Source: Bradyrhizobium sp. B124 (lineage in GTDB: Bacteria; Pseudomonadota; Alphaproteobacteria; Rhizobiales; Xanthobacteraceae). From it: 64,000 nucleotides of DNA. The stretch lies in NCBI RefSeq assembly GCF_038967635.1, contig NZ_CP152413.1:8746001-8810000 (forward strand). Reading direction: 5' to 3'. Every line of letters begins with the position of its first letter. Position 1 is the first letter of the stretch. Below, one piece after another: positions 1 to 64,000 of the stretch. A model generated the notes under the pieces. The model was not told the origin of the DNA. It ran no database searches and saw only the letters and a list, made by a program, of their open reading frames with translations. The translations under genes were made by a program, and so were the position numbers.

Positions 1-233
1 TCGAAGCCGAGCGCGATCAGCAGCGCGACGAACAGCATGATGTAGGGCAGGAACGACGTGACGCGCGTGCCGGTGGCGTCGACGTCGGCATAGATGCTGT
101 AGGCAACGAACAGCAGCGCGGCTGCGACCACGCCCAAATAAATGATCCCCGTCATGGGGTGGAAGCCCTTGTCGAGGTCCGGACCCTTTTTCAGGGCGGG
201 CTCGATCGAGCCGGGTAACGCCATATCGCTCAT
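1..233 (-). CDS. Probable PiT-family inorganic phosphate permease, N-terminal fragment
   Basis: Only the first 77 codons are present; the rest lies beyond the left edge. The protein opens MSDMALPGSIEPALKKG and then has two hydrophobic stretches (about residues 28-46 and 62-77) separated by a short polar segment. This N-terminal extension resembles PiT-type phosphate permeases of Bradyrhizobium and Rhodopseudomonas, inner-membrane carriers that import phosphate with a cation. The diagnostic PiT repeats fall outside the window, so the name rests on memory of the leader. The start is supported by an AGGAG 7 nt upstream of the ATG. Another multi-span transporter with a similar leader is possible. 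Confidence 0.5.
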   Translation of the reverse strand, partial: MSDMALPGSIEPALKKGPDLDKGFHPMTGIIYLGVVAAALLFVAYSIYADVDATGTRVTSFLPYIMLFVALLIALGF

Positions 234-826
234 GGTAAACTCCTGTCCCAATGCCTCCGATTTTGATCGATGCATATGACAGGCAATTGAAATCCGCCCC
301 GCGAAATGAACCGGCCACCCATAACGGTGGACATCCCGCCGAATTGTTGTGCAACGCATTGAAGGTCCACGGGCCTTCGTGGCCTCGTGGCAATCTTCAG
401 CAACAGACGATCACCGATCGCGCAATGATCGTGACTGAAGTCACTGTCCGGGTTTCGCGGAGCGAGACATGCGGAAGGCGAGGGCGCCGGCAGCGAGACG
501 TCGGGCCCGCGAAGCCACGCCACCGGGAATCAAGGTCACTGGAAATCCCGGCAACCAGGAATTCAAATAACCAGAAATCCGGCGCGTGCCGCGAGCAGGT
601 GACTGAGGAGGGGAGGATTGCGAGATGAGGTGGCGCGCCGCACGATTGGGGCTAGCAAACCGCGCAGCGCGCCCGCCTCAGGTACGTCATGGCGTGAACA
701 TGACGCCCGATACCTATGGAACATGTCACAGTATCACGGATCAATTAAAGGTTGTAGGTATTTGTCGGCGTCCAGAGACAATTTCACGTTGAAGTGTGGT
801 CCCTGGTTCCGCCGGATTGGCGCAAC
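234..826. other. Intergenic stretch, no gene supported
   Basis: About 590 bp between the start of the phosphate permease and the end of udgX. Three short overlapping ORFs here (on both strands) have no recognisable domain, no good ribosome binding site and arginine-rich shadow-like composition. A single CTGTCAT Pho-box half (read on the minus strand, 276-282) lies about 45 bp upstream of the permease start, without a convincing second half. I see no RNA gene or strong hairpin. Confidence 0.5.
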
Positions 827-2260
827 TCAGGCCGCGCGGGTCGCGTTGCGCAACTGATCTGCGGCAATTTTCAGGTCGTCAATAAAGCGCTGATATTCCA
901 GCGCTTTGGCTTTCTCGTCTGGCAGCCGCAACAGGTAGGACGGATGTACGGTGACGAGCACCTTGGTTCCGTCGTGATCGATCAGGCGGCCGCGGTTCTT
1001 GTTGATCGGGGTGATTTTGCCGAGCACGCTCTGCGCTGCGGTGGCGCCGAGCGCCACCACGAGTTCCGGCCTGATGGCGTCAAGCTCGCGCGCGTACCAC
1101 TGACGGCAGGCGCGGATCTCCTGTGTGCCCGGCTTCTGGTGCAGCCGAATCTTGCCGCGCGGCACGAATTTGAAGTGCTTCACCGCGTTGGTGATGTAGA
1201 CCTTGGCGCGCGCGATGCCGGCGTCCTCAAGCGCGCGATCGAGCATCTGCCCGGCCGGTCCGACAAAGGGATGGCCTGCGAGATCTTCCTTGTCGCCGGG
1301 CTGCTCGCCGACCAGCATCAGCGTCGCGCTTTGCGGCCCTTCGCCGAACACGGTCTGGGTTGCGTCCTTCCACAGCGGACAGGCGCGACAATCGGCGACC
1401 TCTTTGCGCAAGGCAGCGATCGTGTCGTGAACTTGCATGTCGTGAGTTTGCTTGCGGGCCATCGGCTCATCCTGCGGCTTCCGCGGCTCGGCCGCCTTGC
1501 GTGCGATGAAGGGGCCGCTGGTCATGCGCATGGCGTCTTCGATCAGCGGCTTAATGATCGAGTCCTCGGGCAGGTTCCTCCAATAGGCCTGCGGCATCTC
1601 CATCACTTTCAGCCGCGCGGGATTGAAGAGGCCGTTGTCGTGACGCCGCCAGACCTCCTCGAGCCGATCCTCGCTCGGCACCTCGGATTTGGCGACGCCC
1701 GGCGAGATCGAGATCGCGTGCCCGTCCCAATGCGCGCAGACGTCGGGGGTCAGGATCGACCACGGCATGTCGGCGAAGCGGCCGGCGAAGAAAGGTGCGG
1801 CGAACTCGACGATGCGATGCTCCGGCTCGAACCAGGCGACGTAATGCGCCGTCCGTTCGCGGCCGATCTCGCGGAAACGGAGCTGCGCGTGCATCCTGTC
1901 GATGTCGCCATAGACCGCGCGCGCCATCGCGTGGACCTCGGCTACCTCGGGATCATCAGTCGCGCTGAGCAGATCGTGATGGCTGCGCAGCCGCCACAGC
2001 AGGCGATAGAGCAGGGCGAAGCGCTCGTCATTGCGATGCAGGATCGCGGTCTTTGCGAGCTCGACGAAAATGGCGGGGACATTGAACTGCGCCTGTGGTG
2101 CATCGGGCAAGTCATTCACGCAGGAGGCTGACGAGGGTTCGTCGTCCTTGCGTACGGTCCACGTGACCTCCGCAGGATTCACGCCATTCAGCGCCAATCG
2201 CCGCGCGGCCTTGCGCCAGCCCTCGAAGTCGGTGTCGTTGTCGAGCACGATGATACGCAT
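827..2260 (-). CDS. udgX: UdgX family uracil-DNA binding protein fused to a DUF4130 domain
   Basis: A 477-residue two-domain protein. Residues 1 to about 255 match the DUF4130 (probable DNA metabolism) domain; about 280-477 are a uracil-DNA glycosylase superfamily domain of the UdgX type. Visible motifs: CRAC at 291-294 (iron-sulfur ligands), GEQPGDKEDLAGHPFVGPAG at 318-337 (motif A with the UdgX-type KEDLAG insertion), the R-loop KIRLH ending at His374, and HPSYLLR at 439-445 (motif B). In characterised UdgX the R-loop histidine bonds covalently to the abasic deoxyribose after uracil excision, so the protein caps uracil sites irreversibly. Another Cys is at 385; the position where family 4 enzymes have KC reads KH (361-362). 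It is divergent from the imuA-imuB-dnaE2 mutasome genes. Confidence 0.88.
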   Translation of the reverse strand: MRIIVLDNDTDFEGWRKAARRLALNGVNPAEVTWTVRKDDEPSSASCVNDLPDAPQAQFNVPAIFVELAKTAILHRNDERFALLYRLLWRLRSHHDLLSATDDPEVAEVHAMARAVYGDIDRMHAQLRFREIGRERTAHYVAWFEPEHRIVEFAAPFFAGRFADMPWSILTPDVCAHWDGHAISISPGVAKSEVPSEDRLEEVWRRHDNGLFNPARLKVMEMPQAYWRNLPEDSIIKPLIEDAMRMTSGPFIARKAAEPRKPQDEPMARKQTHDMQVHDTIAALRKEVADCRACPLWKDATQTVFGEGPQSATLMLVGEQPGDKEDLAGHPFVGPAGQMLDRALEDAGIARAKVYITNAVKHFKFVPRGKIRLHQKPGTQEIRACRQWYARELDAIRPELVVALGATAAQSVLGKITPINKNRGRLIDHDGTKVLVTVHPSYLLRLPDEKAKALEYQRFIDDLKIAADQLRNATRAA

Positions 2261-2427
2261 GCGATTGCTCCGTTTCCGTCACGCCGCCATTTTCGGGCCT
2301 GCGTGCCTGACTTGCGGAAGAGAAGGGCCCATCCGGTTCGGCGGCTGCTGAATCTCATTGATTCCATTCATGAATCGATGAGCTCACCAATCCGATTGAC
2401 TCCGCGGGCCCTGTTAGCTTTATATTA

Positions 2428-2442
2428 GAACATATCATGAAC
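2428..2442. promoter_or_regulatory. LexA (SOS) box, alphaproteobacterial type
   Basis: The sequence reads GAACATATCATGAAC, a perfect GAAC-N7-GAAC direct repeat, the LexA operator form known in alphaproteobacteria. It lies 73 bp upstream of the chosen imuA start and 168 bp upstream of the divergent udgX start. It overlaps an in-frame ATG at 2437, an argument against that ATG as the imuA start. Expected role: damage-inducible control of imuA-imuB-dnaE2, possibly also of udgX. Confidence 0.85.
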
Positions 2443-2514
2443 AAATGGGCCAGTCCCTGGTTCTCTGTTCAGGTCAGTGACGGCCTCAAATTTTCAGGTG
2501 GAAGGAGCGGCGCA

Positions 2515-3309
2515 ATGAACGGCGCACGCACGGGTACGCTTGCGTCTCTGCGCGGCAGCATCGCGCGCATCGAGGCGCCATCGGAGGCAGTGATGCCGAA
2601 CCGCATCGCGCTTGGACACACGAGCGCAGACGCGATGCTGCGCGGCGGGCTTGCGCCGGCCGCGCTGCACGAGGTGTTCGCGGCCGGCCATCAAGGCGGC
2701 GCGGCGACCGGCTTCATCGCCGGGCTCGCCGGACGGGTGTCAGCGCGCAAGCCGCTGGTCTGGGTGCGGCAGGATTTTTCCGATCGCGAAAACGGCGCGC
2801 TGTCGATGCGCGGGCTGGCCGAGCTCGGCCTCGATCCGCGCCTCTTGGTCACCGTGCGTGCCGCCGATGTCGACAGCGGCCTGCGCACCGCGGCCGACGC
2901 GCTCGCCTGCGATGCGCTCGGCGCGGTTGTCCTCGAGATCTGGGGCCATGCGCGCCAGCTCGATCTCGTCGCCAGCCGCAAACTGACCCTGGCCGCGCAA
3001 GCCTCCGGCGTCACCGCGCTGGTGCTGCGGATCGCGGCGACTCCGATCCCCTCGACCGCGGAGACGCGCTGGATCGTGCGCGCGGCGCATTCGCCGCCCG
3101 GCAATGCTGCCTGCGCCTGGGGCGCGCCGCGCTTCGATGCCGAACTCGTGCGCAACCGTCATGGCCCGGTCGGGCGATGGATCATGGAATGGAAATGTGA
3201 TGAGTGCCAATTCAGTGAACCGTCGGCGTATCCTCAGCCTGTGGCTGCCACGCCTGCCCATCGACCGCATCAAGCGCAAGCTCGCGCAGGACATCGCCTC
3301 GCAAGCTGA
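2515..3309 (+). CDS. imuA: ImuA, RecA-like mutasome accessory protein
   Basis: About 264 residues with a RecA/SulA-like fold: the core LHEVFAAGHQGGAATGFIAG followed by hydrophobic strands such as KPLVWVRQDF and GAVVLEIWGHAR is typical of ImuA in alphaproteobacteria. ImuA works with ImuB and the error-prone polymerase DnaE2 in damage-induced translesion synthesis. The ATG at 2515 is chosen over 2437 because it has a strong GGAAGGAG upstream and because 2437 sits inside the LexA box. The C-terminus overlaps imuB by 110 bp in another frame, a longer overlap than the few bases usual for translational coupling. Confidence 0.85.
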   Translation: MNGARTGTLASLRGSIARIEAPSEAVMPNRIALGHTSADAMLRGGLAPAALHEVFAAGHQGGAATGFIAGLAGRVSARKPLVWVRQDFSDRENGALSMRGLAELGLDPRLLVTVRAADVDSGLRTAADALACDALGAVVLEIWGHARQLDLVASRKLTLAAQASGVTALVLRIAATPIPSTAETRWIVRAAHSPPGNAACAWGAPRFDAELVRNRHGPVGRWIMEWKCDECQFSEPSAYPQPVAATPAHRPHQAQARAGHRLAS

Positions 3310-4987
3310 CGCGCATGCCGTTGTGCCAACCGACACACGGGCGGTGGTCGGGCTCCCTCTCCCGCTTGCGGGGGAGGGTTGGGGTGGGGGTCTCGCCACG
3401 AGTCCCGCTGAGGGGAGAGCCCCCACCCGGATCGCATCTCGCGATGCGATCCGGCCTCCCCCGCAAGCGGGAGAGGCGAAGAAAGAACTTCGGTTCTCAC
3501 GAGAACTCCCCAGTGTCGTGGTCGCAAAGGACCACAACGCGATCCTGCTGCACGCGATCGACGAGGCGGCGGTGCGGGCCGGGTTGTCGATCGGGCTGCC
3601 GCTCGCCAATGCGCGGGCGATCTGCCCGGAGCTTACGGTCTACGACGCCGATCCCGCCGCCGATCTGAAGACGCTGAACGACATCGCCGACTGGTGCGAC
3701 CGCTTCACGCCGCTGGTCGCGCTCGATCCGCCTTACGGGCTGTTCCTTGACATCACCGGCTGCGCGCATCTGTTCGGCGGCGAGCGCGCGCTGCTGCAGA
3801 TCGTCATCAATGCGCTGAGCCGGCGCGGCTTTGCCGTCAGTGCGGTGATTGCCGGCACCTCGATCGCGGCGCGCACGCTGACGCGCTATGCCTCGGGGCA
3901 GGTCATCGCCGATGGCGCGGAGGCGGAGGCGGTCGGCCCGCTGCCGGTGTCGGCGCTCGGCGCCGATGCCACTGTCACCACCGGCCTGCGCCGCGCCGGC
4001 CTGAAGACCATCGGCGATGTCGCCTCGCGCGCGCCGCATGAGATCTCGGCGCGGTTCGGCGCTGATTTCACGACCCTGCTCGGCCACGCGCTCGGGCGGG
4101 GCGATGCCCCGATCAGCCCGCGCAAGCCGCTGCCCGATTACATCGTCGAGAAACGTTTCCCCGAGCCGATCGCGACCGACACCGTGATCGCGCTGACGCT
4201 CTCAAGCCTCGCCAAGACGCTGGTTGCGGCGATGGAGAAGCAGGGCAAGGGCGCGCGGCAGCTGGAAGCGAGCTTCTTCCGTACCGACGGCGCGGTGCGT
4301 GCGATCATGGTCGAGACCGGGCGGCCGGTGACGCGGCCCGAGATGATCGACCGCCTGTTCCGCGAGCGGCTCGATGCGCTCAATGATCCGCTCGACCCCG
4401 GCTTCGGCTTCGATCTCATCCGCCTCGCAGCCGGGCGTACCGAGATCGTGGTGCAGCAGCAGCGCGATCTCGACACGTCAGTGCACGACAATGACGAGAT
4501 CTCGGCGCTGATCGACCGCATCGCCGCCCGTATCGGGGGCAAGCGCGTCGTCGTGCATCTGCCGCTCGAGAGCCATATCCCCGAACGATCAGCGCTCGCG
4601 CTGCCGGCGCAGCATCATCTGGCCGCGGCGAGCGCGGCCGCCTGGCCGGAGCGCGTCGTCGGCGAGCCGCCGCTGCGGCCGCTCAGGCTGTTCGAGCGGC
4701 CCGAGCCGATCAAGGTGCCGTTCGCGAGTGTGCCGGACGGTCCGCCGCACCAGTTCACCTGGCGGCGCGCCTTGCATGCGGTGGTGCGGGTCGAGGGCCC
4801 CGAGCGCATCGCGATGGAATGGTGGAAGCAGGACGGCGCGGCGCTGACGCGCGATTACTTCCGCGTCGAGGATGCCGAGGGCCAGCGCTTCTGGATCTTT
4901 CGCGACGGCCTCTACGAGAGCGAGCTGCGCGACGAGGAAGGCAAGCCGGTCCCGGCCAACTGGTATGTGCACGGGCTGTTCGCATGA
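3200..4987 (+). CDS. imuB: ImuB, catalytically inactive Y-family polymerase of the mutasome
   Basis: 595 residues from ATG 3200. The protein begins RRILSLWLPRLPIDRIKRK and later has FLDITGCAHLFGGE, the ImuB versions of Y-family motifs in which catalytic acidic residues are missing. ImuB is the hub that links DnaE2 to ImuA and the sliding clamp; PLRLF near position 496 could be a clamp-binding peptide. Residues about 53-93 (GLPLPLAGEGWGGG onward) are not ImuB sequence: they translate an inserted palindromic repeat, so the protein is roughly 40 residues longer than expected. Conserved sequence resumes at VVVAKDHNAILLHAIDEAA. It ends 70 bp before dnaE2. Confidence 0.9.
   Translation: MSANSVNRRRILSLWLPRLPIDRIKRKLAQDIASQADAHAVVPTDTRAVVGLPLPLAGEGWGGGLATSPAEGRAPTRIASRDAIRPPPQAGEAKKELRFSRELPSVVVAKDHNAILLHAIDEAAVRAGLSIGLPLANARAICPELTVYDADPAADLKTLNDIADWCDRFTPLVALDPPYGLFLDITGCAHLFGGERALLQIVINALSRRGFAVSAVIAGTSIAARTLTRYASGQVIADGAEAEAVGPLPVSALGADATVTTGLRRAGLKTIGDVASRAPHEISARFGADFTTLLGHALGRGDAPISPRKPLPDYIVEKRFPEPIATDTVIALTLSSLAKTLVAAMEKQGKGARQLEASFFRTDGAVRAIMVETGRPVTRPEMIDRLFRERLDALNDPLDPGFGFDLIRLAAGRTEIVVQQQRDLDTSVHDNDEISALIDRIAARIGGKRVVVHLPLESHIPERSALALPAQHHLAAASAAAWPERVVGEPPLRPLRLFERPEPIKVPFASVPDGPPHQFTWRRALHAVVRVEGPERIAMEWWKQDGAALTRDYFRVEDAEGQRFWIFRDGLYESELRDEEGKPVPANWYVHGLFA
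3356..3476. repeat. Palindromic repeat inserted in frame in imuB
   Basis: A roughly 120-bp element with perfect 22-bp terminal inverted repeats: 3356-3377 is the exact reverse complement of 3455-3476 (CCTCCCCCGCAAGCGGGAGA core). A second perfect palindrome (12-bp arms, 4-nt loop) lies at 3427-3454 around TCGC. Elements of this look (CTCCCCGCTTGCGGGG...) are common intergenic repeats in rhizobia. Here the copy is inside a gene, read through without a stop, adding about 40 codons. Confidence 0.85.
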
Positions 4988-4994
4988 ATATGCA

Positions 4995-5051
4995 GAGCGT
5001 TTTCGAGCGAAGTGGGAGCCGGTTCGCGTGAAGAAAACGCGTCAAAACAAG
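4995..5051 (+). repeat. Dispersed short repeat, copy 1, between imuB and dnaE2
   Basis: GAGCGTTTTCGAGCGAAG followed by a core GCCGGTTCGCGTGAAGAAAA and then CGCGTCAAAACAA. The core recurs on the opposite strand at 54445-54498, and a degenerate copy lies at 50409-50463 (opposite strand). It fills almost all of the 70-bp imuB-dnaE2 gap and so forms the leader of dnaE2. Confidence 0.8.
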
Positions 5052-5057
5052 AATCTG

Positions 5058-8000
5058 ATGCCCGACTATGCCGAGATCGGCATCACCAGCAATTTCTCCT
5101 TCCTGCGCGGCGGCTCCGATCCGCGCGCCTATGTGCATCAGGCGAGCGAACTCGGGATTCCCGTGATCGGGCTCGCCGATCACAACACGCTGGCCGGCGT
5201 GGTGCGCGCCTGGAAGGAGCTCGACAGCGACAAGGTCGCCCATCCGCCCAAGCTTCTGATCGGCGCCCGCATCGTCTTCGTCGACGGCACGCCCGACATC
5301 CTGGTCTATCCGCGCGACCGCGCCGCCTACGGCCGGCTGTGCCAGCTCTTGACCCGCGGCAAGCGCGGCGGCGGCATCGAACGGATCGAGAAGGGCGACT
5401 GCCGTCTCGCCCTGTCCGATCTCGTCGACTTCGCCGAAGGCCAGCTCTTGGTGCTGGCGCTGCCGCACCGTTTCGAGGCGGAAAAAGCGCTTGATCTGCT
5501 CGCGCAGCTCAAGGCCAGCGCGGCCGACGGTGTCTGGCTGGCGGCAAGCCTGCTCTATCGCGGCGACGACAGGCGCCGCCTCGCGCGGCTGCATGGCCTC
5601 GCCACTGACGCCGGCGTGCCGCTGCTCGCCACCAACGAGGTGCTCTACCACCATCCCGCGCGCCGTCCGCTGCAGGATGTGCTGACCTGCATCCGCGAAA
5701 AGACCACGATCGAGGCTGTCGGCCGCAGGCTCGAGGCCAATGCCGAGCGGCATCTCAAGCCGGCGCATGAGATGATCAGGCTGTTCCGCGACTGGCCTGC
5801 CGCGATCGCGGAGACCATGCGCTTTGCGAAACGCATCTCGTTCTCGCTCGACCAGCTCAAATACCAGTATCCCGACGAGCCGGTGCCGCCGGGCAAGACC
5901 GCGCAGCAGCATCTGGAAGACCTGACCTGGGCCGGCGTCGACAAATATTTCGGCGGCGAGATCGACGGAAAACTTCGCGCCACCCTGAACAAGGAGCTCG
6001 CGCTGATCGCCGAGCTGAAATACGCGCATTACTTCCTCACCGTGCATGACATCGTGCACTATGCGCGCAGCCAGAACATCCTGTGCCAGGGGCGGGGCTC
6101 GGCGGCGAATTCGGCGGTCTGTTACGTGCTCGGTGTCACCTCGGTCGATCCGACCAAGGTCGATCTGCTGTTCGAGCGCTTCATCTCCAAGGAGCGGCTG
6201 GAGCCGCCCGACATCGATGTCGATTTCGAGCATTCGCGGCGCGAGGAGGTGATGCAATATGTCTATCGCCGCTACGGTCGCCACCGCGCCGCGATCATCG
6301 CCACCATCATCCATTATCGACCGCGCAGCGCGATCCGCGACGTCGGCAAGGCGCTCGGGCTGACCGAGGACGTCACCGCGGCGCTCGCCGACACCGTGTG
6401 GGGCAGCTGGGGCAAGGGCCTCAACGACATGCAGGTGCGCCAGGCCGGGCTGGACCCGAAGAACGCGATGATCAACCTCGCGGTCGAGCTCGCCACCGAG
6501 CTGATCGAATTTCCGCGCCATCTCTCGCAGCATGTCGGCGGCTATGTGCTGACCCAGGACCGGCTCGACACCTATGTGCCGATCGGCAATGCCGCGATGG
6601 ACGACCGCACCTTCATCGAATGGGACAAGGACGACGTCGACGCGCTTCATATGATGAAGGTCGACGTGCTGGCGCTGGGCATGCTGACCTGCATCCGCAA
6701 ATGCTTCGACCTGATCGATGACCACAAGGGCGAGCGCTGGGAGCTCGCCAGCGTCCCGCAGGACGAAAAAGAAGTCTACGACATGCTGTGCCGCGGCGAG
6801 TCGCTCGGCGTGTTCCAGGTCGAGAGCCGCGCCCAGATGAACATGCTGCCGCGCTTGAGGCCGCGGACGTTCTACGATCTCGTCATCGAGGTCGCGATCG
6901 TGCGCCCCGGTCCGATCCAGGGCGACATGGTGCATCCTTATCTGAGGCGGCGAAACGGCCAGGAAAAGGTCAGCTATCCAGCGCCGGCGCCGGACCAGGG
7001 TAACAAGGACGAACTCTACAACGTGCTGCACAAGACGCTCGGCGTGCCGCTGTTCCAGGAGCAGGCGATGCGGATCGCGATCGAGGCGGCACATTTCACC
7101 TCGGAAGAGGCGAATGGTCTGCGCCGCTCGATGGCGACCTTCCGCAACCTCGGCACCATCGGCAGCTATGAGGAGAAGCTGGTCGGCAACATGGTCGCGC
7201 GCGGCTACGATCCGGATTTCGCCCGCAGCTGCTTCGACCAGATCAAGGGCTTTGGCAGTTACGGCTTCCCGGAAAGCCATGCCGCGAGCTTCGCGCAGCT
7301 CGTCTACATCTCCTCATGGCTGAAGCATCATCATCCCGATGCGTTCTGCTGCGGCCTGCTCAACTCGCAGCCGATGGGCTTCTATGCCCCGGCGCAGATC
7401 GTCGGCGACGCCCGCAAGAACGGCGTCACGGTGCGCGAGGTCGATGTCTCCTTCAGCTTTGCGCAGAACACGCTGGAGGAGCGCGACGGGAAGCATTGCG
7501 CAGTGCGGCTCGGCTTCCGCCAGATCGACGGATTTCACTGGCTGGATGAGGACGAGGAGAGGCTGAAGCAGTTACAATCGTCATTCCGGGATGCGCCGTC
7601 AGGTGCAGGCCCGGAATCCATTTCTCAGCATAGACGTGGCCCGATGGATTCCGGGCTCTCGCGGAGTCTGTCATCGGGCCGCGCTTTGCGCGGACCCGTT
7701 GGCGAGCCCCGGAATGACGGGGAGAAAGACTGGGCCGACCGCATCGTCGCCGCGCGCAACCGCCGGCCGTTCACCTCGCTGGAGGACTTCGCCCGCGACA
7801 CCGCTCTCCCCAAGCGCGCGCTGATCCTGCTCGCCGACGCCGATGCGTTCCGCTCGCTCGGGCTCGACCGCCGCGAGGCGCTGTGGGCGGTGCGGCGGCT
7901 GCCCGACGATGTGCCGCTGCCGCTGTTCGAGGCCGCTACCGCGCGCGAGCAGCCGGATGAGGGCGCAAAACCGCTGCCGGAGATGCCGCGTCCCGAGCAG

Positions 8001-8540
8001 GTGGTCGCCGACTACCAGACCATCCGCCTGTCGCTGAAGGGCCATCCGATGGAATTCTTGCGCGAGATGTTCACCAGAGAGCGCGTCGTCGCCTGCCACA
8101 CCATCAACCGCAGCAACGACCGCCGCCGGGTCAGTTGTGCCGGCGTCGTGCTGGTGCGGCAGCGGCCGGGCAGCGCCAAGGGCGTCGTGTTCATGACGCT
8201 GGAGGACGAGACCGGCATCGCCAACATCGTGGTGTGGCCGAAGGTAATGGAGCAGTATCGGAAAGAGGTGATGGGTGCGCGCCTGATCCTGGTCGAGGGC
8301 TACATCCAGAGCAGCCCCGAGGGCGTGACGCATCTGGTGGCGCAACGCATGACCGACCGCTCCCACGATCTGATCGGCCTCGCCAACGAATCCCTCAGCA
8401 GCAAGCATCCGGTGCCGGCGGGCCCGGCGCTGATCGAGCCGCTCAACGACATCAGCCGCGATCACGGCGACAACCCGCCGCAAAGGATCCGCCACCCCCG
8501 CAACGTCCGCATCCTGCCGCCGTCACGGGATTTCCATTAG
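5058..8540 (+). CDS. dnaE2: Error-prone DNA polymerase DnaE2
   Basis: A C-family polymerase of about 1160 residues. In order: N-terminal PHP domain (MPDYAEIGITSNFSFLRGGS, GLADHNTLAG), palm and finger regions with CQGRGSAANSAVCYVLG and the catalytic acidic motif PPDIDVDFEH (about 384-393), helix-hairpin-helix region (ADRIVAARNRRPFTSLEDFA) and a C-terminal OB fold (about 1010-1110). It does damage-induced translesion synthesis with ImuA and ImuB. The start is uncertain: ATG 5058 gives the conserved MPDYAEIG opening, but no clear Shine-Dalgarno exists because the leader is a repeat, and an in-frame GTG lies at 5028. Residues about 841-887 are a translated palindromic repeat inserted before the helix-hairpin-helix region. 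Confidence 0.92.
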   Translation: MPDYAEIGITSNFSFLRGGSDPRAYVHQASELGIPVIGLADHNTLAGVVRAWKELDSDKVAHPPKLLIGARIVFVDGTPDILVYPRDRAAYGRLCQLLTRGKRGGGIERIEKGDCRLALSDLVDFAEGQLLVLALPHRFEAEKALDLLAQLKASAADGVWLAASLLYRGDDRRRLARLHGLATDAGVPLLATNEVLYHHPARRPLQDVLTCIREKTTIEAVGRRLEANAERHLKPAHEMIRLFRDWPAAIAETMRFAKRISFSLDQLKYQYPDEPVPPGKTAQQHLEDLTWAGVDKYFGGEIDGKLRATLNKELALIAELKYAHYFLTVHDIVHYARSQNILCQGRGSAANSAVCYVLGVTSVDPTKVDLLFERFISKERLEPPDIDVDFEHSRREEVMQYVYRRYGRHRAAIIATIIHYRPRSAIRDVGKALGLTEDVTAALADTVWGSWGKGLNDMQVRQAGLDPKNAMINLAVELATELIEFPRHLSQHVGGYVLTQDRLDTYVPIGNAAMDDRTFIEWDKDDVDALHMMKVDVLALGMLTCIRKCFDLIDDHKGERWELASVPQDEKEVYDMLCRGESLGVFQVESRAQMNMLPRLRPRTFYDLVIEVAIVRPGPIQGDMVHPYLRRRNGQEKVSYPAPAPDQGNKDELYNVLHKTLGVPLFQEQAMRIAIEAAHFTSEEANGLRRSMATFRNLGTIGSYEEKLVGNMVARGYDPDFARSCFDQIKGFGSYGFPESHAASFAQLVYISSWLKHHHPDAFCCGLLNSQPMGFYAPAQIVGDARKNGVTVREVDVSFSFAQNTLEERDGKHCAVRLGFRQIDGFHWLDEDEERLKQLQSSFRDAPSGAGPESISQHRRGPMDSGLSRSLSSGRALRGPVGEPRNDGEKDWADRIVAARNRRPFTSLEDFARDTALPKRALILLADADAFRSLGLDRREALWAVRRLPDDVPLPLFEAATAREQPDEGAKPLPEMPRPEQVVADYQTIRLSLKGHPMEFLREMFTRERVVACHTINRSNDRRRVSCAGVVLVRQRPGSAKGVVFMTLEDETGIANIVVWPKVMEQYRKEVMGARLILVEGYIQSSPEGVTHLVAQRMTDRSHDLIGLANESLSSKHPVPAGPALIEPLNDISRDHGDNPPQRIRHPRNVRILPPSRDFH
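7579..7719. repeat. Palindromic repeat inserted in frame in dnaE2
   Basis: 141 bp (47 codons) bounded by a 12-bp inverted repeat, CGTCATTCCGGG (7579-7590) and CCCGGAATGACG (7708-7719). An inner 13-bp pair, GCCCGGAATCCAT (7609-7621) and ATGGATTCCGGGC (7644-7656), adds a second hairpin. This resembles a common intergenic repeat of Bradyrhizobium-type genomes. The copy is read through in frame with no stop codon. Confidence 0.85.
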
Positions 8541-8584
8541 TCATCGCGCGATGACGGTGGCTGTTGAGCCCGCTATCTCCCCAA

Positions 8585-8706
8585 CGTCGTCCTGGCGAAA
8601 GCCAGGACCCATAACCACCGAACTTTGTTGTTGCAGGGATTGTAGCCCCAGCGTCGCCCAACAACGACAGTTGGGGTAATGGGTCCTGGCTTTCGCCAGG
8701 ACGACG
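8585..8706. repeat. Intergenic palindromic repeat with 28-bp perfect arms
   Basis: The 28 bp at 8585-8612 (CGTCGTCCTGGCGAAAGCCA then GGACCCAT) are exactly complementary to 8679-8706. It lies between the convergent dnaE2 and SDR genes and could act as a bidirectional terminator. It shares ends and the central GCCCCAGCGTCG with the element at 10259-10392, so the two are one family. Confidence 0.85.
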
Positions 8707-8721
8707 GTGAAGTTGTGCCTC

Positions 8722-9492
8722 TTAAAAATTCACCCGGTTCGAGATCGCGCCGTCGACGACGAGGTTCGAGCCGGTCGTGAACGAGGAGGCCGGGCTCGCC
8801 AAAAACACCGCGGCGTTGGCGATCTCCTGCGGTGTCGCCATGCGGCCGGTCGGGTTGCGGGCCAGCGCGTCCTGATAAATCTTCGGCGTGTTCTGCTCCA
8901 CCATGTTCCAGATGCCGCCCTTGAAATACACGGTGCCCGGCGACACCACGTTGACGCGGATTTTCTTCGCCGCGTATTGCCGCGCCAGTCCCTTCGCCAT
9001 GTGCACCAGCGCCGCCTTGATCGGACCGTAGGAGCCGGCGCGATCCGCTTGCGCTGCCGAGATCGACGAGATGATGATGAAGGCCGCGTCGCCGGTTGTC
9101 TCGCCGCTCGTTTCGAGGAACGGACGCGCCGCCTCGAACGCGTTCACCGCGCCGAGCACGTCGAGCCGGAAATTCTGCTCCCACGACGCCGGATCGCCGC
9201 CTTGCGCCATCGCGCCCGCATTGGAGAACATCATGTCGATGCTGCCCAATTCGGTTGCGACACCGGCAATCCACGATGTCAGCGCCGCGGCGTCGGTGAT
9301 ATCGACGGCCGCGCCGGTGACACGCACGCCGGCAGCCTTCAACTCGGCAACGCTGGAAGCAACCTGCTCGGCATTGCGCGCACAGACCGCGACGCCGACG
9401 CCCTCACCGGCCAGCGTCGCCGCAATGGCCCGCCCGATGCCGCGCGTGCCGCCGAGCACGATGGCGTTTCGTCCCTTCAAACCCAGATCCAT
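8722..9492 (-). CDS. SDR family NAD(P)-dependent oxidoreductase
   Basis: 256 residues, a classical short-chain dehydrogenase/reductase. The N-terminal MDLGLKGRNAIVLGGTRGIG carries the glycine-rich nucleotide-binding motif, followed by CARN, NAGAMAQGG and the catalytic SSISAA...YGPIK (Ser, Tyr-x3-Lys). The C-terminal GRMATPQEIANAAVFLASP and FTTGSNLVVDGA are standard. It presumably oxidises or reduces an alcohol/ketone; the substrate cannot be read from the sequence. The start at 9492 is preferred to an upstream ATG at 9540 because the SDR fold begins here and AAAGGA lies just upstream. It stands alone between two repeat-rich gaps. Confidence 0.88.
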   Translation of the reverse strand: MDLGLKGRNAIVLGGTRGIGRAIAATLAGEGVGVAVCARNAEQVASSVAELKAAGVRVTGAAVDITDAAALTSWIAGVATELGSIDMMFSNAGAMAQGGDPASWEQNFRLDVLGAVNAFEAARPFLETSGETTGDAAFIIISSISAAQADRAGSYGPIKAALVHMAKGLARQYAAKKIRVNVVSPGTVYFKGGIWNMVEQNTPKIYQDALARNPTGRMATPQEIANAAVFLASPASSFTTGSNLVVDGAISNRVNF

Positions 9493-9591
9493 TCGGATGT
9501 CCTTTCTGATGCGCGCGGACTGTAGCGACCCACGCAGCATTGCGCGACCTCGATATTCCCTCGCGTCACGCGATTTTCATTGTAGCCAAGC

Positions 9592-9687
9592 GCATACGGC
9601 AAGGTCGTCGGCGCCATCGGCGTCAGCGGCGGTTCGGGCTCGCAGGACTATGTGATCTCGCTCGCCGGCCTGGCCGCGTTGAAGTAG
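9592..9687 (+). pseudogene. C-terminal remnant of a GlcG/HbpS-like heme-binding family protein
   Basis: The + strand reads AYGKVVGAIGVSGGSGSQDY and ends ISLAGLAALK before a TAG stop. This is the characteristic C-terminus of GlcG/HbpS family proteins (VVGAIGVSGG...QD...A..G). No upstream start or N-terminal part is present, because the preceding bases are unrelated intergenic sequence. It is a decayed gene end of about 31 codons. HbpS-like proteins bind heme or act near glycolate genes; no function remains here. Confidence 0.65.
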
Positions 9688-9792
9688 GGCGCATGACGCG
9701 ATGCTTCTGCCGGGCTTCGGTCCGGCGGAAACTCTCGCGAATTTTGTTCGGCTTTTCAGAATTTAACTTGACGCCGGACCCAACTCAGATGT

Positions 9793-10162
9793 TCAATGCG
9801 TCCGTCTCGCCCGGCACGAGGGGCGCTTCGCGGTCGTCACGAACGCGGGTCGAGATGCGGTGGACGCCGATTGCGCAACTGACGAGTGCGGATGAAGCGG
9901 ACGGTGAAGTCGTGTGGTCCTGACGCCCTAGCGGTAGGTGTCTTTTCGCATTGCGCGATGCGCGTTGTGAAGACGGTGACAAACAAGCCCAGTCTCGCCG
10001 GGGAGAGCACGAAGTAAGCCGTAAGCCATCGCGCAGGGAAAGCCGGATTGCTCCGGTTACACCTGTGGTCCTACCCCCGTGCTTTCTACTTTTGCACGGG
10101 GCCCATGGGTGCGATCGGCACCCGGCTTTCCCTGCGCCCTCTTCTCAAGGAGAGGGCGGCAC
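9793..10162. repeat. Composite intergenic repeat with nested palindromes
   Basis: The right part is bounded by a perfect 16-bp inverted repeat, GCGCAGGGAAAGCCGG (10031-10046) and CCGGCTTTCCCTGCGC (10122-10137), enclosing a second hairpin CCCCGTGC (10075-10082) / GCACGGGG (10094-10101). The left part, from about 9793 to 10020, resembles sequence I remember as occurring many times in Bradyrhizobium genomes, often mis-called as short hypothetical proteins. The palindromes are certain; the multi-copy claim is from memory. Confidence 0.6.
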
Positions 10163-10258
10163 ACGAAGCAAACCTCGGGCGGATCGCGCCGCGAGAGTGC
10201 TCATCCGCGACTTACGTGCGAATGCTTACACGAAGCTTACAACCGGCTCAAATTCGGT

Positions 10259-10392
10259 GTCGTCCCGGGCAAGCGAAGCGCGACCCGGGACCCATAACCA
10301 CAAATGTTGATTGTCTCGAGACGCTGGGGCCACAGCGTCGTGTAACGATGATCACCTGTGGTTATGGGTCCCTGCTTTCGCAGGGACGACGG
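10259..10392. repeat. Intergenic palindromic repeat, same family as 8585-8706
   Basis: Outer arms GTCGTCCC and GGGACGAC, inner arms GGGACCCATAACCAC and GTGGTTATGGGTCCC (exact complements), around a centre with GCTGGGGCCACAGCGTCG. The GACCCATAACCAC segment is also in the 8585-8706 copy. Confidence 0.8.
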
Positions 10393-10443
10393 TTGAACGT
10401 GGTCCTGCATTCGCAAGCGGATGATTTCTTCGGCAGCTGCCTG

Positions 10444-10731
10444 CTATTCCACCGCGGCCCCCACCGGCGGGCCGCCCGGTGGGCGGTGCAGGAAGGTGAT
10501 CGACGCATAGGCGCCGACCCACGAGCCGGCCGCTGCGAAGGCGACGTAGAGCCAGTTCTCGGTGTAGCTGATCACCGCATAGGAGGAGAGCACGTACCAG
10601 ACGCTGCTCCAGGTCGCGGCCGGCACGCGCTTGCGCGCGACGACTGCCGAGGTGAACATGACGTAGACCGCGTCGGTCGCCGCGGTCGCGAGGAAGACGC
10701 CGCCGGCGGTGAGGGGATCAATGGCAGCCAT
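10444..10731 (-). CDS. Small conserved membrane protein, unknown function
   Basis: 95 residues starting MAAIDPLTAGGVFLATAATD, with an AGGAG 6 nt upstream of the ATG. It has about three hydrophobic segments (roughly 8-28, 41-58, 62-80) and a short proline-rich tail (RPPGGPPVGAAVE). No family is recognised. It is divergent from the CoA-transferase gene, with a 137-bp gap between the starts. Confidence 0.65.
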   Translation of the reverse strand: MAAIDPLTAGGVFLATAATDAVYVMFTSAVVARKRVPAATWSSVWYVLSSYAVISYTENWLYVAFAAAGSWVGAYASITFLHRPPGGPPVGAAVE

Positions 10732-10868
10732 TGCAACTCCTGTTCGGGTCGGGCAGAGCTAAGGCCTGGTCCGGGAAAGTGTGATCTGTCCAAATAGGGT
10801 ATGACGGTTGGGGACCGGGCATTGCCATTTTGTCATCATGCTCGGGCATAGAATAATCGCAAACAGGA

Positions 10869-12296
10869 ATGCGCATGCAGGACATCCGTGAAATCCTTTC
10901 CGATGTCTGGACCGGCACCGGTGGCGCGCCGTCCGCGCTCGACGCGGTCGCCCTGACCGGCAGCGAGCCGCAATTGCCGTCGTCGTTTCGGGTCGCCGCG
11001 GCGGCGCAGGTACCGATTGCCGCGGCGGGCCTTGCGGCGGCCGAGATCTGGAAAACGCGCAGCGGCGAGCCGCAGGGCGTCGCGGTCGACATGCGCCATG
11101 CCGTCGTCGAATGTCGCAGCGAGCGATATCTGCGGGTCGACGACAAGCCGCCGCCGCCGGCCTGGGACAAGATCGCGGGCGTCTACCGTGTCCGCGACAA
11201 CCGCTTCGTCCGCCTGCACACCAATTTCCTGCATCACCGCGACGCCGTCTGCAAGGTGCTCGGCTGCAGCGCCGAGCGCGACGATGTCCAGGCCGCGCTG
11301 CTGCAATGGGACGGCGAGGCGTTCGAGACCGCGGCCTATGCGGCCGGCGGCGTCGTCGCCTTGATGCGCTCATATGACGAGTGGTCAGCGACGCCGCACG
11401 CAAGAGAACTTGCAAGACTGCCGCTGATCTCGATCGAGAAGATCGGCGAGGCCGCGCCAAAGCCGTGGCCCGCGGGGAAGCGGCCGCTGGCCGGCATCCG
11501 GGTGCTCGATCTGTCGCGCGTGATCGCCGGCCCCGTCGCCGGCCGCACGCTCGCCGCGCATGGCGCCGACGTGCTGCTGATCTCCGGTCCCGATCTGCCT
11601 GATATCCCCTGGCTCACCATCGACACCGGCCGCGGCAAGCTGACGAGCTTTCTCGAACTGCGCAGTGAGGAGGGGCGGGCCGTGATGCGCGGTCTCGTCG
11701 CGCAGGCCGATATTGTCTCGCAGGGCTATCGTCCGCAGGCGATTGCGCGGCTCGGCTTCTCGCCGGAGGAGGCGGCCCGCATCAATCCCGGGATCGTCTA
11801 TGTGACGCTCTCGGCCTATGGCCATGCCGGTCCATGGGCGGAGCGGCGTGGCTTCGACTCGCTGGTGCAGACCACGACCGGCTTCAATCACGCCGAGGGG
11901 CAGGCCGCCGGCGTCGACGGACCGAAGGAATTGCCGGCCCAGATGCTCGACCACGCCACCGGATACTTCATGGCGTTCGGCGCCATGATGGCCAGGGCAC
12001 GCCAGGCGCGCGAGGGCGGCAGCTGGCACGTCCGCCTGTCGCTGGCGCAAACCGGGCGCTGGCTGTGGAATCTCGGCCGGCTCGAAGGAGGTCTTGCCAC
12101 CGAGGACCTGAAGGCGGATGCGGCGCAGCCCTTCATCGAGCGGCTTCCGTCCGGCTTTGGCACGCTGAGTTCGGTCCGGCACGCCGCGATCCTGTCGCGC
12201 ACCCCGGCCCATTGGTCCCGCCCGGCGATGCCGCTCGGCAGCCATCCTGCTGAGTTTCCCGCCCCAGGGTTTGCTGCCCCGGAGTTTCCCGGATGA
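10869..12296 (+). CDS. Class III (CaiB/BaiF family) CoA-transferase
   Basis: 475 residues. After an N-terminal segment (about 1-195) that looks like a degenerate CoA-transferase half, the protein has LAGIRVLDLSRVIAGPVAGR, the hallmark opening of family III CoA-transferases, then YVTLSAYGHAGPWAERRGFD and QMLDHATGYFMAFGAM. The Asp of LDHATG corresponds to the residue that forms the acyl-aspartyl intermediate. These cytoplasmic enzymes move CoA between carboxylic acids; the substrate is unknown. The start is ATG 10869 or 10875, after ACAGGA. The C-terminal tail repeats PAEFPAPGFAAPEFPG, from a short duplicated GAGTTTCCC motif. Confidence 0.82.
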   Translation: MRMQDIREILSDVWTGTGGAPSALDAVALTGSEPQLPSSFRVAAAAQVPIAAAGLAAAEIWKTRSGEPQGVAVDMRHAVVECRSERYLRVDDKPPPPAWDKIAGVYRVRDNRFVRLHTNFLHHRDAVCKVLGCSAERDDVQAALLQWDGEAFETAAYAAGGVVALMRSYDEWSATPHARELARLPLISIEKIGEAAPKPWPAGKRPLAGIRVLDLSRVIAGPVAGRTLAAHGADVLLISGPDLPDIPWLTIDTGRGKLTSFLELRSEEGRAVMRGLVAQADIVSQGYRPQAIARLGFSPEEAARINPGIVYVTLSAYGHAGPWAERRGFDSLVQTTTGFNHAEGQAAGVDGPKELPAQMLDHATGYFMAFGAMMARARQAREGGSWHVRLSLAQTGRWLWNLGRLEGGLATEDLKADAAQPFIERLPSGFGTLSSVRHAAILSRTPAHWSRPAMPLGSHPAEFPAPGFAAPEFPG

Positions 12297-12447
12297 GACA
12301 TTCAGTCGCCATTCAGGCAATCCGAACTTTAACCACGCGCACCGCCGAAGAGCGATTTTTAGGTTGTTTGAAACGCCAATTCGGCACTATTAGCGCACCG
12401 CTGGGGTTGTCCCGCCGGAAGCTGCAACGATCGACCCCGCGGACCGC

Positions 12448-13695
12448 ATGCTGAAAGAGTTTATCAAGCGAATGCAGAGCTTTAGCCGCCCGCGCCTGCT
12501 CGTGGCCACGGCGGTGCTGGTGGTCGCCTGCGCGGGCGCCTATGGCTACACGCGGTTCGGCTCGGACAAGCAGGCACCGTCGGAAGTCTCCAGCCAGTCC
12601 CGCAAGGGCGGCACGCGCTATGCGCCATCGCCAGCCGAGTGGGCCAGCCTGACCTTCCAGACCGTGGCCGAGCACACCTTCCGCTCCGAACTGGTGACCG
12701 AGGGCAAGATCGGGATCGACGAGGACCGCTCCACCCCGGTCTACTCGCCCTATACCGGGCGGGTCACCCGCCTCCTGGTGCGGCCGGGCGATACCGTGGT
12801 GAAGGGGCAGCCGCTGTTCGTGATCGAAGCGGCCGACACCGTGCAGGCGCAGAACGACTACGTCGCCGCGACGACCGGCCTCAACAAGGCCCAGTCGGCG
12901 CTCGACCTGGCGCAGATCCAGGAGAAGCGCGCCAAGGACCTGTCCGAGGGCAAGGCAATCCCGCTGAAGGATTATCAGACCGCGCAGGCGGCGCTGGTGC
13001 AGGCGCAGAATGATGCGCGCTCGGCGCAGACGCTGCTGGAAGCCGCGCAGAACAAGCTGCACATCCTCGGTTTCGGCGACGAAGCCATCACGACATTGCA
13101 GCAGAAGGGCCGCCTCAATCCGGAGACGACGGTGTTCGCGCCGATCGGCGGCACCGTGGTCCAGCGCAAGGCCGGTCCCGGCCAGTATGTCTCGACCGGC
13201 GCCAGCGACCCGGTCTATGTGATCGGCGATCTCTCGACGGTCTGGCTGATCGCCTTTGTCCGCGAATCCGACGCCGACAATGTCGCAGTCGGGCAGGACC
13301 TCAGCTTCAGCGTGATGGCGCTGCCCGGCAAGGTGCTGAACGCCCGGGTCAACTATGTCGCCGCGGCGATCGACGCGACCTCGCGCCGGCTCCTGGTACG
13401 CGCCACCATCGACAACGCCGACAATCGGCTGAAGCCCGAGATGTTCGCCAATGTGACGCTGTATTCGAAGGGCGACCACCCGGCGGTCGGCGTGCCGAAA
13501 CAGGCGCTGATCTACGAGGGCGATCAGGTTCGCGTCTGGATCGCGAAGGCCGACGACAAGACCATCGAGCTGCGCCAGATCAAGCCCGGCCTCATCAATG
13601 GCGACCTCGTCGAGGTCGCCGGCAATCTCAAGCCGGGCGAGCAGATCGTGACGAAGGGAAGCCTCTTCATCGACCGCGCCGCATCAGGTACCTAG
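12448..13695 (+). CDS. RND efflux periplasmic adaptor (membrane fusion protein, CusB/CzcB type)
   Basis: 415 residues. An N-terminal anchor (about residues 13-33) is followed by a beta-barrel/lipoyl region beginning VYSPYTGRVTRLLVRPGDTV, a coiled-coil hairpin rich in Ala and Gln (about 135-200), the returning lipoyl half VFAPIGGTVVQRKAGPGQYV and a C-terminal membrane-proximal domain. Such adaptors couple an inner-membrane RND pump to an outer-membrane channel. It is followed by a CzcA-type pump gene, the expected partner, across a 114-bp gap partly filled by a repeat. Confidence 0.88.
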   Translation: MLKEFIKRMQSFSRPRLLVATAVLVVACAGAYGYTRFGSDKQAPSEVSSQSRKGGTRYAPSPAEWASLTFQTVAEHTFRSELVTEGKIGIDEDRSTPVYSPYTGRVTRLLVRPGDTVVKGQPLFVIEAADTVQAQNDYVAATTGLNKAQSALDLAQIQEKRAKDLSEGKAIPLKDYQTAQAALVQAQNDARSAQTLLEAAQNKLHILGFGDEAITTLQQKGRLNPETTVFAPIGGTVVQRKAGPGQYVSTGASDPVYVIGDLSTVWLIAFVRESDADNVAVGQDLSFSVMALPGKVLNARVNYVAAAIDATSRRLLVRATIDNADNRLKPEMFANVTLYSKGDHPAVGVPKQALIYEGDQVRVWIAKADDKTIELRQIKPGLINGDLVEVAGNLKPGEQIVTKGSLFIDRAASGT

Positions 13696-13696
13696 C

Positions 13697-13770
13697 AGCA
13701 TGATCCGGAAAAGTGGGAACCGGCTTTCCCTCGCGACAAACGCGGAACGCATTTGCGCGGAGACCATGCT
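13697..13770. repeat. Short AGCATG-bounded palindromic repeat
   Basis: Bounded by AGCATGATCC (13697 on) and ACCATGCT (ending 13770), with GGAAAAGTGGGAACCGGCTT inside. The AGCATGATC...GATCATGCT layout is a common dispersed element in Bradyrhizobium-type genomes (from memory). It begins 2 bp after the adaptor stop codon, inside a presumed operon. Confidence 0.65.
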
Positions 13771-13809
13771 CACCAAGAAAAATCCTCTCCGTTGAAAGTG
13801 CCGATCTGA

Positions 13810-16936
<3,127 letters not shown>

Positions 16937-16944
<8 letters not shown>

Positions 16945-17905
16945 AGCCGTAGAGCCGCGCCGGATTGTCGACCAGGATGGTCTTGCGCACCGCGGCATCC
17001 GGCGCCCAGACCGGAAGCTGGTTGAGGAGGCGGCCGTCGTCGATCTGGTACAGCGGCGTGACGTCGGTGACCTTCTTGCCTAGGGGCGTCACCGAATCCG
17101 GGTGCGGCCAGTCGGTGCCCCAGACGATGCGCTCGGCATTGGCCGCGATCAGCGCCTGGGCCAGCGGCGCGGCGTCGGCATAGTCGGGCGCGAGCCTGGA
17201 GGCGCGGTAGGCGCCGGAAATCTTGACATACGCCTTGCCGGATTTGACCAGCGCGAGCAGGTCGTCAAATCCCGGCTGGCCCGTGCCGAGCGCGGCCTCG
17301 GCGCCGCCGAAATGGTCGAACACCACGGGCACAGGCGCTGCCGCGACCAGGTCCTTGATCGCCGAGATCATGGCGAGGCTGGTGAACAGCTGCACGTGCC
17401 AGCCGCGCGCCTTCATCCGCTCGATCGCGGCCGAGAAGCGCTGCCGGCCGACATTGGGATCGTTGACGCCGCCGGTCGCGAGGTTGAGGCGGATGCCGCG
17501 GAAGCCGGCCTTCTGCATGGCGTCGAGATCGCTCTCGCTGGTCTTGTCGTCGATCACGGCGACGCCGCGCGCCGTGGGACCGCGCGCCGTCATGCCGAAC
17601 AGGGTCGACGAATTGTCGGGGCCGTAGACGCTCGGCGTCACGATCACCACGCGCTCGACATGCAGCGCCTTGTGCAGCGCGCTCATCTCCTCCGGCGAGG
17701 CCGGTTCCGGCGTGTAGACGCGGCCGGCGAAGAACGGGAATTTCGCAGGATCGCCATGGATGTGGGTGTGGCAGTCGCAGGCACCGGCAGGCACGTCGAA
17801 GTTCACTGGCGTGGATGGTTGCGATGCCTTGGAAAATGCGTTGCTGCTGGTCATGGTCACTCCCGTTGCGATGGAAGCCAGCATCATACTGCGTCGCGTC
17901 AGCAT
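16937..17905 (-). CDS. Tat-exported amidohydrolase (amidohydrolase 2 / LigI-like)
   Basis: 322 residues. The N-terminus MLTRRSMMLASIATGVTMTS is a twin-arginine type signal, so the enzyme is probably periplasmic. The mature part begins with CDCHTHIHGD (metal-binding HxH), followed by FDHFGGAEAA and GTDWPHPDSV (metal-binding His and Asp), the pattern of amidohydrolase-2 proteins such as 2-pyrone-4,6-dicarboxylate hydrolases. Such enzymes hydrolyse lactones or decarboxylate aromatic acids; the substrate is unassigned. It ends NPARLYGFT as usual for the family. Confidence 0.85.
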
Positions 17906-18042
17906 TGGACGTCTCCCTGCGTGCTCGGCTGTTATGCGCGCACTCCGCGCACCGGCATTGTTGATGGCCGGCAGGGCGGAGGTTATCGGCGGAGAGAGCG
18001 GGCGGAAAGGGCCGGTTCGCAGTGCGAACGGTTCCCCAAAGC

Positions 18043-19461
18043 CTATTGTCCCGACGGCGTGCGCAGGCCGTGCCAGGCGTCGCGCACCTGATGGTAGTGC
18101 ACCTCGGGCAGATAGTCGGGCGTCTTGAGATTGAGCGTCTTGACGTCGAGGCGTCCTGTCGCGCTGAGCAGCGTATAGCAGGCGATCACGCGGTCGCGCT
18201 GCGCGCCGATCAGCCGGGCCCGCGCCGTGATCAGATCCTGCTGGGCGTTGAGCACGTCGACCGTGGTGCGCTGGCCGCCGGCGGCTTCCTTCTGCACGCC
18301 GGCGAGCGCAACCTCCGCGGCCTTCACCTCGGACTCAGAGGCCGACACCGCGATCTTGGCGCCCTCATTGGCGACCCAGGCGCTGACCACGGCGGTCTTG
18401 GCCTGGTTGCGGACCTGGTCCAGCACGAGGCGGCTCTGCGCCGCCACTTCCTTGGCCTGCCGGGTCTGCGAGGCCGCGGTGCCGCCGTCATAGATCGGCT
18501 GCGTGACCTGGCCGATCACTGAGGCCTGGTCGGTCCCGAAAGTACCCAGCGTGGGGTCGCTGTCGCGGCTGCGGCTGACGCTGCCTTGCAGGGTGACGTT
18601 CGGCATCAGGCTGCTCTCAGCGACGCGGATCGAAGTCGAGGCGACGTCGACGTCGAAGCCCGCGGCCATCACGGCCGGATGCTCGCGCACCGCAAGCGCG
18701 ATCGAATCCTCGCGGCTGCGCGGCAGCAGCCGGTCGATGGTCTCGGCCGGACGCAATTGCGACGGCGCGCTGCCGACCACCTGCGCATAGGTCGCCTGGC
18801 TGATCGCGAAGTTGACCTCGGCGGCGTTGAGATCGGACAGGCCGCGGTTGAGCCGGGCCTCGGCCTGCGCGGTATCGGTCGGCGTGACGTCGCCGGCATT
18901 GAGACGGCGCTGGGTGATCGCCTGGGTCTCCTTCAGGAAGGCGACGTTGGCGCGCTGCGCCTCGACCAGGGTCTGGTTGGCCAGCACGTTGGTATAGGCG
19001 GTGACGGCGTCGAGCAGCACGCCCTGACCGACATTGCGCAGGGCCTCGCGGCCGGACTGCACTTGCAATTCGGCGACGCGGACGCTGTTGGCGGTCTTGA
19101 AGCCGTTGAACAGGGTCTGGGTCACGGTGACCCCGATCTGCCAGGGCTTCAGCGTCGCGCCCTGGATCACGTTGCCGGGCAACTGGTCGCGCACCGCCTG
19201 CAGGCCGAGCGAGAGGCCGGCGGTGATCTGGGGGCGGTAACCGGCCAGCGCCTGCGGGACATTCTCGTCGGTCGCGCGCTGACGTGCCCGCTCGGCATTG
19301 AGCTGCGGATTGGTCTGATATGCCTTGGCCATGGCTTCGGGCAGGCTCTCGGCGCGGGCCGCGGCGTCCGTCAGCAGCGCGCAGGCCAGCGCGCCAAGGC
19401 CGATGCCCGACAAAAGCACGCGCCTCGCTACGTCGCCAGCCCTCGCGGCACGCCCAACCAT
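18043..19461 (-). CDS. TolC family outer-membrane channel protein
   Basis: About 472 residues. A signal peptide (roughly 15-37, ending AARAES) is followed by SLPEAMAKAYQTNPQLNAER, the canonical TolC opening, and two homologous halves of long alpha helices, e.g. NAGDVTPTDTAQAEARLNRG and the C-terminal GGQRTTVDVLNAQQDLITAR. Trimeric TolC channels give RND and type I export systems an exit through the outer membrane. The neighbouring RND adaptor/pump pair could use it, but strand and distance show no common transcript. The start could be 19473 or 19461; the signal peptide allows both. Confidence 0.9.
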   Translation of the reverse strand: MVGRAARAGDVARRVLLSGIGLGALACALLTDAAARAESLPEAMAKAYQTNPQLNAERARQRATDENVPQALAGYRPQITAGLSLGLQAVRDQLPGNVIQGATLKPWQIGVTVTQTLFNGFKTANSVRVAELQVQSGREALRNVGQGVLLDAVTAYTNVLANQTLVEAQRANVAFLKETQAITQRRLNAGDVTPTDTAQAEARLNRGLSDLNAAEVNFAISQATYAQVVGSAPSQLRPAETIDRLLPRSREDSIALAVREHPAVMAAGFDVDVASTSIRVAESSLMPNVTLQGSVSRSRDSDPTLGTFGTDQASVIGQVTQPIYDGGTAASQTRQAKEVAAQSRLVLDQVRNQAKTAVVSAWVANEGAKIAVSASESEVKAAEVALAGVQKEAAGGQRTTVDVLNAQQDLITARARLIGAQRDRVIACYTLLSATGRLDVKTLNLKTPDYLPEVHYHQVRDAWHGLRTPSGQ

Positions 19462-19702
19462 GTGATCCCGCAAACCAAAACCCGGCAGTCCGCTCTCGCC
19501 GATGCCGTCGACACATCTACCTGTTTACGGGCCGGCGCCGCCACAGGCAAACCGCCACACGACATCTGCACATCATTTCGGTTGTTGTCTGTTGCTGGTT
19601 CGTCACAGGCGAACGCAACTGTCATATGAAGTATAAGTTCAAACCGCCGGGCCGCCGATTCAGCGATGCCGGTCATCCCCTGCCTGCCCGAGTTCATCGC
19701 AG

Positions 19703-21565
19703 ATGCCGAAATTCTTCTCTGATCCCGAGGCGATCGCGGAGCACATCGTTCGTGACGTCGGAACCGAACTTGTGGTGGGGCTGCCGCTCGGCCTCGGCAA
19801 GGCCAACCACATCGTCAACGCGCTGTACGCGCGGGCGGTCGCCGACCGCTCGATCAATCTGACGCTGTTCTCGGCGCTGACTCTGGAAAGGCCGAAGCCG
19901 AAGAGCCTGCTCGAGCAGCGCTTCATCGGCCCCGTGATCGATCGCCTGTTCGGCGGTTATCCGGATCTCGCCTATGCGGAGGCGCTGCATCGCGGCGCGC
20001 TTCCGCCCAACATCAAGGTGATCGAGTTCTTCTTCCTCGCCGGGCAATGGTTGCATCAGCCCTTCGCCCAGCAGCACTACATTTCCGCCAATTATACTCA
20101 CGCAGCGTCATACCTGCTGTCGCGCGGACTGAATGTCGTGCCCCAACTCGTCGCCAAGCGCGTGGTCGACGGCGTGCCGCGCTACAGCCTGAGCTGCAAC
20201 ACCGACACGACCCTCGACGTGCTGCGCGCCCGCGCGCAGGGGCGGGCGTCATTCAAGCTGATCGGCCAGGTCAATTCCGAGCTGCCGTTCATGCCGGGGC
20301 CCGGCGATCTGCCGGCGGATGAATTCGATGCGGTGCTCGACAGTCCCGACACCGATTTCCCGCTGTTCGCGCCGCCGTCGGAGCCGATCAGCGACACCAA
20401 ATATGCGATCGGATTGCATGCCGCGGGGTTGGTCCGTGACGGCGGCACGCTGCAGATCGGGATCGGGCAGGTCGGCGATGCGCTGGCGCAGGGGCTTGTG
20501 GTGCGTCACCGCGACAACGCCCAATTCCACGGCATCATGCAGCGCCTAGCGCCCGGTAGCGCACAGCTCGCGGCGACTGAGACCGGGCCGTTCGAGAAGG
20601 GCCTCTATGGCGTCAGCGAGATGCTGTTCGAGGCGTTCCTCGGGCTGATCGACGCCGGCATCCTCAAGCGCGACATTGGCGGCGTGATCCTGCACGGCGC
20701 ATTCTTTCTGGGTCCGCAATCCTTCTATCGGGCGCTGCGCGAGATGACGCCCGAGCAGCTGGCGCGAATTCAGATGATGCCGGTGTCCTTCACCAACGAG
20801 ATCTTCGGCGACGAGGACGGCAAGCGCCGCGCCCGCGTCGATGCGCGCTTCGTCAACAACGCGATGATGGCGACGCTGCTGGGCGCCGCGATCTCCGACG
20901 GGCTCGAGAACGGCCAGGTCGTGAGCGGCGTCGGCGGCCAGTACAATTTCGTGGCGCAGGCATTCGCGCTCGAGGGCGCGCGCTCGGTGCTGGCGCTGGA
21001 AGCCACCCATCAGTCCGGCAAGCAGACGCAGTCGAACATCCGCTGGTCCTACGGTCACGAGACCATTCCACGGCACCTGCGAGATGTCTTCATCACTGAA
21101 TACGGCGTCGCCGACGTCCGGGGGAAGTCCGATGCCGATGTGATCGCCGCGATGTTGCAGGTGGCGGACTCGCGCTTCCAGGGCGAGTTGCTGCGGCAGG
21201 CCAAGGATGCCGGCAAGCTGCCGCGCAATCACGAAATCCCGGTCGCTCACCGCGAAAATTATCCCGAGCGCATCAGCACGGCGCTGAAGCCCGCGCGTGA
21301 CGCAGGGCTGTTGCCGTCATTCCCGTTCGGCAGTGACTTCACCGACGTCGAGCAACGGCTGATTCCGGCCTTGCAGATCTTGCAGCAGGCGCAGCAGACC
21401 CCGCTGCAACTCGCCGGCCTGCTGTGGCAGGGGATGCGGCATCCGCCTGACGCCGCCGACCGCGAATGCCTCGCGCGGCTCGGTCTCGACAAGCCGACGC
21501 ATTTCGCCGAGCGCGCCTATCGCGCGCTCGTGGCCGCGGCGTTGCAACGAAGCCGCGTGAACTAG
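19703..21565 (+). CDS. Acetyl-CoA hydrolase/transferase family protein
   Basis: 620 residues. The C-terminal half has [20 protein letters not shown] and the [16 protein letters not shown] motif of the acetyl-CoA hydrolase/transferase C-terminal domain; the N-terminal half has the matching [20 protein letters not shown]. Family members transfer CoA between acetate and other acyl groups (acetate:succinate, 4-hydroxybutyrate) or hydrolyse acyl-CoA. The protein is longer than the usual 430-500 residues, with an extra C-terminal segment (about 510-620). It ends in a CTAG shared with the stop of the convergent enoyl-CoA hydratase gene. Confidence 0.85.
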
Positions 21566-22341
21566 CGGTTCTTGTTGACCGGCTTGCGCTTCTCGATGAA
21601 GGCCGCCATGCCCTCGGAGCGATCCTCGAGCGCGAAGGTCGAGTGAAACAGGTTGCGCTCGACATTCATGCCTTCAGAGAGCGGCGTCTCGAACGCGCGG
21701 TTGATGGCTTCCTTGGCCATCGCGGCGGCCGGACGCGACATCGAGGCGATCTTCTCGGCCGCGGCGAGCGCTTCTTCCAGCAGCTTGTCGGCCGGAACGA
21801 TCCGCGACACGAGGCCCGAGCGTTCGGCTTCCGCCGCATCCATCATGCGTCCGGTGAGGCAGAGATCCATCGCCTTCGACTTGCCGATCGCGCGGGTCAG
21901 CCGCTGTGTGCCGCCGATACCCGGGATGGTGCCGAGGGTGATCTCCGGCTGGCCGAACTTGGCGTTGTCGGCGGCGATGATGATGTCGCACATCATCGCA
22001 AGCTCGCAGCCGCCGCCGAGCGCATAGCCCGCGATCGCGGCAATGGTCGGCTTGCGGCAACGGGCAACGCGGTCGCCGCCGATCGCGGTGAAGTCGCTGT
22101 TGAACATGTCGATGAAGCCCTTCGGCTGCATCTCCTTGATGTCGGCGCCGGCCGCGAAGGCCTTTTCGCTGCCCGTGATCAGGATGCAGCCGATCTTGTC
22201 GTCGGTCTCGAGATCGTCCACCGCCGCGGCGATCTCGCGGAATACGCCGAACGACAGCGCATTCAGCATTTTGGGCCGATTCAGCGTGATGACGCCGACC
22301 GGTCCCTTGCTTTCGACAATGATGAATTCGAACGTAGCCAT
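21562..22341 (-). CDS. Enoyl-CoA hydratase
   Basis: 259 residues, a standard crotonase-fold enzyme that hydrates trans-2-enoyl-CoA to 3-hydroxyacyl-CoA. Visible motifs: [14 protein letters not shown], the oxyanion-hole stretch [29 protein letters not shown] (first catalytic Glu) and [20 protein letters not shown] (second catalytic Glu). Both catalytic glutamates are present, so it is expected to be a true hydratase of the short-chain (PaaF/Ech) type. It begins [11 protein letters not shown]. Its stop overlaps the convergent acetyl-CoA hydrolase gene by the four bases CTAG. Confidence 0.92.
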
Positions 22342-22465
22342 GACGCAAACCCCGTGCCTGATTTGCGGCGCAATGTGCCCGCTGGCGGGATGCTCTTCAA
22401 GTGGCTGAAGCGAGGCTTTGGGCTGCGGTGCGGCGCACCGCGCCGCAAGCCGCGAGGACCTCCGC

Positions 22466-23146
22466 CTAGGCCATGAACATACGCGCTGCGGAGGCCACCG
22501 TGAGCAGGGCGCCGAAGCCGATGAAGATCTTCCCGATCAGCGAGGTCTGGTCCCAGTTCGCACTGTCGCTGCTCGCCAGAACCGGGGCCGGCTTGGGTGC
22601 CGGCACGGCGGCAGGCGGTGGCGTCGCGGGCGCTTCCTGCTGGGCGGTCTGCGGTTGAACCGGCTGCGGTTGTTCCACCGGCTGCTCCTGCTGCAGGGCC
22701 CGGTCGAGGTCGTTGAGCTGGTCGGATGCGACCACGCTGCCGTCGGGTTGCGCGTCGCCGGGCTTGTCGGAGGCGGCCATCACCGGATTGACGTTAGCGG
22801 GCGCGGTGCTCGCATTGCCGTCGCCGGACGTCAGCTCCGCATTGGCATTGGCGACCGTGGCGGGCATGCCCGCCGACGTAACGCTGCCGGCACCGTTCGT
22901 GGTCTTCTTGCTCTCGGATTTGTCGGCCGTCTTGTCAGCCGTCTTGGAAGACTGATGGCGCGCATGGCGCCGGCCATGCCGCGAACTCTGGTCCGCGGAC
23001 TTGTCGGTCGTCGCACTGTCGGATTTCGCCGCGGCGGGATCCGAACCGGCCGCAAGCGCCGGCAACGGTCCGGCGATACACACGAAAAACCCTGTCAGCC
23101 CTGTCGCAACCATCAGGGCCAAGCGCCCGCTGGCTTTGATCTTCAT
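22466..23146 (-). CDS. Secreted or envelope low-complexity protein, unknown function
   Basis: 226 residues. Signal peptide (about 1-32, ending PALAAG), then a Ser/Thr/Asp/Lys-rich stretch with a basic patch [20 protein letters not shown], a Pro/Gln/Ala-rich stretch (about 148-190) and a single hydrophobic segment at the end ([20 protein letters not shown]). No enzyme motif is seen. The layout suggests an envelope protein tethered by its C-terminus. It is transcribed away from the sigma-factor gene. Confidence 0.65.
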
Positions 23147-23429
23147 TCTGATGATCTCCCCATTTCGCCCGTCCCGAACGCGAAATGAGACCCCGCTGCG
23201 TGTCTACACCGGGGCAAAAAAAGGGAATCTTCGGGCCTCAGAGGGCAAAAGCTGGGCAATATCATCCCAGTGGATCGTCGGCAGCAGCTGCACCGATGCG
23301 TGTCGGACCGATCGGTGTTATGAGCCCTTCCGTCTGCAAACCCGCCGGAGCGATTCTTTGAGGCTGATCCTCGGTGCGGCGTTGCCTGAGGATGATCATC
23401 ACGAATTCGTGATGTCCTTGGCGTGCCGC

Positions 23430-23454
23430 GTAACAAACTGAAAGATCGGCCGAA
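23430..23454 (+). promoter_or_regulatory. Putative SigF-type autoregulated promoter
   Basis: GTAACA (23430-23435), a 15-nt spacer and CGAA (23451-23454). This is close to the GTAACC-N16-CGAA promoter remembered for Caulobacter SigF, the sigma factor paired with NrsF. It lies just upstream of the proposed GTG start at 23474, fitting autoregulation with a very short leader. Confidence 0.45.
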
Positions 23455-23473
23455 TTGCAATTCAGGAGCCTGC

Positions 23474-24019
23474 GTGCGCGAACGTGAGGATGAATGGACC
23501 GACCTGATGCGGTCGGCCATTTCAGGCGATGACGCGGCGTATCATCGCCTGCTCAAGGCCATCACGCCGGTACTCCGTGCCGCGGCGCGACGTGGCTTGG
23601 CGCGCGCGGGACAACCGGTCGATCAGTCCGAGGACATCGTGCAGGACATCTTGTTGGCGGTGCATTTGAAGCGACAGACCTGGGACACGAGCGCGCCGTT
23701 CGCGCCGTGGCTGTTCGCGATCGCACGCAACAAGCTGATCGACGCGCTGCGCCGCCGCGGCAGGCGCATCTTCGTCAATATCGATGACTTCGCCGAGACG
23801 CTGCCGGGGGAAACACCGGAGCCGACGGCCTCGCCCGGCGAGGTGACCGCCCAGTTGCAGGCGTTGCCGGCGCGGCAGCGCGACGTGCTGCAATCGATCG
23901 CGGTCGACAGCACCTCGATCAAGGACACCGCTGCGAAATTCGCGATGACCGAGGGCGCGGTGCGGGTTGCACTGCATCGTGGGCTTGCGAGCCTGACCGC
24001 GAAATTACGGGACCGATGA
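23474..24019 (+). CDS. ECF RNA polymerase sigma factor (SigF-like, NrsF-associated)
   Basis: 181 residues from GTG 23474. Region 2 is seen in SEDIVQDILLAVHLKRQTWD and APWLFAIARNKLIDALRRRG; region 4 in LPARQRDVLQSIAV...AMTEGAVRVALHRGLASL. The GTG is chosen because CAGGAG precedes it by 5 nt; an upstream ATG at 23423 would overlap the promoter-like sequence and add a non-conserved leader. The gene overlaps the next one by 4 bp (ATGA), so sigma and anti-sigma are translationally coupled. Characterised relatives respond to metal or oxidative stress. Confidence 0.85.
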   Translation: MREREDEWTDLMRSAISGDDAAYHRLLKAITPVLRAAARRGLARAGQPVDQSEDIVQDILLAVHLKRQTWDTSAPFAPWLFAIARNKLIDALRRRGRRIFVNIDDFAETLPGETPEPTASPGEVTAQLQALPARQRDVLQSIAVDSTSIKDTAAKFAMTEGAVRVALHRGLASLTAKLRDR

Positions 24020-24660
24020 GCATGGACACCGATCAACTCATTCGAACCCTGACCGCCGACAATGCCTATCGGCCTCGTCCGATCGGTCTTGCGCTGATGA
24101 TGGCGCTGCTGGCGGCGGCGCCGGTCTCGCTGCTGATCTTCTTCGCCGAGCTCGGCGTGCGGCCCGACGTGATGACGGCGATGCATAATCCGTTCTTCGA
24201 CCTGAAATTCGCGGTGACGCTGGCGCTCGCCGCCTCGGCGATCGCGGTCAGCCTGCATCTGACGCGACCGGAAGCCTCGCTGCGCAGCTTCGGCTGGTGG
24301 CTGCTGATTCCCGCCGGCATCCTCGTTGCCGCGATCAGCGGCGAGATGATGATGCCGCAGCGTACGCCGATGATGACGCGGCTGATCGGCAAGAACTCGG
24401 TCGCGTGCATGACCGCGATCCCCGCAATGTCGCTGCCGCTGCTGGTCGGCGCGCTGTACGGGCTCCGGCAGGGCGCACCGGCGCGGCCGGCGATCGCGGG
24501 CGCGGTGGCAGGCCTGCTCTCGGCAGGGCTCGCGGCCACCGTCTACGCGTCGCACTGCACCGATGACTCGCCGCTGTTCGTTGCCACCTGGTACACGCTG
24601 GCGACCGCGATCGTCGCAAGCGTCGGCGCGCTGATGGGGACGCGGGCGTTACGATACTAG
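24016..24660 (+). CDS. nrsF: NrsF (DUF1109) family anti-sigma factor
   Basis: 214 residues with six hydrophobic segments over most of the length and a short N-terminal cytoplasmic stretch (MSMDTDQLIRTLTADNAYRP). This is the layout of DUF1109/NrsF proteins, which hold the SigF-type sigma factor at the inner membrane. Two cysteines stand out: one in NSVACMTAIP, one in ASHCTDD. Relatives also have a pair of important cysteines, suggesting thiol- or metal-based sensing. ATGs at 24016 and 24022 are both possible. It ends in a CTAG shared with the convergent DUF2336 gene. Confidence 0.85.
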   Translation: MSMDTDQLIRTLTADNAYRPRPIGLALMMALLAAAPVSLLIFFAELGVRPDVMTAMHNPFFDLKFAVTLALAASAIAVSLHLTRPEASLRSFGWWLLIPAGILVAAISGEMMMPQRTPMMTRLIGKNSVACMTAIPAMSLPLLVGALYGLRQGAPARPAIAGAVAGLLSAGLAATVYASHCTDDSPLFVATWYTLATAIVASVGALMGTRALRY

Positions 24661-25763
24661 GCCGCGGGCGCGGACTGCTGCATGCGATGGAAGCGGAGCA
24701 CCTGCTGCGCGGTCGATGGCCGCAGCCGCTCATAGGTGTCCTTGCAGGCCTGCAAATCGGTCGGCTCACCGCCCGAGATGTCGTCGCGCAGGTTGATGAT
24801 CGACCGCACCGTCGACCATGACAGGCCCGAGACCTTGGCCAGGATCATCACGCCCTCGGCGCGGGTTTCGATCATCATGTTCTCGGCGATGCTGACCGAG
24901 ACATTGGCGAGCGCGGCAAGCGAGGCATTGGTCTCGTCGAACTTGCCGGCCTCGGCGAAGGCTGCGAGCTGGAATTCGTCGAGCCGGCCGTCCTGGTAGA
25001 GCGACTTGACCAGCGCATGCGCGATCGTGGTGTCCGGCGTCACGGCGGCGGGCGCCGAGCGCGCGCGTCGCGTCGCCTCCTTCACCGCGATCGGAATCTC
25101 CTTGGCCTGCTGCGGATTGGCAGCCTCGAGCCGCTGCCTGACCGTGTCCGAGGCCTTGGCGACCAGCTTGAGATAGAGATGCCGCGGGATGCTTGGGCGG
25201 AGCCCGACGCAGGTCGACAGATTGTCGTCGCCCTCGGCGCGGCTGACCAGCCGGGTGAAGCCGCGCTCGGTGAATTCCGCGCCGGGATTGTTGACCGCGC
25301 TCTGGATCACCTCGTCGTTGCCGCGCAGCACCAGCACGTCGGTGACGGCGCCGCTCAGCGTCTTCCGGTTGGAGATCGCGAGCAGATGCGCCTGGCTCTT
25401 GCTGCGCGCCGTTTCGATCAGGGTGTCGTCGTCGAGCCGCGGCGACAGCGTCAGCACGGGGCCTGCGACCTCGATCAGGTCGTCGAATGCAAGGGTACGG
25501 ATGGTCTGCGGCGGCGCGGTCTCGATCGGGGCGAGGCGGTTGGCGAGCAGCGCCTTGGCCGAGTTTTCGATGTGCTCCAGCAGGCATTGGAAAACGTCGT
25601 CGAACAGCACGATCTGCTGGTCCGAATAGTTGACCGAGCCGTTGATGAAGAGGTCGGTCACGCGGCGCAGCGTCTCGACACGGCGTGCGACGGTGCCGTG
25701 TGCGAGCGTCGTCTGCAGCTCGTCGAGCAGACTTTCGGGGGCGGTCTCGGGCTTCGAACTCAT
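24657..25763 (-). CDS. DUF2336 domain-containing protein
   Basis: 368 residues from the ATG at 25763 (MSSKPETAPESLLDELQTTL). The alpha-helical DUF2336 pattern runs through the body, e.g. RVETLRRVTDLFINGSVNYS and VFQCLLEHIENSAKALLANR, with HEAT-like helices. Function unknown; the family is expanded in alphaproteobacteria. An upstream ATG at 25832 would overlap the neighbouring cyclase gene and adds unconserved residues. The gap to the cyclase gene is 61 bp on the same strand, so the two may form an operon. A second DUF2336 protein is encoded at 60160-61122. Confidence 0.85.
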   Translation of the reverse strand: MSSKPETAPESLLDELQTTLAHGTVARRVETLRRVTDLFINGSVNYSDQQIVLFDDVFQCLLEHIENSAKALLANRLAPIETAPPQTIRTLAFDDLIEVAGPVLTLSPRLDDDTLIETARSKSQAHLLAISNRKTLSGAVTDVLVLRGNDEVIQSAVNNPGAEFTERGFTRLVSRAEGDDNLSTCVGLRPSIPRHLYLKLVAKASDTVRQRLEAANPQQAKEIPIAVKEATRRARSAPAAVTPDTTIAHALVKSLYQDGRLDEFQLAAFAEAGKFDETNASLAALANVSVSIAENMMIETRAEGVMILAKVSGLSWSTVRSIINLRDDISGGEPTDLQACKDTYERLRPSTAQQVLRFHRMQQSAPAA

Positions 25764-25824
25764 GACTCTGTCCTGGAGCGGTGGCGACGGATTCTCCGGC
25801 GCCGAATAGCGAAATGAAAGGTTG

Positions 25825-26973
25825 TTAGGCACTGGCGATGCGGTTGCGTCCTCTCGCCTTGGCTGCGTAAAGCGCGCCGTCGGCGCGGGCGAGTAACGTG
25901 TCGGAGTTTTCGTGCGGCTTGAGCGTCGTGACGCCTGCGGAGATCGTCACCTGCATGCCGGGCGAGAATGCACTCCAGTCGAGACCGGCGATGATCGCGC
26001 GCAGCCGCTCGAGCGCGCGCATCGCCTGATCCTGCGACAGGTCGGGCAGCACCAGCAGGAATTCCTCGCCGCCGTAACGGCCGAAGCGATCGATGCTGCG
26101 GAGATTGGCGAACATGCCGATGGCGAAGGTGCGCAGCGCCTCGTCGCCGATCGGATGGCCGTAGACGTCGTTGATGCGCTTGAAATGGTCGAGGTCGATC
26201 AGCGCCACCGCGCAGGAGCTGCCGTTGCGGGCGCAGCGCGCGATCTCCTCCTCGAGCGTGCGCATGATGCTGCGGCGATTGGAGGTGCCGGTCAGCTCGT
26301 CGAGCTCGGCGAGCTCCTCGATGCGCCGGTAAGCCTCCCTCAGCTTCACCCCGCTCTGATACAGCGATTGCTGCATCGAGCTCGAGAAGATGCCGAGACA
26401 CATGCAGCGCCCGATCGTCAGCGCGAACACCAGCATGGTGGCGAGGCGGTCGATCCTGGTGCCGGTCGGCATCCCGATCGCCTTGTCGGTTCCGAGGAAC
26501 AGCGCGGCGAGGCCCAGCACCATGATGGTCCAGACGATCGCAGTCTGGCGCGCCGAGGTACGCAGCGCACCGAAGCCGAACACCACGAACAGGTTGCAGA
26601 GGAACAGCACGCCGACTTCCGGCGCGATGTAGGTGAACACCAGCAGGTTCACCATGTTGACGGCCGATTGCGGCGCGACCAGGTAGTGGTCGCGGAAGCG
26701 CTCGTGAAAGCCGCGCTCCGAAAGCAGCACATAGATGGCGACGAGGGAGAGGCCGGTCAGGGCATAGCCCGCCGCCACCAGGACCGACGTGGTGCCGGCA
26801 TGCGCATAGATCAGCAGCACAACGGCATCGAGCACGAAGCAGGCGGCGATCATCGATTGGATCTGGCGGCGCTGCCTGGCCCGGCGCGCCAGGCGCTCGC
26901 GCGTCAGCCTGGGACGGCCGCTTTCCGATGCACCCGCGATCGGGCTGGGAAGTGACGACGCAGCGCTGCCCAT
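25825..26973 (-). CDS. Membrane GGDEF diguanylate cyclase
   Basis: 382 residues. The N-terminal half (about 40-195) has six hydrophobic segments; a short helical linker ends in RIEELAELDELTGTSNRRSI, and the GGDEF domain fills about 220-382. The active-site loop reads RYGGEEFLL, an active GGEEF signature, and RSID five residues earlier is an intact RxxD inhibitory I-site. It therefore likely makes cyclic di-GMP with product inhibition, under control of a membrane sensor region. The start at 26973 (MGSAASSLPSPIAG) is chosen since the upstream extension has no conserved features. Confidence 0.9.
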   Translation of the reverse strand: MGSAASSLPSPIAGASESGRPRLTRERLARRARQRRQIQSMIAACFVLDAVVLLIYAHAGTTSVLVAAGYALTGLSLVAIYVLLSERGFHERFRDHYLVAPQSAVNMVNLLVFTYIAPEVGVLFLCNLFVVFGFGALRTSARQTAIVWTIMVLGLAALFLGTDKAIGMPTGTRIDRLATMLVFALTIGRCMCLGIFSSSMQQSLYQSGVKLREAYRRIEELAELDELTGTSNRRSIMRTLEEEIARCARNGSSCAVALIDLDHFKRINDVYGHPIGDEALRTFAIGMFANLRSIDRFGRYGGEEFLLVLPDLSQDQAMRALERLRAIIAGLDWSAFSPGMQVTISAGVTTLKPHENSDTLLARADGALYAAKARGRNRIASA

Positions 26974-27282
26974 GGTCTCGCCATTGCTGAAATCCGGCGA
27001 AAATCTAAGTGGGAAAGCCTTTAGGTTTGGTATCTTTTGGAACCGAATCTGCTCCGGTGAAACCCGGTCGTCACCCTTGTTTCGTAAGGGGAATCCGTTC
27101 GCGGAGGCGGGTCGGAAGCGGTCGGGACGGGGGCTTCCGGCGGCGCCCGCTTCGCGACAGCGCTGGCTTGCCGGCAAAGCCTTGGTATGGTCGCGCCGGA
27201 TGGTGCGAGTCCGCGAGAGTTTTCACTATTATGATACCGCTTACCGAGTCTCCGGCGATTTTTCCTGAATGGGATCGTCGAC

Positions 27283-27298
27283 TGTGTCATAGATCACA
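27283..27298. promoter_or_regulatory. CRP/FNR-like inverted repeat upstream of ECF sigma gene
   Basis: TGTGTCATAGATCACA, one mismatch from the TGTGA-N6-TCACA site of CRP-type regulators. It lies 94 bp upstream of the proposed TTG start of the ECF gene, in a 418-bp gap between divergent genes, so it could also serve the cyclase gene. Confidence 0.45.
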
Positions 27299-27309
27299 CA
27301 TGCGGTGCG

Positions 27310-27326
27310 CACATTGCCGTAATGTG
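27310..27326. promoter_or_regulatory. Perfect 6-5-6 palindrome upstream of ECF sigma gene
   Basis: CACATTGCCGTAATGTG: perfect 6-bp arms around a 5-nt centre, 11 bp downstream of the CRP-like site. The arms do not match CRP well, so a second dimeric regulator is possible. No other feature was recognised in the rest of the 26974-27391 gap. Confidence 0.45.
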
Positions 27327-27391
27327 AAGAATCTTGCCTCTCGCGTCGAACCACGCGCCACCCCCCTCAGACCAACTTTGCGAGACGGCCA

Positions 27392-27961
27392 TTGAGCGCG
27401 ACACAGGCGGCTTCAGACGAGGTTCTGATCGCTCGGATCGCTCAAGGCGACCGGCTCGCCATGCAGGTGCTGTACGGACGGCATCATGTCAGGGTGTACC
27501 GCTTCGGGCTTCGGCTCGTGCGGGACGAACAGGTGGCGGAGGACCTCATTAGCGAGGTCTTTCTGGACGTGTGGCGTCAGGCGGGCAAATTCGAGGGACG
27601 ATCCGCCGTTTCAACCTGGCTTCTGGCGATTACCCGGTTCAAGGCGTTGTCTTCGCTGCGGCGAAGGAAAGACGCCGAACTGGACGATGAGGCCGCGAAC
27701 GCGATCGAGGACACGTCCGACGATCCGGAAACGGTGGTGCAGAAGAAGGACACGGGTGACACGCTGCGTAAGTGCCTGACGGGACTATCGGCGGAACACC
27801 GGGAAATTGTCGATCTTGTCTACTATCACGAGAAATCCGTGGAAGACGTCGCAGAGATCGTCGGGATTCCGGAGAACACCGTGAAGACGCGCCTGTTCTA
27901 TGCGCGCAAGAAACTTGCCGAGTTGCTGAAGGCAGCCGGTGTCGAGCGAGGTTGGCCATGA
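27392..27961 (+). CDS. ECF RNA polymerase sigma factor (subtilase-linked)
   Basis: 189 residues from a TTG start. Region 2: DEQVAEDLISEVFLDVWRQA and STWLLAITRFKALSSLRRRK; region 4: LSAEHREIVDLVYYHEKSVE followed by DVAEIVGIPENTVKTRLFYA. TTG 27392 is used because the conserved DEVLIARIAQGDRLAMQVLY lies upstream of the first ATG. The stop codon overlaps the anti-sigma start (ATGA, 27958-27961). Gene order is sigma, anti-sigma, subtilase, which suggests the protease is either a target or part of the signal input. Confidence 0.85.
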   Translation: MSATQAASDEVLIARIAQGDRLAMQVLYGRHHVRVYRFGLRLVRDEQVAEDLISEVFLDVWRQAGKFEGRSAVSTWLLAITRFKALSSLRRRKDAELDDEAANAIEDTSDDPETVVQKKDTGDTLRKCLTGLSAEHREIVDLVYYHEKSVEDVAEIVGIPENTVKTRLFYARKKLAELLKAAGVERGWP

Positions 27962-28707
27962 TGGCTGCGAGCAACAAGAAGGTGCAGGGTCAAGATCCTG
28001 ACGATGTCGAGATGCTGCTGCCCTGGCATGCGGCCGGCACGCTGAACGCGCGTGACGCGCGCCGCGTCGAGGACGCACTCGCTTCCGATCCGGAGCTGGC
28101 CAGGCAGTATGCCGTCATCCGCGAGGAATATGCCGAGACCATCGGCCTCAACGAGAGCCTCGGTGCGCCCTCTGCGCGTGCCATGCAGAAGCTGTTCGCC
28201 GCGATCGATGCCGAGCCGGAGCGCAAGCCGTCGGCGGGTGCGCGCATGTCGGGCTCCGTCGCGGAGTTCTTTTCGAAATTGTCGCCGCGGACGCTGGCCT
28301 GGTCGTCCAGCCTCGGGGCGATCGTGGTGCTGCTGCAGGCCGGCGTGATCGGTGCGGTGCTGATGCGCAGCGAGCCGGCCTCGTTCCAGACCGCCTCGCT
28401 TGATGCCGCCGAACAACGCAGCGCCCCCAGCGCACCGAGCGCGGCCGTCGCACCCAGTGCGCCGATCACCCGCGACCTCGGCGCCAGCGTGGCGGCCGCG
28501 CCGACGCGGCTGTTGGTGCGCTTCACGCCGGATGCCAGGATCGCCGACATCACGTCGCTGCTCGACAATTACCAGGGCGCGATCATCGACGGGAAGGGCG
28601 GGATGTTCCGATTGCAGTTCCGCGCGATGGACAAGGATGGCGTCGTATCGCTGATTGCCCGTTTGCAGAAAGAGAAGATCGTCAGCCTCGCGGTCGAGAC
28701 GCCGTAA
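27958..28707 (+). CDS. Membrane anti-sigma factor with propeptide-like periplasmic domain
   Basis: 249 residues. Cytoplasmic N-terminus (MLLPWHAAGTLNARDARRVE) like other anti-sigma domains but without the HxxxCxxC zinc motif; one TM segment at about 112-137 (LGAIVVLLQAGVIGAVLM); an Ala/Pro/Ser linker; and a C-terminal periplasmic domain (about 181-249). That domain reads as strand (TRLLVRFTP), helix (DITSLLDNYQG), strand, strand (MFRLQFRAM), helix (VVSLIARLQKEK), strand (IVSLAVETP), the order of an I9/subtilisin-propeptide fold. The next gene encodes a subtilase with a similar prodomain. It should hold the upstream ECF factor; the propeptide likeness is inference. Confidence 0.75.
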   Translation: MMAASNKKVQGQDPDDVEMLLPWHAAGTLNARDARRVEDALASDPELARQYAVIREEYAETIGLNESLGAPSARAMQKLFAAIDAEPERKPSAGARMSGSVAEFFSKLSPRTLAWSSSLGAIVVLLQAGVIGAVLMRSEPASFQTASLDAAEQRSAPSAPSAAVAPSAPITRDLGASVAAAPTRLLVRFTPDARIADITSLLDNYQGAIIDGKGGMFRLQFRAMDKDGVVSLIARLQKEKIVSLAVETP

Positions 28708-28744
28708 ACGGTAGCTGACGGTCCTGCGCCGAGTTGAGGTCACC

Positions 28745-30397
28745 ATGACCGCCAACGGCCGGACCAGATCGACGAACCGAGCGGCCATTGCTGCCGCCGT
28801 GTTGTTGCTGGTGTCTGTTGCCGGCTCGGCCTACGCCCAGAATTTCGTGAGATCACCGATCGGCGGCAGGCCGCTCTCCATCGGGCCGCGGGTCAATCCC
28901 GGCATCGGCGGGGCCGGTGGCGGGCTGGCTGACCGCGCGCCGCTCCACGGTCCGGCTACGTCGTGGACCGGCGATGGACCGCGATCGGGCATGCCGCCGC
29001 CCCGTGTGCATGACGCCCCCCGTTTCTCTGCCGACTGCGATGACGGCACGCGCCAATGCTCCGGCCGGCCGGTCTCCGTCAACAGTGGCGGCAAGGGCGC
29101 TGCGAGGAAGGGAAGGGCCGGCGGTGGCGGCAGCAGCCGCGCGCAGGACGTGGCGGCCACGCGAACCGTGCCGAACGAGCTCGTGGCGGAGATCGACGGC
29201 GCATTGACCGAGACCCAGACCGACGCGCTGGCGCGTCGCCATGGTCTGAGGCGGATCGCCTCGCAGAACATCCCGCTGCTCGGCGCGACGATCGGCCTGT
29301 TCCGCACAGCCGGCAATCGCTCCGCCGACGCGGTGGCCCGCGATCTCGCCAGCGACAGCAGCGTCCGCTCCGTGCAGCCGAACTACCGTTACGCGCTGCA
29401 GGACCAGAAGCCGGCAGCGGGCAGCAGTGATCCGGCGCAATACGCCCAGACGCAGCTGCATCTGCCCGAGGCGCACAGGCTGGCGCGCGGGATGAACGTC
29501 ACCATCGCCGTCATCGACTCCGGCATTGATGCCGCGCATGCGGAACTGGCCAACACGGTCGCGGATACGTTCGATGCGCTCGGCAGCAAGGATGGCCCGC
29601 ATGCCCACGGCACCGCCGTCGCCGGGGTGATCGCGGCGCGCGTCAGGCTGACGGGGAGTGCGCCGGAAGTGCGGATCTTGGCGATCCGCGCCTTCGGCGC
29701 GGCCGCCGGCGGCGCTGAGAGTACGTCCTATGTGATCCTCAGGAGCCTCGATTACGCGGTGGCGCACGGCGCGCAGATCGTGAACATGAGCTTTGCCGGA
29801 CCGCAGGACGCACTTGTCGCGCGCGCCGTGGCCGCCGCCGCGGCGAGGGACGTCGTGCTGGTTGCCGCGGCCGGCAATGCCGGCCCGAAGTCGCCGCCGC
29901 TCTATCCCGCCGCCAATCCCGATGTGATCGCCGTCGGCGGCATCGATGCCGGCGAGCGGCTGATGGCGGCCTCGAACCGCGGCAGCTACGTCGCGTTGGC
30001 GGCGCCGGGCGCCGATCTCCTCGTGCCGGTGCCGGACGGCAAATATCAGCTGATGTCGGGCACCTCCTTTTCGGCCGCGTTCGTCAGCGGCATCGCGGCA
30101 CTGGTGCTGGAGCGCAATCCGGCATTGAAGCCCGCCGAGGTGCGCAAGGTCCTGACCGGCACGGCCCGCGATCTCGGGGCACCCGGACGTGATGACCTGT
30201 TCGGCGCCGGGGAGGCGGACGCGCTTGCTGCGGTGACGGCGGCGACCAGCGCGCCGGTCGCGGCCACTGTGGACGAACCGCCGCAGCCTGCAAAGGCAGC
30301 GGACGGCAATAACACTTCCGTGAGCCGCGCGTTGAATGAACCCGCGCCGTCGATCGCAGCGGACGATTCCGCGGCAAATCACCGTGCTGCGCAGTGA
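28745..30397 (+). CDS. Exported S8 family (subtilisin-like) serine peptidase
   Basis: 550 residues. Signal peptide with cleavage near AYA-QN (about 31), a Gly/Pro-rich region (35-135), a propeptide-like domain (about 139-220, NELVAEIDGALTETQTDALA to VRSVQPNYRY), then the catalytic domain. The triad is readable: Asp258 in VIDSGID, His288 in HAHGTAVAG, Ser441 in SGTSFSAAFVSG; the oxyanion Asn is in AAAGNAGP. The C-terminal tail is Ala/Pro-rich. It starts 37 bp after the anti-sigma gene in the same operon. Likely periplasmic or secreted; it may process the anti-sigma factor or respond to the stress the sigma factor governs. Confidence 0.9.
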   Translation: MTANGRTRSTNRAAIAAAVLLLVSVAGSAYAQNFVRSPIGGRPLSIGPRVNPGIGGAGGGLADRAPLHGPATSWTGDGPRSGMPPPRVHDAPRFSADCDDGTRQCSGRPVSVNSGGKGAARKGRAGGGGSSRAQDVAATRTVPNELVAEIDGALTETQTDALARRHGLRRIASQNIPLLGATIGLFRTAGNRSADAVARDLASDSSVRSVQPNYRYALQDQKPAAGSSDPAQYAQTQLHLPEAHRLARGMNVTIAVIDSGIDAAHAELANTVADTFDALGSKDGPHAHGTAVAGVIAARVRLTGSAPEVRILAIRAFGAAAGGAESTSYVILRSLDYAVAHGAQIVNMSFAGPQDALVARAVAAAAARDVVLVAAAGNAGPKSPPLYPAANPDVIAVGGIDAGERLMAASNRGSYVALAAPGADLLVPVPDGKYQLMSGTSFSAAFVSGIAALVLERNPALKPAEVRKVLTGTARDLGAPGRDDLFGAGEADALAAVTAATSAPVAATVDEPPQPAKAADGNNTSVSRALNEPAPSIAADDSAANHRAAQ

Positions 30398-30469
30398 TTT
30401 CCGGTGCCGGACGCCCGCAGCGGTGCGATGGAACCGGGCGGCGAAAAGGTTAAAAAAATCGCCGGCGAT

Positions 30470-30613
30470 TTGAACGTCCGCCGTCCTCTCACGACTTATG
30501 TGTGTGGGAGCGGTTTATCCCTCCCCGGCTGTATCAGGCGCGAGCGCCCATCCACCCCAAGCGCCCATATGGCTTTGACCCGTCCGGTTGTCCCCCCGGA
30601 CGGGTCTTTCATT
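30470..30613 (+). ncRNA. Candidate small transcript ending at a strong terminator
   Basis: Within the 542-bp gap after the subtilase gene, an ECF-like promoter GAAC-N16-CGAC (30472-30495) is followed about 80 bp later by a strong intrinsic terminator. The stretch between has no convincing coding sequence but has GC-rich paired segments. It could be a small RNA of about 110 nt, or the 3' end of the operon transcript. No known RNA family was recognised. Confidence 0.3.
30577..30613 (+). terminator. Rho-independent terminator
   Basis: Perfect 11-bp stem GACCCGTCCGG (30577-30587) / CCGGACGGGTC (30596-30606) with an 8-nt loop, followed by TTTCATTTT. It lies 180 bp downstream of the subtilase stop. 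The rest of the gap to 30939 shows nothing recognisable. Confidence 0.85.
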
Positions 30614-30939
30614 TTGGGGGCACCCTTGCATGACGGACTGGCCGGACGCGGTCGCGCTGCGTGATCGCGGTGGGATGCGCGCTGCGGCCGCGGCTGTTTG
30701 CTGTGGATCGTTCGGCTGCGCAGCGTTCGGGAGCGACGCACATCGCCACCATGCAAGTCGATGACGTGACGATGCTTCGGGCAAGAAACTCCGTAGTCGA
30801 GCGGACTTCCTTCATCGCCCGTCCGCGATTAGGAATTTGGTTAGACTTTATTTACCTTTTCCACAGAATATCAGTGTCGCGTCCAGTTGATTCGGTTCGG
30901 TTGCGTCTGCGTCCGTTTCTTTCCCTGCGGGCAAGTTGA

Positions 30940-31437
30940 ATGACACATCGGACCGACGTGGCCAGAGGCCAGGAGATCGTTGCACGCTGGTGCAACCTTG
31001 CCGAGCAAAGGCTGGAGCACCTCAACGAGCTGTTCGAAACCGGACGCTGGCGCCGCTATCACAGCGAGCAGGCCTTTCTCGAGAATGTCAGGGAAGCGCG
31101 GGCCGCGGTCGACATCTGGCGCGAATTGCTGACCCGCGAAGCTTCGCTCGACAATTCGCCGGTCGATCTGTCCTGGCTCGGACGCGGCAAGTCGAAGCTG
31201 CCGCCGCCGCGCGATCTTTCGCCGGCGCAGCAGCGCCGCTCGGAGGCTGCGACATTGGCGGAGGCGGCGATGACCGCGGTCGCGGCCGCGATGGAAACGG
31301 CGGCCGAGGTCCTGGAGCAGCCGCCCGTTGTGGCCGACGCGCCGCCGCTGGAGATGCCCCCTCCGGTCATGCCGCCGCCGGTGCTCGATCTCGACACCAT
31401 CCAGCGGCGCTATCCGTTGCTGCGCAACGCGCTGTAG
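30940..31437 (+). CDS. TIGR03809-like protein, unknown function
   Basis: 165 residues: a conserved-looking N-terminal half (LAEKRLEHLNELFETGRWR-type sequence, here EQRLEHLNELFETGRWRRY) and an Ala/Pro/Glu-rich C-terminal half (about 95-150) ending IQRRYPLLRNAL. No signal peptide; probably cytoplasmic. I recall a Bradyrhizobiaceae family (TIGR03809) of this kind found beside the Tat-exported repeat protein family TIGR03808, matching the convergent neighbour 8 bp away. Function unknown. Confidence 0.65.
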   Translation: MTHRTDVARGQEIVARWCNLAEQRLEHLNELFETGRWRRYHSEQAFLENVREARAAVDIWRELLTREASLDNSPVDLSWLGRGKSKLPPPRDLSPAQQRRSEAATLAEAAMTAVAAAMETAAEVLEQPPVVADAPPLEMPPPVMPPPVLDLDTIQRRYPLLRNAL

Positions 31438-31445
31438 GCCGAAGG

Positions 31446-32825
31446 TTAGCGCCGCACCGCGTTGGCGCCGACCACGAGCTGCGCATATTGCTGGGCGCCG
31501 CCCACTGACAGGTCGGTGGTCACAGGGCGGGCGTGATCGAGCCCGACCACCGCGCCGCGCGGGGTTTCCGAGATCATGTTGTTGTTGATCAGCGCGGTGC
31601 CGGCGCCTGGCACCACCGAGACGCCGATGCCGACGAACGCCTTGCGCACGACATTGCCTGAGATCGCGACGTCGCGCAGATACTTGCCCCAGCCCGCGAC
31701 GATGCCGAAGGTCGGTGCGTTCTCGATCACGTTGCCGGTGACGGCGCTGTCGGCCTCGACATAGATGCCGATGCCGGCGCCGTCGTTCGGGTCGGTGCCA
31801 ACAGGGCGCTTCGGCAGCAAATTGCGGATGATGTTGCCCTGGACCACCGCGATGCGGCCGCCTTCGTTGAAATTGCACACGGAGACGCCGATCGCGGCGC
31901 CGTCGACGGTGTTGTTGGCAATGACCGCGGCCTCGAACGCGAACTCCGAATAGAGCGCGACCTCGCGGACATTGCTGACGCTGTTGTCGGTGATGTGGAT
32001 GTTGGAGGCCGAATTGCCGCGCACTGCCGAGAAGTCGCAGTTGCTGATGCGGTTGCCGCGCACGATCACATTGCCGGCGCGGAAGGCGTTGATGGCGTTG
32101 CCGTACTGCCCGGAGCCGCCGGGACCGGCCTTGATGTCCTCGATCCGGTTGTCGGCGACGATCGAGCCGTCGTCGCCGATCGCGGTGCGCAGGATCTCGA
32201 TGCCGTTGTCGTTGGCGCCCTTGATGGTGTTGCGCGAGACGATGAGGCCGAGCGCGTCGAACGATACCAGCGCGGTCGACGCGATGCCGGTGAAGATGTT
32301 GTTGCTAACGTCGCCCGACATCTGCTCGAACCAGATGCCGCTGCCGCCGCTGCCGGTGAACTGGCAATCGGTGATGCGGATGTCGCGGCCGGACAAGCAA
32401 TGGACCAGGCCGCGCCGCGCCGGCAGCGGAACGTTGCCGCCGTCGAAGGTAAGGCCCATCAGGACGATGCCGCCGGCGCCTTCGCCCTCCAGCAGCGAGG
32501 CGCCGCCGTTGAACACCAGCCGGCTGGCGCCGCGGACGCCGATCAGCTGGCTGCCGGGCGCAAGCCGCAACAGGCCGGTGCGGTAGATGCCGGGCGGGAA
32601 CGCCAGCGGCACCTGCGCGCGCGCGGCATCATCGATCGCGCGCTGCAGATTGCGGGTCTGGTCGTCGGGGCTGCCGGGACGGACGCCATATTGCGTAACG
32701 TCGCGGCCGAGCGAGCCGGCAGATTGCGCGGCAGCGCGCGCAGCATCCGGCGACATCGCAAGCGCGCCGGCTGCGCCGGCGACGGTTGCTCCGATCAGAT
32801 GGCGGCGGTTGACGTCCATGGGCAT
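31446..32825 (-). CDS. Tat-translocated right-handed beta-helix repeat protein (TIGR03808-like)
   Basis: 459 residues. The N-terminus MPMDVNRRHLIGATVAGAAG is a twin-arginine signal (cleavage near residues 30-35). The body is built of about 20-residue repeats with NNI, GN.I and G..V steps (e.g. ITDCQFTGSGGSGIWFEQMS, VIVRGNRISNCDFSAVRGNS), typical of parallel beta-helix (pectate-lyase-like) proteins. No catalytic residues are assignable; a polysaccharide- or surface-related role is plausible. The start at 32825 or 32819 is chosen because the signal peptide begins there; a longer ORF upstream has no conserved sequence. Confidence 0.8.
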   Translation of the reverse strand: MPMDVNRRHLIGATVAGAAGALAMSPDAARAAAQSAGSLGRDVTQYGVRPGSPDDQTRNLQRAIDDAARAQVPLAFPPGIYRTGLLRLAPGSQLIGVRGASRLVFNGGASLLEGEGAGGIVLMGLTFDGGNVPLPARRGLVHCLSGRDIRITDCQFTGSGGSGIWFEQMSGDVSNNIFTGIASTALVSFDALGLIVSRNTIKGANDNGIEILRTAIGDDGSIVADNRIEDIKAGPGGSGQYGNAINAFRAGNVIVRGNRISNCDFSAVRGNSASNIHITDNSVSNVREVALYSEFAFEAAVIANNTVDGAAIGVSVCNFNEGGRIAVVQGNIIRNLLPKRPVGTDPNDGAGIGIYVEADSAVTGNVIENAPTFGIVAGWGKYLRDVAISGNVVRKAFVGIGVSVVPGAGTALINNNMISETPRGAVVGLDHARPVTTDLSVGGAQQYAQLVVGANAVRR

Positions 32826-32966
32826 GGCCCTCGCTGAAGGCGCGAGCAGTGACCTTCGTTGCTGATTAGGTAACGCGAAATGCGCCGCTGCCTGGTGAAC
32901 ATGCCGACGCAGCCGGCTGTTTGTTGGCGGTAGGGTTAATCTCGGGTGCAGCAGGTCAGCGCGCGT

Positions 32967-33150
32967 CGTTAACGAGAGGTGGCCTGCCTCGCAACTGCGG
33001 GTGGTGGCGAAGGAATTCCCGGCCGCAGCCGTGCGCTGCCAAAATATCGAAAACAACCCCATGCAAAGTAGGCTGCGGCTGCCGGCGTTCGACGAGGCAA
33101 CTTGACACGTCGGGCAACTCAGGGATATTCTTCCAATATTCCGAAATCAT
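32967..33150. repeat. Possible dispersed intergenic sequence
   Basis: The stretch with CCAAAATATCGAAAACAACC and CTTGACACGTCGGGCAA resembles intergenic sequence I remember from several Bradyrhizobium and Rhodopseudomonas loci. There is no second copy in this window, so the repeat status rests on memory only. An ORF runs through it but its start is better placed downstream. The rest of the 32826-33193 gap shows nothing else. Confidence 0.3.
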
Positions 33151-33193
33151 GCACGCTCCTCACGCGCGACAGGTTGTGCGTGGAGGTTCCGCT

Positions 33194-33580
33194 ATGCGTC
33201 GACGAGGATGCGCAGTTGTCCGCAGCCCCATGAACCACTCGAACCCGGCACCGCTCATATTCCTCGCTATGATCCCCATGGGCGTGGTTTTGTTTGGAGG
33301 CTTGCAGCTCTTTTCCCATTACCTCTGCGAGGTTAGGTTAGGAGCCGCGGCCGTCGAATTTGTCATCCTCAAAAGATTTGTTGTTTGGGCGATCCCGCGC
33401 GATGAGATCATGAGATTTGAAAAGATCTCTTTTTGGGAGGCAGGTTTCACCTGGGCCATTAATCTCGTGAACCGTCCGTTCGGGCCGTATGTTCTCCTTC
33501 ATCGCGACCGGGGCATTTTTCGGAAAGTCATTGTGACGCCGAGGGATGCGGACGCATTTTGCCACGCGTTTAGAGAGTAG
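33194..33580 (+). CDS. Small membrane protein, unknown function
   Basis: 128 residues from ATG 33194, chosen because GGAGG lies 7 nt upstream; ATGs at 33149 and 33230 are alternatives. One clear hydrophobic segment (PLIFLAMIPMGVVLFGGLQL) is followed by a short PH-like or YcxB-like pattern (FVILKRFVVWAIPRDEIMRF ... FRKVIVTPRDADAFCHAF), as in small proteins with one TM and a beta-rich domain. Base composition is clearly lower in GC than in neighbouring genes, hinting at a separate origin. No family is assigned. Confidence 0.55.
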   Translation: MRRRGCAVVRSPMNHSNPAPLIFLAMIPMGVVLFGGLQLFSHYLCEVRLGAAAVEFVILKRFVVWAIPRDEIMRFEKISFWEAGFTWAINLVNRPFGPYVLLHRDRGIFRKVIVTPRDADAFCHAFRE

Positions 33581-33706
33581 TGGGCAACAACAGCTTGAGC
33601 CACGTTGGCGCTTACGGTCTTGTCACTCCGGCCCTTCGCAAGGGGGGGCGCCGGTTACCAATATCCTCAACTTTGTCGCGCCTGACCGTCGTGCCGGGAA
33701 TCCGAG

Positions 33707-34801
33707 CTAACCCAACGAGCGCTTCTCCAGAGCCACCGCGATCTTCTCCAGGGCAGCGTTCTTGCGCTGCATTTCGGCGACCTCCTGTTCGCAAATCTCG
33801 ACCATTGTCCGCCCGGAGAACCGTCCGCGCGCCTGCATGCCTAGTCGGCGACAGAGCCATGCCGCGGCCGCTAGAAAGACAGCAGTAGCAAGCCATGACG
33901 ACACCTGACCCGGATCGGAGTCCGCGATGGCGTGACGGAAATCGCCCTTTGACCAGTACGCCTTGGCGCGATTGCTGCGGGCGTCGTTGTCCTTCGGATC
34001 GAGCGCGGTCATCTGATCGTAGTCGGCGATGGCGCGCTCAAGGTCCCCCTTGGCTTGGTAAGCGTAGGCGCGGTTATAGTAGGCGTCCCTGTATCTTGGA
34101 TAGAGCGCGATCGCCTGACTTGAATCGGCTATGGCGCGATCGAGATCACCCTTCGCCCGGTATGCAGTGGCGCGATTGTAGTAGGCGAGCGCATATTTCG
34201 GATCGAGCGCGATCGCCTCGTCGTAGTCGGCGATGGCACGATCAAGGTCGCCTTTGGCCCAGTAGGCGTTGCCGCGCGTGATGAGGGTAGCCTTGTTGTT
34301 CGCATCCAGCTGGATACTGCTGGTGTAGTCCGCGATGGCACGGTCGTTGTCCCCTTTGGCCTGATAGGCATAGCCGCGCTCGCCGTATCCGACCTGCTTT
34401 CCATAGTGCGACAGACCGCTTTCGAATGCCTGGTTGGCGTCCGCTATCGCGCGGTCGTAGTCGTGCCGTTGATTGTAGATATGTGACCGGTTGAGCAACG
34501 AGTCGGCAGCTTTCGGATCAATCCGGATCGCCTCAGTGTAGTCCTTGAAGGCGCGATCGACCCGATCGGCGTCGTTTGTCCATGACGAGGAGTAACCGCG
34601 CTGATGATACAATTTGGACAAGCGCCGATCACTGTAGTCTCCGCTTTCGATCGCCCGTGTGCAGGCGGCGATCGTCGCGGCCGCGGTCTCCTGCGATCCC
34701 TTCAAGCACACCTGTTGATCATCGGCCGCCGCAGCCCGGCTGAGGGCTGCGGCGAGTGCCAGAGCAACTATCCAGAGATGCGCAGAGGTCCCCGAGCGCA
34801 T
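33707..34801 (-). CDS. Exported TPR-repeat protein with C-terminal membrane anchor
   Basis: 364 residues from the ATG at 34801, which has GGGAG 9 nt upstream; an ATG at 34810 would sit directly on that motif. Signal peptide (about 1-26, ending SRAAAADDQ), then about seven TPR units of 34 residues with the core AIADYDEAIALDPKYALAYY, then a TM segment (VSSWLATAVFLAAAAWLCRR) and a cytoplasmic helix ending EQEVAEMQRKNAALEKIAVA. The TPRs should lie in the periplasm and bind a protein partner. The C-terminal helix is nearly repeated in the neighbouring gene. Confidence 0.75.
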   Translation of the reverse strand: MRSGTSAHLWIVALALAAALSRAAAADDQQVCLKGSQETAAATIAACTRAIESGDYSDRRLSKLYHQRGYSSSWTNDADRVDRAFKDYTEAIRIDPKAADSLLNRSHIYNQRHDYDRAIADANQAFESGLSHYGKQVGYGERGYAYQAKGDNDRAIADYTSSIQLDANNKATLITRGNAYWAKGDLDRAIADYDEAIALDPKYALAYYNRATAYRAKGDLDRAIADSSQAIALYPRYRDAYYNRAYAYQAKGDLERAIADYDQMTALDPKDNDARSNRAKAYWSKGDFRHAIADSDPGQVSSWLATAVFLAAAAWLCRRLGMQARGRFSGRTMVEICEQEVAEMQRKNAALEKIAVALEKRSLG

Positions 34802-34833
34802 ATCGTTCATCTCCCGATGCGCCAGTGTCCGAG

Positions 34834-35154
34834 CTAGCCCGCAGACGGCTTTTCCAGAGCCGTCGCGATCCTCTCCAACAACGCATTCGTGCGCTGAGAT
34901 TCTGCGACCTGCTGCTCATAGAGATCGACCCAACTTGTTCCGGATGATGTGCGGTAACTCCTGCGTGAGATCCACAGCCAGAAGCCCATCAGCACCAGGA
35001 ACGGCAACCAGGACACAATCAGACCGATCACCCAAGACGGTGAACCGCCGCCCGGCTTATTCATGAACGTGAACCATACGAGGAGAGCACCGACGAGCGC
35101 GACCCAGATCGCAACCAACAGAATCCAAGAGCGAGTTTTGGTCGTTCCGGCCAC
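34834..35154 (-). CDS. Small two-TM membrane protein with shared C-terminal helix
   Basis: 106 residues from GTG 35154, preceded by AAAGGGA; a longer ORF starts at ATG 35262 but its extra N-terminus looks non-coding. Two TM segments (WILLVAIWVALVGALLVWFT; GLIVSWLPFLVLMGFWLW) flank a short loop, followed by a basic stretch and the helix EQQVAESQRTNALLERIATA. The last TM resembles the second TM of FtsH-type proteins, without the ATPase. The tail matches that of the downstream TPR protein at 14 of 20 positions. The gap to that gene is 32 bp, so co-transcription is likely. Confidence 0.6.
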   Translation of the reverse strand: MAGTTKTRSWILLVAIWVALVGALLVWFTFMNKPGGGSPSWVIGLIVSWLPFLVLMGFWLWISRRSYRTSSGTSWVDLYEQQVAESQRTNALLERIATALEKPSAG

Positions 35155-35296
35155 GGCAGTTCCCTTTGGTAGGTCCAACGAGGCGCATGCTATCACTGGT
35201 TGATCGACGTTTCCCATGCCTGGCGGGGCAGCCGTTGCCGTGTGGTTAGCCGTTCGTTGCAAGATCGATGAAAAGCTGTTCGAGGTCTGTCCGCGC

Positions 35297-35944
35297 TCAC
35301 GCGCGTGCGGCGTGCCGCGTCAGTTTCACCAGCTCCAGCAGCATGGCTTCGCCGGCATCGACGAGCGCTTTCAGCGTGATGGATGATTTGCCTGATGCGG
35401 CCGTGCCGTCATGGGCGAGCGGCGGAACATGGACGAATTGTGCGAGGCGTAACTCGTTGTCGTCGTCGACGGCCTCGATCGCGCGCCAGCTCAGATAGTT
35501 GCAGAGATAGCTGCCGGCATCGCGCGACATCCGTGCATCGATGCCGGTGGCCAGCGCGGCGCGCCGCAGCTTTTCGCTGTGCGGCCCGAACACCTGCGCA
35601 TCGGCGCCGCCTGCGATCGATCCCTTGCGCGCGTGCTGGCGGCCGGCATCGGGGAAGCGCGTCGTCACCGCGTTGCGGGCGCGGCTTTCGATCCGCAGGT
35701 GCGAGGTGCGGCCGGCGAGGCCGAACATCAACAGCGCCTGCGGGCGATGTCGTGCGATCAGCTCGGGCAATTCGCGATCGACGGCTGCGTAGGTGACGTC
35801 GAAGATGTGGCTCGTCAGCACGACGCTGTCGAAGGCCGGCCGGCGCAACCCGGTCAGCCGCTTCACGAGCGCCATGGTCGGGTTGAACGGCGCACCCGGG
35901 AACGGCCCGAAGCCGGTCACGAGGATGCGCAGATTGCCGCTCAA
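35297..35944 (-). CDS. pcp: Pyroglutamyl-peptidase I (peptidase C15)
   Basis: 215 residues from a TTG that overlaps the meaB stop codon (ATTGA). It begins LRILVTGFGPFPGAPFNPT, the family opening. The catalytic residues are readable: Glu in FGLAGRTSHLRIESRARN, Cys in SRDAGSYLCNYLSW, His in FVHVPPLAHD. The enzyme removes N-terminal pyroglutamate from peptides in the cytoplasm. Length matches the family (about 215). The ORF extends much further upstream, but that part is the meaB gene read in another frame. Confidence 0.88.
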   Translation of the reverse strand: MSGNLRILVTGFGPFPGAPFNPTMALVKRLTGLRRPAFDSVVLTSHIFDVTYAAVDRELPELIARHRPQALLMFGLAGRTSHLRIESRARNAVTTRFPDAGRQHARKGSIAGGADAQVFGPHSEKLRRAALATGIDARMSRDAGSYLCNYLSWRAIEAVDDDNELRLAQFVHVPPLAHDGTAASGKSSITLKALVDAGEAMLLELVKLTRHAARA

Positions 35945-36933
35945 TGCAGCATCTCCGCGATCTGCTCGGCGGCGACCGCGGGCGAGATGCGGCCGCCGGC
36001 GACCTCGGTCTCCATCTTCTTGACCCTGGCGCGGATCGCAGCGTCCGAGCGCAGCCGCGCCATCATCCGGCCTTCCAGCATCGACCACATCCACTTCACC
36101 TGCTGCTCGCGGCGGCGGGCCTCGAATTCGCCCGAGGCGTTCATCGCGGTGCGGTGGTCGAGGATCTTCTGCCAGAGCCGGTCGAGCCCGGCGCCGGTCA
36201 GCGCCGAATAGGTCTCGACCGGCGGATGCCAGTGTTCGGAGCGCGGCGCGAGGATATGCAGCGCGCTGCGATAATCGGCGGCGGCGAGGTTGGCGCGCTT
36301 GAGGTTGTCGCCGTCGGCCTTGTTGATCGCGATCATGTCGGCGAGCTCGACGAGGCCCTTCTTGATGCCTTGCAGCTCGTCGCCGGCGCCCGGCAGCATC
36401 AGCGCCAGGAAGAAGTCGGTCATGTCGCAAACCGCGGTCTCGGACTGCCCGATGCCGACGGTCTCGACCAGCACGACGTCGAAGCCTGCGGCCTCGCACA
36501 ACAGCATCGCCTCGCGGGTCTTCGCCGCGACGCCGCCGAGCGTGCCCGAGGACGGCGAGGGGCGGATGAAGGCCTGGTCGGAGACGGCGAGCCGCGCCAT
36601 CCGCGTCTTGTCGCCGAGGATCGAGCCGCCGGTGCGCGCCGAGGAGGGATCGACCGCCAGCACCGCGACCTTGTGACCGCGCTCGATCAGGAACATGCCG
36701 AGCGCATCGATGGTGGTCGACTTGCCGACGCCGGGCGAGCCGGTGATGCCGACCCGCACCGCCTTGCCGGTGTCGGGCAACAGCGCCTGCACCAGCTCAC
36801 GCGCCGCCGCCTGATGATCGCCGCGCCGGCTCTCGACCAGCGTGATCGCCCGCGCCAGCGCGGCGCGGTGGCCGGCGCGGAGCTGCTTGGCGAGGGCGTG
36901 GATGTCGGGAGAGGCGGGCTTCGGCGAGGTCAT
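35941..36933 (-). CDS. meaB: MeaB/ArgK family GTPase, methylmalonyl-CoA mutase chaperone
   Basis: 330 residues. Walker A GITGSPGVGKSTTIDAL, the family signature AVDPSSARTGGSILGDKTRM, the switch motif VETVGIGQSETAVCDMTDF and the base-recognition NKADGDN are all present. MeaB protects adenosylcobalamin-dependent methylmalonyl-CoA mutase from inactivation and gates cofactor loading. Its client subunits are encoded on the same strand at 38419-40575 and 41055-42929, with two unrelated genes between. It is translationally coupled to pcp downstream. Confidence 0.92.
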   Translation of the reverse strand: MTSPKPASPDIHALAKQLRAGHRAALARAITLVESRRGDHQAAARELVQALLPDTGKAVRVGITGSPGVGKSTTIDALGMFLIERGHKVAVLAVDPSSARTGGSILGDKTRMARLAVSDQAFIRPSPSSGTLGGVAAKTREAMLLCEAAGFDVVLVETVGIGQSETAVCDMTDFFLALMLPGAGDELQGIKKGLVELADMIAINKADGDNLKRANLAAADYRSALHILAPRSEHWHPPVETYSALTGAGLDRLWQKILDHRTAMNASGEFEARRREQQVKWMWSMLEGRMMARLRSDAAIRARVKKMETEVAGGRISPAVAAEQIAEMLH

Positions 36934-37090
36934 GGCCTTGGTTTACAACGGCTGCCGGTTGCAGGCGAGGGCGGAGTCCGCACTCGTCCCCGATCAATCG
37001 CGAGATCGGAAATCGGGTGGGCGCGCCCGCCGCCGTGCGGTTGATCAGAGCCCGTTCCGCATCACTGCGGACCAACATCCGGAGCCTGCC

Positions 37091-37561
37091 ATGACCCGAG
37101 CCTATTACAGCACCGTCCTCGACCATCCGCTCGATACCGTGTGGTCGCTGATCCGCGACTTCAACAATTACCCCGCCTATATCGAGGGCGTCAGCGAAAG
37201 CGTGATCGAGGACGACAAGCGCGGCGACCAGATCGGTGCTGTCAGGCGCTTCTGCTATCTCGGGCTCTGGGTCAGGCAACGCCTTGCCGGCCACTCGGAC
37301 ACGCAGCATTCGCTGACCTATGCCAGCATCGAGCCGCTGCCGTTTCTGGCGGATGCCGGTTCGGACGCGCCGCAGCCGACCCATTACGAGGGCACGATGC
37401 ATCTGCTGCCGGTCGTCGAAGGCAATCGCACCTTCATCGAATGGTCGGTCAAGCTCGACACGGCGCCTGCTGACGCCGATCGCTGGCACAGCCAGTTCCA
37501 GGCCTGGATTCCGGACTGGACCGGCTCCCTCGTCAGAGCGCTGGCGCGTCAGCAAGGCTGA
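37091..37561 (+). CDS. SRPBCC family protein
   Basis: 156 residues from ATG 37091, preceded by GGAG with 6-nt spacing. It begins MTRAYYSTVLDHPLDTVWSL, the first strand and helix of the START/polyketide-cyclase-like (SRPBCC) fold, with later YEGTMHLLPVVEGNRTFIEW. Members bind hydrophobic ligands; the ligand here is unknown. It lies between meaB and a DUF3298-like gene on the opposite strand. Confidence 0.8.
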   Translation: MTRAYYSTVLDHPLDTVWSLIRDFNNYPAYIEGVSESVIEDDKRGDQIGAVRRFCYLGLWVRQRLAGHSDTQHSLTYASIEPLPFLADAGSDAPQPTHYEGTMHLLPVVEGNRTFIEWSVKLDTAPADADRWHSQFQAWIPDWTGSLVRALARQQG

Positions 37562-37578
37562 GGCCCCTGCTGAAGCGG

Positions 37579-38382
37579 CTATTGCGGCTGATCGTCCGCG
37601 TCCGCCTTCGGCCTTGCCCCGCCGAAGATCTTCGCGCCTTCCGCCGTCAGATACGGCTTCAGCGTCTCCCACGGCAGGAAGACGACATACTGGCCTTCGG
37701 CGTAGGGGCCGACGGCATAGGGCGGGTAGTGGAAGTTGAGGCCGGAGCTCTTGCCTGACACGGTCGATGGCGCGAGCGTCACGGCGCCAATCTTGAGCAG
37801 GGTCGGCTTCAGCTCCTTGTACCACTCGGCGGTTGCGGTCTCGCCGGCACCGCGCCGCTTCTTCTCGGCGTTCAGCGCTGAGACGATCGCGTTGCGCATC
37901 GCCGTCAGGGTAGGGCCGTTGTCAGCTGTCTCGGTGAAGAAGGGACGGATGCTGATGCGCTTGTTCGCCGTCGTATCCCACAGGATGGTGTTGACGTCGG
38001 TGTTCGGATGCGCGCCGAGCGTGTCCATGTAGTCGTCGCGCAGCACGCTCACATAGCGGCCGTCGACGACGGAGCGCACCGAATATTTGCGTTCGAATGA
38101 ATAGCCGCCGCGGTCTTTGAAGAGCTCAGGCTCGTCCTTGCGCGCGGAAGCCGCCTCCGCGGCGTTCTTGTCGATCCATTTCCGGCCCTCGGCGAGGCAA
38201 TCGGCCGCCAGCGCGCTATCTGCCTTGATCTTGTCGTCGAGATAGACGTTGGCCTCGATGCTCGCGTTCTTGATCGTGGCGTCGGGCTTGGGATCGGCGG
38301 CGCGCGCAGGGAGGCAGAGGCAAGCCAGCAGGCCGGCAAGGCCCATGATGCGGGCAGGCGTCATCGAGCGAGCGGCGCGCAT
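37579..38382 (-). CDS. Exported DUF3298 (RsiV-like) domain protein
   Basis: 267 residues with a signal peptide (about 1-28, ending PARAADP). It follows the DUF4163/DUF3298 layout: an N-terminal part with FERKYSVRSVVDGRYVSVLR and LGAHPNTDVNTILWDTTANK, and a C-terminal part ending GLNFHYPPYAVGPYAEGQYV, FLPWETLKPYL. Relatives occur as periplasmic domains, some binding lysozyme (RsiV). Here it is a stand-alone periplasmic protein with a charged C-terminal tail. It sits 36 bp after the mutase large-subunit gene and may be co-transcribed. Confidence 0.75.
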   Translation of the reverse strand: MRAARSMTPARIMGLAGLLACLCLPARAADPKPDATIKNASIEANVYLDDKIKADSALAADCLAEGRKWIDKNAAEAASARKDEPELFKDRGGYSFERKYSVRSVVDGRYVSVLRDDYMDTLGAHPNTDVNTILWDTTANKRISIRPFFTETADNGPTLTAMRNAIVSALNAEKKRRGAGETATAEWYKELKPTLLKIGAVTLAPSTVSGKSSGLNFHYPPYAVGPYAEGQYVVFLPWETLKPYLTAEGAKIFGGARPKADADDQPQ

Positions 38383-38418
38383 GAAAACTCCGAGTGAGGG
38401 AGGGCGAATGCGGCAGCG

Positions 38419-40575
38419 CTACTCCGCCGCCTCGCTGTGGCCGAGCCGCGTGTTGAGCTTGTGGATCAGCTCCTCGGCGGCATCCGAGATCACGGTGCCC
38501 GGCGGGAAGATTGCCTCGGCGCCGGCCGCATAAAGCGCGTCGTAATCCTGCGGCGGCACCACGCCGCCGATGATGATCATGATGTCCTCGCGGCCGTGCT
38601 TCTTCAGTGCGGCCTTCAATTCCGGCACCGCGGTGAGATGGGCTGCGGCGAGCGAGGAGACGCCGAGAATGTGGACGTCGTTCTCGACCGCCTGCCGCGC
38701 GGCTTCGTCGGCGGTTGCGAACAGCGGCCCGATATCGACGTCGAAGCCGACATCGGCGAAGGCGGATGCGATCACCTTCTGGCCGCGGTCATGGCCGTCC
38801 TGGCCGATTTTTGCCACCAGGATGCGCGGGCGGCGGCCCTCGGCTTCCTCGAAGGCGTCGATCAGCGCCTGCACCTTTTCGACCTTGTTGGACATGGCCG
38901 CTGCCTCTCGCTTGTAGACGCCGGTGATGGACTTGATCTCGGCACGGTGGCGGCCGAACACCTTTTCCATCGCGTCTGAAATCTCGCCGACGGTGGCTTT
39001 GGCGCGCGCGGCGTCGATCGCCAGCGCCAGCAGATTGCCGTTGCCTTCGCCCGCCGAGCGGGTCAGCGCGGCGAGCGCCGCATCGACGTCCTTCTGGTTG
39101 CGCTCCTTCTTGAGCCGCGCCAGCTTGTCGATCTGCAGCCGCCGCACGGTGGAGTTCTCTACCTTCAAGACGTCGATCGGCCGCTCGTTCTCCGGCTTGA
39201 ACTTGTTGACACCGATCACCGCCTGGCGCCCGGCATCGATCCGCGCCTGGGTTTTCGCGGAGGCTTCCTCGATCCTCAGCTTCGGCACGCCGGCCTCGAT
39301 CGCCTTGGCCATGCCGCCGAGTTCCTCGACCTCCTGGATGTGACCCCAGGCCTTGGCCGCGAGATCCCGGGTCAGCCGCTCGACATAGTACGAGCCGCCC
39401 CAGGGATCGATGATGCGGTTGGTGCCGCTTTCCTGCTGCAGGAACAGCTGCGTGTTGCGGGCGATCCGCGCCGAGAAGTCGGTCGGCAGCGCCAAGGCCT
39501 CGTCCAGCGCATTGGTGTGCAGCGACTGGGTGTGGCCCTGGGTTGCCGCCATCGCCTCGATGGTGGTGCGCATCACATTGTTGAACACGTCCTGCGCGGT
39601 CAGCGACCAGCCCGAGGTCTGGCAATGCGTGCGCAAGCTGAGCGAGCGCGGATCCTTCGGGTTGAACTGCTTCAGCAGCTTGGCCCACAGCAGTCGCGCG
39701 GCGCGCATCTTGGCGACTTCCATGAAGAAGTTCATGCCGATCGCCCAGAAGAACGACAGCCGCGGTGCGAAGCGGTCGACGTCGAGGCCCGCGGCAAGCC
39801 CGGCGCGCAGATATTCGACGCCGTCGGCCAGCGTATAGGCGAGCTCGAGGTCCTGCGTCGCGCCGGCTTCCTGCATGTGATAGCCGGAGATCGAGATCGA
39901 ATTGTATCTCGGCATCCGCTGCGAGGTGTAGGCGAAGATGTCGGAGATGATCCGCATCGAGGGCGTCGGCGGATAGATGTACGTGTTGCGCACCATGAAC
40001 TCTTTCAGAATGTCGTTCTGAATGGTGCCCGACAGCTTCTCCGGCGGCACGCCCTGTTCCTCGGCGGCGGCGACGAATAGCGCGAGGATCGGCAGCACGG
40101 CGCCGTTCATGGTCATCGACACGCTCATCTGGTCGAGCGGGATGCCGGCGAACAGCGTGCGCATGTCGTAGATGGAATCGATCGCGACACCGGCCATGCC
40201 GACGTCGCCAGAGACGCGCGGATGATCCGAGTCATAGCCGCGGTGGGTGGCGAGGTCGAACGCGACCGACAGGCCCTTCTGTCCGGCCGCGAGGTTGCGG
40301 CGATAGAAGGCGTTGGAGTCCTCCGCCGTGGAGAAGCCGGCATATTGCCGGATGGTCCAGGGCTGGTTGACATACATGGTCGGGTAGGGGCCGCGCAGAT
40401 AAGGCGCGATGCCCGGCCAGGTCTCGAGAAAGTCGATGCCTTCGAGATCGGCCTCGCCGTAGACGGACTTCACCGGAATGCCCTCGGGCGTCAGCCACGG
40501 CTCGGTGCTCGCTGGCGGCATCGCCGCGGCGACGGGTTGGAAGGCGACATCGGCGAAATTGGGAATGCGGGTCAT
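38419..40575 (-). CDS. Methylmalonyl-CoA mutase, large (catalytic) subunit
   Basis: 718 residues, the usual length. The N-terminal TIM barrel is seen in [20 protein letters not shown] and [20 protein letters not shown]; the C-terminal cobalamin domain has [20 protein letters not shown], with the DxHxxG motif whose His binds cobalt, then [15 protein letters not shown]. It interconverts (R)-methylmalonyl-CoA and succinyl-CoA, the last step of propionyl-CoA catabolism. The small subunit lies upstream in the same direction, separated by a GFA gene; MeaB is further downstream. Confidence 0.95.
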
Positions 40576-40587
40576 TCCTTGGCTTCC

Positions 40588-41058
40588 TTAGTCATGGTCC
40601 GGGTGCTGATGGCTGACGATGGTCGCCATCTTCTCCGGTCCGTAATTCTGCATCGTGGTCTGGCTCGGCAGATTGGCGATGCCGACCACCCAGCCGTGGC
40701 GGGACTCGGTTCCGAATTGCTGCGTCGGGATCACCCGGTCGGGCCGGTCGAAGGCGCCAGTCATGATCTCGATACGGGGACCGTCGATCCGCCGGAAGCT
40801 GAGCGGCGTGCCGCAGGCGGCACAGAAGTCGCGCTCGGCGATCGAAGAGGATTTGAACGCCGCCGGCTTGCCCCGGGTCCAGGCGAAATCCTCTTTGTTG
40901 ATGTCGGCGAAAGAGGCGAACGGCGCACCAGAGGCCTTTTGGCACATCCGGCAGTGACAGATGCTAACGCGGTTCGGTGCCGCGGACACCGCAAAGCGCA
41001 CGGCGCCGCACTGGCAACCGCCGGTCAGAACGGGTTTCGCTGGTGTCTCTGCCGTCAT
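40588..41058 (-). CDS. GFA family (glutathione-dependent formaldehyde-activating enzyme-like) protein
   Basis: 156 residues. The zinc-binding cysteines are in GGCQCGAVRF, CHCRMCQKASG and FCAACGTPLSF, the three clusters of the GFA/CENP-V fold. Most family members have no proven substrate; a thiol-adduct role is assumed. The start codon overlaps the stop of the mutase small subunit by 4 bp and its end is 12 bp before the large subunit, so it is a full member of the mutase operon. Confidence 0.88.
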   Translation of the reverse strand: MTAETPAKPVLTGGCQCGAVRFAVSAAPNRVSICHCRMCQKASGAPFASFADINKEDFAWTRGKPAAFKSSSIAERDFCAACGTPLSFRRIDGPRIEIMTGAFDRPDRVIPTQQFGTESRHGWVVGIANLPSQTTMQNYGPEKMATIVSHQHPDHD

Positions 41059-42929
41059 GCCTGCTCCATCCGCCGATAGGCGTCGCGCAATGTCGCCAGC
41101 GCATCACCGCCGGCGAAGACGAACTCACCGATGCCGGCCGCCCGCAGCGCCGCTTCCTGGTCGCCGGGTCGCCCTGCCAGATAGATATGCCTTGCTCCGG
41201 CGCCGTGAAGGGCCTTGGCGGCCTCAATGGCGCTGGCGGCATAGACCTTATCAGCGGAACAAAGGCATGCCATCGCGGCGCCCGAGGCCTTGAAGGCCGC
41301 GGCAAGCGCGGCCGCGTCGGCAAAGCCCTCGCTGTCGATGGCCTCGATCCCGCCGGTCTCGAAGAAGCTTTTTGCAAATGTCGCGCGGGCCGTGAAATCC
41401 GCTGGCGTGCCGAGATTGGCGAGGAAGATCTTGGGCCGCGCGCCACGCGCCTTCAGCGCAGCGTCGGACTTGTCGCGCAGCGCCTCGAACGGTTCGGCGA
41501 GCCGCATCGGCGCGAGGGCGTCGAAGGTGACCTTGGCACCTGCCGCGGACACCGGCGCCGCCGGCTTCACATCCAGCACTGCGAGGACCGCCTCGTGCAG
41601 GTCCGGAAATTCGCTGGCGCCGGTCAGCACGTCGCGGCGCTTCGCCACATTGGCTTCGCGCTGCGCCCGCGTCGCGGCGACTTTGTTTTGCAGCAGCCCT
41701 TGCTCGAGCGCGGTGAAGATGCCGCCGGCCTTCTCGATCTCCTGGAATAGCGTCCACGCCGCCTCGCAAAGCTGCGCGGTCAGCGTCTCGATCCCGCCGG
41801 CGCCTGCCGCGGGATCGGAGACCTTGGCAAGGTTGGACTCATCGAGCAGCACGAGCTGCGTGTTGCGCGCCACGCGGCGGGCGAAATCGTCCGGCAGGCC
41901 GAGCGCCAGCGTGTGCGGCAGCACGGTGATCGCATTGGCGCCGCCGAGCCCGGCCGCAAAGGTCGCGATCGTCGCGCGCAGCATGTTCACGTTGGGATCG
42001 CGCTGGGTCAGCATCCGCCAGGCGGTCTGCGCGTTGACGAAGATCGGCTTCGGCGCGAGGCCGCAGGCCTCTTCGATCCTTGCCCAGAGGCGACGCAGCG
42101 CGCGGAATTTCGCCATGGTCAGGAACTGGTCGGCATCGGCGCTGAGCCGGAACGACACGGCTGCGCGCGCCGCATCGAGGTCGAGCCCCGCGGCTTCCAG
42201 CATGCGCAGATAGGCGAGCCCGGTCGCGAGCGTGAAAGCGAGTTCCTGCACCTCGGAGCCGCCGGCATCATGCACCGGCCGGCCATCGGCCAGCACGAAC
42301 GGCCCCTTGAAGCCGCGCTTGATCAGTCCGTTGACCACCTGGCCGAACGACTTTTCGTAATTGGGCCAGGCGATGGCCGCGGCACCGCGCACGGCCATCG
42401 TGCTGAGCGCCTGGTAATTGAAATGCAGGTCGAGCTTGGCCGGATCGAGCTTGCGGGCCTCGACCATGTCGGCAAACGTCTCGCCGGCGTTCTCGCGTCC
42501 GATCACCGGGTTGAGCGCGATCATGATGCCGGCATCGAGATGGACGCCGCCGCAGGCCCGCGCCAGCGTCTTCTTGCTGGCATCCGAAAGACCGAAGCCG
42601 CGCGCGCCGGGACCGCCGGCGAACTCGAATTCGAGGCCGGTCGCTCCGTTCTCGAGATCCTGCAAGGCCTGCGCATTGGCCGCTGCGGCGTCGGGGTGGT
42701 CGACCCGCTGCAGGATCTGCCAGGGAGTGGCGGCGGCGCGGCCGGGAAGCGGGCTCAGATTGGTCGCGCGGCGATAGATCGGATCGATCCTCAGGCCATC
42801 ATAGGTCTTGCCGACCAGTTTCTCGAACGGCGCGCCCTTCAGCACGCCGTCGACCAGCTTGCGCCAGTCGTCATAGGTCGCCGGTGCGAAATCCGAAGCC
42901 AGAGCCAAATCGTCAGTCGAGGTCGTCAT
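41055..42929 (-). CDS. Methylmalonyl-CoA mutase, small subunit
   Basis: 624 residues from ATG 42929 (MTTSTDDLALASDFAPATYD); a longer ORF starts at 42992 without conserved sequence. The barrel domain is clear (YDGLRIDPIYRRA, LPHTLALGLPDDFARRVARN). The C-terminal domain keeps the fold (PKIFLANLGTPADFTARATF) but lacks the DxHxxG cobalt-binding motif, as expected for the non-catalytic subunit of the heterodimer. Start of the operon small subunit - GFA - large subunit. Confidence 0.92.
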   Translation of the reverse strand: MTTSTDDLALASDFAPATYDDWRKLVDGVLKGAPFEKLVGKTYDGLRIDPIYRRATNLSPLPGRAAATPWQILQRVDHPDAAAANAQALQDLENGATGLEFEFAGGPGARGFGLSDASKKTLARACGGVHLDAGIMIALNPVIGRENAGETFADMVEARKLDPAKLDLHFNYQALSTMAVRGAAAIAWPNYEKSFGQVVNGLIKRGFKGPFVLADGRPVHDAGGSEVQELAFTLATGLAYLRMLEAAGLDLDAARAAVSFRLSADADQFLTMAKFRALRRLWARIEEACGLAPKPIFVNAQTAWRMLTQRDPNVNMLRATIATFAAGLGGANAITVLPHTLALGLPDDFARRVARNTQLVLLDESNLAKVSDPAAGAGGIETLTAQLCEAAWTLFQEIEKAGGIFTALEQGLLQNKVAATRAQREANVAKRRDVLTGASEFPDLHEAVLAVLDVKPAAPVSAAGAKVTFDALAPMRLAEPFEALRDKSDAALKARGARPKIFLANLGTPADFTARATFAKSFFETGGIEAIDSEGFADAAALAAAFKASGAAMACLCSADKVYAASAIEAAKALHGAGARHIYLAGRPGDQEAALRAAGIGEFVFAGGDALATLRDAYRRMEQA

Positions 42930-43036
42930 CCGCCCAAATCGTCCTTCATCGGCCCCGCGACGGGGTCCCTTGATTTGGCCGGAAATTGCCACGGGCGGGC
43001 GGCCAAGCCAAACGGTTGTTTGAGGTCGTGCGTTTT

Positions 43037-43528
43037 TTAATCGAGGTCCGCTAGACGGAAAATACCGTCCGTCGAGACCCCAGCCAGCGCATCCGCGACG
43101 CGGCGCCCGGCGATGACGCGGTCGGGAACGATCTCGGCCAGCGGCACCAGCACGAAGGCGCGCTCGAACAAACGCGGGTGCGGCAGCGTCAGTTCCGGCT
43201 TGTCGAGTGTGACGTCGTCATAGGCGATCAGGTCGAGGTCGAGGGTGCGCGGTCCCCAGCGCTGCTCGTTCTTGCGGTCGCGGCCGAACTTGCTTTCGAT
43301 CTTGTGCAGCGTGAACAGCAGCGCATGCGGATCGAGGCTGGTGTCGATCTCGATACAGGCATTGATGAAGCTGTCCTGCTGCTGCTCGCCCCAGGGCGGC
43401 GTCGAATAGTCCGACGAGCGCGCCACGAGCGCGGCCTGCGTCATGCCGCAGATATTGGCGATCGCCTTGCGAAACGTCGTGCGGACGTCGCCGACATTGC
43501 CGCCGAGTGCGATCAGGACGTCAGCCAT
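43037..43528 (-). CDS. folK: 2-amino-4-hydroxy-6-hydroxymethyldihydropteridine pyrophosphokinase (HPPK)
   Basis: 163 residues. Opening MADVLIALGGNVGD and the signature RWGPRTLDLDLIAYDD identify HPPK, which transfers pyrophosphate from ATP to the pterin in folate synthesis. The family motif LTLPHPRLFERAFVLVPLAE follows. Last gene of a folP-folB-folK cluster, 20 bp after folB. Confidence 0.94.
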   Translation of the reverse strand: MADVLIALGGNVGDVRTTFRKAIANICGMTQAALVARSSDYSTPPWGEQQQDSFINACIEIDTSLDPHALLFTLHKIESKFGRDRKNEQRWGPRTLDLDLIAYDDVTLDKPELTLPHPRLFERAFVLVPLAEIVPDRVIAGRRVADALAGVSTDGIFRLADLD

Positions 43529-43548
43529 CAGCGTTCAACCTTGGGCGT

Positions 43549-43929
43549 TCAACTCTGGGACGGCGGATGCCGCGAGCGGGTCAGCACCACGCCGACATCG
43601 TCGAAGATCGCGGCGATCGGCGCATGCGGCTTGTGCACGGTGACCTTGACCGCCCTGACGCGCGGGAAGGTGGTCAGGATGTCATCGGCTACCGCGCCGG
43701 CGGCGCGCTCCAGCAGCTTGTAGTTGGTGTTCTTGAATGCCGACGTCGCGGTCGCCACCACGTTGGAATAGGACACCGTGTCGGAGAGGCGGTCGGTGCG
43801 CGAGGATTCCGAGAGGTCGGTATAGAGCTCGAGGTCGATGACGAAGCGCTGCCCGACTTCGGTCTCATGTTCCATCACGCCATGGCGGGCATGGATGACG
43901 ATCCCGGTGATGAAGATCGTGTCGGTCAT
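43549..43929 (-). CDS. folB: Dihydroneopterin aldolase
   Basis: 126 residues: MTDTIFITGIVIHARHGVME is the family N-terminus, followed by DTVSYSNVV and YKLLERAAGAVADDIL. It cleaves dihydroneopterin to 6-hydroxymethyldihydropterin. Its start overlaps the folP stop by 4 bp, so the two are translationally coupled. Confidence 0.93.
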   Translation of the reverse strand: MTDTIFITGIVIHARHGVMEHETEVGQRFVIDLELYTDLSESSRTDRLSDTVSYSNVVATATSAFKNTNYKLLERAAGAVADDILTTFPRVRAVKVTVHKPHAPIAAIFDDVGVVLTRSRHPPSQS

Positions 43930-44783
43930 TGCTGTCCCTCGATTGCCGCGGCCACCCGCAGCGCCTGAACGGTTTCGGCGACGTCGTGCGCGCGGATGAT
44001 GCGGGCGCCATGCTGCGCGGCGATCAGATGCGCCGCGATCGAGCCGCCGATCCGCTGTTGCGGCTCCGAGGCCACGATGGTGCTGATGAAACGCTTGCGC
44101 GAGGCGCCGACCAGCACCGGCAGGCGGAACGCGTTGAGCTCGGCAAGCCGCGCCAGTGCGATCATGCTCTGCTCCGGCGTCTTGCCGAAGCCGATGCCGG
44201 GATCGAGCACGATCCGGTCGGGCGCAATGCCGGCGCGCGTTGCGATCTCGAGCGAGCGCTCAAAGAACACGGCGATGTCCTGCATGATGTCGATCGCCGG
44301 ATCGGCCTGCTCGCGATTGTGCATGATGATCACGGGCACGCCGCGCGCGGCGACGAGCGGCGCCATGCCGGCGTCGCGCTGCAGGCCCCAGACGTCATTG
44401 GCGATCGCAGCGCCCTGGTCGAGCGCCCAGGCCACGACCTCCGACTTCATGCTGTCGATCGAGACCGGCACGCCGAGCGCGACCACCTCGGCCAGCACCG
44501 GCTTCAGCCGCGCCATCTCGGCCTCGGCGGTGACCGGCTGCGAGCCGTAGGGGCGGGTGGATTCCGCGCCGATGTCGATGATGTCCGCGCCCTCGGCGAT
44601 CAGCCTGCGGGCCTGCGCCAGCGCCTGTTCGGGCGCGATGAACTGGCCGCCGTCGGAGAACGAGTCCGGCGTCACGTTCAGGATACCCATCACCGCCGGA
44701 TAGGGCCTCGACAGCAGCGCCGGCAGCACCGCTGATGCGGCCGGGCCGGTCACCGCCGATGCTATGAGCCTGGTTGCCATCAT
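43926..44783 (-). CDS. folP: Dihydropteroate synthase
   Basis: 285 residues from one of two adjacent ATGs (44783/44780). Signatures: MGILNVTPDSFSDGGQF, DIGAESTRPYGSQPV, DPGIGFGKTPEQSMIAL and GASRKRFI, covering pterin, diphosphate and p-aminobenzoate sites. It joins pABA to the pterin pyrophosphate and is the sulfonamide target. The loop after FSDGG has no insertion of the sul type. A longer ORF upstream lacks conserved sequence. Confidence 0.94.
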   Translation of the reverse strand: MMATRLIASAVTGPAASAVLPALLSRPYPAVMGILNVTPDSFSDGGQFIAPEQALAQARRLIAEGADIIDIGAESTRPYGSQPVTAEAEMARLKPVLAEVVALGVPVSIDSMKSEVVAWALDQGAAIANDVWGLQRDAGMAPLVAARGVPVIIMHNREQADPAIDIMQDIAVFFERSLEIATRAGIAPDRIVLDPGIGFGKTPEQSMIALARLAELNAFRLPVLVGASRKRFISTIVASEPQQRIGGSIAAHLIAAQHGARIIRAHDVAETVQALRVAAAIEGQQ

Positions 44784-44881
44784 GCGCAGGCTTTGCGCTG
44801 ACCGCAGCGGCAAGTCAAGGTGTGGCGATGATGGCCGGCGCCGGCGACCGCGGGCGCGGTCAAGGCAGGCCAATAGTAATG

Positions 44882-45289
44882 CTAGTAGGTGATTTTGAGC
44901 GGCAGCTTGCGTGCCTGTTCGATCAGCAATTCGACCGATTTCTCTGACGGCATCACGCGGACGAGCTTACGCCGCACATTGGCGTCCTTCATGCTCTGCG
45001 CCAGCCGCGACGGGTTGCGCTGCGCGAGCTCTCGCACGGTAGTGACGCCGGCGGCGCGGACCAGCCCGACCTTCGCCTTGCCCATGCCGGGAATCCGCAT
45101 GTAGTCGGAGATGTTGGCCCATTCGAGCAATTGTTGTTCGCTGATCCCGGTCTTGGCGGCGAGCGCCTTGCGTCCCTTGACGGTGCGGGCGGCTTCAAGC
45201 AATGCGTCGGTCGTGCGGATACCCTGCGATTTCAGTTTGGTGGCGCAATAGGCGGACAGGCCTTCGATCTCGGAGAGGGGGTATGTCAT
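44882..45289 (-). CDS. DUF4332 domain-containing protein
   Basis: 135 residues. MTYPLSEIEGLSAYCATKLK and later YMRIPGMGKAKVGLVRAAGV are helix-hairpin-helix-like units as in DUF4332 proteins, which resemble the repeats of DNA-repair HhH domains. A DNA-related role is plausible but unproven. Stand-alone gene upstream of folP on the same strand, gap 98 bp. Confidence 0.8.
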   Translation of the reverse strand: MTYPLSEIEGLSAYCATKLKSQGIRTTDALLEAARTVKGRKALAAKTGISEQQLLEWANISDYMRIPGMGKAKVGLVRAAGVTTVRELAQRNPSRLAQSMKDANVRRKLVRVMPSEKSVELLIEQARKLPLKITY

Positions 45290-45349
45290 GATACTCGTAT
45301 GCAGGTAACAGGTAGAAGGGAGCGCGCGCAGGGGCGTTGGGAAAGTGCT

Positions 45350-45715
45350 TCAGGCAAACTGGCTGAGGCCCGGCGTCCCCGAGATGATCTCGCCCATTTG
45401 ATCCGCTCCGATTTTGTCGCGGCCGAACCTGAAAAGTTCACGCGCGACGTTTTGAATTTCACCCATGCTCAGGCCAAGCGCCATCAGCCGGGTGCCGACA
45501 GCCATCAGGCCGCCGCCCATCAACCGCGATAGGCCACCGCTGTTGTTGGAGGCGGCGATTGCCGCTTCGGCGCCGGGGATTTGGTCGATCAGAGCCTGAA
45601 CTTTGTCGGAAGGTCCCTCGTTACGGAGGAAACCCAGAACGATGCCGATGGTTTTTTCAGCGACAGCGCCGTCGATGCCGGCCTTCGCGGCCAGCTGTCC
45701 AACCAATTCATCCAT
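45350..45715 (-). CDS. DUF2267-like helical protein
   Basis: 121 residues from ATG 45715 (MDELVGQLAAKAGIDGAVAE). All-helical with two repeated halves and a Gly/Met-rich middle (SGGLSRLMGGGLMAVGTRLM), similar to DUF2267 or YidB/DUF937-like small proteins; I lean to DUF2267. No TM segment. Function unknown. The ORF extends upstream to 45853 but the extra part has no conserved features and no ribosome site. Confidence 0.65.
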   Translation of the reverse strand: MDELVGQLAAKAGIDGAVAEKTIGIVLGFLRNEGPSDKVQALIDQIPGAEAAIAASNNSGGLSRLMGGGLMAVGTRLMALGLSMGEIQNVARELFRFGRDKIGADQMGEIISGTPGLSQFA

Positions 45716-45950
45716 CTTGCCCCGCCTCAACCGGACTTTGCCGGGTCGTTCTTGAAGATTTATCTTGAGCGCCTGTGTCACGAAATACAAGCGATCCGCG
45801 CATTTCAGTTCGTTTTCTTTTTCGATCGCGTCGTGACTGTGGCCTCGCTGCAAGAGTGAGCGGCGGATTCACACCATCTTGTCGCATTGCGCAATGCCTT
45901 TCGTCACTCGCCGGGAATAAAAATATGAGGAACTACGGGAGCGACAAATA

Positions 45951-46071
45951 CGTCAGCATGCGCTGACGGTTTCAATCGACCGGCAAGATGCAATATGATG
46001 CCACTGGTTCGGTAGCGAACCTGGCTCTAGGTTTCGAACCGGGCTCGACGCATCGAACCGGGTTCGATGAT
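45951..46071. promoter_or_regulatory. Cluster of inverted repeats upstream of HerA-like gene
   Basis: Four elements in 120 bp: CGTCAGCATGCGCTGACG (45951-45968, 7-4-7); GGTTCGGTAGCGAACC (46006-46021, 6-4-6); and two tandem 19-bp units starting TCGAACCGGG at 46034 and 46053. The second unit with its preceding base forms the perfect palindrome ATCGAACCGGGTTCGAT (46052-46068). The shared GGTTCG/CGAACC half-sites suggest an operator array. The rest of the 45716-46106 gap shows nothing else. Confidence 0.6.
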
Positions 46072-46106
46072 CGAAACGATCTAAATTTGCGTGAAGAGGC
46101 GAAGTG

Positions 46107-47726
46107 ATGGCGACCTCCGACAACAAGTTGGCCGATACCGACGAGCGAATTTTTATCGGCAAAGGTGAGGAGACAGCCTGGCTGACGCTGGCGCTGGCCA
46201 ACCGGCATGGCCTCGTCACCGGTGCAACCGGAACCGGCAAGACCGTCTCGCTTCAAGTCATGGCTGAAGGATTTGCGCGCGCCGGCGTTCCGGTTTTCGC
46301 CGCCGACATCAAGGGCGATCTCTCCGGTATCTCCGAGGTCGGCGAGGCCAAGGATTTTATCCTGAAGCGCGCCCAAGAGATGGGCTTGACCTTCCAGCCC
46401 GATCAATTCTCGACCGTGTTCTGGGACGTGTTCGGCGAGCAGGGCCATCCGGTGCGTGCCACCGTTACCGAGATGGGACCGCTGTTGCTGTCGCGGATGC
46501 TCGATCTGAACGACGTGCAGGAGGGCGTGCTCAACGTTGCCTTCCGCGTCGCCGACGAGAATGGCCTCGCGCTGATCGACATGAAGGATCTGCGCGCCCT
46601 GCTGGATGCGATCGCGCCCGACAGCAGCAAGAAGGGCGCCGACGACGGCGAAGATCCGCTGGCGTCGATCCGCAAAGCCGCGCAGGGCTACGGCAACGTG
46701 TCCAAGGCGACGGTCGGAACGATCCAGCGTCAGCTGCTGGTGCTCGAGAACCAGGGCGGCGCGAAGTTCTTCGGCGAGCCCGCGCTGACGCTGAAGGATT
46801 TCATGCGGACCGACCGCGACGGCCGCGGCATGGTTAATATCCTCGTCGCCGACAAGCTGATGCAGAGCCCGCGGCTTTACGCCACGTTCCTGCTCTGGAT
46901 GCTCTCGGAATTGTTCGAGGAATTGCCGGAGGCCGGCGACCTGCCGAAGCCGAAGCTGGTGTTCTTCTTCGACGAGGCGCATCTGCTATTCACCGACGCG
47001 CCAAAGGCGCTGATGGACAAGATCGAGCAGGTGGTGCGGTTGATCCGCTCCAAGGGCGTCGGCGTCTATTTCGTCACGCAGAATCCGATCGACGTGCCGG
47101 ACAAGGTGCTGGCGCAGCTCGGCAACCGCGTGCAGCACGCGCTGCGCGCCTTCACGCCGCGCGACCAGAAGGCGGTTGCCGCGGCCGCGCAGACCTTCCG
47201 GCCCAATCCGAAGCTCGATACCGCGCGGGTGATCATGGAGCTCGCCAAGGGCGAGGCGCTGGTGTCGTTCCTCGAGGGCGGCGGCACGCCGTCGATGGTC
47301 GAGCGCGTGATGGTGCGGCCGCCGTCGGCGCGGATCGGGCCGATCACGCCGGAGGAACGCAAGGCGATCATGGATGCGAGCCCGGTGAAGGGCAAATACG
47401 ACACCGCGATCGACGCCGAGTCCGCCTACGAGATCATCCAGAAGCGTCTCGCCGGCACGGCGACGCCGGCAGGCGGTACGGGCGGCGAAGGCGGCGGCAT
47501 CCTAGGCCAGATCGGGGCCATCGCCGCCACGATCTTCGGCACCAATGTCAAGCGCGGCCGGCTCTCGACCGGACAGGTGATCGCGCGCAACGTCACGCGC
47601 TCGGTGACCGACAAGGTGGTCGGCGGCGTGGTCGCAGATCTCGGCAAATCGGTCGGTGGTTCGGTCGGCGGCTCGATCGGTCGCGCATTGGTGCGCGGTG
47701 CGCTCGGCGGAATCCTGCGCAGGTAG
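46107..47726 (+). CDS. HerA-like ATPase (DUF853, helicase HerA C-terminal domain family)
   Basis: 539 residues. Walker A GATGTGKTVSLQ (about 39-50), Walker B KLVFFFDEAHLLF and VGVYFVTQNPIDVPDKVLAQ (sensor region) are those of HerA/FtsK-type ATPases in the DUF853 subfamily. The C-terminus is Gly/Val-rich with alternating GGVV and GGSVGGSIG, possibly membrane- or assembly-related. Role unknown; relatives are thought to be DNA-translocating or envelope-linked ATPases. ATG 46107 follows GAAGAGGCGAAG; a GTG one codon earlier is possible. It stands behind the inverted-repeat cluster. Confidence 0.88.
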   Translation: MATSDNKLADTDERIFIGKGEETAWLTLALANRHGLVTGATGTGKTVSLQVMAEGFARAGVPVFAADIKGDLSGISEVGEAKDFILKRAQEMGLTFQPDQFSTVFWDVFGEQGHPVRATVTEMGPLLLSRMLDLNDVQEGVLNVAFRVADENGLALIDMKDLRALLDAIAPDSSKKGADDGEDPLASIRKAAQGYGNVSKATVGTIQRQLLVLENQGGAKFFGEPALTLKDFMRTDRDGRGMVNILVADKLMQSPRLYATFLLWMLSELFEELPEAGDLPKPKLVFFFDEAHLLFTDAPKALMDKIEQVVRLIRSKGVGVYFVTQNPIDVPDKVLAQLGNRVQHALRAFTPRDQKAVAAAAQTFRPNPKLDTARVIMELAKGEALVSFLEGGGTPSMVERVMVRPPSARIGPITPEERKAIMDASPVKGKYDTAIDAESAYEIIQKRLAGTATPAGGTGGEGGGILGQIGAIAATIFGTNVKRGRLSTGQVIARNVTRSVTDKVVGGVVADLGKSVGGSVGGSIGRALVRGALGGILRR

Positions 47727-47825
47727 CATCGCGATCATCCGGCCGGAGGAATGGGCAGCCGGCTTTGCCTCCAGCGGCCGGCGCGCTACAACGTCGGCAA
47801 TGTCCAAACAAAAAGGATATAAGCG

Positions 47826-49226
47826 ATGTCCAACGCCAAGCTGCAGCCTGTCCTCGACCGCATCGACGCCGATTTCGACAACAGTCTCGAGCGGCTGTTC
47901 ACGCTGCTGCGGATCAAATCGATCTCGGCCGATCCGGCCTTTGCCGATGACTGCAAGGCGGCTGCCGATCACCTCGCCAAGGATATCGCAACCCTCGGCT
48001 TCAAGACCGAGGTGCGTCCGACCGCCGGCCATCCGGCCGTGGTCGGCAAGCTGAACGGCGCGACCGACGGGCGCCCGCATGTGCTGTTCTACGGCCACTA
48101 TGACGTGCAGCCGGTCGATCCGCTGAATCTCTGGCACCGTCCGCCGTTCGAGCCCGTGGTGACCGACCATGCCGACGGGCGCAAGATCATCGTCGCGCGC
48201 GGCGCCGAGGACGACAAGGGACAGCTGATGACCTTCGTCGAGGCGTGCCGGGCCTGGAAGAATGTGACGGGATCGCTGCCGATCGACATCACCATCATCA
48301 TCGAGGGTGAGGAGGAGATCGGCTCGAAGAATTTCGTGCCGTTCCTGGAAGCGAACAAGGCTGAGCTCAAGGCGGACTTCGCGCTGGTCTGCGATACGGG
48401 CATGTGGGATCCGAACACGCCCGCGATCACGACCTCGCTGCGCGGCCTGGTCTATGACGAGGTCAAGATCAAGGCCGCCAATCGCGACCTGCATTCCGGC
48501 GTGTTCGGCGGCGGCGCGCAGAATCCGATCCGCGTGCTGACGCGGATCCTCGGCGGCCTGCATGACGAGAACGGCCACATCACCATCCCCGGGTTCTATG
48601 ACGGCGTGAAGGACCTGCCGCCGGACATCCTGGCGCAGTGGAAGCAGCTCAATCTGACGCCGGACAGCTTCCTCAAGCCGATCGGTCTGTCGGTGCCGGC
48701 CGGCGAGAAGGATCGGCTGCTGATCGAGCAGGTCTCCTCGCGGCCGACCTGCGACATCAACGGCATCGTCGGCGGTTATACCGGCGAGGGCTCGAAGACG
48801 GTGATCCCGGCGGAGGCGTCGGCCAAGGTCTCGTTCCGGCTGGTCGAGGGGCAGGACCCCGAGAAGATCCGCAAGGCGTTCCGCGATTACGTGAAGGCGC
48901 GCGTGCCGGCGGATTGCAAGGCCGAATTCATCGATCATTCCTCCGCGCCGGCGATCGCGCTCGACTGGAACATGAAGCCGCTGGCGGCCGCTCGCCGCGC
49001 GCTGACCGACGAATGGGGCAAGGAGGCGCTGCTGGTCGGCTCCGGCGCCTCGATCCCGATCGTCGCCGACTTCAAGCGCGCGCTCGGCCTCGATAGCGTG
49101 CTGGTCGGCTTCGGGCTCGACGACGACAACATCCATTCGCCGAACGAGAAGTACGACCTCAAGAGCTACCACAAGGGCATCCGCTCCTGGGCGCGGATCC
49201 TGGCGGCTTTCGCCGACGCCAAATAG
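47826..49226 (+). CDS. M20 family metallopeptidase (dipeptidase)
   Basis: 466 residues. Motifs in order: FYGHYDVQPVDPLNLWHRPP (metal-binding His and Asp), ARGAEDDKGQLMTF (bridging Asp), IIEGEEEIGSKNF (catalytic Glu-Glu), and near the C-terminus GFGLDDDNIHSPNEKYDL with the last metal-binding His. The dimerisation domain lies in the middle. Typical of cytoplasmic M20 dipeptidases/carboxypeptidases acting on short peptides. ATG 47826 is preceded by AAAAAGGATATAAGCG. Confidence 0.92.
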   Translation: MSNAKLQPVLDRIDADFDNSLERLFTLLRIKSISADPAFADDCKAAADHLAKDIATLGFKTEVRPTAGHPAVVGKLNGATDGRPHVLFYGHYDVQPVDPLNLWHRPPFEPVVTDHADGRKIIVARGAEDDKGQLMTFVEACRAWKNVTGSLPIDITIIIEGEEEIGSKNFVPFLEANKAELKADFALVCDTGMWDPNTPAITTSLRGLVYDEVKIKAANRDLHSGVFGGGAQNPIRVLTRILGGLHDENGHITIPGFYDGVKDLPPDILAQWKQLNLTPDSFLKPIGLSVPAGEKDRLLIEQVSSRPTCDINGIVGGYTGEGSKTVIPAEASAKVSFRLVEGQDPEKIRKAFRDYVKARVPADCKAEFIDHSSAPAIALDWNMKPLAAARRALTDEWGKEALLVGSGASIPIVADFKRALGLDSVLVGFGLDDDNIHSPNEKYDLKSYHKGIRSWARILAAFADAK

Positions 49227-49267
49227 CGCAAGGCGCGTCGAACGCCGGATGCGGTCGAAGCGACCGT

Positions 49268-49353
49268 GTAGCCCGGATGCAGCGAAGCGAAATCCGGGAC
49301 GGTCGATCCGCGGATACGTTGCCCCGGATTGCGCTGCGCTGCATCCGGGCTAC
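49268..49353. repeat. GTAGCCCGGATG-type intergenic palindrome
   Basis: Perfect 17-bp arms GTAGCCCGGATGCAGCG (49268-49284) and CGCTGCATCCGGGCTAC (49337-49353). A very common repeat form in proteobacterial intergenic regions. Located in the convergent gap between the M20 peptidase and the aldolase. Confidence 0.85.
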
Positions 49354-49373
49354 GGAAGGAGATGCTGCACGTA

Positions 49374-49403
49374 AAAACGCCGCCCGGAATTGGGCGGCGT
49401 TTT
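49374..49403. terminator. Bidirectional intrinsic terminator
   Basis: AAAACGCCGCCC (49374-49385), loop GGAATT, GGGCGGCGTTTT (49392-49403): a perfect 12-bp palindrome with A-tract and T-tract ends. It can stop transcription from the M20 gene on + and the aldolase gene on -. Confidence 0.9.
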
Positions 49404-49458
49404 GATTCAGGTCGTGTAGAGGGTGTTGGCGGCTAGCTTACCCGAAGATTGTGAAATT

Positions 49459-50238
49459 TCAATCACGGTAGCCGGGATTGACGCGGTCGAGCTTGCGCAG
49501 CAGCGGCGGCCAGACCAGCTGCGTCGAGCGCAGCTCGGCGCGATCGGGGTTCGAGAGCAGCTCGGTGTTCTTGTCGATCGCGTGCTGGTCGACCGGATAG
49601 GCGCTCCCGCCGAGCGCGCGGGTCGCCACCTGCATCGAGCAGGCGCGCTCCAGATGGTACATCCGCTCGAAGGCGGACGCGACCGAGCGGCCGACCGTCA
49701 GCGTGCCGTGATTGCGCAGCAGCATGTGGTTCTTGGTGCCGAGATCGCGCTGCAGGCGCGGGCGCTCGTCATGGTCGAGCGCGATGCCTTCATAGTCGTG
49801 ATAGGCGAGGTCGTGGGTGACGAGCTGCGCGGTCTGGTTCAGCGGCAGCAACCCATCGGGGCCGCTCGACACCGCGGTGCCGTCGACCGTGTGCAAATGG
49901 AGCACGCAGCCGGCGTCCTCGCGCACCTCGTGGATCGCCGAATGGATGGTGAAGCCGGCCGGGTTGATGCTGTAGTCGCTCTTCGAGAGCTGGTTGCCGT
50001 CGAGGTCGACCTTGACCAGGCTGGATGCGGTGATCTCGTCGAACATCAGCCCGTAGGGGTTGATCAGGAAGTGATGCTCGGGTCCGGGCACCCGGGCGGA
50101 GATGTGGGTATCGACGAGATCGTCCCAGCCATAGAGCGCGACCAGCCGGTAGCAGGCGGCGAGATTGATCCGCTGCTCCCATTCCGCCGCACTGATATCC
50201 GACGGGACTTCCTTCAGGCGCGCTTCCGCTGGGGACAT
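49459..50238 (-). CDS. Class II aldolase/adducin family protein
   Basis: 259 residues. WDDLVDTHISARVPG (N-terminal motif), CVLHLHTVDGTAV (metal-binding HxH) and MLLRNHGTLTVGRSVASAFE (third His and phosphate-site region) are the family signatures. Enzymes of this fold use zinc for retro-aldol cleavage of fuculose- or ribulose-phosphates; the adducin-like branch, which this resembles, often has no known substrate. ATG 50238 is followed by SPAEARLKEVPSD. Confidence 0.87.
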   Translation of the reverse strand: MSPAEARLKEVPSDISAAEWEQRINLAACYRLVALYGWDDLVDTHISARVPGPEHHFLINPYGLMFDEITASSLVKVDLDGNQLSKSDYSINPAGFTIHSAIHEVREDAGCVLHLHTVDGTAVSSGPDGLLPLNQTAQLVTHDLAYHDYEGIALDHDERPRLQRDLGTKNHMLLRNHGTLTVGRSVASAFERMYHLERACSMQVATRALGGSAYPVDQHAIDKNTELLSNPDRAELRSTQLVWPPLLRKLDRVNPGYRD

Positions 50239-50408
50239 GGCCGATTGCTCCGTTGATGGCTGTTGCTTGGCGTGAGCCTAGCGCCGCTGCCGGATCGCAG
50301 CAAGGCAGCGTAACGGCGTGACAGTCATGCCGGCATGCGGCCCACGACCCGAACCGCAACGGCCGGTGGGCAGCCGCAGGATCGATCTTCCAAGGCCGCG
50401 ATAGGGGA

Positions 50409-50463
50409 GAGCATTTTCGGCTCTGATTGACGCGAACCGGCGTCTGCTTCGATCGAAAACGCG
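50409..50463 (-). repeat. Dispersed short repeat, degenerate copy 2
   Basis: Read on the minus strand: CGCGTTTTCGATCGAAGCAG then ACGCCGGTTCGCGTCAATCA. It matches the imuB-dnaE2 junction repeat around GCCGGTTCGCGT. It begins at the base after the stop codon of the GT39-like gene. Confidence 0.65.
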
Positions 50464-52113
50464 TTACGGTGCCGGGATCGCGAGCAGGCTTGAAATACTG
50501 CGGCCGCGGATATCGTAGACGCGGGCGAACACGACGTCGTCGCGCTTGATCTCGACCATCACGGGGGCGGCCAGGCCCTTGCAGTAGAACTCGCCGAGCG
50601 TCATCGCGAAGTCGGCGGCATGGCTGTCCCAGCCGATCGTGAAGTCGGGCCCGAGCGCGACCTGCGCGGGGCGCTGCGGTCCGCACACCGCGACCTTCCA
50701 TTTGCGGTGCTGCGGCGGCACTTCCTGCCGCTCCGCCAGCTGCTCGCGCAGCCCGTCGGATGCCTGCTTCAGCGCCAGGCCCCAATAGTCCAGCATGAAG
50801 AAATTGTCGGCGGTGCGCACCGTGCCGGCCATGTGGTTGAAGTGCGTGTACTGATACGGATGCAGGCGGATCATTTCGCTGAGCGGCAGCAGCAGGCCGA
50901 ACGCGAACACGGCGAGCGCCGCGGGCTGCCAGGCGCGGCGGTTCTCGCCGAGCCAGTCCATGCCGCGGGCGAAGGCGACGCCGCCAAGCACCGCCATCGG
51001 CGGGATCACGAAGATGAAGTGACGGATGCCGTTGTAGAGCGCCGGCCGCTTCACCATAGCGATCACCAGCGGTAGCGTCGCCGCCAGCGTCAGCATCAGC
51101 ATGATCGACTTGCGCTTCGCCGCCACATCGGTGCGCGACAGCGACATGAAGGTGGTGATGACGGCCGCGCTCAGCAGCACCAGCAGCACCTCGGGAAGCT
51201 GCAGCGCGAACAGCGTCGGCAAATAGGACCACGGCATGTCCGGCACCGAGACCAGCGCGCCGTCGAACATCTCTTTCCACGGCTTCTCGAAGAAGTGCGA
51301 GAAATAGGTCACCGCTTCCAGCGGATGGCCGGGCTCCATGATCGACCACGGCCAGATCAGGCCCATCACGAGATAGCCCAGCACGAGCCCCGGCAGCAGC
51401 ACATAGATGGCATGGGCAAAGCGATGGGTCGCCTCGCGCGGGCCCTGCTTGCGGAATTCCTCAATCCAGAGCGGGATGAAGCCGACCACAGCGTAGATCA
51501 AAGCGAGGCCGCCAAGGACGCGGCAGCCGATCGACAGGCCTGCACCGAGGCCGACGATCAGGATCGTGCGCGGCGAAGGCGCCGGATATTCCTCGATCAG
51601 GCGGACGAGGCCCATGATCAGGACCACCATCGCCACGGCGAACGGTGCATCCTTCGGATTCATGAACATGTGACCGTAGAAGGTCGGGCACAGCGCGAGC
51701 AGCAGCAGGGCCGCCAGTCCCGCCAGCGGGCCACCGACGCGGCGCGCCAAGCGCCAGGTTACGGCAAGCCCGATCACGCCGACGATCGCGCCGAGCAGGC
51801 GGCGCGTCTCGAACAATTCGAGTGGGATGACCTTGTGCAGCAGCGCTGCGGCCATGTCGAAGCCGCCGCCGTACATATAGAGATTGGCGAACGAGAGCGC
51901 GCCGGTGTCCTTGAACCCGGACCCGTACATGCGCAGCAGGAGGTCGGCGTATTCAGCGTGGGTGTAATCGTCCCAGCCCAGACCGTAGTCGCGGAATGTG
52001 AGGCCGGCGACCACGGCGACCACGCCGAGGACGAGGAATGCGAGATCGTCGCAGGTCTTCTCCACCGAGCGCCGTGCAGGCGCCTCGAGGGCAGACGTCG
52101 TAATCGATGACAT
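50464..52113 (-). CDS. GT39/ArnT-like multi-spanning membrane glycosyltransferase
   Basis: 549 residues with about ten hydrophobic segments. The first periplasmic loop contains RDYGLGWDDYTHAEYADLLL, where the acidic pair follows the pattern of GT-C enzymes, and later PTFYGHMFMNPKDAPFAVAM. A soluble C-terminal domain (about 440-549) follows the TM region. GT-C enzymes transfer sugars from polyprenyl-phosphate donors outside the inner membrane; acceptor and sugar are unknown. Could also be a non-enzymatic relative. Confidence 0.72.
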   Translation of the reverse strand: MSSITTSALEAPARRSVEKTCDDLAFLVLGVVAVVAGLTFRDYGLGWDDYTHAEYADLLLRMYGSGFKDTGALSFANLYMYGGGFDMAAALLHKVIPLELFETRRLLGAIVGVIGLAVTWRLARRVGGPLAGLAALLLLALCPTFYGHMFMNPKDAPFAVAMVVLIMGLVRLIEEYPAPSPRTILIVGLGAGLSIGCRVLGGLALIYAVVGFIPLWIEEFRKQGPREATHRFAHAIYVLLPGLVLGYLVMGLIWPWSIMEPGHPLEAVTYFSHFFEKPWKEMFDGALVSVPDMPWSYLPTLFALQLPEVLLVLLSAAVITTFMSLSRTDVAAKRKSIMLMLTLAATLPLVIAMVKRPALYNGIRHFIFVIPPMAVLGGVAFARGMDWLGENRRAWQPAALAVFAFGLLLPLSEMIRLHPYQYTHFNHMAGTVRTADNFFMLDYWGLALKQASDGLREQLAERQEVPPQHRKWKVAVCGPQRPAQVALGPDFTIGWDSHAADFAMTLGEFYCKGLAAPVMVEIKRDDVVFARVYDIRGRSISSLLAIPAP

Positions 52114-52451
52114 AGCTAGTGATACCGGCGTGCCTGTGGCCCAGTTTGGCGCTTTAGGGCCTCATTCCCCGGCATCCATAGCGCAGTTCCGTTTCCGAGT
52201 AATTGGTAATTGTGGCGTAATTTCCCAGATGCATTGCAATATATTGGCAGCAATTCGTAGCCAGTAAATCTACGGGAGACGGGGGCCTGCGCGTGGTTGC
52301 AGCCGCGATCAGGAAGCGCATCAGGCCCGGTTAAGCGGGATTTTAGGGAACTCCGTCTACAATTGGCGGTTGGCGGTGTGGGCAATATGACGGTATCGTG
52401 GCGTTGGTGGCCTGCGCCGATTTTCGGTCGGGTCTCCCGGGGGTTAGTTCG
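52114..52451. other. Divergent intergenic region, AT-richer in the middle
   Basis: 338 bp between the GT39-like gene and the proline-rich membrane protein gene. The segment 52195-52275 is notably AT-richer, with repeated TAATT steps (GAGTAATTGGTAATTGTGGC), as seen in promoters bound by H-NS-like proteins such as MucR. No clear operator palindrome or RNA gene. Confidence 0.4.
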
Positions 52452-53336
52452 ATGATGGTTGGTCTGTTGATCGTCGGCGTGGGCCTGGTTGTGGCGGGCT
52501 TGGCGGCGATCGGCTTGGGAATCCCCTACAAGGAATTCAGCGTCGGCGGCGCGTTGATCACGACGGGCGTAACCGGCGTCTGCACCGGCGTGATCGTGCT
52601 GGCGCTCGCCGCCATCCTCCGGGAACTCCAGGTCATCGCCACCCGGCTCGATCCCGTTGCTGCGGGCGCCCGGGCCGAGGTTCCGCCAGCGTCTGCAACT
52701 TCCCCGCGCAATACCCCCGAGGATCCTGTTTTCCCGCCGCCGCGTGAGCCCAAGGTTGCCGCGCCTCCGCCGCCGGTCCCGCCATCCGCGTCCACGGCGT
52801 CGCCGCCTTGGCACGACGAAATCCCCTCGCGTGGCGCGCCAGGCGAGGTGCCGCCGCCCGTGCCTGGTGGCGCGCCCCCGGAGGGCGAAGCCACGCCCAA
52901 GCGGCGCAACCTGTTGTTTTCGTCCTCGCGGAAGGAACGCGAGCGGGCCCAGAGCCGTACGGCCGAGCCGCTGACGCCGGATCTGCTGTCGCCGGAGCTG
53001 CGTCCTGATCCGGCCGCGGCGGCCGAGCCCGCACCGGCAACGTTCGACGATGCCTGGCCGAAGGCCGAGCGGCCGCGGTCGGTCGATGTCGCCCCGCGGC
53101 GCACGCCCCGGCCGTCGACCTTCGGCGAGACCCAGTCAGCCAGCGCGGCGCCGTCATCAGGCCACCCGCCGCCGCCCCAGGAGCAGCCGCCGGTGACCGT
53201 GCTCAAATCGGGCGTCGTCGACGGCATGGCCTATTCGCTCTATTCGGACGGATCGATAGAGGCGCAGATGCCGGAGGGCATGATGCGGTTTGCCTCGATC
53301 GACGAGCTCAGGTCGCACCTGGAGCAGCGGCCCTAA
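52452..53336 (+). CDS. Proline-rich membrane protein, unknown function
   Basis: 294 residues from ATG 52452 (or 52455). Two TM segments at the start (MVGLLIVGVGLVVAGLAAIG; ALITTGVTGVCTGVIVLALA), a long Pro/Ala/Glu-rich region (about 75-245), and a short conserved-looking C-terminal domain: VVDGMAYSLYSDGSIEAQMP then MMRFASIDELRSHLEQ. The tail resembles small beta-rich domains that end DUF308-like proteins in Bradyrhizobium. Cytoplasmic tail likely. No enzyme motif. The next gene is mucR. Confidence 0.7.
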   Translation: MMVGLLIVGVGLVVAGLAAIGLGIPYKEFSVGGALITTGVTGVCTGVIVLALAAILRELQVIATRLDPVAAGARAEVPPASATSPRNTPEDPVFPPPREPKVAAPPPPVPPSASTASPPWHDEIPSRGAPGEVPPPVPGGAPPEGEATPKRRNLLFSSSRKERERAQSRTAEPLTPDLLSPELRPDPAAAAEPAPATFDDAWPKAERPRSVDVAPRRTPRPSTFGETQSASAAPSSGHPPPPQEQPPVTVLKSGVVDGMAYSLYSDGSIEAQMPEGMMRFASIDELRSHLEQRP

Positions 53337-53515
53337 GGTCGGCGTCAATACTTGCGAGCGGCCGGTTCGAGGCCGGAAAAATACGGCCGTTCTTGTCAGA
53401 TTTGCTGTAATCCGCTCATATTCGCAAAGTAGTACGCGATTCCATTAATGTATTGCTGCACGTGGATACTGTCCGGTGGGCGCCGGGCCGTCGAGAGCAC
53501 GGGGAAGATTGAGCC

Positions 53516-53929
53516 ATGTCCGATACGTCAGGCAAAACGCCGGTCGAGCTGACCGCAAACATCGTTTCGGCCTATCTCAGCAACAATCCGACGCCGGCCT
53601 CGGACATTCCGAGCCTGATCAGCCAGGTCCACGCGGCGTTGCTGCGGGTGTCGAGCGGGCGCGCCGACACGCCGAGCGAGCCGGCCAAGCCGGCGGTGTC
53701 GATGAAGAAGTCGATCACGCCGGAATATCTCGTGTGTCTCGAAGACGGCAAGCGCTTCAAGTCGCTCAAGCGCCATCTGCGCACGCAGTACAACATGACG
53801 CCCGAGCAATATCGCGACAAATGGGGCTTGCCGGCCGACTATCCGATGGTGGCGCCGAACTATGCGGTGGCCCGATCGCAGCTCGCCAAGAAGATGGGGC
53901 TTGGCCAGCAGGCCCGGAAGCGGAAGTAA
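53516..53929 (+). CDS. mucR: MucR/Ros family transcriptional regulator
   Basis: 137 residues. N-terminal oligomerisation region (ELTANIVSAYLSNNPTPASD, IPSLISQVHAALLRVS) and C-terminal DNA-binding domain LVCLEDGKRFKSLKRHLRTQ followed by YNMTPEQYRDKWGLPADYPM and a basic tail. MucR proteins bind AT-rich DNA with T-A steps, act as H-NS-like silencers and control motility, exopolysaccharide and cell-cycle genes. Compared with Ros (CxxC ... HxxxHH), the second Cys is Asp and the last His positions are Gln and Tyr, so classical zinc binding looks lost. The upstream 178 bp are AT-richer, consistent with autoregulation. Confidence 0.92.
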   Translation: MSDTSGKTPVELTANIVSAYLSNNPTPASDIPSLISQVHAALLRVSSGRADTPSEPAKPAVSMKKSITPEYLVCLEDGKRFKSLKRHLRTQYNMTPEQYRDKWGLPADYPMVAPNYAVARSQLAKKMGLGQQARKRK

Positions 53930-53934
53930 GAGGC

Positions 53935-54366
53935 TTACGCGGCGGACGCCAGCGCCTCGCGCGCATCGTTGCGGATCCGATCGACCATCGAGCGGAGGCC
54001 GTTGGAGCGCTGCGGCGTCAGATGGTCGCGGAAGCCGAACTCGTCGAACAGCGCGAGCGCGTCGGTGGCGAGGATTTCCTTCGGCGTGTGCCCGGAAAAC
54101 AGCGTCAGCACGATCGCGACCAGGCCGCGCACGATGTGGGCGTCGCTGTCGCCGATATAGTTCAGGCGCGGTTCGCCGTTGGCATCGCGATCGATCCGCC
54201 TCGACAGCCAGACCTGGCTGACGCAACCTTGCACCTTGTTCTCGGCCGAGTGCTCCGCCTCCGACAACGGCTCCAGCGTGCGGCCGAGCTCGATGACATA
54301 GCGGTAACGGTCGTCCCACTCGTCCAGCAGCGCAAAATTGTCCCTGATTTCGTCGATCGTCGTCAT
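53935..54366 (-). CDS. SufE family sulfur acceptor protein
   Basis: 143 residues. NKVQGCVSQVWLS carries the family cysteine that accepts persulfide from the SufS desulfurase; the surrounding strands (DEIRDNFALLDEWDDRYRYV, LTPQRSNGLRSMVDRIRN) fit SufE. It supports Fe-S cluster assembly in the cytoplasm. Isolated from the suf operon, as is common in rhizobia. Convergent with mucR, gap 5 bp. Confidence 0.92.
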   Translation of the reverse strand: MTTIDEIRDNFALLDEWDDRYRYVIELGRTLEPLSEAEHSAENKVQGCVSQVWLSRRIDRDANGEPRLNYIGDSDAHIVRGLVAIVLTLFSGHTPKEILATDALALFDEFGFRDHLTPQRSNGLRSMVDRIRNDAREALASAA

Positions 54367-54433
54367 CGTGGCCCGCGTCCTATTCTCAACGGCTTATATA
54401 GGAAGGCTGGCCGCGAAAGCGACGAAAATGGAA

Positions 54434-54498
54434 CCGGTTCCCGGTTGTTTTGACGCGTTTTCTTCACGCGAACCGGCATCCGCCTCACGCGAACGCTC
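54434..54498 (-). repeat. Dispersed short repeat, copy 3
   Basis: Read on the minus strand the element has GAGCGTTCGCGTGAGGCGGA then GCCGGTTCGCGTGAAGAAAA and CGCGTCAAAACAA. The last 33 bases are identical to those at the imuB-dnaE2 junction (copy 1). Located in the gap between the DUF5330 and sufE genes. Confidence 0.85.
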
Positions 54499-54507
54499 GA
54501 TTGGCGC

Positions 54508-54885
54508 TTACGGCATCGGCGGCAGGCGGAATTCAATCGTCTGATCGTCCGCCGTCAGCGTGTCGCGGGACGCGCCCGGGTCGGTATCATCCTTGCCGAT
54601 CGAGCCGGTGTGGTCGGGCGGCTTCTTGTCGGTGATGATCTGGTAGAGCTTGCGCGCGCCATCGGTCGCACGCTGGCCGATCGCGGTCGCGGCCTGGCCG
54701 CCGACTTCGCAGGCGGAAGGCTGACGCTTGCAGAACTGACCCATGTCGTTGATGGTCGCCGTCGCGGCCGACACCGCGTCCGATGCGCTGATCGGCGGCG
54801 TCTTGTCCGCTTCAGGTGTTTTGTCTCTCGGCAGCAGCACGAGCACAAGCCCGAGCCAGAATGCCAAACGCAGCAGGAAGAACAT
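54508..54885 (-). CDS. DUF5330 domain-containing protein
   Basis: 125 residues from ATG 54885 (MFFLLRLAFWLGLVLVLLPR, an N-terminal membrane anchor). The middle SAATATINDMGQFCKRQPSA then CEVGGQAATAIGQRATDGA is typical of DUF5330, with a Cys pair about seven residues apart that could form a disulfide outside the inner membrane. The tail is polar. The longer upstream ORF to 55155 has no conserved sequence. Function unknown. Confidence 0.78.
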   Translation of the reverse strand: MFFLLRLAFWLGLVLVLLPRDKTPEADKTPPISASDAVSAATATINDMGQFCKRQPSACEVGGQAATAIGQRATDGARKLYQIITDKKPPDHTGSIGKDDTDPGASRDTLTADDQTIEFRLPPMP

Positions 54886-55319
54886 GGCGCGATCCCGGTC
54901 GTCTATCTTGTCTTTTGCTTCTTGTGCGGTCGATGCCGCTATTGCCCTCACGGTTAGCATCGGTCGATAAATCGGAAGTATCTGCATTGAAGTAAATCCG
55001 TCGAAAAATCGCGGAAAATTCGCCTGAATTGATTCGCCGTAAATTTTCGATTGATGGCGGCTGACGAGTGCCGGATACCCAAGATGCGCCGCGTCCACCA
55101 TTTCGAAACCATAGTTAGTCGCACCCGGAAACCAGCCGTTCACCATCCCCGACAAATGACCGGTGAATGACAGCGTCGAAGCCTCGCCAATGCACAGTGT
55201 TTGGCAGCAGGCCGCCCCACCTTAGCGTTCGCTTAAGTTCGCTCTGACACGTTGGCCTGCAATCACAAAGGAGGCGTTCCGGCGCGTCTGTCTGACGATT
55301 AAGCCGAAGCGCGAGTGCT
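54886..55319. other. Divergent promoter region of DUF5330 and histidine kinase genes
   Basis: 434 bp. The part 54960-55060 is AT-richer (GTCGAAAAATCGCGGAAAAT). At 55222-55237 TTAG-CGTTCGC-TTAAG is one base off in its first half from the TTAA-N7-TTAA CtrA box, about 85 bp upstream of the kinase start. No gene or RNA recognised. Confidence 0.4.
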
Positions 55320-57123
<1,804 letters not shown>

Positions 57124-57131
<8 letters not shown>

Positions 57132-57888
57132 ACAGACTTTGGATGACGACGAAACGCCGCGCCGTCGCCGCGGCGCCAAGGCGGTGGCCATCGCGGCCGA
57201 GGAGGAACGTGGCCTCGTCCTGCGCCTGCTGCTGCATAGTCCGAAGGATCTGGTTGCGGGCGTGCTGGCGTTGTCCGCCATTGTTGCGATCCTGATCAAC
57301 GCACTGTTCCTGCAGGCTGGCCGTCATCCGTCGCCGATGTTCGGCGGCTCGGTGGTGACGCTGCCGCCGCCGGCCCCTGTTGCCGCCGCCACCAGTCCGA
57401 TTCCGCGCCCGCGTCCGGCCGAGGCCGCCGCCCGATCGATCGAGCCCGCTGCCGTGGAACCATCAAGGCCGGTCGACGTGAAGCCGGTAGAGACCAAGCC
57501 CGTCGAGACCAGGTCCGTTGAAGCCAGGCCGGCCGAACCTAAGGTCGAGTCCAAGCCGGTCGATCCGATGGCCAACCTGGTGCTGAAGTCGACCGTCGCG
57601 CCGGCACCGGCCGCGCCGTCCCCGGCCGCCGCGCCGTCCGGCGTCATTCGTCCGCCGGCGCCGATCCCGACACAACATCTGAGCCCGGCCGGCAAGCGTA
57701 TCGCCGCGGTCCAGCGGACGCTGACCGAATATGGCTACGGTCAGCTCAAGCCGACCGGCACGATCGGCGCCGATACCCAGCACGCGATCGCGAAGTTCGA
57801 GCGCGCGCGCAAGCTGCCGGTGACCGGCCAGATGTCCGATCGCCTGGTGCGGGAGCTCAGCACGATGATCGGGCATTCGATCGACTAG
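57124..57888 (+). CDS. Peptidoglycan-binding domain membrane protein
   Basis: 254 residues from GTG 57124, overlapping the kinase stop. A basic cytoplasmic N-terminus, one TM segment (about 43-66, DLVAGVLALSAIVAILINAL), a periplasmic Pro/Val/Glu repeat region with KPVETKPVETRSVEARPAEP, and a C-terminal PG_binding_1 domain (about 185-250: AVQRTLTEYGYGQLKPTGTI and LPVTGQMSDRL). It likely anchors to or senses the cell wall. Coupling to the kinase suggests that it helps localise or feed signals to it. Confidence 0.85.
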
Positions 57889-57948
57889 GTCTTGTCCTCT
57901 CATCATGGCCGGGTGTTACCAGGCCATGACGTTTCTCCTCGACAGTCA

Positions 57949-59592
57949 TCAGACAGCTTCGCCCAGCAGAACGTCCCGGACCTCGTCGGAGAACAGCTTC
58001 CTGCGGCCGGCCAGCAGCACCGCTTCCGGATCGTCGCGATCCGGAATGGCACGCGGCATGCCGTGATCGAGCAGGGCCTGTGCGCAGCCGGCCCAATCGC
58101 CGCCACTGACCGGTTCGTTGCAGGACGCCCACGACAACGAGCCGGACGCGTCGTCGCCGAAGCCGTGCTGCTCGGTCCACTCCGCACCGTGCTCGAGCAG
58201 GAAGCGTGTCAGCCCGGCGTTGCCGCGGAACACCGCATGATTGAGCGCCGAGGCATCCCAATCGCCGCCACGCACCGTGATAGGCCAGCCGAGCTCGACC
58301 ATCAGCCGCACCGCATCGTCGCCGCCTGCCGCGGCGAGCTCGGGGAGCAGCCGCAGCTGCTGTGGTGAAAGCGAGCCTGGAAGATCGGACCGGACGGCCT
58401 GGATCCGCCGCGCCGCGCGCTCGTTGCCGCTGCTGCACGCCGCGACAAACCGCTCATCATCGGCAAGCGTCTCGTCGCCGGTGCGTTGCCGCAGCAGTTC
58501 GGCGACCTCGGTCAGTCCATACTGCAAAGCGTAGCGGTAGGCGCTGAGACCGTCCGGTGTCGTGACGTGTGGATCCGCGCCGGCGTCGAGCAAGGCCGCG
58601 ATGCAGGTCCGCGATCGCCGCCGCCGGATCGCCCACATCAGCGGCGATCCACAATCCGTCAACGGCGCGTTGCGGGCCGGCTCGTTCGGATTGCCGCCAT
58701 GCCGCAGCAGCAATTCGAGCGCCGCGACGTTCTCGTCGTCGAGCACCTTGTACATCGCGTTGGTGCCCGCGATCCGCGCGCCGTGCTCAAGCAGGGCGCC
58801 AGTCGTCACCGAGCCTTCGAGCGAGTGATACAGCGATTCGTTATCGTTCGGATTGGCGCCCGCCTCGAGCAGCAGCCGGGTCAGCGCGAGATCGTGATTG
58901 CGCCCGGCGGCACCATACAGTGCCGACAGCGGATTACTGTCATCGGGCGCGTCGAGCGATCCGGGCGGCCAGCGGCTGCTGATGTGCTGGTCGGGATTGG
59001 CGCCGGCCTGCAGCAGCAGGCGCGCGCAGCGATGCAGCCGCGCCTGAAATTCCGGAATCTGCAGCAGGCTGGAATGCGTGACCGCAACCAGCGGCGGCAG
59101 TTTTAGGGGACCGCCGGGACGGTTGACCCATGCGGGATCATGGGCTGCAGTGCGCCGTATCGTCTCCTCGTCGCCGACGGCGCAGGCGAGATAGGGGTCA
59201 TCGGCCACAAGATCGGGATCCTCGGTGAGCATCCGCATTGCGACGCGCGGATGGGCGCGATCGGTGGTGCCGTCGACGTCTGCGGCATAGACCAGCTGCA
59301 GCCAGCGCCGCACCCGATCGTCCCGGCTCTTGCCTGATGGCAATTGGGCTTCGGCATAGCGCCGCAGGTCCGGCCATGAGGCGAAGCCGAGATCACGCGC
59401 CACGCAGGACTGCGCGTCGTGGAGCCGCAGATCGAGTGCAGCGATTTGCGCGTCGCCGCGCCCGGCCGCGGCCGGAAGCGCCTGCCGGAAACGGGCGTAA
59501 GCCTCCGGGGCCTGTCGCCGGTAAAGGCGAAGGAGCTCCTTGGCCTGCTTCTTCAGATGTTCGAGATTCAATCGCGCGGGCGATCGGTCCAT
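57949..59592 (-). CDS. Ankyrin-repeat protein
   Basis: 547 residues. N-terminal helical segment LEHLKKQAKELLRLYRRQAP then LRLHDAQSCVARDLGFASWP, a common leader of bacterial ankyrin proteins, then about nine ankyrin units with RLLLEAGANPNDNESLYHSL, ALLDAGADPHVTTPDGLSAY and FLLEHGAEWTEQHGF. No signal peptide or TM segment; a cytoplasmic protein-protein binder. Partner unknown. Confidence 0.88.
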   Translation of the reverse strand: MDRSPARLNLEHLKKQAKELLRLYRRQAPEAYARFRQALPAAAGRGDAQIAALDLRLHDAQSCVARDLGFASWPDLRRYAEAQLPSGKSRDDRVRRWLQLVYAADVDGTTDRAHPRVAMRMLTEDPDLVADDPYLACAVGDEETIRRTAAHDPAWVNRPGGPLKLPPLVAVTHSSLLQIPEFQARLHRCARLLLQAGANPDQHISSRWPPGSLDAPDDSNPLSALYGAAGRNHDLALTRLLLEAGANPNDNESLYHSLEGSVTTGALLEHGARIAGTNAMYKVLDDENVAALELLLRHGGNPNEPARNAPLTDCGSPLMWAIRRRRSRTCIAALLDAGADPHVTTPDGLSAYRYALQYGLTEVAELLRQRTGDETLADDERFVAACSSGNERAARRIQAVRSDLPGSLSPQQLRLLPELAAAGGDDAVRLMVELGWPITVRGGDWDASALNHAVFRGNAGLTRFLLEHGAEWTEQHGFGDDASGSLSWASCNEPVSGGDWAGCAQALLDHGMPRAIPDRDDPEAVLLAGRRKLFSDEVRDVLLGEAV

Positions 59593-59818
59593 GGAAACCT
59601 CCGTGCATCAATCGCCGATGGTCCACAAAACCGGCTGCACAAAGGCTTGGTTGGCCGCATATCAGGTGCAAGTGGGTTCAACACTTCCCGTGGACCCGGG
59701 CGCGGCTTGCACCGCAGATGCGAGGATATGAGCGACGGTTGTATCGGTCAACCCGCCGGTGCGTGATGTCATCTGTGACAATTGGACGTGGCCGCGGCGC
59801 TGGCCTATAGGTCGGCGC

Positions 59819-60163
59819 ATGCGATTGAAAACCAGCATATGGGTCGCGGCGTATCTGCGCCGCTGCCAAACCGAAGGCGTGTTCGGCGCGATCCGCAAGA
59901 AGGGCGCCGAAGAGGCCGGCGCCGTGTTCGTCAAGGTGGCGCTGATGGACGGCAACGCGATGCTGTATGCGCCGGCGCCGCAGACGTTTTATGACGACAG
60001 CCGTCCGGCCGAGCGGCTGTTCGTGCCGACGGCGCAGCAGCCGGTGTCCGAGCCTTCGGTCGAGGAGCGATTGATCAAGGAGATCCGCTTCGATCCCGAC
60101 GCCTGGATCGTCGAGACCGAAGATCGCGCCGGGCGGCACTTTCTCGATCTGGCGAAGGCCTAG
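59819..60163 (+). CDS. DUF1491 family protein
   Basis: 114 residues from ATG 59819 (MRLKTSIWVAAYLRRCQTEG). The family signatures AVFVKVALMDGNAMLYAPAP and RFDPDAWIVETEDRAGRHFL are complete. Function unknown; alphaproteobacterial. Its stop shares CTAG with the convergent DUF2336 gene. The 226-bp gap before it has no feature. Confidence 0.88.
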   Translation: MRLKTSIWVAAYLRRCQTEGVFGAIRKKGAEEAGAVFVKVALMDGNAMLYAPAPQTFYDDSRPAERLFVPTAQQPVSEPSVEERLIKEIRFDPDAWIVETEDRAGRHFLDLAKA

Positions 60164-61122
60164 CTTCCAGATTTCTGGTTGCGAATGCCGGGCGCGCTGC
60201 CGGGCTGCACGACGGGTCGTGTCTGCGACGACGTCGTGCGGACGCGATGGCGCTCGTCATCATAGAGCGACGAGCGGTACTTGGCGCGCGCCACCGCCAT
60301 GGTCGAGCCGCGCCACGCCGCCAGCATTACCAGCGCGGAGCGCTCGCTCAGGCGATCGTAAAGCCGCGACAACCGATAGACGTAGTTGACCGATGAGCCG
60401 GCTTCCGGATTGAGGAACATCAGGATGCGCTGGAACGCGGCGCTCGAGACGTCAAGCGCCCGCATCGCGCAGGCGAGCGGCTCGCCGCCGGGATCGTTGA
60501 CAACGTCGGCGGCGATCCGCGTCGGCAGGATCAGTGCCTCGCCGAGTTCGAGCGTGAAGTTATCGAGGTCCTCGGCAAATGCCGCCATCTCCAGGATATG
60601 GATCGCGCGCGCGGCGCGGGCCGCCGGAATCCGCGCCGCGGCCTTCAGCGGCGTCTCCTGCAGATTGTGCAGGATCTGCGCGCGTTCCTTCGCGCTGGCC
60701 GCAAAGAACATGTCGGAGATTTCGGCGGCATCGTTCGGCCGCATCGCAAGGCTCGCGGCCATCCGCAGCTCTGCCTCGGTCGGGATCTTGGCGGGCAGCG
60801 CGGGCGCGGGAATTGGCGCGGCGGCCGGCATCGGCTGCTCCGGACCCGCGCGGCGCAGTCCGAGCTTGTCCATGATCCGGGCGGGCGTTGCCGGATAGAT
60901 CGCAAGCCGCGCGCGGACGGCGGCGCGGGTCGCGTCGTCGACCTCGTCGATCAGGCGCGACGTCAGCTCGACGAACTGGCGCTCTTCGTCGGCGGAGTGC
61001 GCGCTCGCCTGCACATACAGGTCGGTCAGGACGCGCAGCAAAGTGGGGCGGATGTCGACTCCCTCGCGGCGGGAGAGCGTCATCAGCCCATCGAAACCAG
61101 GAAATAGCGGAGCTGCGCTCAT
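60160..61122 (-). CDS. DUF2336 domain-containing protein (second copy in window)
   Basis: 320 residues: LMTLSRREGVDIRPTLLRVL, DEERQFVELTSRLIDEVDDA, RARLAIYPATPARIMDKLGL and a Pro/Ala-rich linker (about 92-112), then helices EAEISDMFFAASAKERAQIL-like (here DAAEISDMFFAASAKERAQI). All-helical, cytoplasmic, unknown role. Distinct in detail from the copy at 24657-25763. A CtrA-type box lies 72 bp upstream of its start. Confidence 0.85.
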   Translation of the reverse strand: MSAAPLFPGFDGLMTLSRREGVDIRPTLLRVLTDLYVQASAHSADEERQFVELTSRLIDEVDDATRAAVRARLAIYPATPARIMDKLGLRRAGPEQPMPAAAPIPAPALPAKIPTEAELRMAASLAMRPNDAAEISDMFFAASAKERAQILHNLQETPLKAAARIPAARAARAIHILEMAAFAEDLDNFTLELGEALILPTRIAADVVNDPGGEPLACAMRALDVSSAAFQRILMFLNPEAGSSVNYVYRLSRLYDRLSERSALVMLAAWRGSTMAVARAKYRSSLYDDERHRVRTTSSQTRPVVQPGSAPGIRNQKSGS

Positions 61123-61193
61123 CTCGGGCGTACGCGACTTGCCAATAAGACTCGGTTTGAAAACCTTGTGGCAGCGAGCCTACGCAGGCTGTT

Positions 61194-61208
61194 TTAAGAC
61201 GCAGTTAA
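61194..61208. promoter_or_regulatory. CtrA-type box (TTAA-N7-TTAA), copy 1
   Basis: TTAAGACGCAGTTAA: exact TTAA-N7-TTAA spacing of the CtrA operator of alphaproteobacteria, followed by GG instead of C. It lies 72 bp upstream of the DUF2336 gene on the minus strand. Confidence 0.5.
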
Positions 61209-61295
61209 GGAAAACAAGCCGTGAAGGCGAACGCTCGAATTTGCGCGTGTCCATTAAGGCACAGCGCCACATCCGTAACCGTCCGTATCGGCAGC

Positions 61296-61312
61296 TTAAG
61301 ATGTCGTTAACC
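61296..61312. promoter_or_regulatory. CtrA-type box (TTAA-N7-TTAACC), copy 2
   Basis: TTAAGATGTCGTTAACC: full match to the TTAA-N7-TTAAC consensus of the cell-cycle regulator CtrA. It is 37 or 67 bp upstream of the two candidate starts of the small gene at 61349/61379. Confidence 0.6.
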
Positions 61313-61378
61313 ATGCGCGTTCTTAACTCGGCGAGCGCGGGGCAAATCATGTCCGTGCGGGGCCAGAGAGAACGGAAC

Positions 61379-61573
61379 ATGGGCACCATCGTTGAGTTTC
61401 CGGCGGATGCGGCTGCACGGCGGCCGAGCGTCGTCGGTGCTGCCGGCGAAGGCATGGGGACCGTGCTGATCCTTCCCGTCGTCCGGATCGAGCGAACGAC
61501 GGAGGAGACCGGCGGAGGTCGCGGACCGGAGCAGGGCACTGCGCAGGGCCGTCGTCGCCGACGCCGCTCCTGA
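61379..61573 (+). CDS. Very small protein with poly-arginine C-terminus, unknown function
   Basis: 64 residues from ATG 61379 (MGTIVEFPADAAARRPSVVG); ATG 61349 adds ten residues. Middle GMGTVLILPVVRIERTTEE, C-terminus GTAQGRRRRRRS. I recall similar short proteins in Bradyrhizobium, which supports coding; otherwise the evidence is the open frame, the CtrA-type box upstream and the 4-bp gap to the lipoprotein gene. Possibly DNA- or RNA-binding through the Arg tail. Confidence 0.55.
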   Translation: MGTIVEFPADAAARRPSVVGAAGEGMGTVLILPVVRIERTTEETGGGRGPEQGTAQGRRRRRRS

Positions 61574-61577
61574 TCCA

Positions 61578-62345
61578 ATGCCGGAACTTGCGCAGCGGAC
61601 CGCCGCTCGGCGGTCACTTTCGGCGCTGATCCTGCTGTTGGCGGGCTCAGCGCTCGCGGGCTGCAGCGGCGGCGATTTCGGCCGCACCCGCGCGGACTTC
61701 CGCAACGACGACATGCATCGCTGGATGGGTGCCGAAGCGACCGGTAGCGTCGGCAAGAACGCCTCGCAATTCCAGCTCACCGAACACGAACGTCAGCTGC
61801 GCGATCTCGCCTATCAATTCATCGAGCCGCCGCTGTCGCGACCGGCGTGGAAGAGCGTGTACGGCGACTACCAGCCGCTGCCTTCGCCGTGGCGGCAGAA
61901 GGTCGTGTTCGATCGCACGGCGTATGGCCGCAATCTGATCGACGAGCCACATCGCTCGTTCGCCTCGCGCTACTCGCTGCTGATCGACCAGGTCCGCGAC
62001 GACATCACGCGCTTCGAGCCGTTCTTCGCCACCGCGATCCAGGTGATCGAGCTCGATCGCAAGCGCAATGCCAGCCTCAAGATGATCGCCGACCTGTCGC
62101 CGCGCGAGAAGGCAGACGCGGTCGCGCGGATGGAAGAGAATACGCTGATCGTGCAATGGGTCCAGCAAAGCCTGGAGCGGCGGATCTCGTCCTATCGCTG
62201 GGCGCTGGAGCGGCTGGTGATCCAGGCGCCCGACGGCATGGCCGCCGACGCCGAACGCCAGATCAACGAACTGGCCCGGCTCACCGCCAACGCGCCGTTC
62301 GTCTCAGGACCGGTCACGGGCCAGGCCGTGGTGTCGAAGGGCTAG
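61578..62345 (+). CDS. Putative lipoprotein, unknown function
   Basis: 255 residues. Type II signal: SLSALILLLAGSALAGCSGG, lipobox LAGC with Cys29. The mature part is helical and charged (LTEHERQLRDLAYQFIEPPL, YSLLIDQVRDDITRFEPFFA, IADLSPREKADAVARMEENT) with no enzyme motif, likely an envelope coiled-coil protein. It begins 4 bp after the small gene, so they are co-transcribed under the CtrA-type box. Its stop shares CTAG with the convergent lysR gene. Confidence 0.75.
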   Translation: MPELAQRTAARRSLSALILLLAGSALAGCSGGDFGRTRADFRNDDMHRWMGAEATGSVGKNASQFQLTEHERQLRDLAYQFIEPPLSRPAWKSVYGDYQPLPSPWRQKVVFDRTAYGRNLIDEPHRSFASRYSLLIDQVRDDITRFEPFFATAIQVIELDRKRNASLKMIADLSPREKADAVARMEENTLIVQWVQQSLERRISSYRWALERLVIQAPDGMAADAERQINELARLTANAPFVSGPVTGQAVVSKG

Positions 62346-63202
62346 GCCCGTTTCATCTTCCTTGTTGTGGATCTGACGCGGCGACTGCTCGCCTGTCGCG
62401 GCAGGCTCGCAATGAACTCCTTCAGCGCATCGGAGGGCGGGTGGGCCGAGGGGTAGGCGAGGCCGACCTGGCGCGTCACGTCGACATCGATCGGGCGCAC
62501 CGCGACATCCGGATTGCCGCGCGCCACGCCTTCGGGGACGATCGCAACGCCAACCCCGGCCGCGACCAGCGCCATCGCCCATTCCTCCGATTCAGCGATC
62601 GCCACCGGCTTGCGCGGCGGCGACGTGCGCTTGAAGAATTCCTGCTGCTCGCAATGGCAGCGATCGATCATCGGAACGCCCGCGAAGTCGGTGGTCCGCA
62701 GCGTCTCCTTCAGGGTCAGGGGATGCGACGGCGGCAATGCCGCGACGTAGCGCTCGCTCCAGAGCGGGATGAAGTGCTCGCCGGCGCCGATCATGGTCTT
62801 GGCGACGATCCGCGCATCGGCCTTCTCATTGGCGCCGACCAGCCGAAGCGCGAGATCGGCATTGGCCGTCAGCGGCTTCAGCAGCGCGATCGTCCGCGCC
62901 TGATCGAGCGTGCGCAACAGGCCGAGCGTCAGCGGCTGCCTTGTCGCGGGTTTGCGAAACAGGTTTCGCGCCGCGTCCGCCTCGTCGATGATCCTGCGGG
63001 CGATGCCGTGAAACTGCGCGGCGGACTCCGTCGGCGCCATGCCCTTCTTGTGCCGGATGAACAGTGTGGTGCCGAGCTCGGCCTCGAGATGGGTGATCGC
63101 CGCCGAGATCGACGGCTGCGAGATGAAGCAGCGCTTCGCCGCGGCGGTCAGGTTGCGCTCGCGGTAGACCGCGGCGAAATAGCGGAGTTCGCGGATATCC
63201 AT
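62342..63202 (-). CDS. LysR family transcriptional regulator
   Basis: 286 residues. N-terminal winged helix MDIRELRYFAAVYRERNLTA then CFISQPSISAAITHLEAELG and LFIRHKKGMAPTESA; effector-binding domain from about 90 (LTLGLLRTLDQARTIALLKP) with MVALVAAGVGVAIVPE-like sequence (here ALVAAGVGVAIVPEGVARGN). Divergent from the metallo-beta-lactamase-fold gene, its probable target. A basic C-terminal tail (SSRRVRSTTRKMKRA) is unusual. Confidence 0.9.
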   Translation of the reverse strand: MDIRELRYFAAVYRERNLTAAAKRCFISQPSISAAITHLEAELGTTLFIRHKKGMAPTESAAQFHGIARRIIDEADAARNLFRKPATRQPLTLGLLRTLDQARTIALLKPLTANADLALRLVGANEKADARIVAKTMIGAGEHFIPLWSERYVAALPPSHPLTLKETLRTTDFAGVPMIDRCHCEQQEFFKRTSPPRKPVAIAESEEWAMALVAAGVGVAIVPEGVARGNPDVAVRPIDVDVTRQVGLAYPSAHPPSDALKEFIASLPRQASSRRVRSTTRKMKRA

Positions 63203-63204
63203 AG

Positions 63205-63226
63205 ATCTGTCCTATCGTACAGATAG
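63205..63226. promoter_or_regulatory. LysR-type operator between divergent genes
   Basis: Two overlapping palindromes: ATCTGT-N8-ACAGAT (63205-63224) and CTATC-GTACA-GATAG (63212-63226), the latter with the T-N11-A form of LysR-type sites. It is just upstream of lysR and about 70-90 bp upstream of the hydrolase start, a usual place for autoregulation plus activation. Confidence 0.6.
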
Positions 63227-63293
63227 ATAGACAATATTTTACCTATGGAAACGCGGGTGGCAAGCCTGTGCTGAACTCAGCGGAGGACTGGTC

Positions 63294-64000
63294 ATGCGCA
63301 TCCACCATCTCAACACCGGCACCATGTGCCCGATCGGCAAGCGGCTCGTGAACGGCAGCGGCAGCATCTTCCAGCGGGCGCGGATGGTCTGTCACTGCCT
63401 GCTCGTCGAAAGCAACGACGGCCTCGTGCTGGTCGATACCGGCATCGGGCTCGACGACATCGGCGACCCGCCGCGGCTCGGGCGTAAATGGGTCCGGCAG
63501 ACCACGCCGCGGCTCGATCCGGCCGAGACGGCGGTGCAGCAGGTCAAGGCGCTCGGCTTCTCGCCCGACGATGTGCGGCATCTGTTGCTGACGCATCTCG
63601 ATCGCGACCATGCCGGCGGCGTGCCGGACTTTGCGAAGGCCAAGGTGCACGTTCATCGCAAGGAGTACGATATGGCGGTGACGCATCAGGTCGCGCCGCC
63701 CGAAGGCCGCTACATCACGGCGCAATGGAAACACGGGCCGGATTGGGCGTTCTACGGCGCCGGCGGCGAGGACTGGTTCGGCTTCAAGGGCGTGCGCGCG
63801 CTCGGCGACCGCGAGCCGGACATTCTGATGATCCCGCTGCCGGGCCACACGCTCGGCCATTGCGGCATCGCGGTACGCGACAAGGACAAATGGCTGCTGC
63901 ACGCCGGCGATGCTTATTTCCACCACGCGCAGCTCGATGCCAGGCCGCGGATCCCGCTGGTGCTCGGCATGTTCCAGCGCCGGGCGGACATGGATCGCGC
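63294..64000 (+). CDS. Metallo-beta-lactamase fold hydrolase, cut by right edge
   Basis: At least 235 residues from ATG 63294, preceded by GGAGGA; incomplete at the 3' end. MRIHHLNTGTMCPIGKRLVN opens it, then VCHCLLVESNDGLVLVDTGI (first strands), THLDRDHAGGVPDF (zinc motif HxDxDH), PGHTLGHCG (next His) and LLHAGDAYF (Asp). Overall similar to the N-acyl-homoserine lactonase / AttM-like branch, which hydrolyses lactones; the substrate is not proven. Likely regulated by the divergent LysR protein. Confidence 0.88.
   Translation, partial: MRIHHLNTGTMCPIGKRLVNGSGSIFQRARMVCHCLLVESNDGLVLVDTGIGLDDIGDPPRLGRKWVRQTTPRLDPAETAVQQVKALGFSPDDVRHLLLTHLDRDHAGGVPDFAKAKVHVHRKEYDMAVTHQVAPPEGRYITAQWKHGPDWAFYGAGGEDWFGFKGVRALGDREPDILMIPLPGHTLGHCGIAVRDKDKWLLHAGDAYFHHAQLDARPRIPLVLGMFQRRADMDR

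What the first reader, a model, noticed from the sequence alone, without database searches (positions are those of the whole stretch)
27958..30397. Anti-sigma factor whose periplasmic domain mimics the propeptide of the adjacent subtilase
The anti-sigma factor ends in a domain (about residues 181-249) with the strand-helix-strand-strand-helix-strand order of a subtilisin propeptide/I9 inhibitor. The next gene in the operon is an exported S8 peptidase with its own similar prodomain (about 139-220). Propeptides of this fold bind and inhibit their protease. The sequence order, coupling and fold pattern suggest a circuit in which free protease is captured by, or cleaves, the anti-sigma domain and so sets the activity of the ECF factor. 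I know of no described sigma system with such a pseudo-propeptide sensor. The secondary-structure reading is by eye.
Basis: partly seen in the sequence, partly recalled or inferred. Interest (0 to 1): 0.8.

Follow-up and report, generated by a model that had tools for sequence, protein, structure and literature searches.

The report
Anti-sigma factor with protease-prodomain-like sensor
A membrane protein that holds a gene-switch protein inactive carries, on its outer face, a small domain related to the removable inhibitor part of the protein-cutting enzyme encoded next to it, which suggests that the switch reads the enzyme's state, although this has not been shown by experiment.

Summary
Confirmed and strengthened. 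The window encodes an ECF sigma (27392-27961), a membrane anti-sigma factor (27958-28707) and a subtilase (28745-30397). AlphaFold2 gives the anti-sigma C-terminus (183-248) a confident beta-alpha-beta-beta-alpha-beta fold. Fold matches are not diagnostic; sequence is: a profile of 53 C-domains aligns end to end with prodomains of six other subtilases (hhalign 95.8%, P 6.6e-9; SPOR 13.6%, ACT 1.2%), Pfam's subtilase-prodomain model recognises two relatives over its cut-off, and the anti-sigma profile finds the prodomain of 1 of 15 co-encoded subtilases (2.4e-7). The window's own domain reaches no Pfam cut-off.

In 49 of 49 genomes of two searches at least one copy lies near a protease gene: S8 in 45, caspase-like C14 in 4. 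Against a simple pair: some lineages lost the S8 yet keep the domain constrained, and the window's protein ends one residue after the last strand, without a tail for the active site.

Best reading: a membrane-tethered pseudo-prodomain that docks the co-encoded protease and couples its state to sigma release; docking and direction are inferred.

The parts
27346..27375 (+). TCGAACC-N17-GACCAA, conserved upstream of the sigma gene; candidate ECF-type autoregulated promoter (function inferred)
   Evidence: both blocks invariant in an alignment of 18 upstream regions; position read
27392..27961 (+). ECF sigma factor, 189 aa, TTG start
   Evidence: Sigma70_r2 2.5e-16, r4_2 6.4e-13; NCBIfam NF009168 348 bits against a cut-off of 236
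27958..28707 (+). membrane anti-sigma factor, 249 aa, start overlapping the sigma stop
   Evidence: position next to sigma in most relatives
27997..28209 (+). anti-sigma domain, residues 14-84, helical (role inferred; zf-HC2 match 14.4 bits, below the cut-off of 22.2)
28294..28362 (+). transmembrane segment, about residues 113-135, inside predicted helix 110-137
   Evidence: helix; hydrophobic segments at the same place in relatives
28384..28398 (+). juxtamembrane motif FQTAS, residues 143-147; candidate protease-sensitive site (inferred)
   Evidence: [YF]xT[ALFV][STAG] in 67 of 93 sequences of the group not labelled C14 or none, 0 of 6 C14-linked; position
28504..28704 (+). periplasmic C-terminal domain, residues 183-249, subtilase-prodomain-like
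   Evidence: fold; homology of its family
28745..30397 (+). S8 subtilase, 550 aa, 37 bases after the anti-sigma stop
   Evidence: Peptidase_S8 5e-45; nearest NCBIfam TIGR03921 mycosin 196.5 bits, below the cut-off of 278.75
28745..28837 (+). signal-peptide-like N-terminus of the subtilase, residues 1-31 (read by eye; no predictor was run)
29156..29404 (+). the subtilase's own prodomain, residues 138-220
29492..30211 (+). subtilase catalytic domain, residues 250-489; D258, H288, S441

Best explanation
Shown by computation: the anti-sigma factor is a single-pass membrane protein whose outer end is, at family level, a free-standing relative of the prodomain of subtilases, encoded in one row with an ECF sigma and a subtilase that has a prodomain of its own. 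Inferred: the domain is a membrane-tethered pseudo-prodomain. It docks on the surface of the mature co-encoded protease where a prodomain sheet would sit. In the window's protein it has no C-terminal tail to plug the active site, so docking would hold an active protease beside the conserved juxtamembrane FQTAS site rather than inhibit it. Cutting there, followed by ordinary intramembrane proteolysis, would free sigma, which transcribes its own operon including the protease. The protease's own prodomain, or other substrates, would compete for docking, so sigma would read free mature protease in the periplasm. Relatives with longer tails could also inhibit. Lineages without the S8 would use another periplasmic protease.
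For: Fold. Homology: hhalign of the C-domain profile A7 (53 rows) against six non-triad subtilase prodomains 95.8%, 67 columns in register; against 26 triad prodomains 60.6%. PF22148 matches 12 of 53 C-domains at E up to 0.1 (best 1.3e-6; next family SPOR 5 of 53, best 0.018) and the full-length anti-sigmas L102 and L076 above the cut-off, 2 of 9 tested (L076 is the G155 protein also hit). The anti-sigma profile hits the subtilase prodomain of the same operon in L264 (2.4e-7; 1 of 15 triads in that set), and the earlier profile A5 that of a lone subtilase in G533 (1.2e-5). Coupling: 36 of 36 anti-sigma genomes (32 S8, 4 C14) and 16 of 16 (all S8) have a protease gene near at least one copy, 49 distinct genomes in all. 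The S8 lies upstream of sigma in two genomes (L091/L140, L094) and the anti-sigma gene is inverted in two (L101/L142, L113/L141). Juxtamembrane motif, in 0 of 10 zf-HC2 controls that scored as having a hydrophobic segment. Candidate autoregulated promoter.
Against: No binding, inhibition or cleavage data. The window's own domain has no PF22148 match, and in the family-only set 1 of 40 matched it, E 0.12, against 7 of 40 for SPOR. With family-only alignments hhalign gave 0.5%. The anti-sigma profile missed the subtilase prodomain in 14 of 15 triads, and the triad-prodomain profile A6 hit no anti-sigma there. Ferredoxin-like folds of many kinds score as well or better in structure (S6, Lrp, ACT). 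Nine S8-less genomes hold no full-length close copy of the subtilase yet the C-domain stays constrained (median omega 0.28 in pairs lacking S8, 0.284 in pairs having it). Four genomes pair the domain with caspase-like proteases, which as far as I recall have no such prodomains. The juxtamembrane motif need not be a cleavage site.
Confidence: 0.48

Rival explanations
1. Domesticated sensor: the prodomain-type fold now senses another periplasmic ligand or state, and the protease is only an output of the regulon.
For: S8 lost or in fragments in 9 of 37 assessable genome-contig loci, absent near 3 of 30 and 4 of 19 assessable family loci, while the domain persists; no clear relaxation of selection; caspase-like proteases in its place in 4 genomes.
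Against: Does not explain why a relative of the neighbour's own prodomain was recruited, nor protease linkage in 49 of 49 genomes of two searches, in two or more gene arrangements. All nine S8-less genomes searched keep other PF00082 proteins. The ratio of C-domain to N-terminal dN is slightly higher in mixed (1.55) and S8-less pairs (1.44) than in S8-bearing pairs (1.34), so slight relaxation is not excluded.
Confidence: 0.27
2. Inhibitor and storage model, close to the first reader's: the domain captures and inhibits free subtilase; occupancy or displacement changes the anti-sigma factor.
For: Prodomain homology. Trans-acting relatives of this kind do inhibit: Aeromonas ORF2 blocks ASP and its C-terminal residues lie at the catalytic site (passages of PMC5638518). 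Six distant anti-sigmas of A7 keep an AEP motif and 3 to 8 further residues, one of them cut short in A7 (L102, L129, L130, L132, L133, L139).
Against: The window's protein ends one residue after the position matched to the N of AEPN, so it has no tail for the cleft. Caspase-linked members are unexplained.
Confidence: 0.15
3. Trans-acting folding helper: the tethered domain helps the exported subtilase to fold at the membrane; signalling follows secretion of the protease.
For: Precedent of the Aeromonas ASP/ORF2 pair (passages); L148 encodes a separate PF22148 protein next to a subtilase-like frame.
Against: The window's subtilase has its own prodomain, so a helper looks redundant.
Confidence: 0.05
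4. Generic ferredoxin-like domain (SPOR- or ACT-like) with no tie to subtilases.
For: Structure alone does not separate them: S6, Lrp and ACT rank with prodomains; 7 of 40 family members have weak SPOR matches, best 0.0042.
Against: Profile comparison separates them: SPOR 13.6% over 27 columns, ACT 1.2% over 48, non-triad prodomains 95.8% over 67.
Confidence: 0.05

Closest known systems
Fervidolysin_NPro-like prodomain of subtilases (Pfam PF22148)
   Same: fold, length and register; detectable sequence homology at family level
   Different: sits at the C-terminus of an anti-sigma factor, tethered to the membrane, not in front of a catalytic domain; no active-site tail in the window; the window's own domain has no PF22148 match
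ORF2, external chaperone and inhibitor of Aeromonas sobria serine protease (3wqb, 2mk4)
   Same: a partner supplied in trans by a neighbouring gene; triad prodomains match it only at chance level (E 0.53 and 0.74); inhibition described in passages of PMC5638518
   Different: as described there it acts through its C-terminus and has no link to a sigma factor
RseA/DegS and other membrane anti-sigma factors controlled by periplasmic proteolysis
   Same: membrane anti-sigma with a periplasmic control part and a protease in the pathway (RseA/DegS as described in passages of PMC8103513)
   Different: here a protease is encoded in the same row and the control domain is a relative of its prodomain
Csx30/CASP-sigma with the Csx29 protease
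   Same: a protease of the same locus acts on an inhibitor of an ECF-like sigma (passages of PMC10028731)
   Different: RNA-triggered CRISPR system; no prodomain-like domain mentioned in the passages seen
ECF54 sigma factors with subtilase, carboxypeptidase and CHAT proteins nearby
   Same: subtilases or caspase-type proteins in the neighbourhood (passages of PMC8999054)
   Different: described there as lacking an anti-sigma factor

Membership tests
Subtilase prodomain, PF22148 | window protein itself over the Pfam gathering score | tested here: not met
   no PF22148 match for P0001 at E up to 1 nor for its C-domain at E up to 0.1
Subtilase prodomain, PF22148 | family members over the gathering score of 21 bits | tested here: met
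   2 of 9 full-length anti-sigmas: L102 24.7 and L076 22.3 bits; L116 20.8 just under; six no match; the L076 protein again as G155, 22.8 bits
Subtilase prodomain, PF22148 | beta-alpha-beta-beta-alpha-beta fold | tested here: met
Subtilase prodomain, PF22148 | profile homology to prodomains of subtilases | tested here: met
   95.8%, P 6.6e-9, 67 columns, with controls
Subtilase prodomain, PF22148 | lies N-terminal to an S8 catalytic domain in the same chain | tested here: not met
   C-terminal to an anti-sigma-type half and TM helix
Subtilase prodomain, PF22148 | C-terminal tail reaching the active site | tested here: not met
   one residue after the AEPN-equivalent position
Subtilase prodomain, PF22148 | inhibits or helps fold its protease | not testable with these tools
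   needs purified proteins
Inhibitor_I9, PF05922 | profile match to I9 | tested here: inconclusive
   hhalign 4.1% over 23 columns against an alignment of only 8 sequences
SPOR, PF05036 | profile match over the whole domain | tested here: not met
   13.6%, 27 columns; best member E 0.0042
Membrane anti-sigma factor of an ECF sigma | encoded with an ECF sigma | tested here: met
Membrane anti-sigma factor of an ECF sigma | transmembrane segment | tested here: met
   helix 110-137, hydrophobic in relatives; no dedicated predictor was run
Membrane anti-sigma factor of an ECF sigma | recognised anti-sigma model over its cut-off (window protein) | tested here: not met
   zf-HC2 14.4 of 22.2 bits; NF052375 31.7 of 100 bits; relatives L102, L130, L133, L139 are over the zf-HC2 cut-off
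Membrane anti-sigma factor of an ECF sigma | binds and inhibits the sigma factor | not testable with these tools
   needs experiment

The most novel reading that the evidence does not exclude
A widespread proteobacterial signalling design in which a protease's prodomain was copied onto the membrane anti-sigma factor as a receptor for that protease, so that transcription is set by the amount of free mature exported protease. The same receptor was re-used with caspase-like proteases in some lineages.
Probability: 0.42. Interest if true: 0.8.

Novelty: new variant of a known kind. Interest (0 to 1): 0.66.

Why it matters
For many membrane anti-sigma factors the input of the sensor domain is unknown (general knowledge). 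Here homology names a likely ligand, the protease encoded next door, and makes the input testable with two purified proteins. It would also be a case of a protease prodomain recruited as a signalling receptor, and it gives a handle on what such subtilases of soil bacteria like Bradyrhizobium are for.

Tried and rejected
Family-only profiles: hhalign of the 40-sequence C-domain alignment against the 29 triad prodomains gave 0.5%; the signal came only after distant relatives were added (36.3%, 60.6%, 95.8% against other subtilases). PDB sequence searches found no prodomain: none with the whole anti-sigma, only chance-level hits with C-domain profiles A2 and A7 (best E 0.17 and 0.55). One search counts the 12 PF22148-matching members but does not list them. 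In one search the profile A7 met, among S8-containing frames, only the G533 subtilase below E 1 (6.5e-4 to 8e-4).

Relaxed selection after S8 loss: looked for, not clearly seen (317, 212 and 30 pairs); pairs are not independent, the ages of the losses are unknown, and the dN ratio is slightly higher in pairs with an S8-less member. The C14 against S8 contrast of the juxtamembrane motif rests on 6 C14-linked sequences; the 93 sequences also hold S8-less family members and many close relatives. Arg in all 6 C14-linked juxtamembrane regions was noted by eye, not tested. Two of the 10 zf-HC2 controls with a hydrophobic segment may not be membrane proteins (by eye).

Rows dropped before counts: G431 and G488 (E 6.0e-4 and 6.9e-4; not anti-sigma by reading) and G533 (the hit is a subtilase prodomain). 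Second hits: G453's second copy (L135) has no protease found within about 5 kb; the second hit of G586 was not looked at. From the ten PF22148 loci I left L146 and L151 (triad subtilases), L148 (separate protein) and L150 (an anti-sigma) out of the six-sequence prodomain set; one of the six, L147, is the G533 subtilase. Ten rows of A7 were cut short at the C-terminus when chosen, so their tail lengths are lower bounds. The searches score a limited number of candidates in each genome, so genome counts are lower bounds.

Literature: ten text searches. In the listings, judged by title and abstract start, and in the passages read, no anti-sigma factor with a propeptide or I9-like domain appeared. 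Subscription papers and preprints are mostly not in that library; the 2021 ECF reclassification paper is not held.
Full report
What is there. The window lies in a 9.17 Mb genome held as one contig; its nearest named relatives by the anti-sigma factor are Bradyrhizobium. Three genes run in one direction: an ECF sigma factor (27392-27961, TTG start), an anti-sigma factor (27958-28707) whose ATG overlaps the sigma stop, and a subtilase (28745-30397) that begins 37 bases after the anti-sigma stop. The subtilase has a signal-peptide-like start by eye, its own prodomain, and Asp258, His288 and Ser441 in the expected motifs. Upstream of sigma, TCGAACC-N17-GACCAA is invariant in 18 aligned upstream regions, a candidate autoregulated promoter.

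The domain. AlphaFold2 on 48 full-length anti-sigmas gave a helical N-terminal half, a long helix at 110-137, a low-confidence linker, and a C-terminal domain with E183-189 H195-204 E208-213 E216-221 H226-238 E242-248 at block pLDDT 89-94. Foldseek and VIA place it in the ferredoxin-like class: pro-subtilisin and subtilisin prosegments are among the best rows, but so are ribosomal S6, BLUF, Lrp and ACT domains. Structure alone does not settle the question.

Sequence does, at family level. Within the family alone no link was visible (hhalign 0.5%; PF22148 1 of 40 and SPOR 7 of 40 weak matches). With relatives from other families of the class and from outside the class, found by profile searches, the C-domain profile (A7, 53 rows) aligned in register over 64 columns with the triad subtilases' own prodomains (60.6%) and over 67 columns with six prodomains of subtilases outside such operons (95.8%, P 6.6e-9). 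Controls by the same script: SPOR 13.6%, ACT 1.2%, I9 4.1% (8 sequences only), reversed triad prodomains 0.7%, best of 60 column shuffles of the triad prodomains 9.6%, of 60 of the combined set 2.5%, of 40 of ACT 1.2%. Independently, Pfam PF22148 (Fervidolysin_NPro-like) matched 12 of 53 C-domains at E up to 0.1, best 1.3e-6, and crossed its cut-off in 2 of 9 full-length anti-sigmas, L102 and L076, with L116 just under and six without a match (L076 is also the G155 hit). In the other direction, the anti-sigma profile found the prodomain of a lone subtilase (G533, E 1.2e-5) and, in L264, the prodomain of the subtilase in the very same operon (E 2.4e-7; direct BLASTP of the two, E 3e-4 for that single comparison with filters off). 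It missed the other 14 of the 15 triad subtilases of that set, and the triad-prodomain profile A6 hit none of the anti-sigmas, so the link is remote. The window's own domain reaches no Pfam cut-off; its homology rests on the family with which it aligns throughout.

Coupling. In one search, 37 of 398 genomes matched: one hit was a subtilase prodomain and the other 36 genomes held anti-sigma-type genes; 32 had an S8 gene and 4 a caspase-like C14 gene near at least one of them. In one search, 18 of 385 matched: 2 were false by reading, and 16 of 16 had an adjacent S8 (one of these, G453, has a second copy, L135, with no protease found within about 5 kb). Three genomes are shared, so 49 distinct genomes: 45 S8, 4 C14. 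The second hit of G586 was not examined. The S8 lies upstream of sigma in two genomes (L091/L140 and L094), and the anti-sigma gene is inverted in two (L101/L142 and L113/L141), so the link is not one frozen gene order. In L125 and L127 a membrane-protein-like frame lies between, by eye; in L126 and L131 the C14 gene overlaps the anti-sigma gene. My sigma profile recognised no sigma gene in L126, L127, L134 or L135. In one search, 77 of 119 family genomes matched; I read the context of 30 (27 with S8) and of 20 more, 17 of which had matched only N-terminally. All 20 carry the C-domain; 15 of 19 assessable have an S8. The remaining 27 were not looked at.

Evidence against a simple pair. Of 38 genome-contig loci, one (L054) ends inside the anti-sigma gene; of the other 37, nine lack the S8 or keep only fragments, one (L037) has it in two frames, and two (L041, L063) are cut by contig ends. 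L038 keeps decayed pieces and L048 a remnant beside a transposase-like frame (by eye). Nine S8-less genomes were searched with the subtilase and none has a full-length close copy, though each has at least one other PF00082 protein. The C-domain stays under purifying selection: median omega 0.28 in 30 pairs lacking S8, 0.298 in 212 mixed pairs and 0.284 in 317 pairs having it; the ratio of C-domain to N-terminal dN is 1.44, 1.55 and 1.34 (pairs not independent). So the domain seems to do something that does not need that particular protease.

Mechanism. In a known trans-acting partner, Aeromonas ORF2, the C-terminal residues contact the catalytic site (passages of PMC5638518). In the window the chain ends one residue after the position matched to the last residue of the AEPN motif. 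It could therefore dock as a prodomain sheet does but could not plug the site; six distant relatives keep AEP and 3 to 8 further residues. After the TM segment lies a conserved [YF]xT[ALFV][STAG] motif: 67 of 93 in the group not labelled C14 or none, 0 of 6 C14-linked, 0 of 10 zf-HC2 controls with a hydrophobic segment. I infer that docking presents a juxtamembrane site to the protease and that cleavage there starts release of sigma. Binding, cleavage and direction of control are not shown.

Known relatives and novelty. The nearest kinds are subtilase prodomains, Aeromonas ORF2, RseA/DegS-type anti-sigma proteolysis (passages of PMC8103513), the CRISPR Csx29/Csx30/CASP-sigma system (passages of PMC10028731), and ECF54 loci with subtilase and CHAT proteins but, as described there, without an anti-sigma factor (passages of PMC8999054). 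In ten text searches, read as listings and some passages, no anti-sigma factor with a prodomain-like sensor appeared. I rate it a new variant of a known kind: a membrane anti-sigma factor with a new type of sensor domain.

Noticed in passing
L125, L126:5927-7942, L127, L131:4453-5256: Anti-sigma-type genes with the same C-domain lie beside caspase-like C14 proteases (exported, by reading of their N-termini) instead of subtilases in four genomes of the same phylum but another class.
   Followed up: partly
L038, L040, L042, L046, L048, L053, L056, L062, L065; L019, L028, L030; L255, L266, L269, L270: The subtilase is missing or decayed while the anti-sigma C-domain remains in many Bradyrhizobium and family relatives. 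Sigma remains too, except that none was recognised in L019 or L255.
   Followed up: partly
L148:1111-1701: A separate 197-aa secreted-looking protein with a PF22148 domain (22.4 bits, over cut-off) lies next to a subtilase-like frame: a candidate prodomain supplied in trans.
   Followed up: partly
window 23423-24660: A second ECF sigma with an NrsF-type anti-sigma (PF06532, 2.3e-56) lies about 3 kb upstream of the triad.
   Followed up: no
window 27346-27375: Conserved TCGAACC-N17-GACCAA upstream of the sigma gene, candidate ECF promoter.
   Followed up: partly
window 30940-31437: A 165-aa frame without a Pfam match follows the triad; similar frames lie downstream in relatives, also where the subtilase is gone.
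   Followed up: no
L127:5414-6701 and L125:4945-6771: Two genes with the C-domain in one locus, near a C14 gene, one of them without an obvious anti-sigma half.
   Followed up: no
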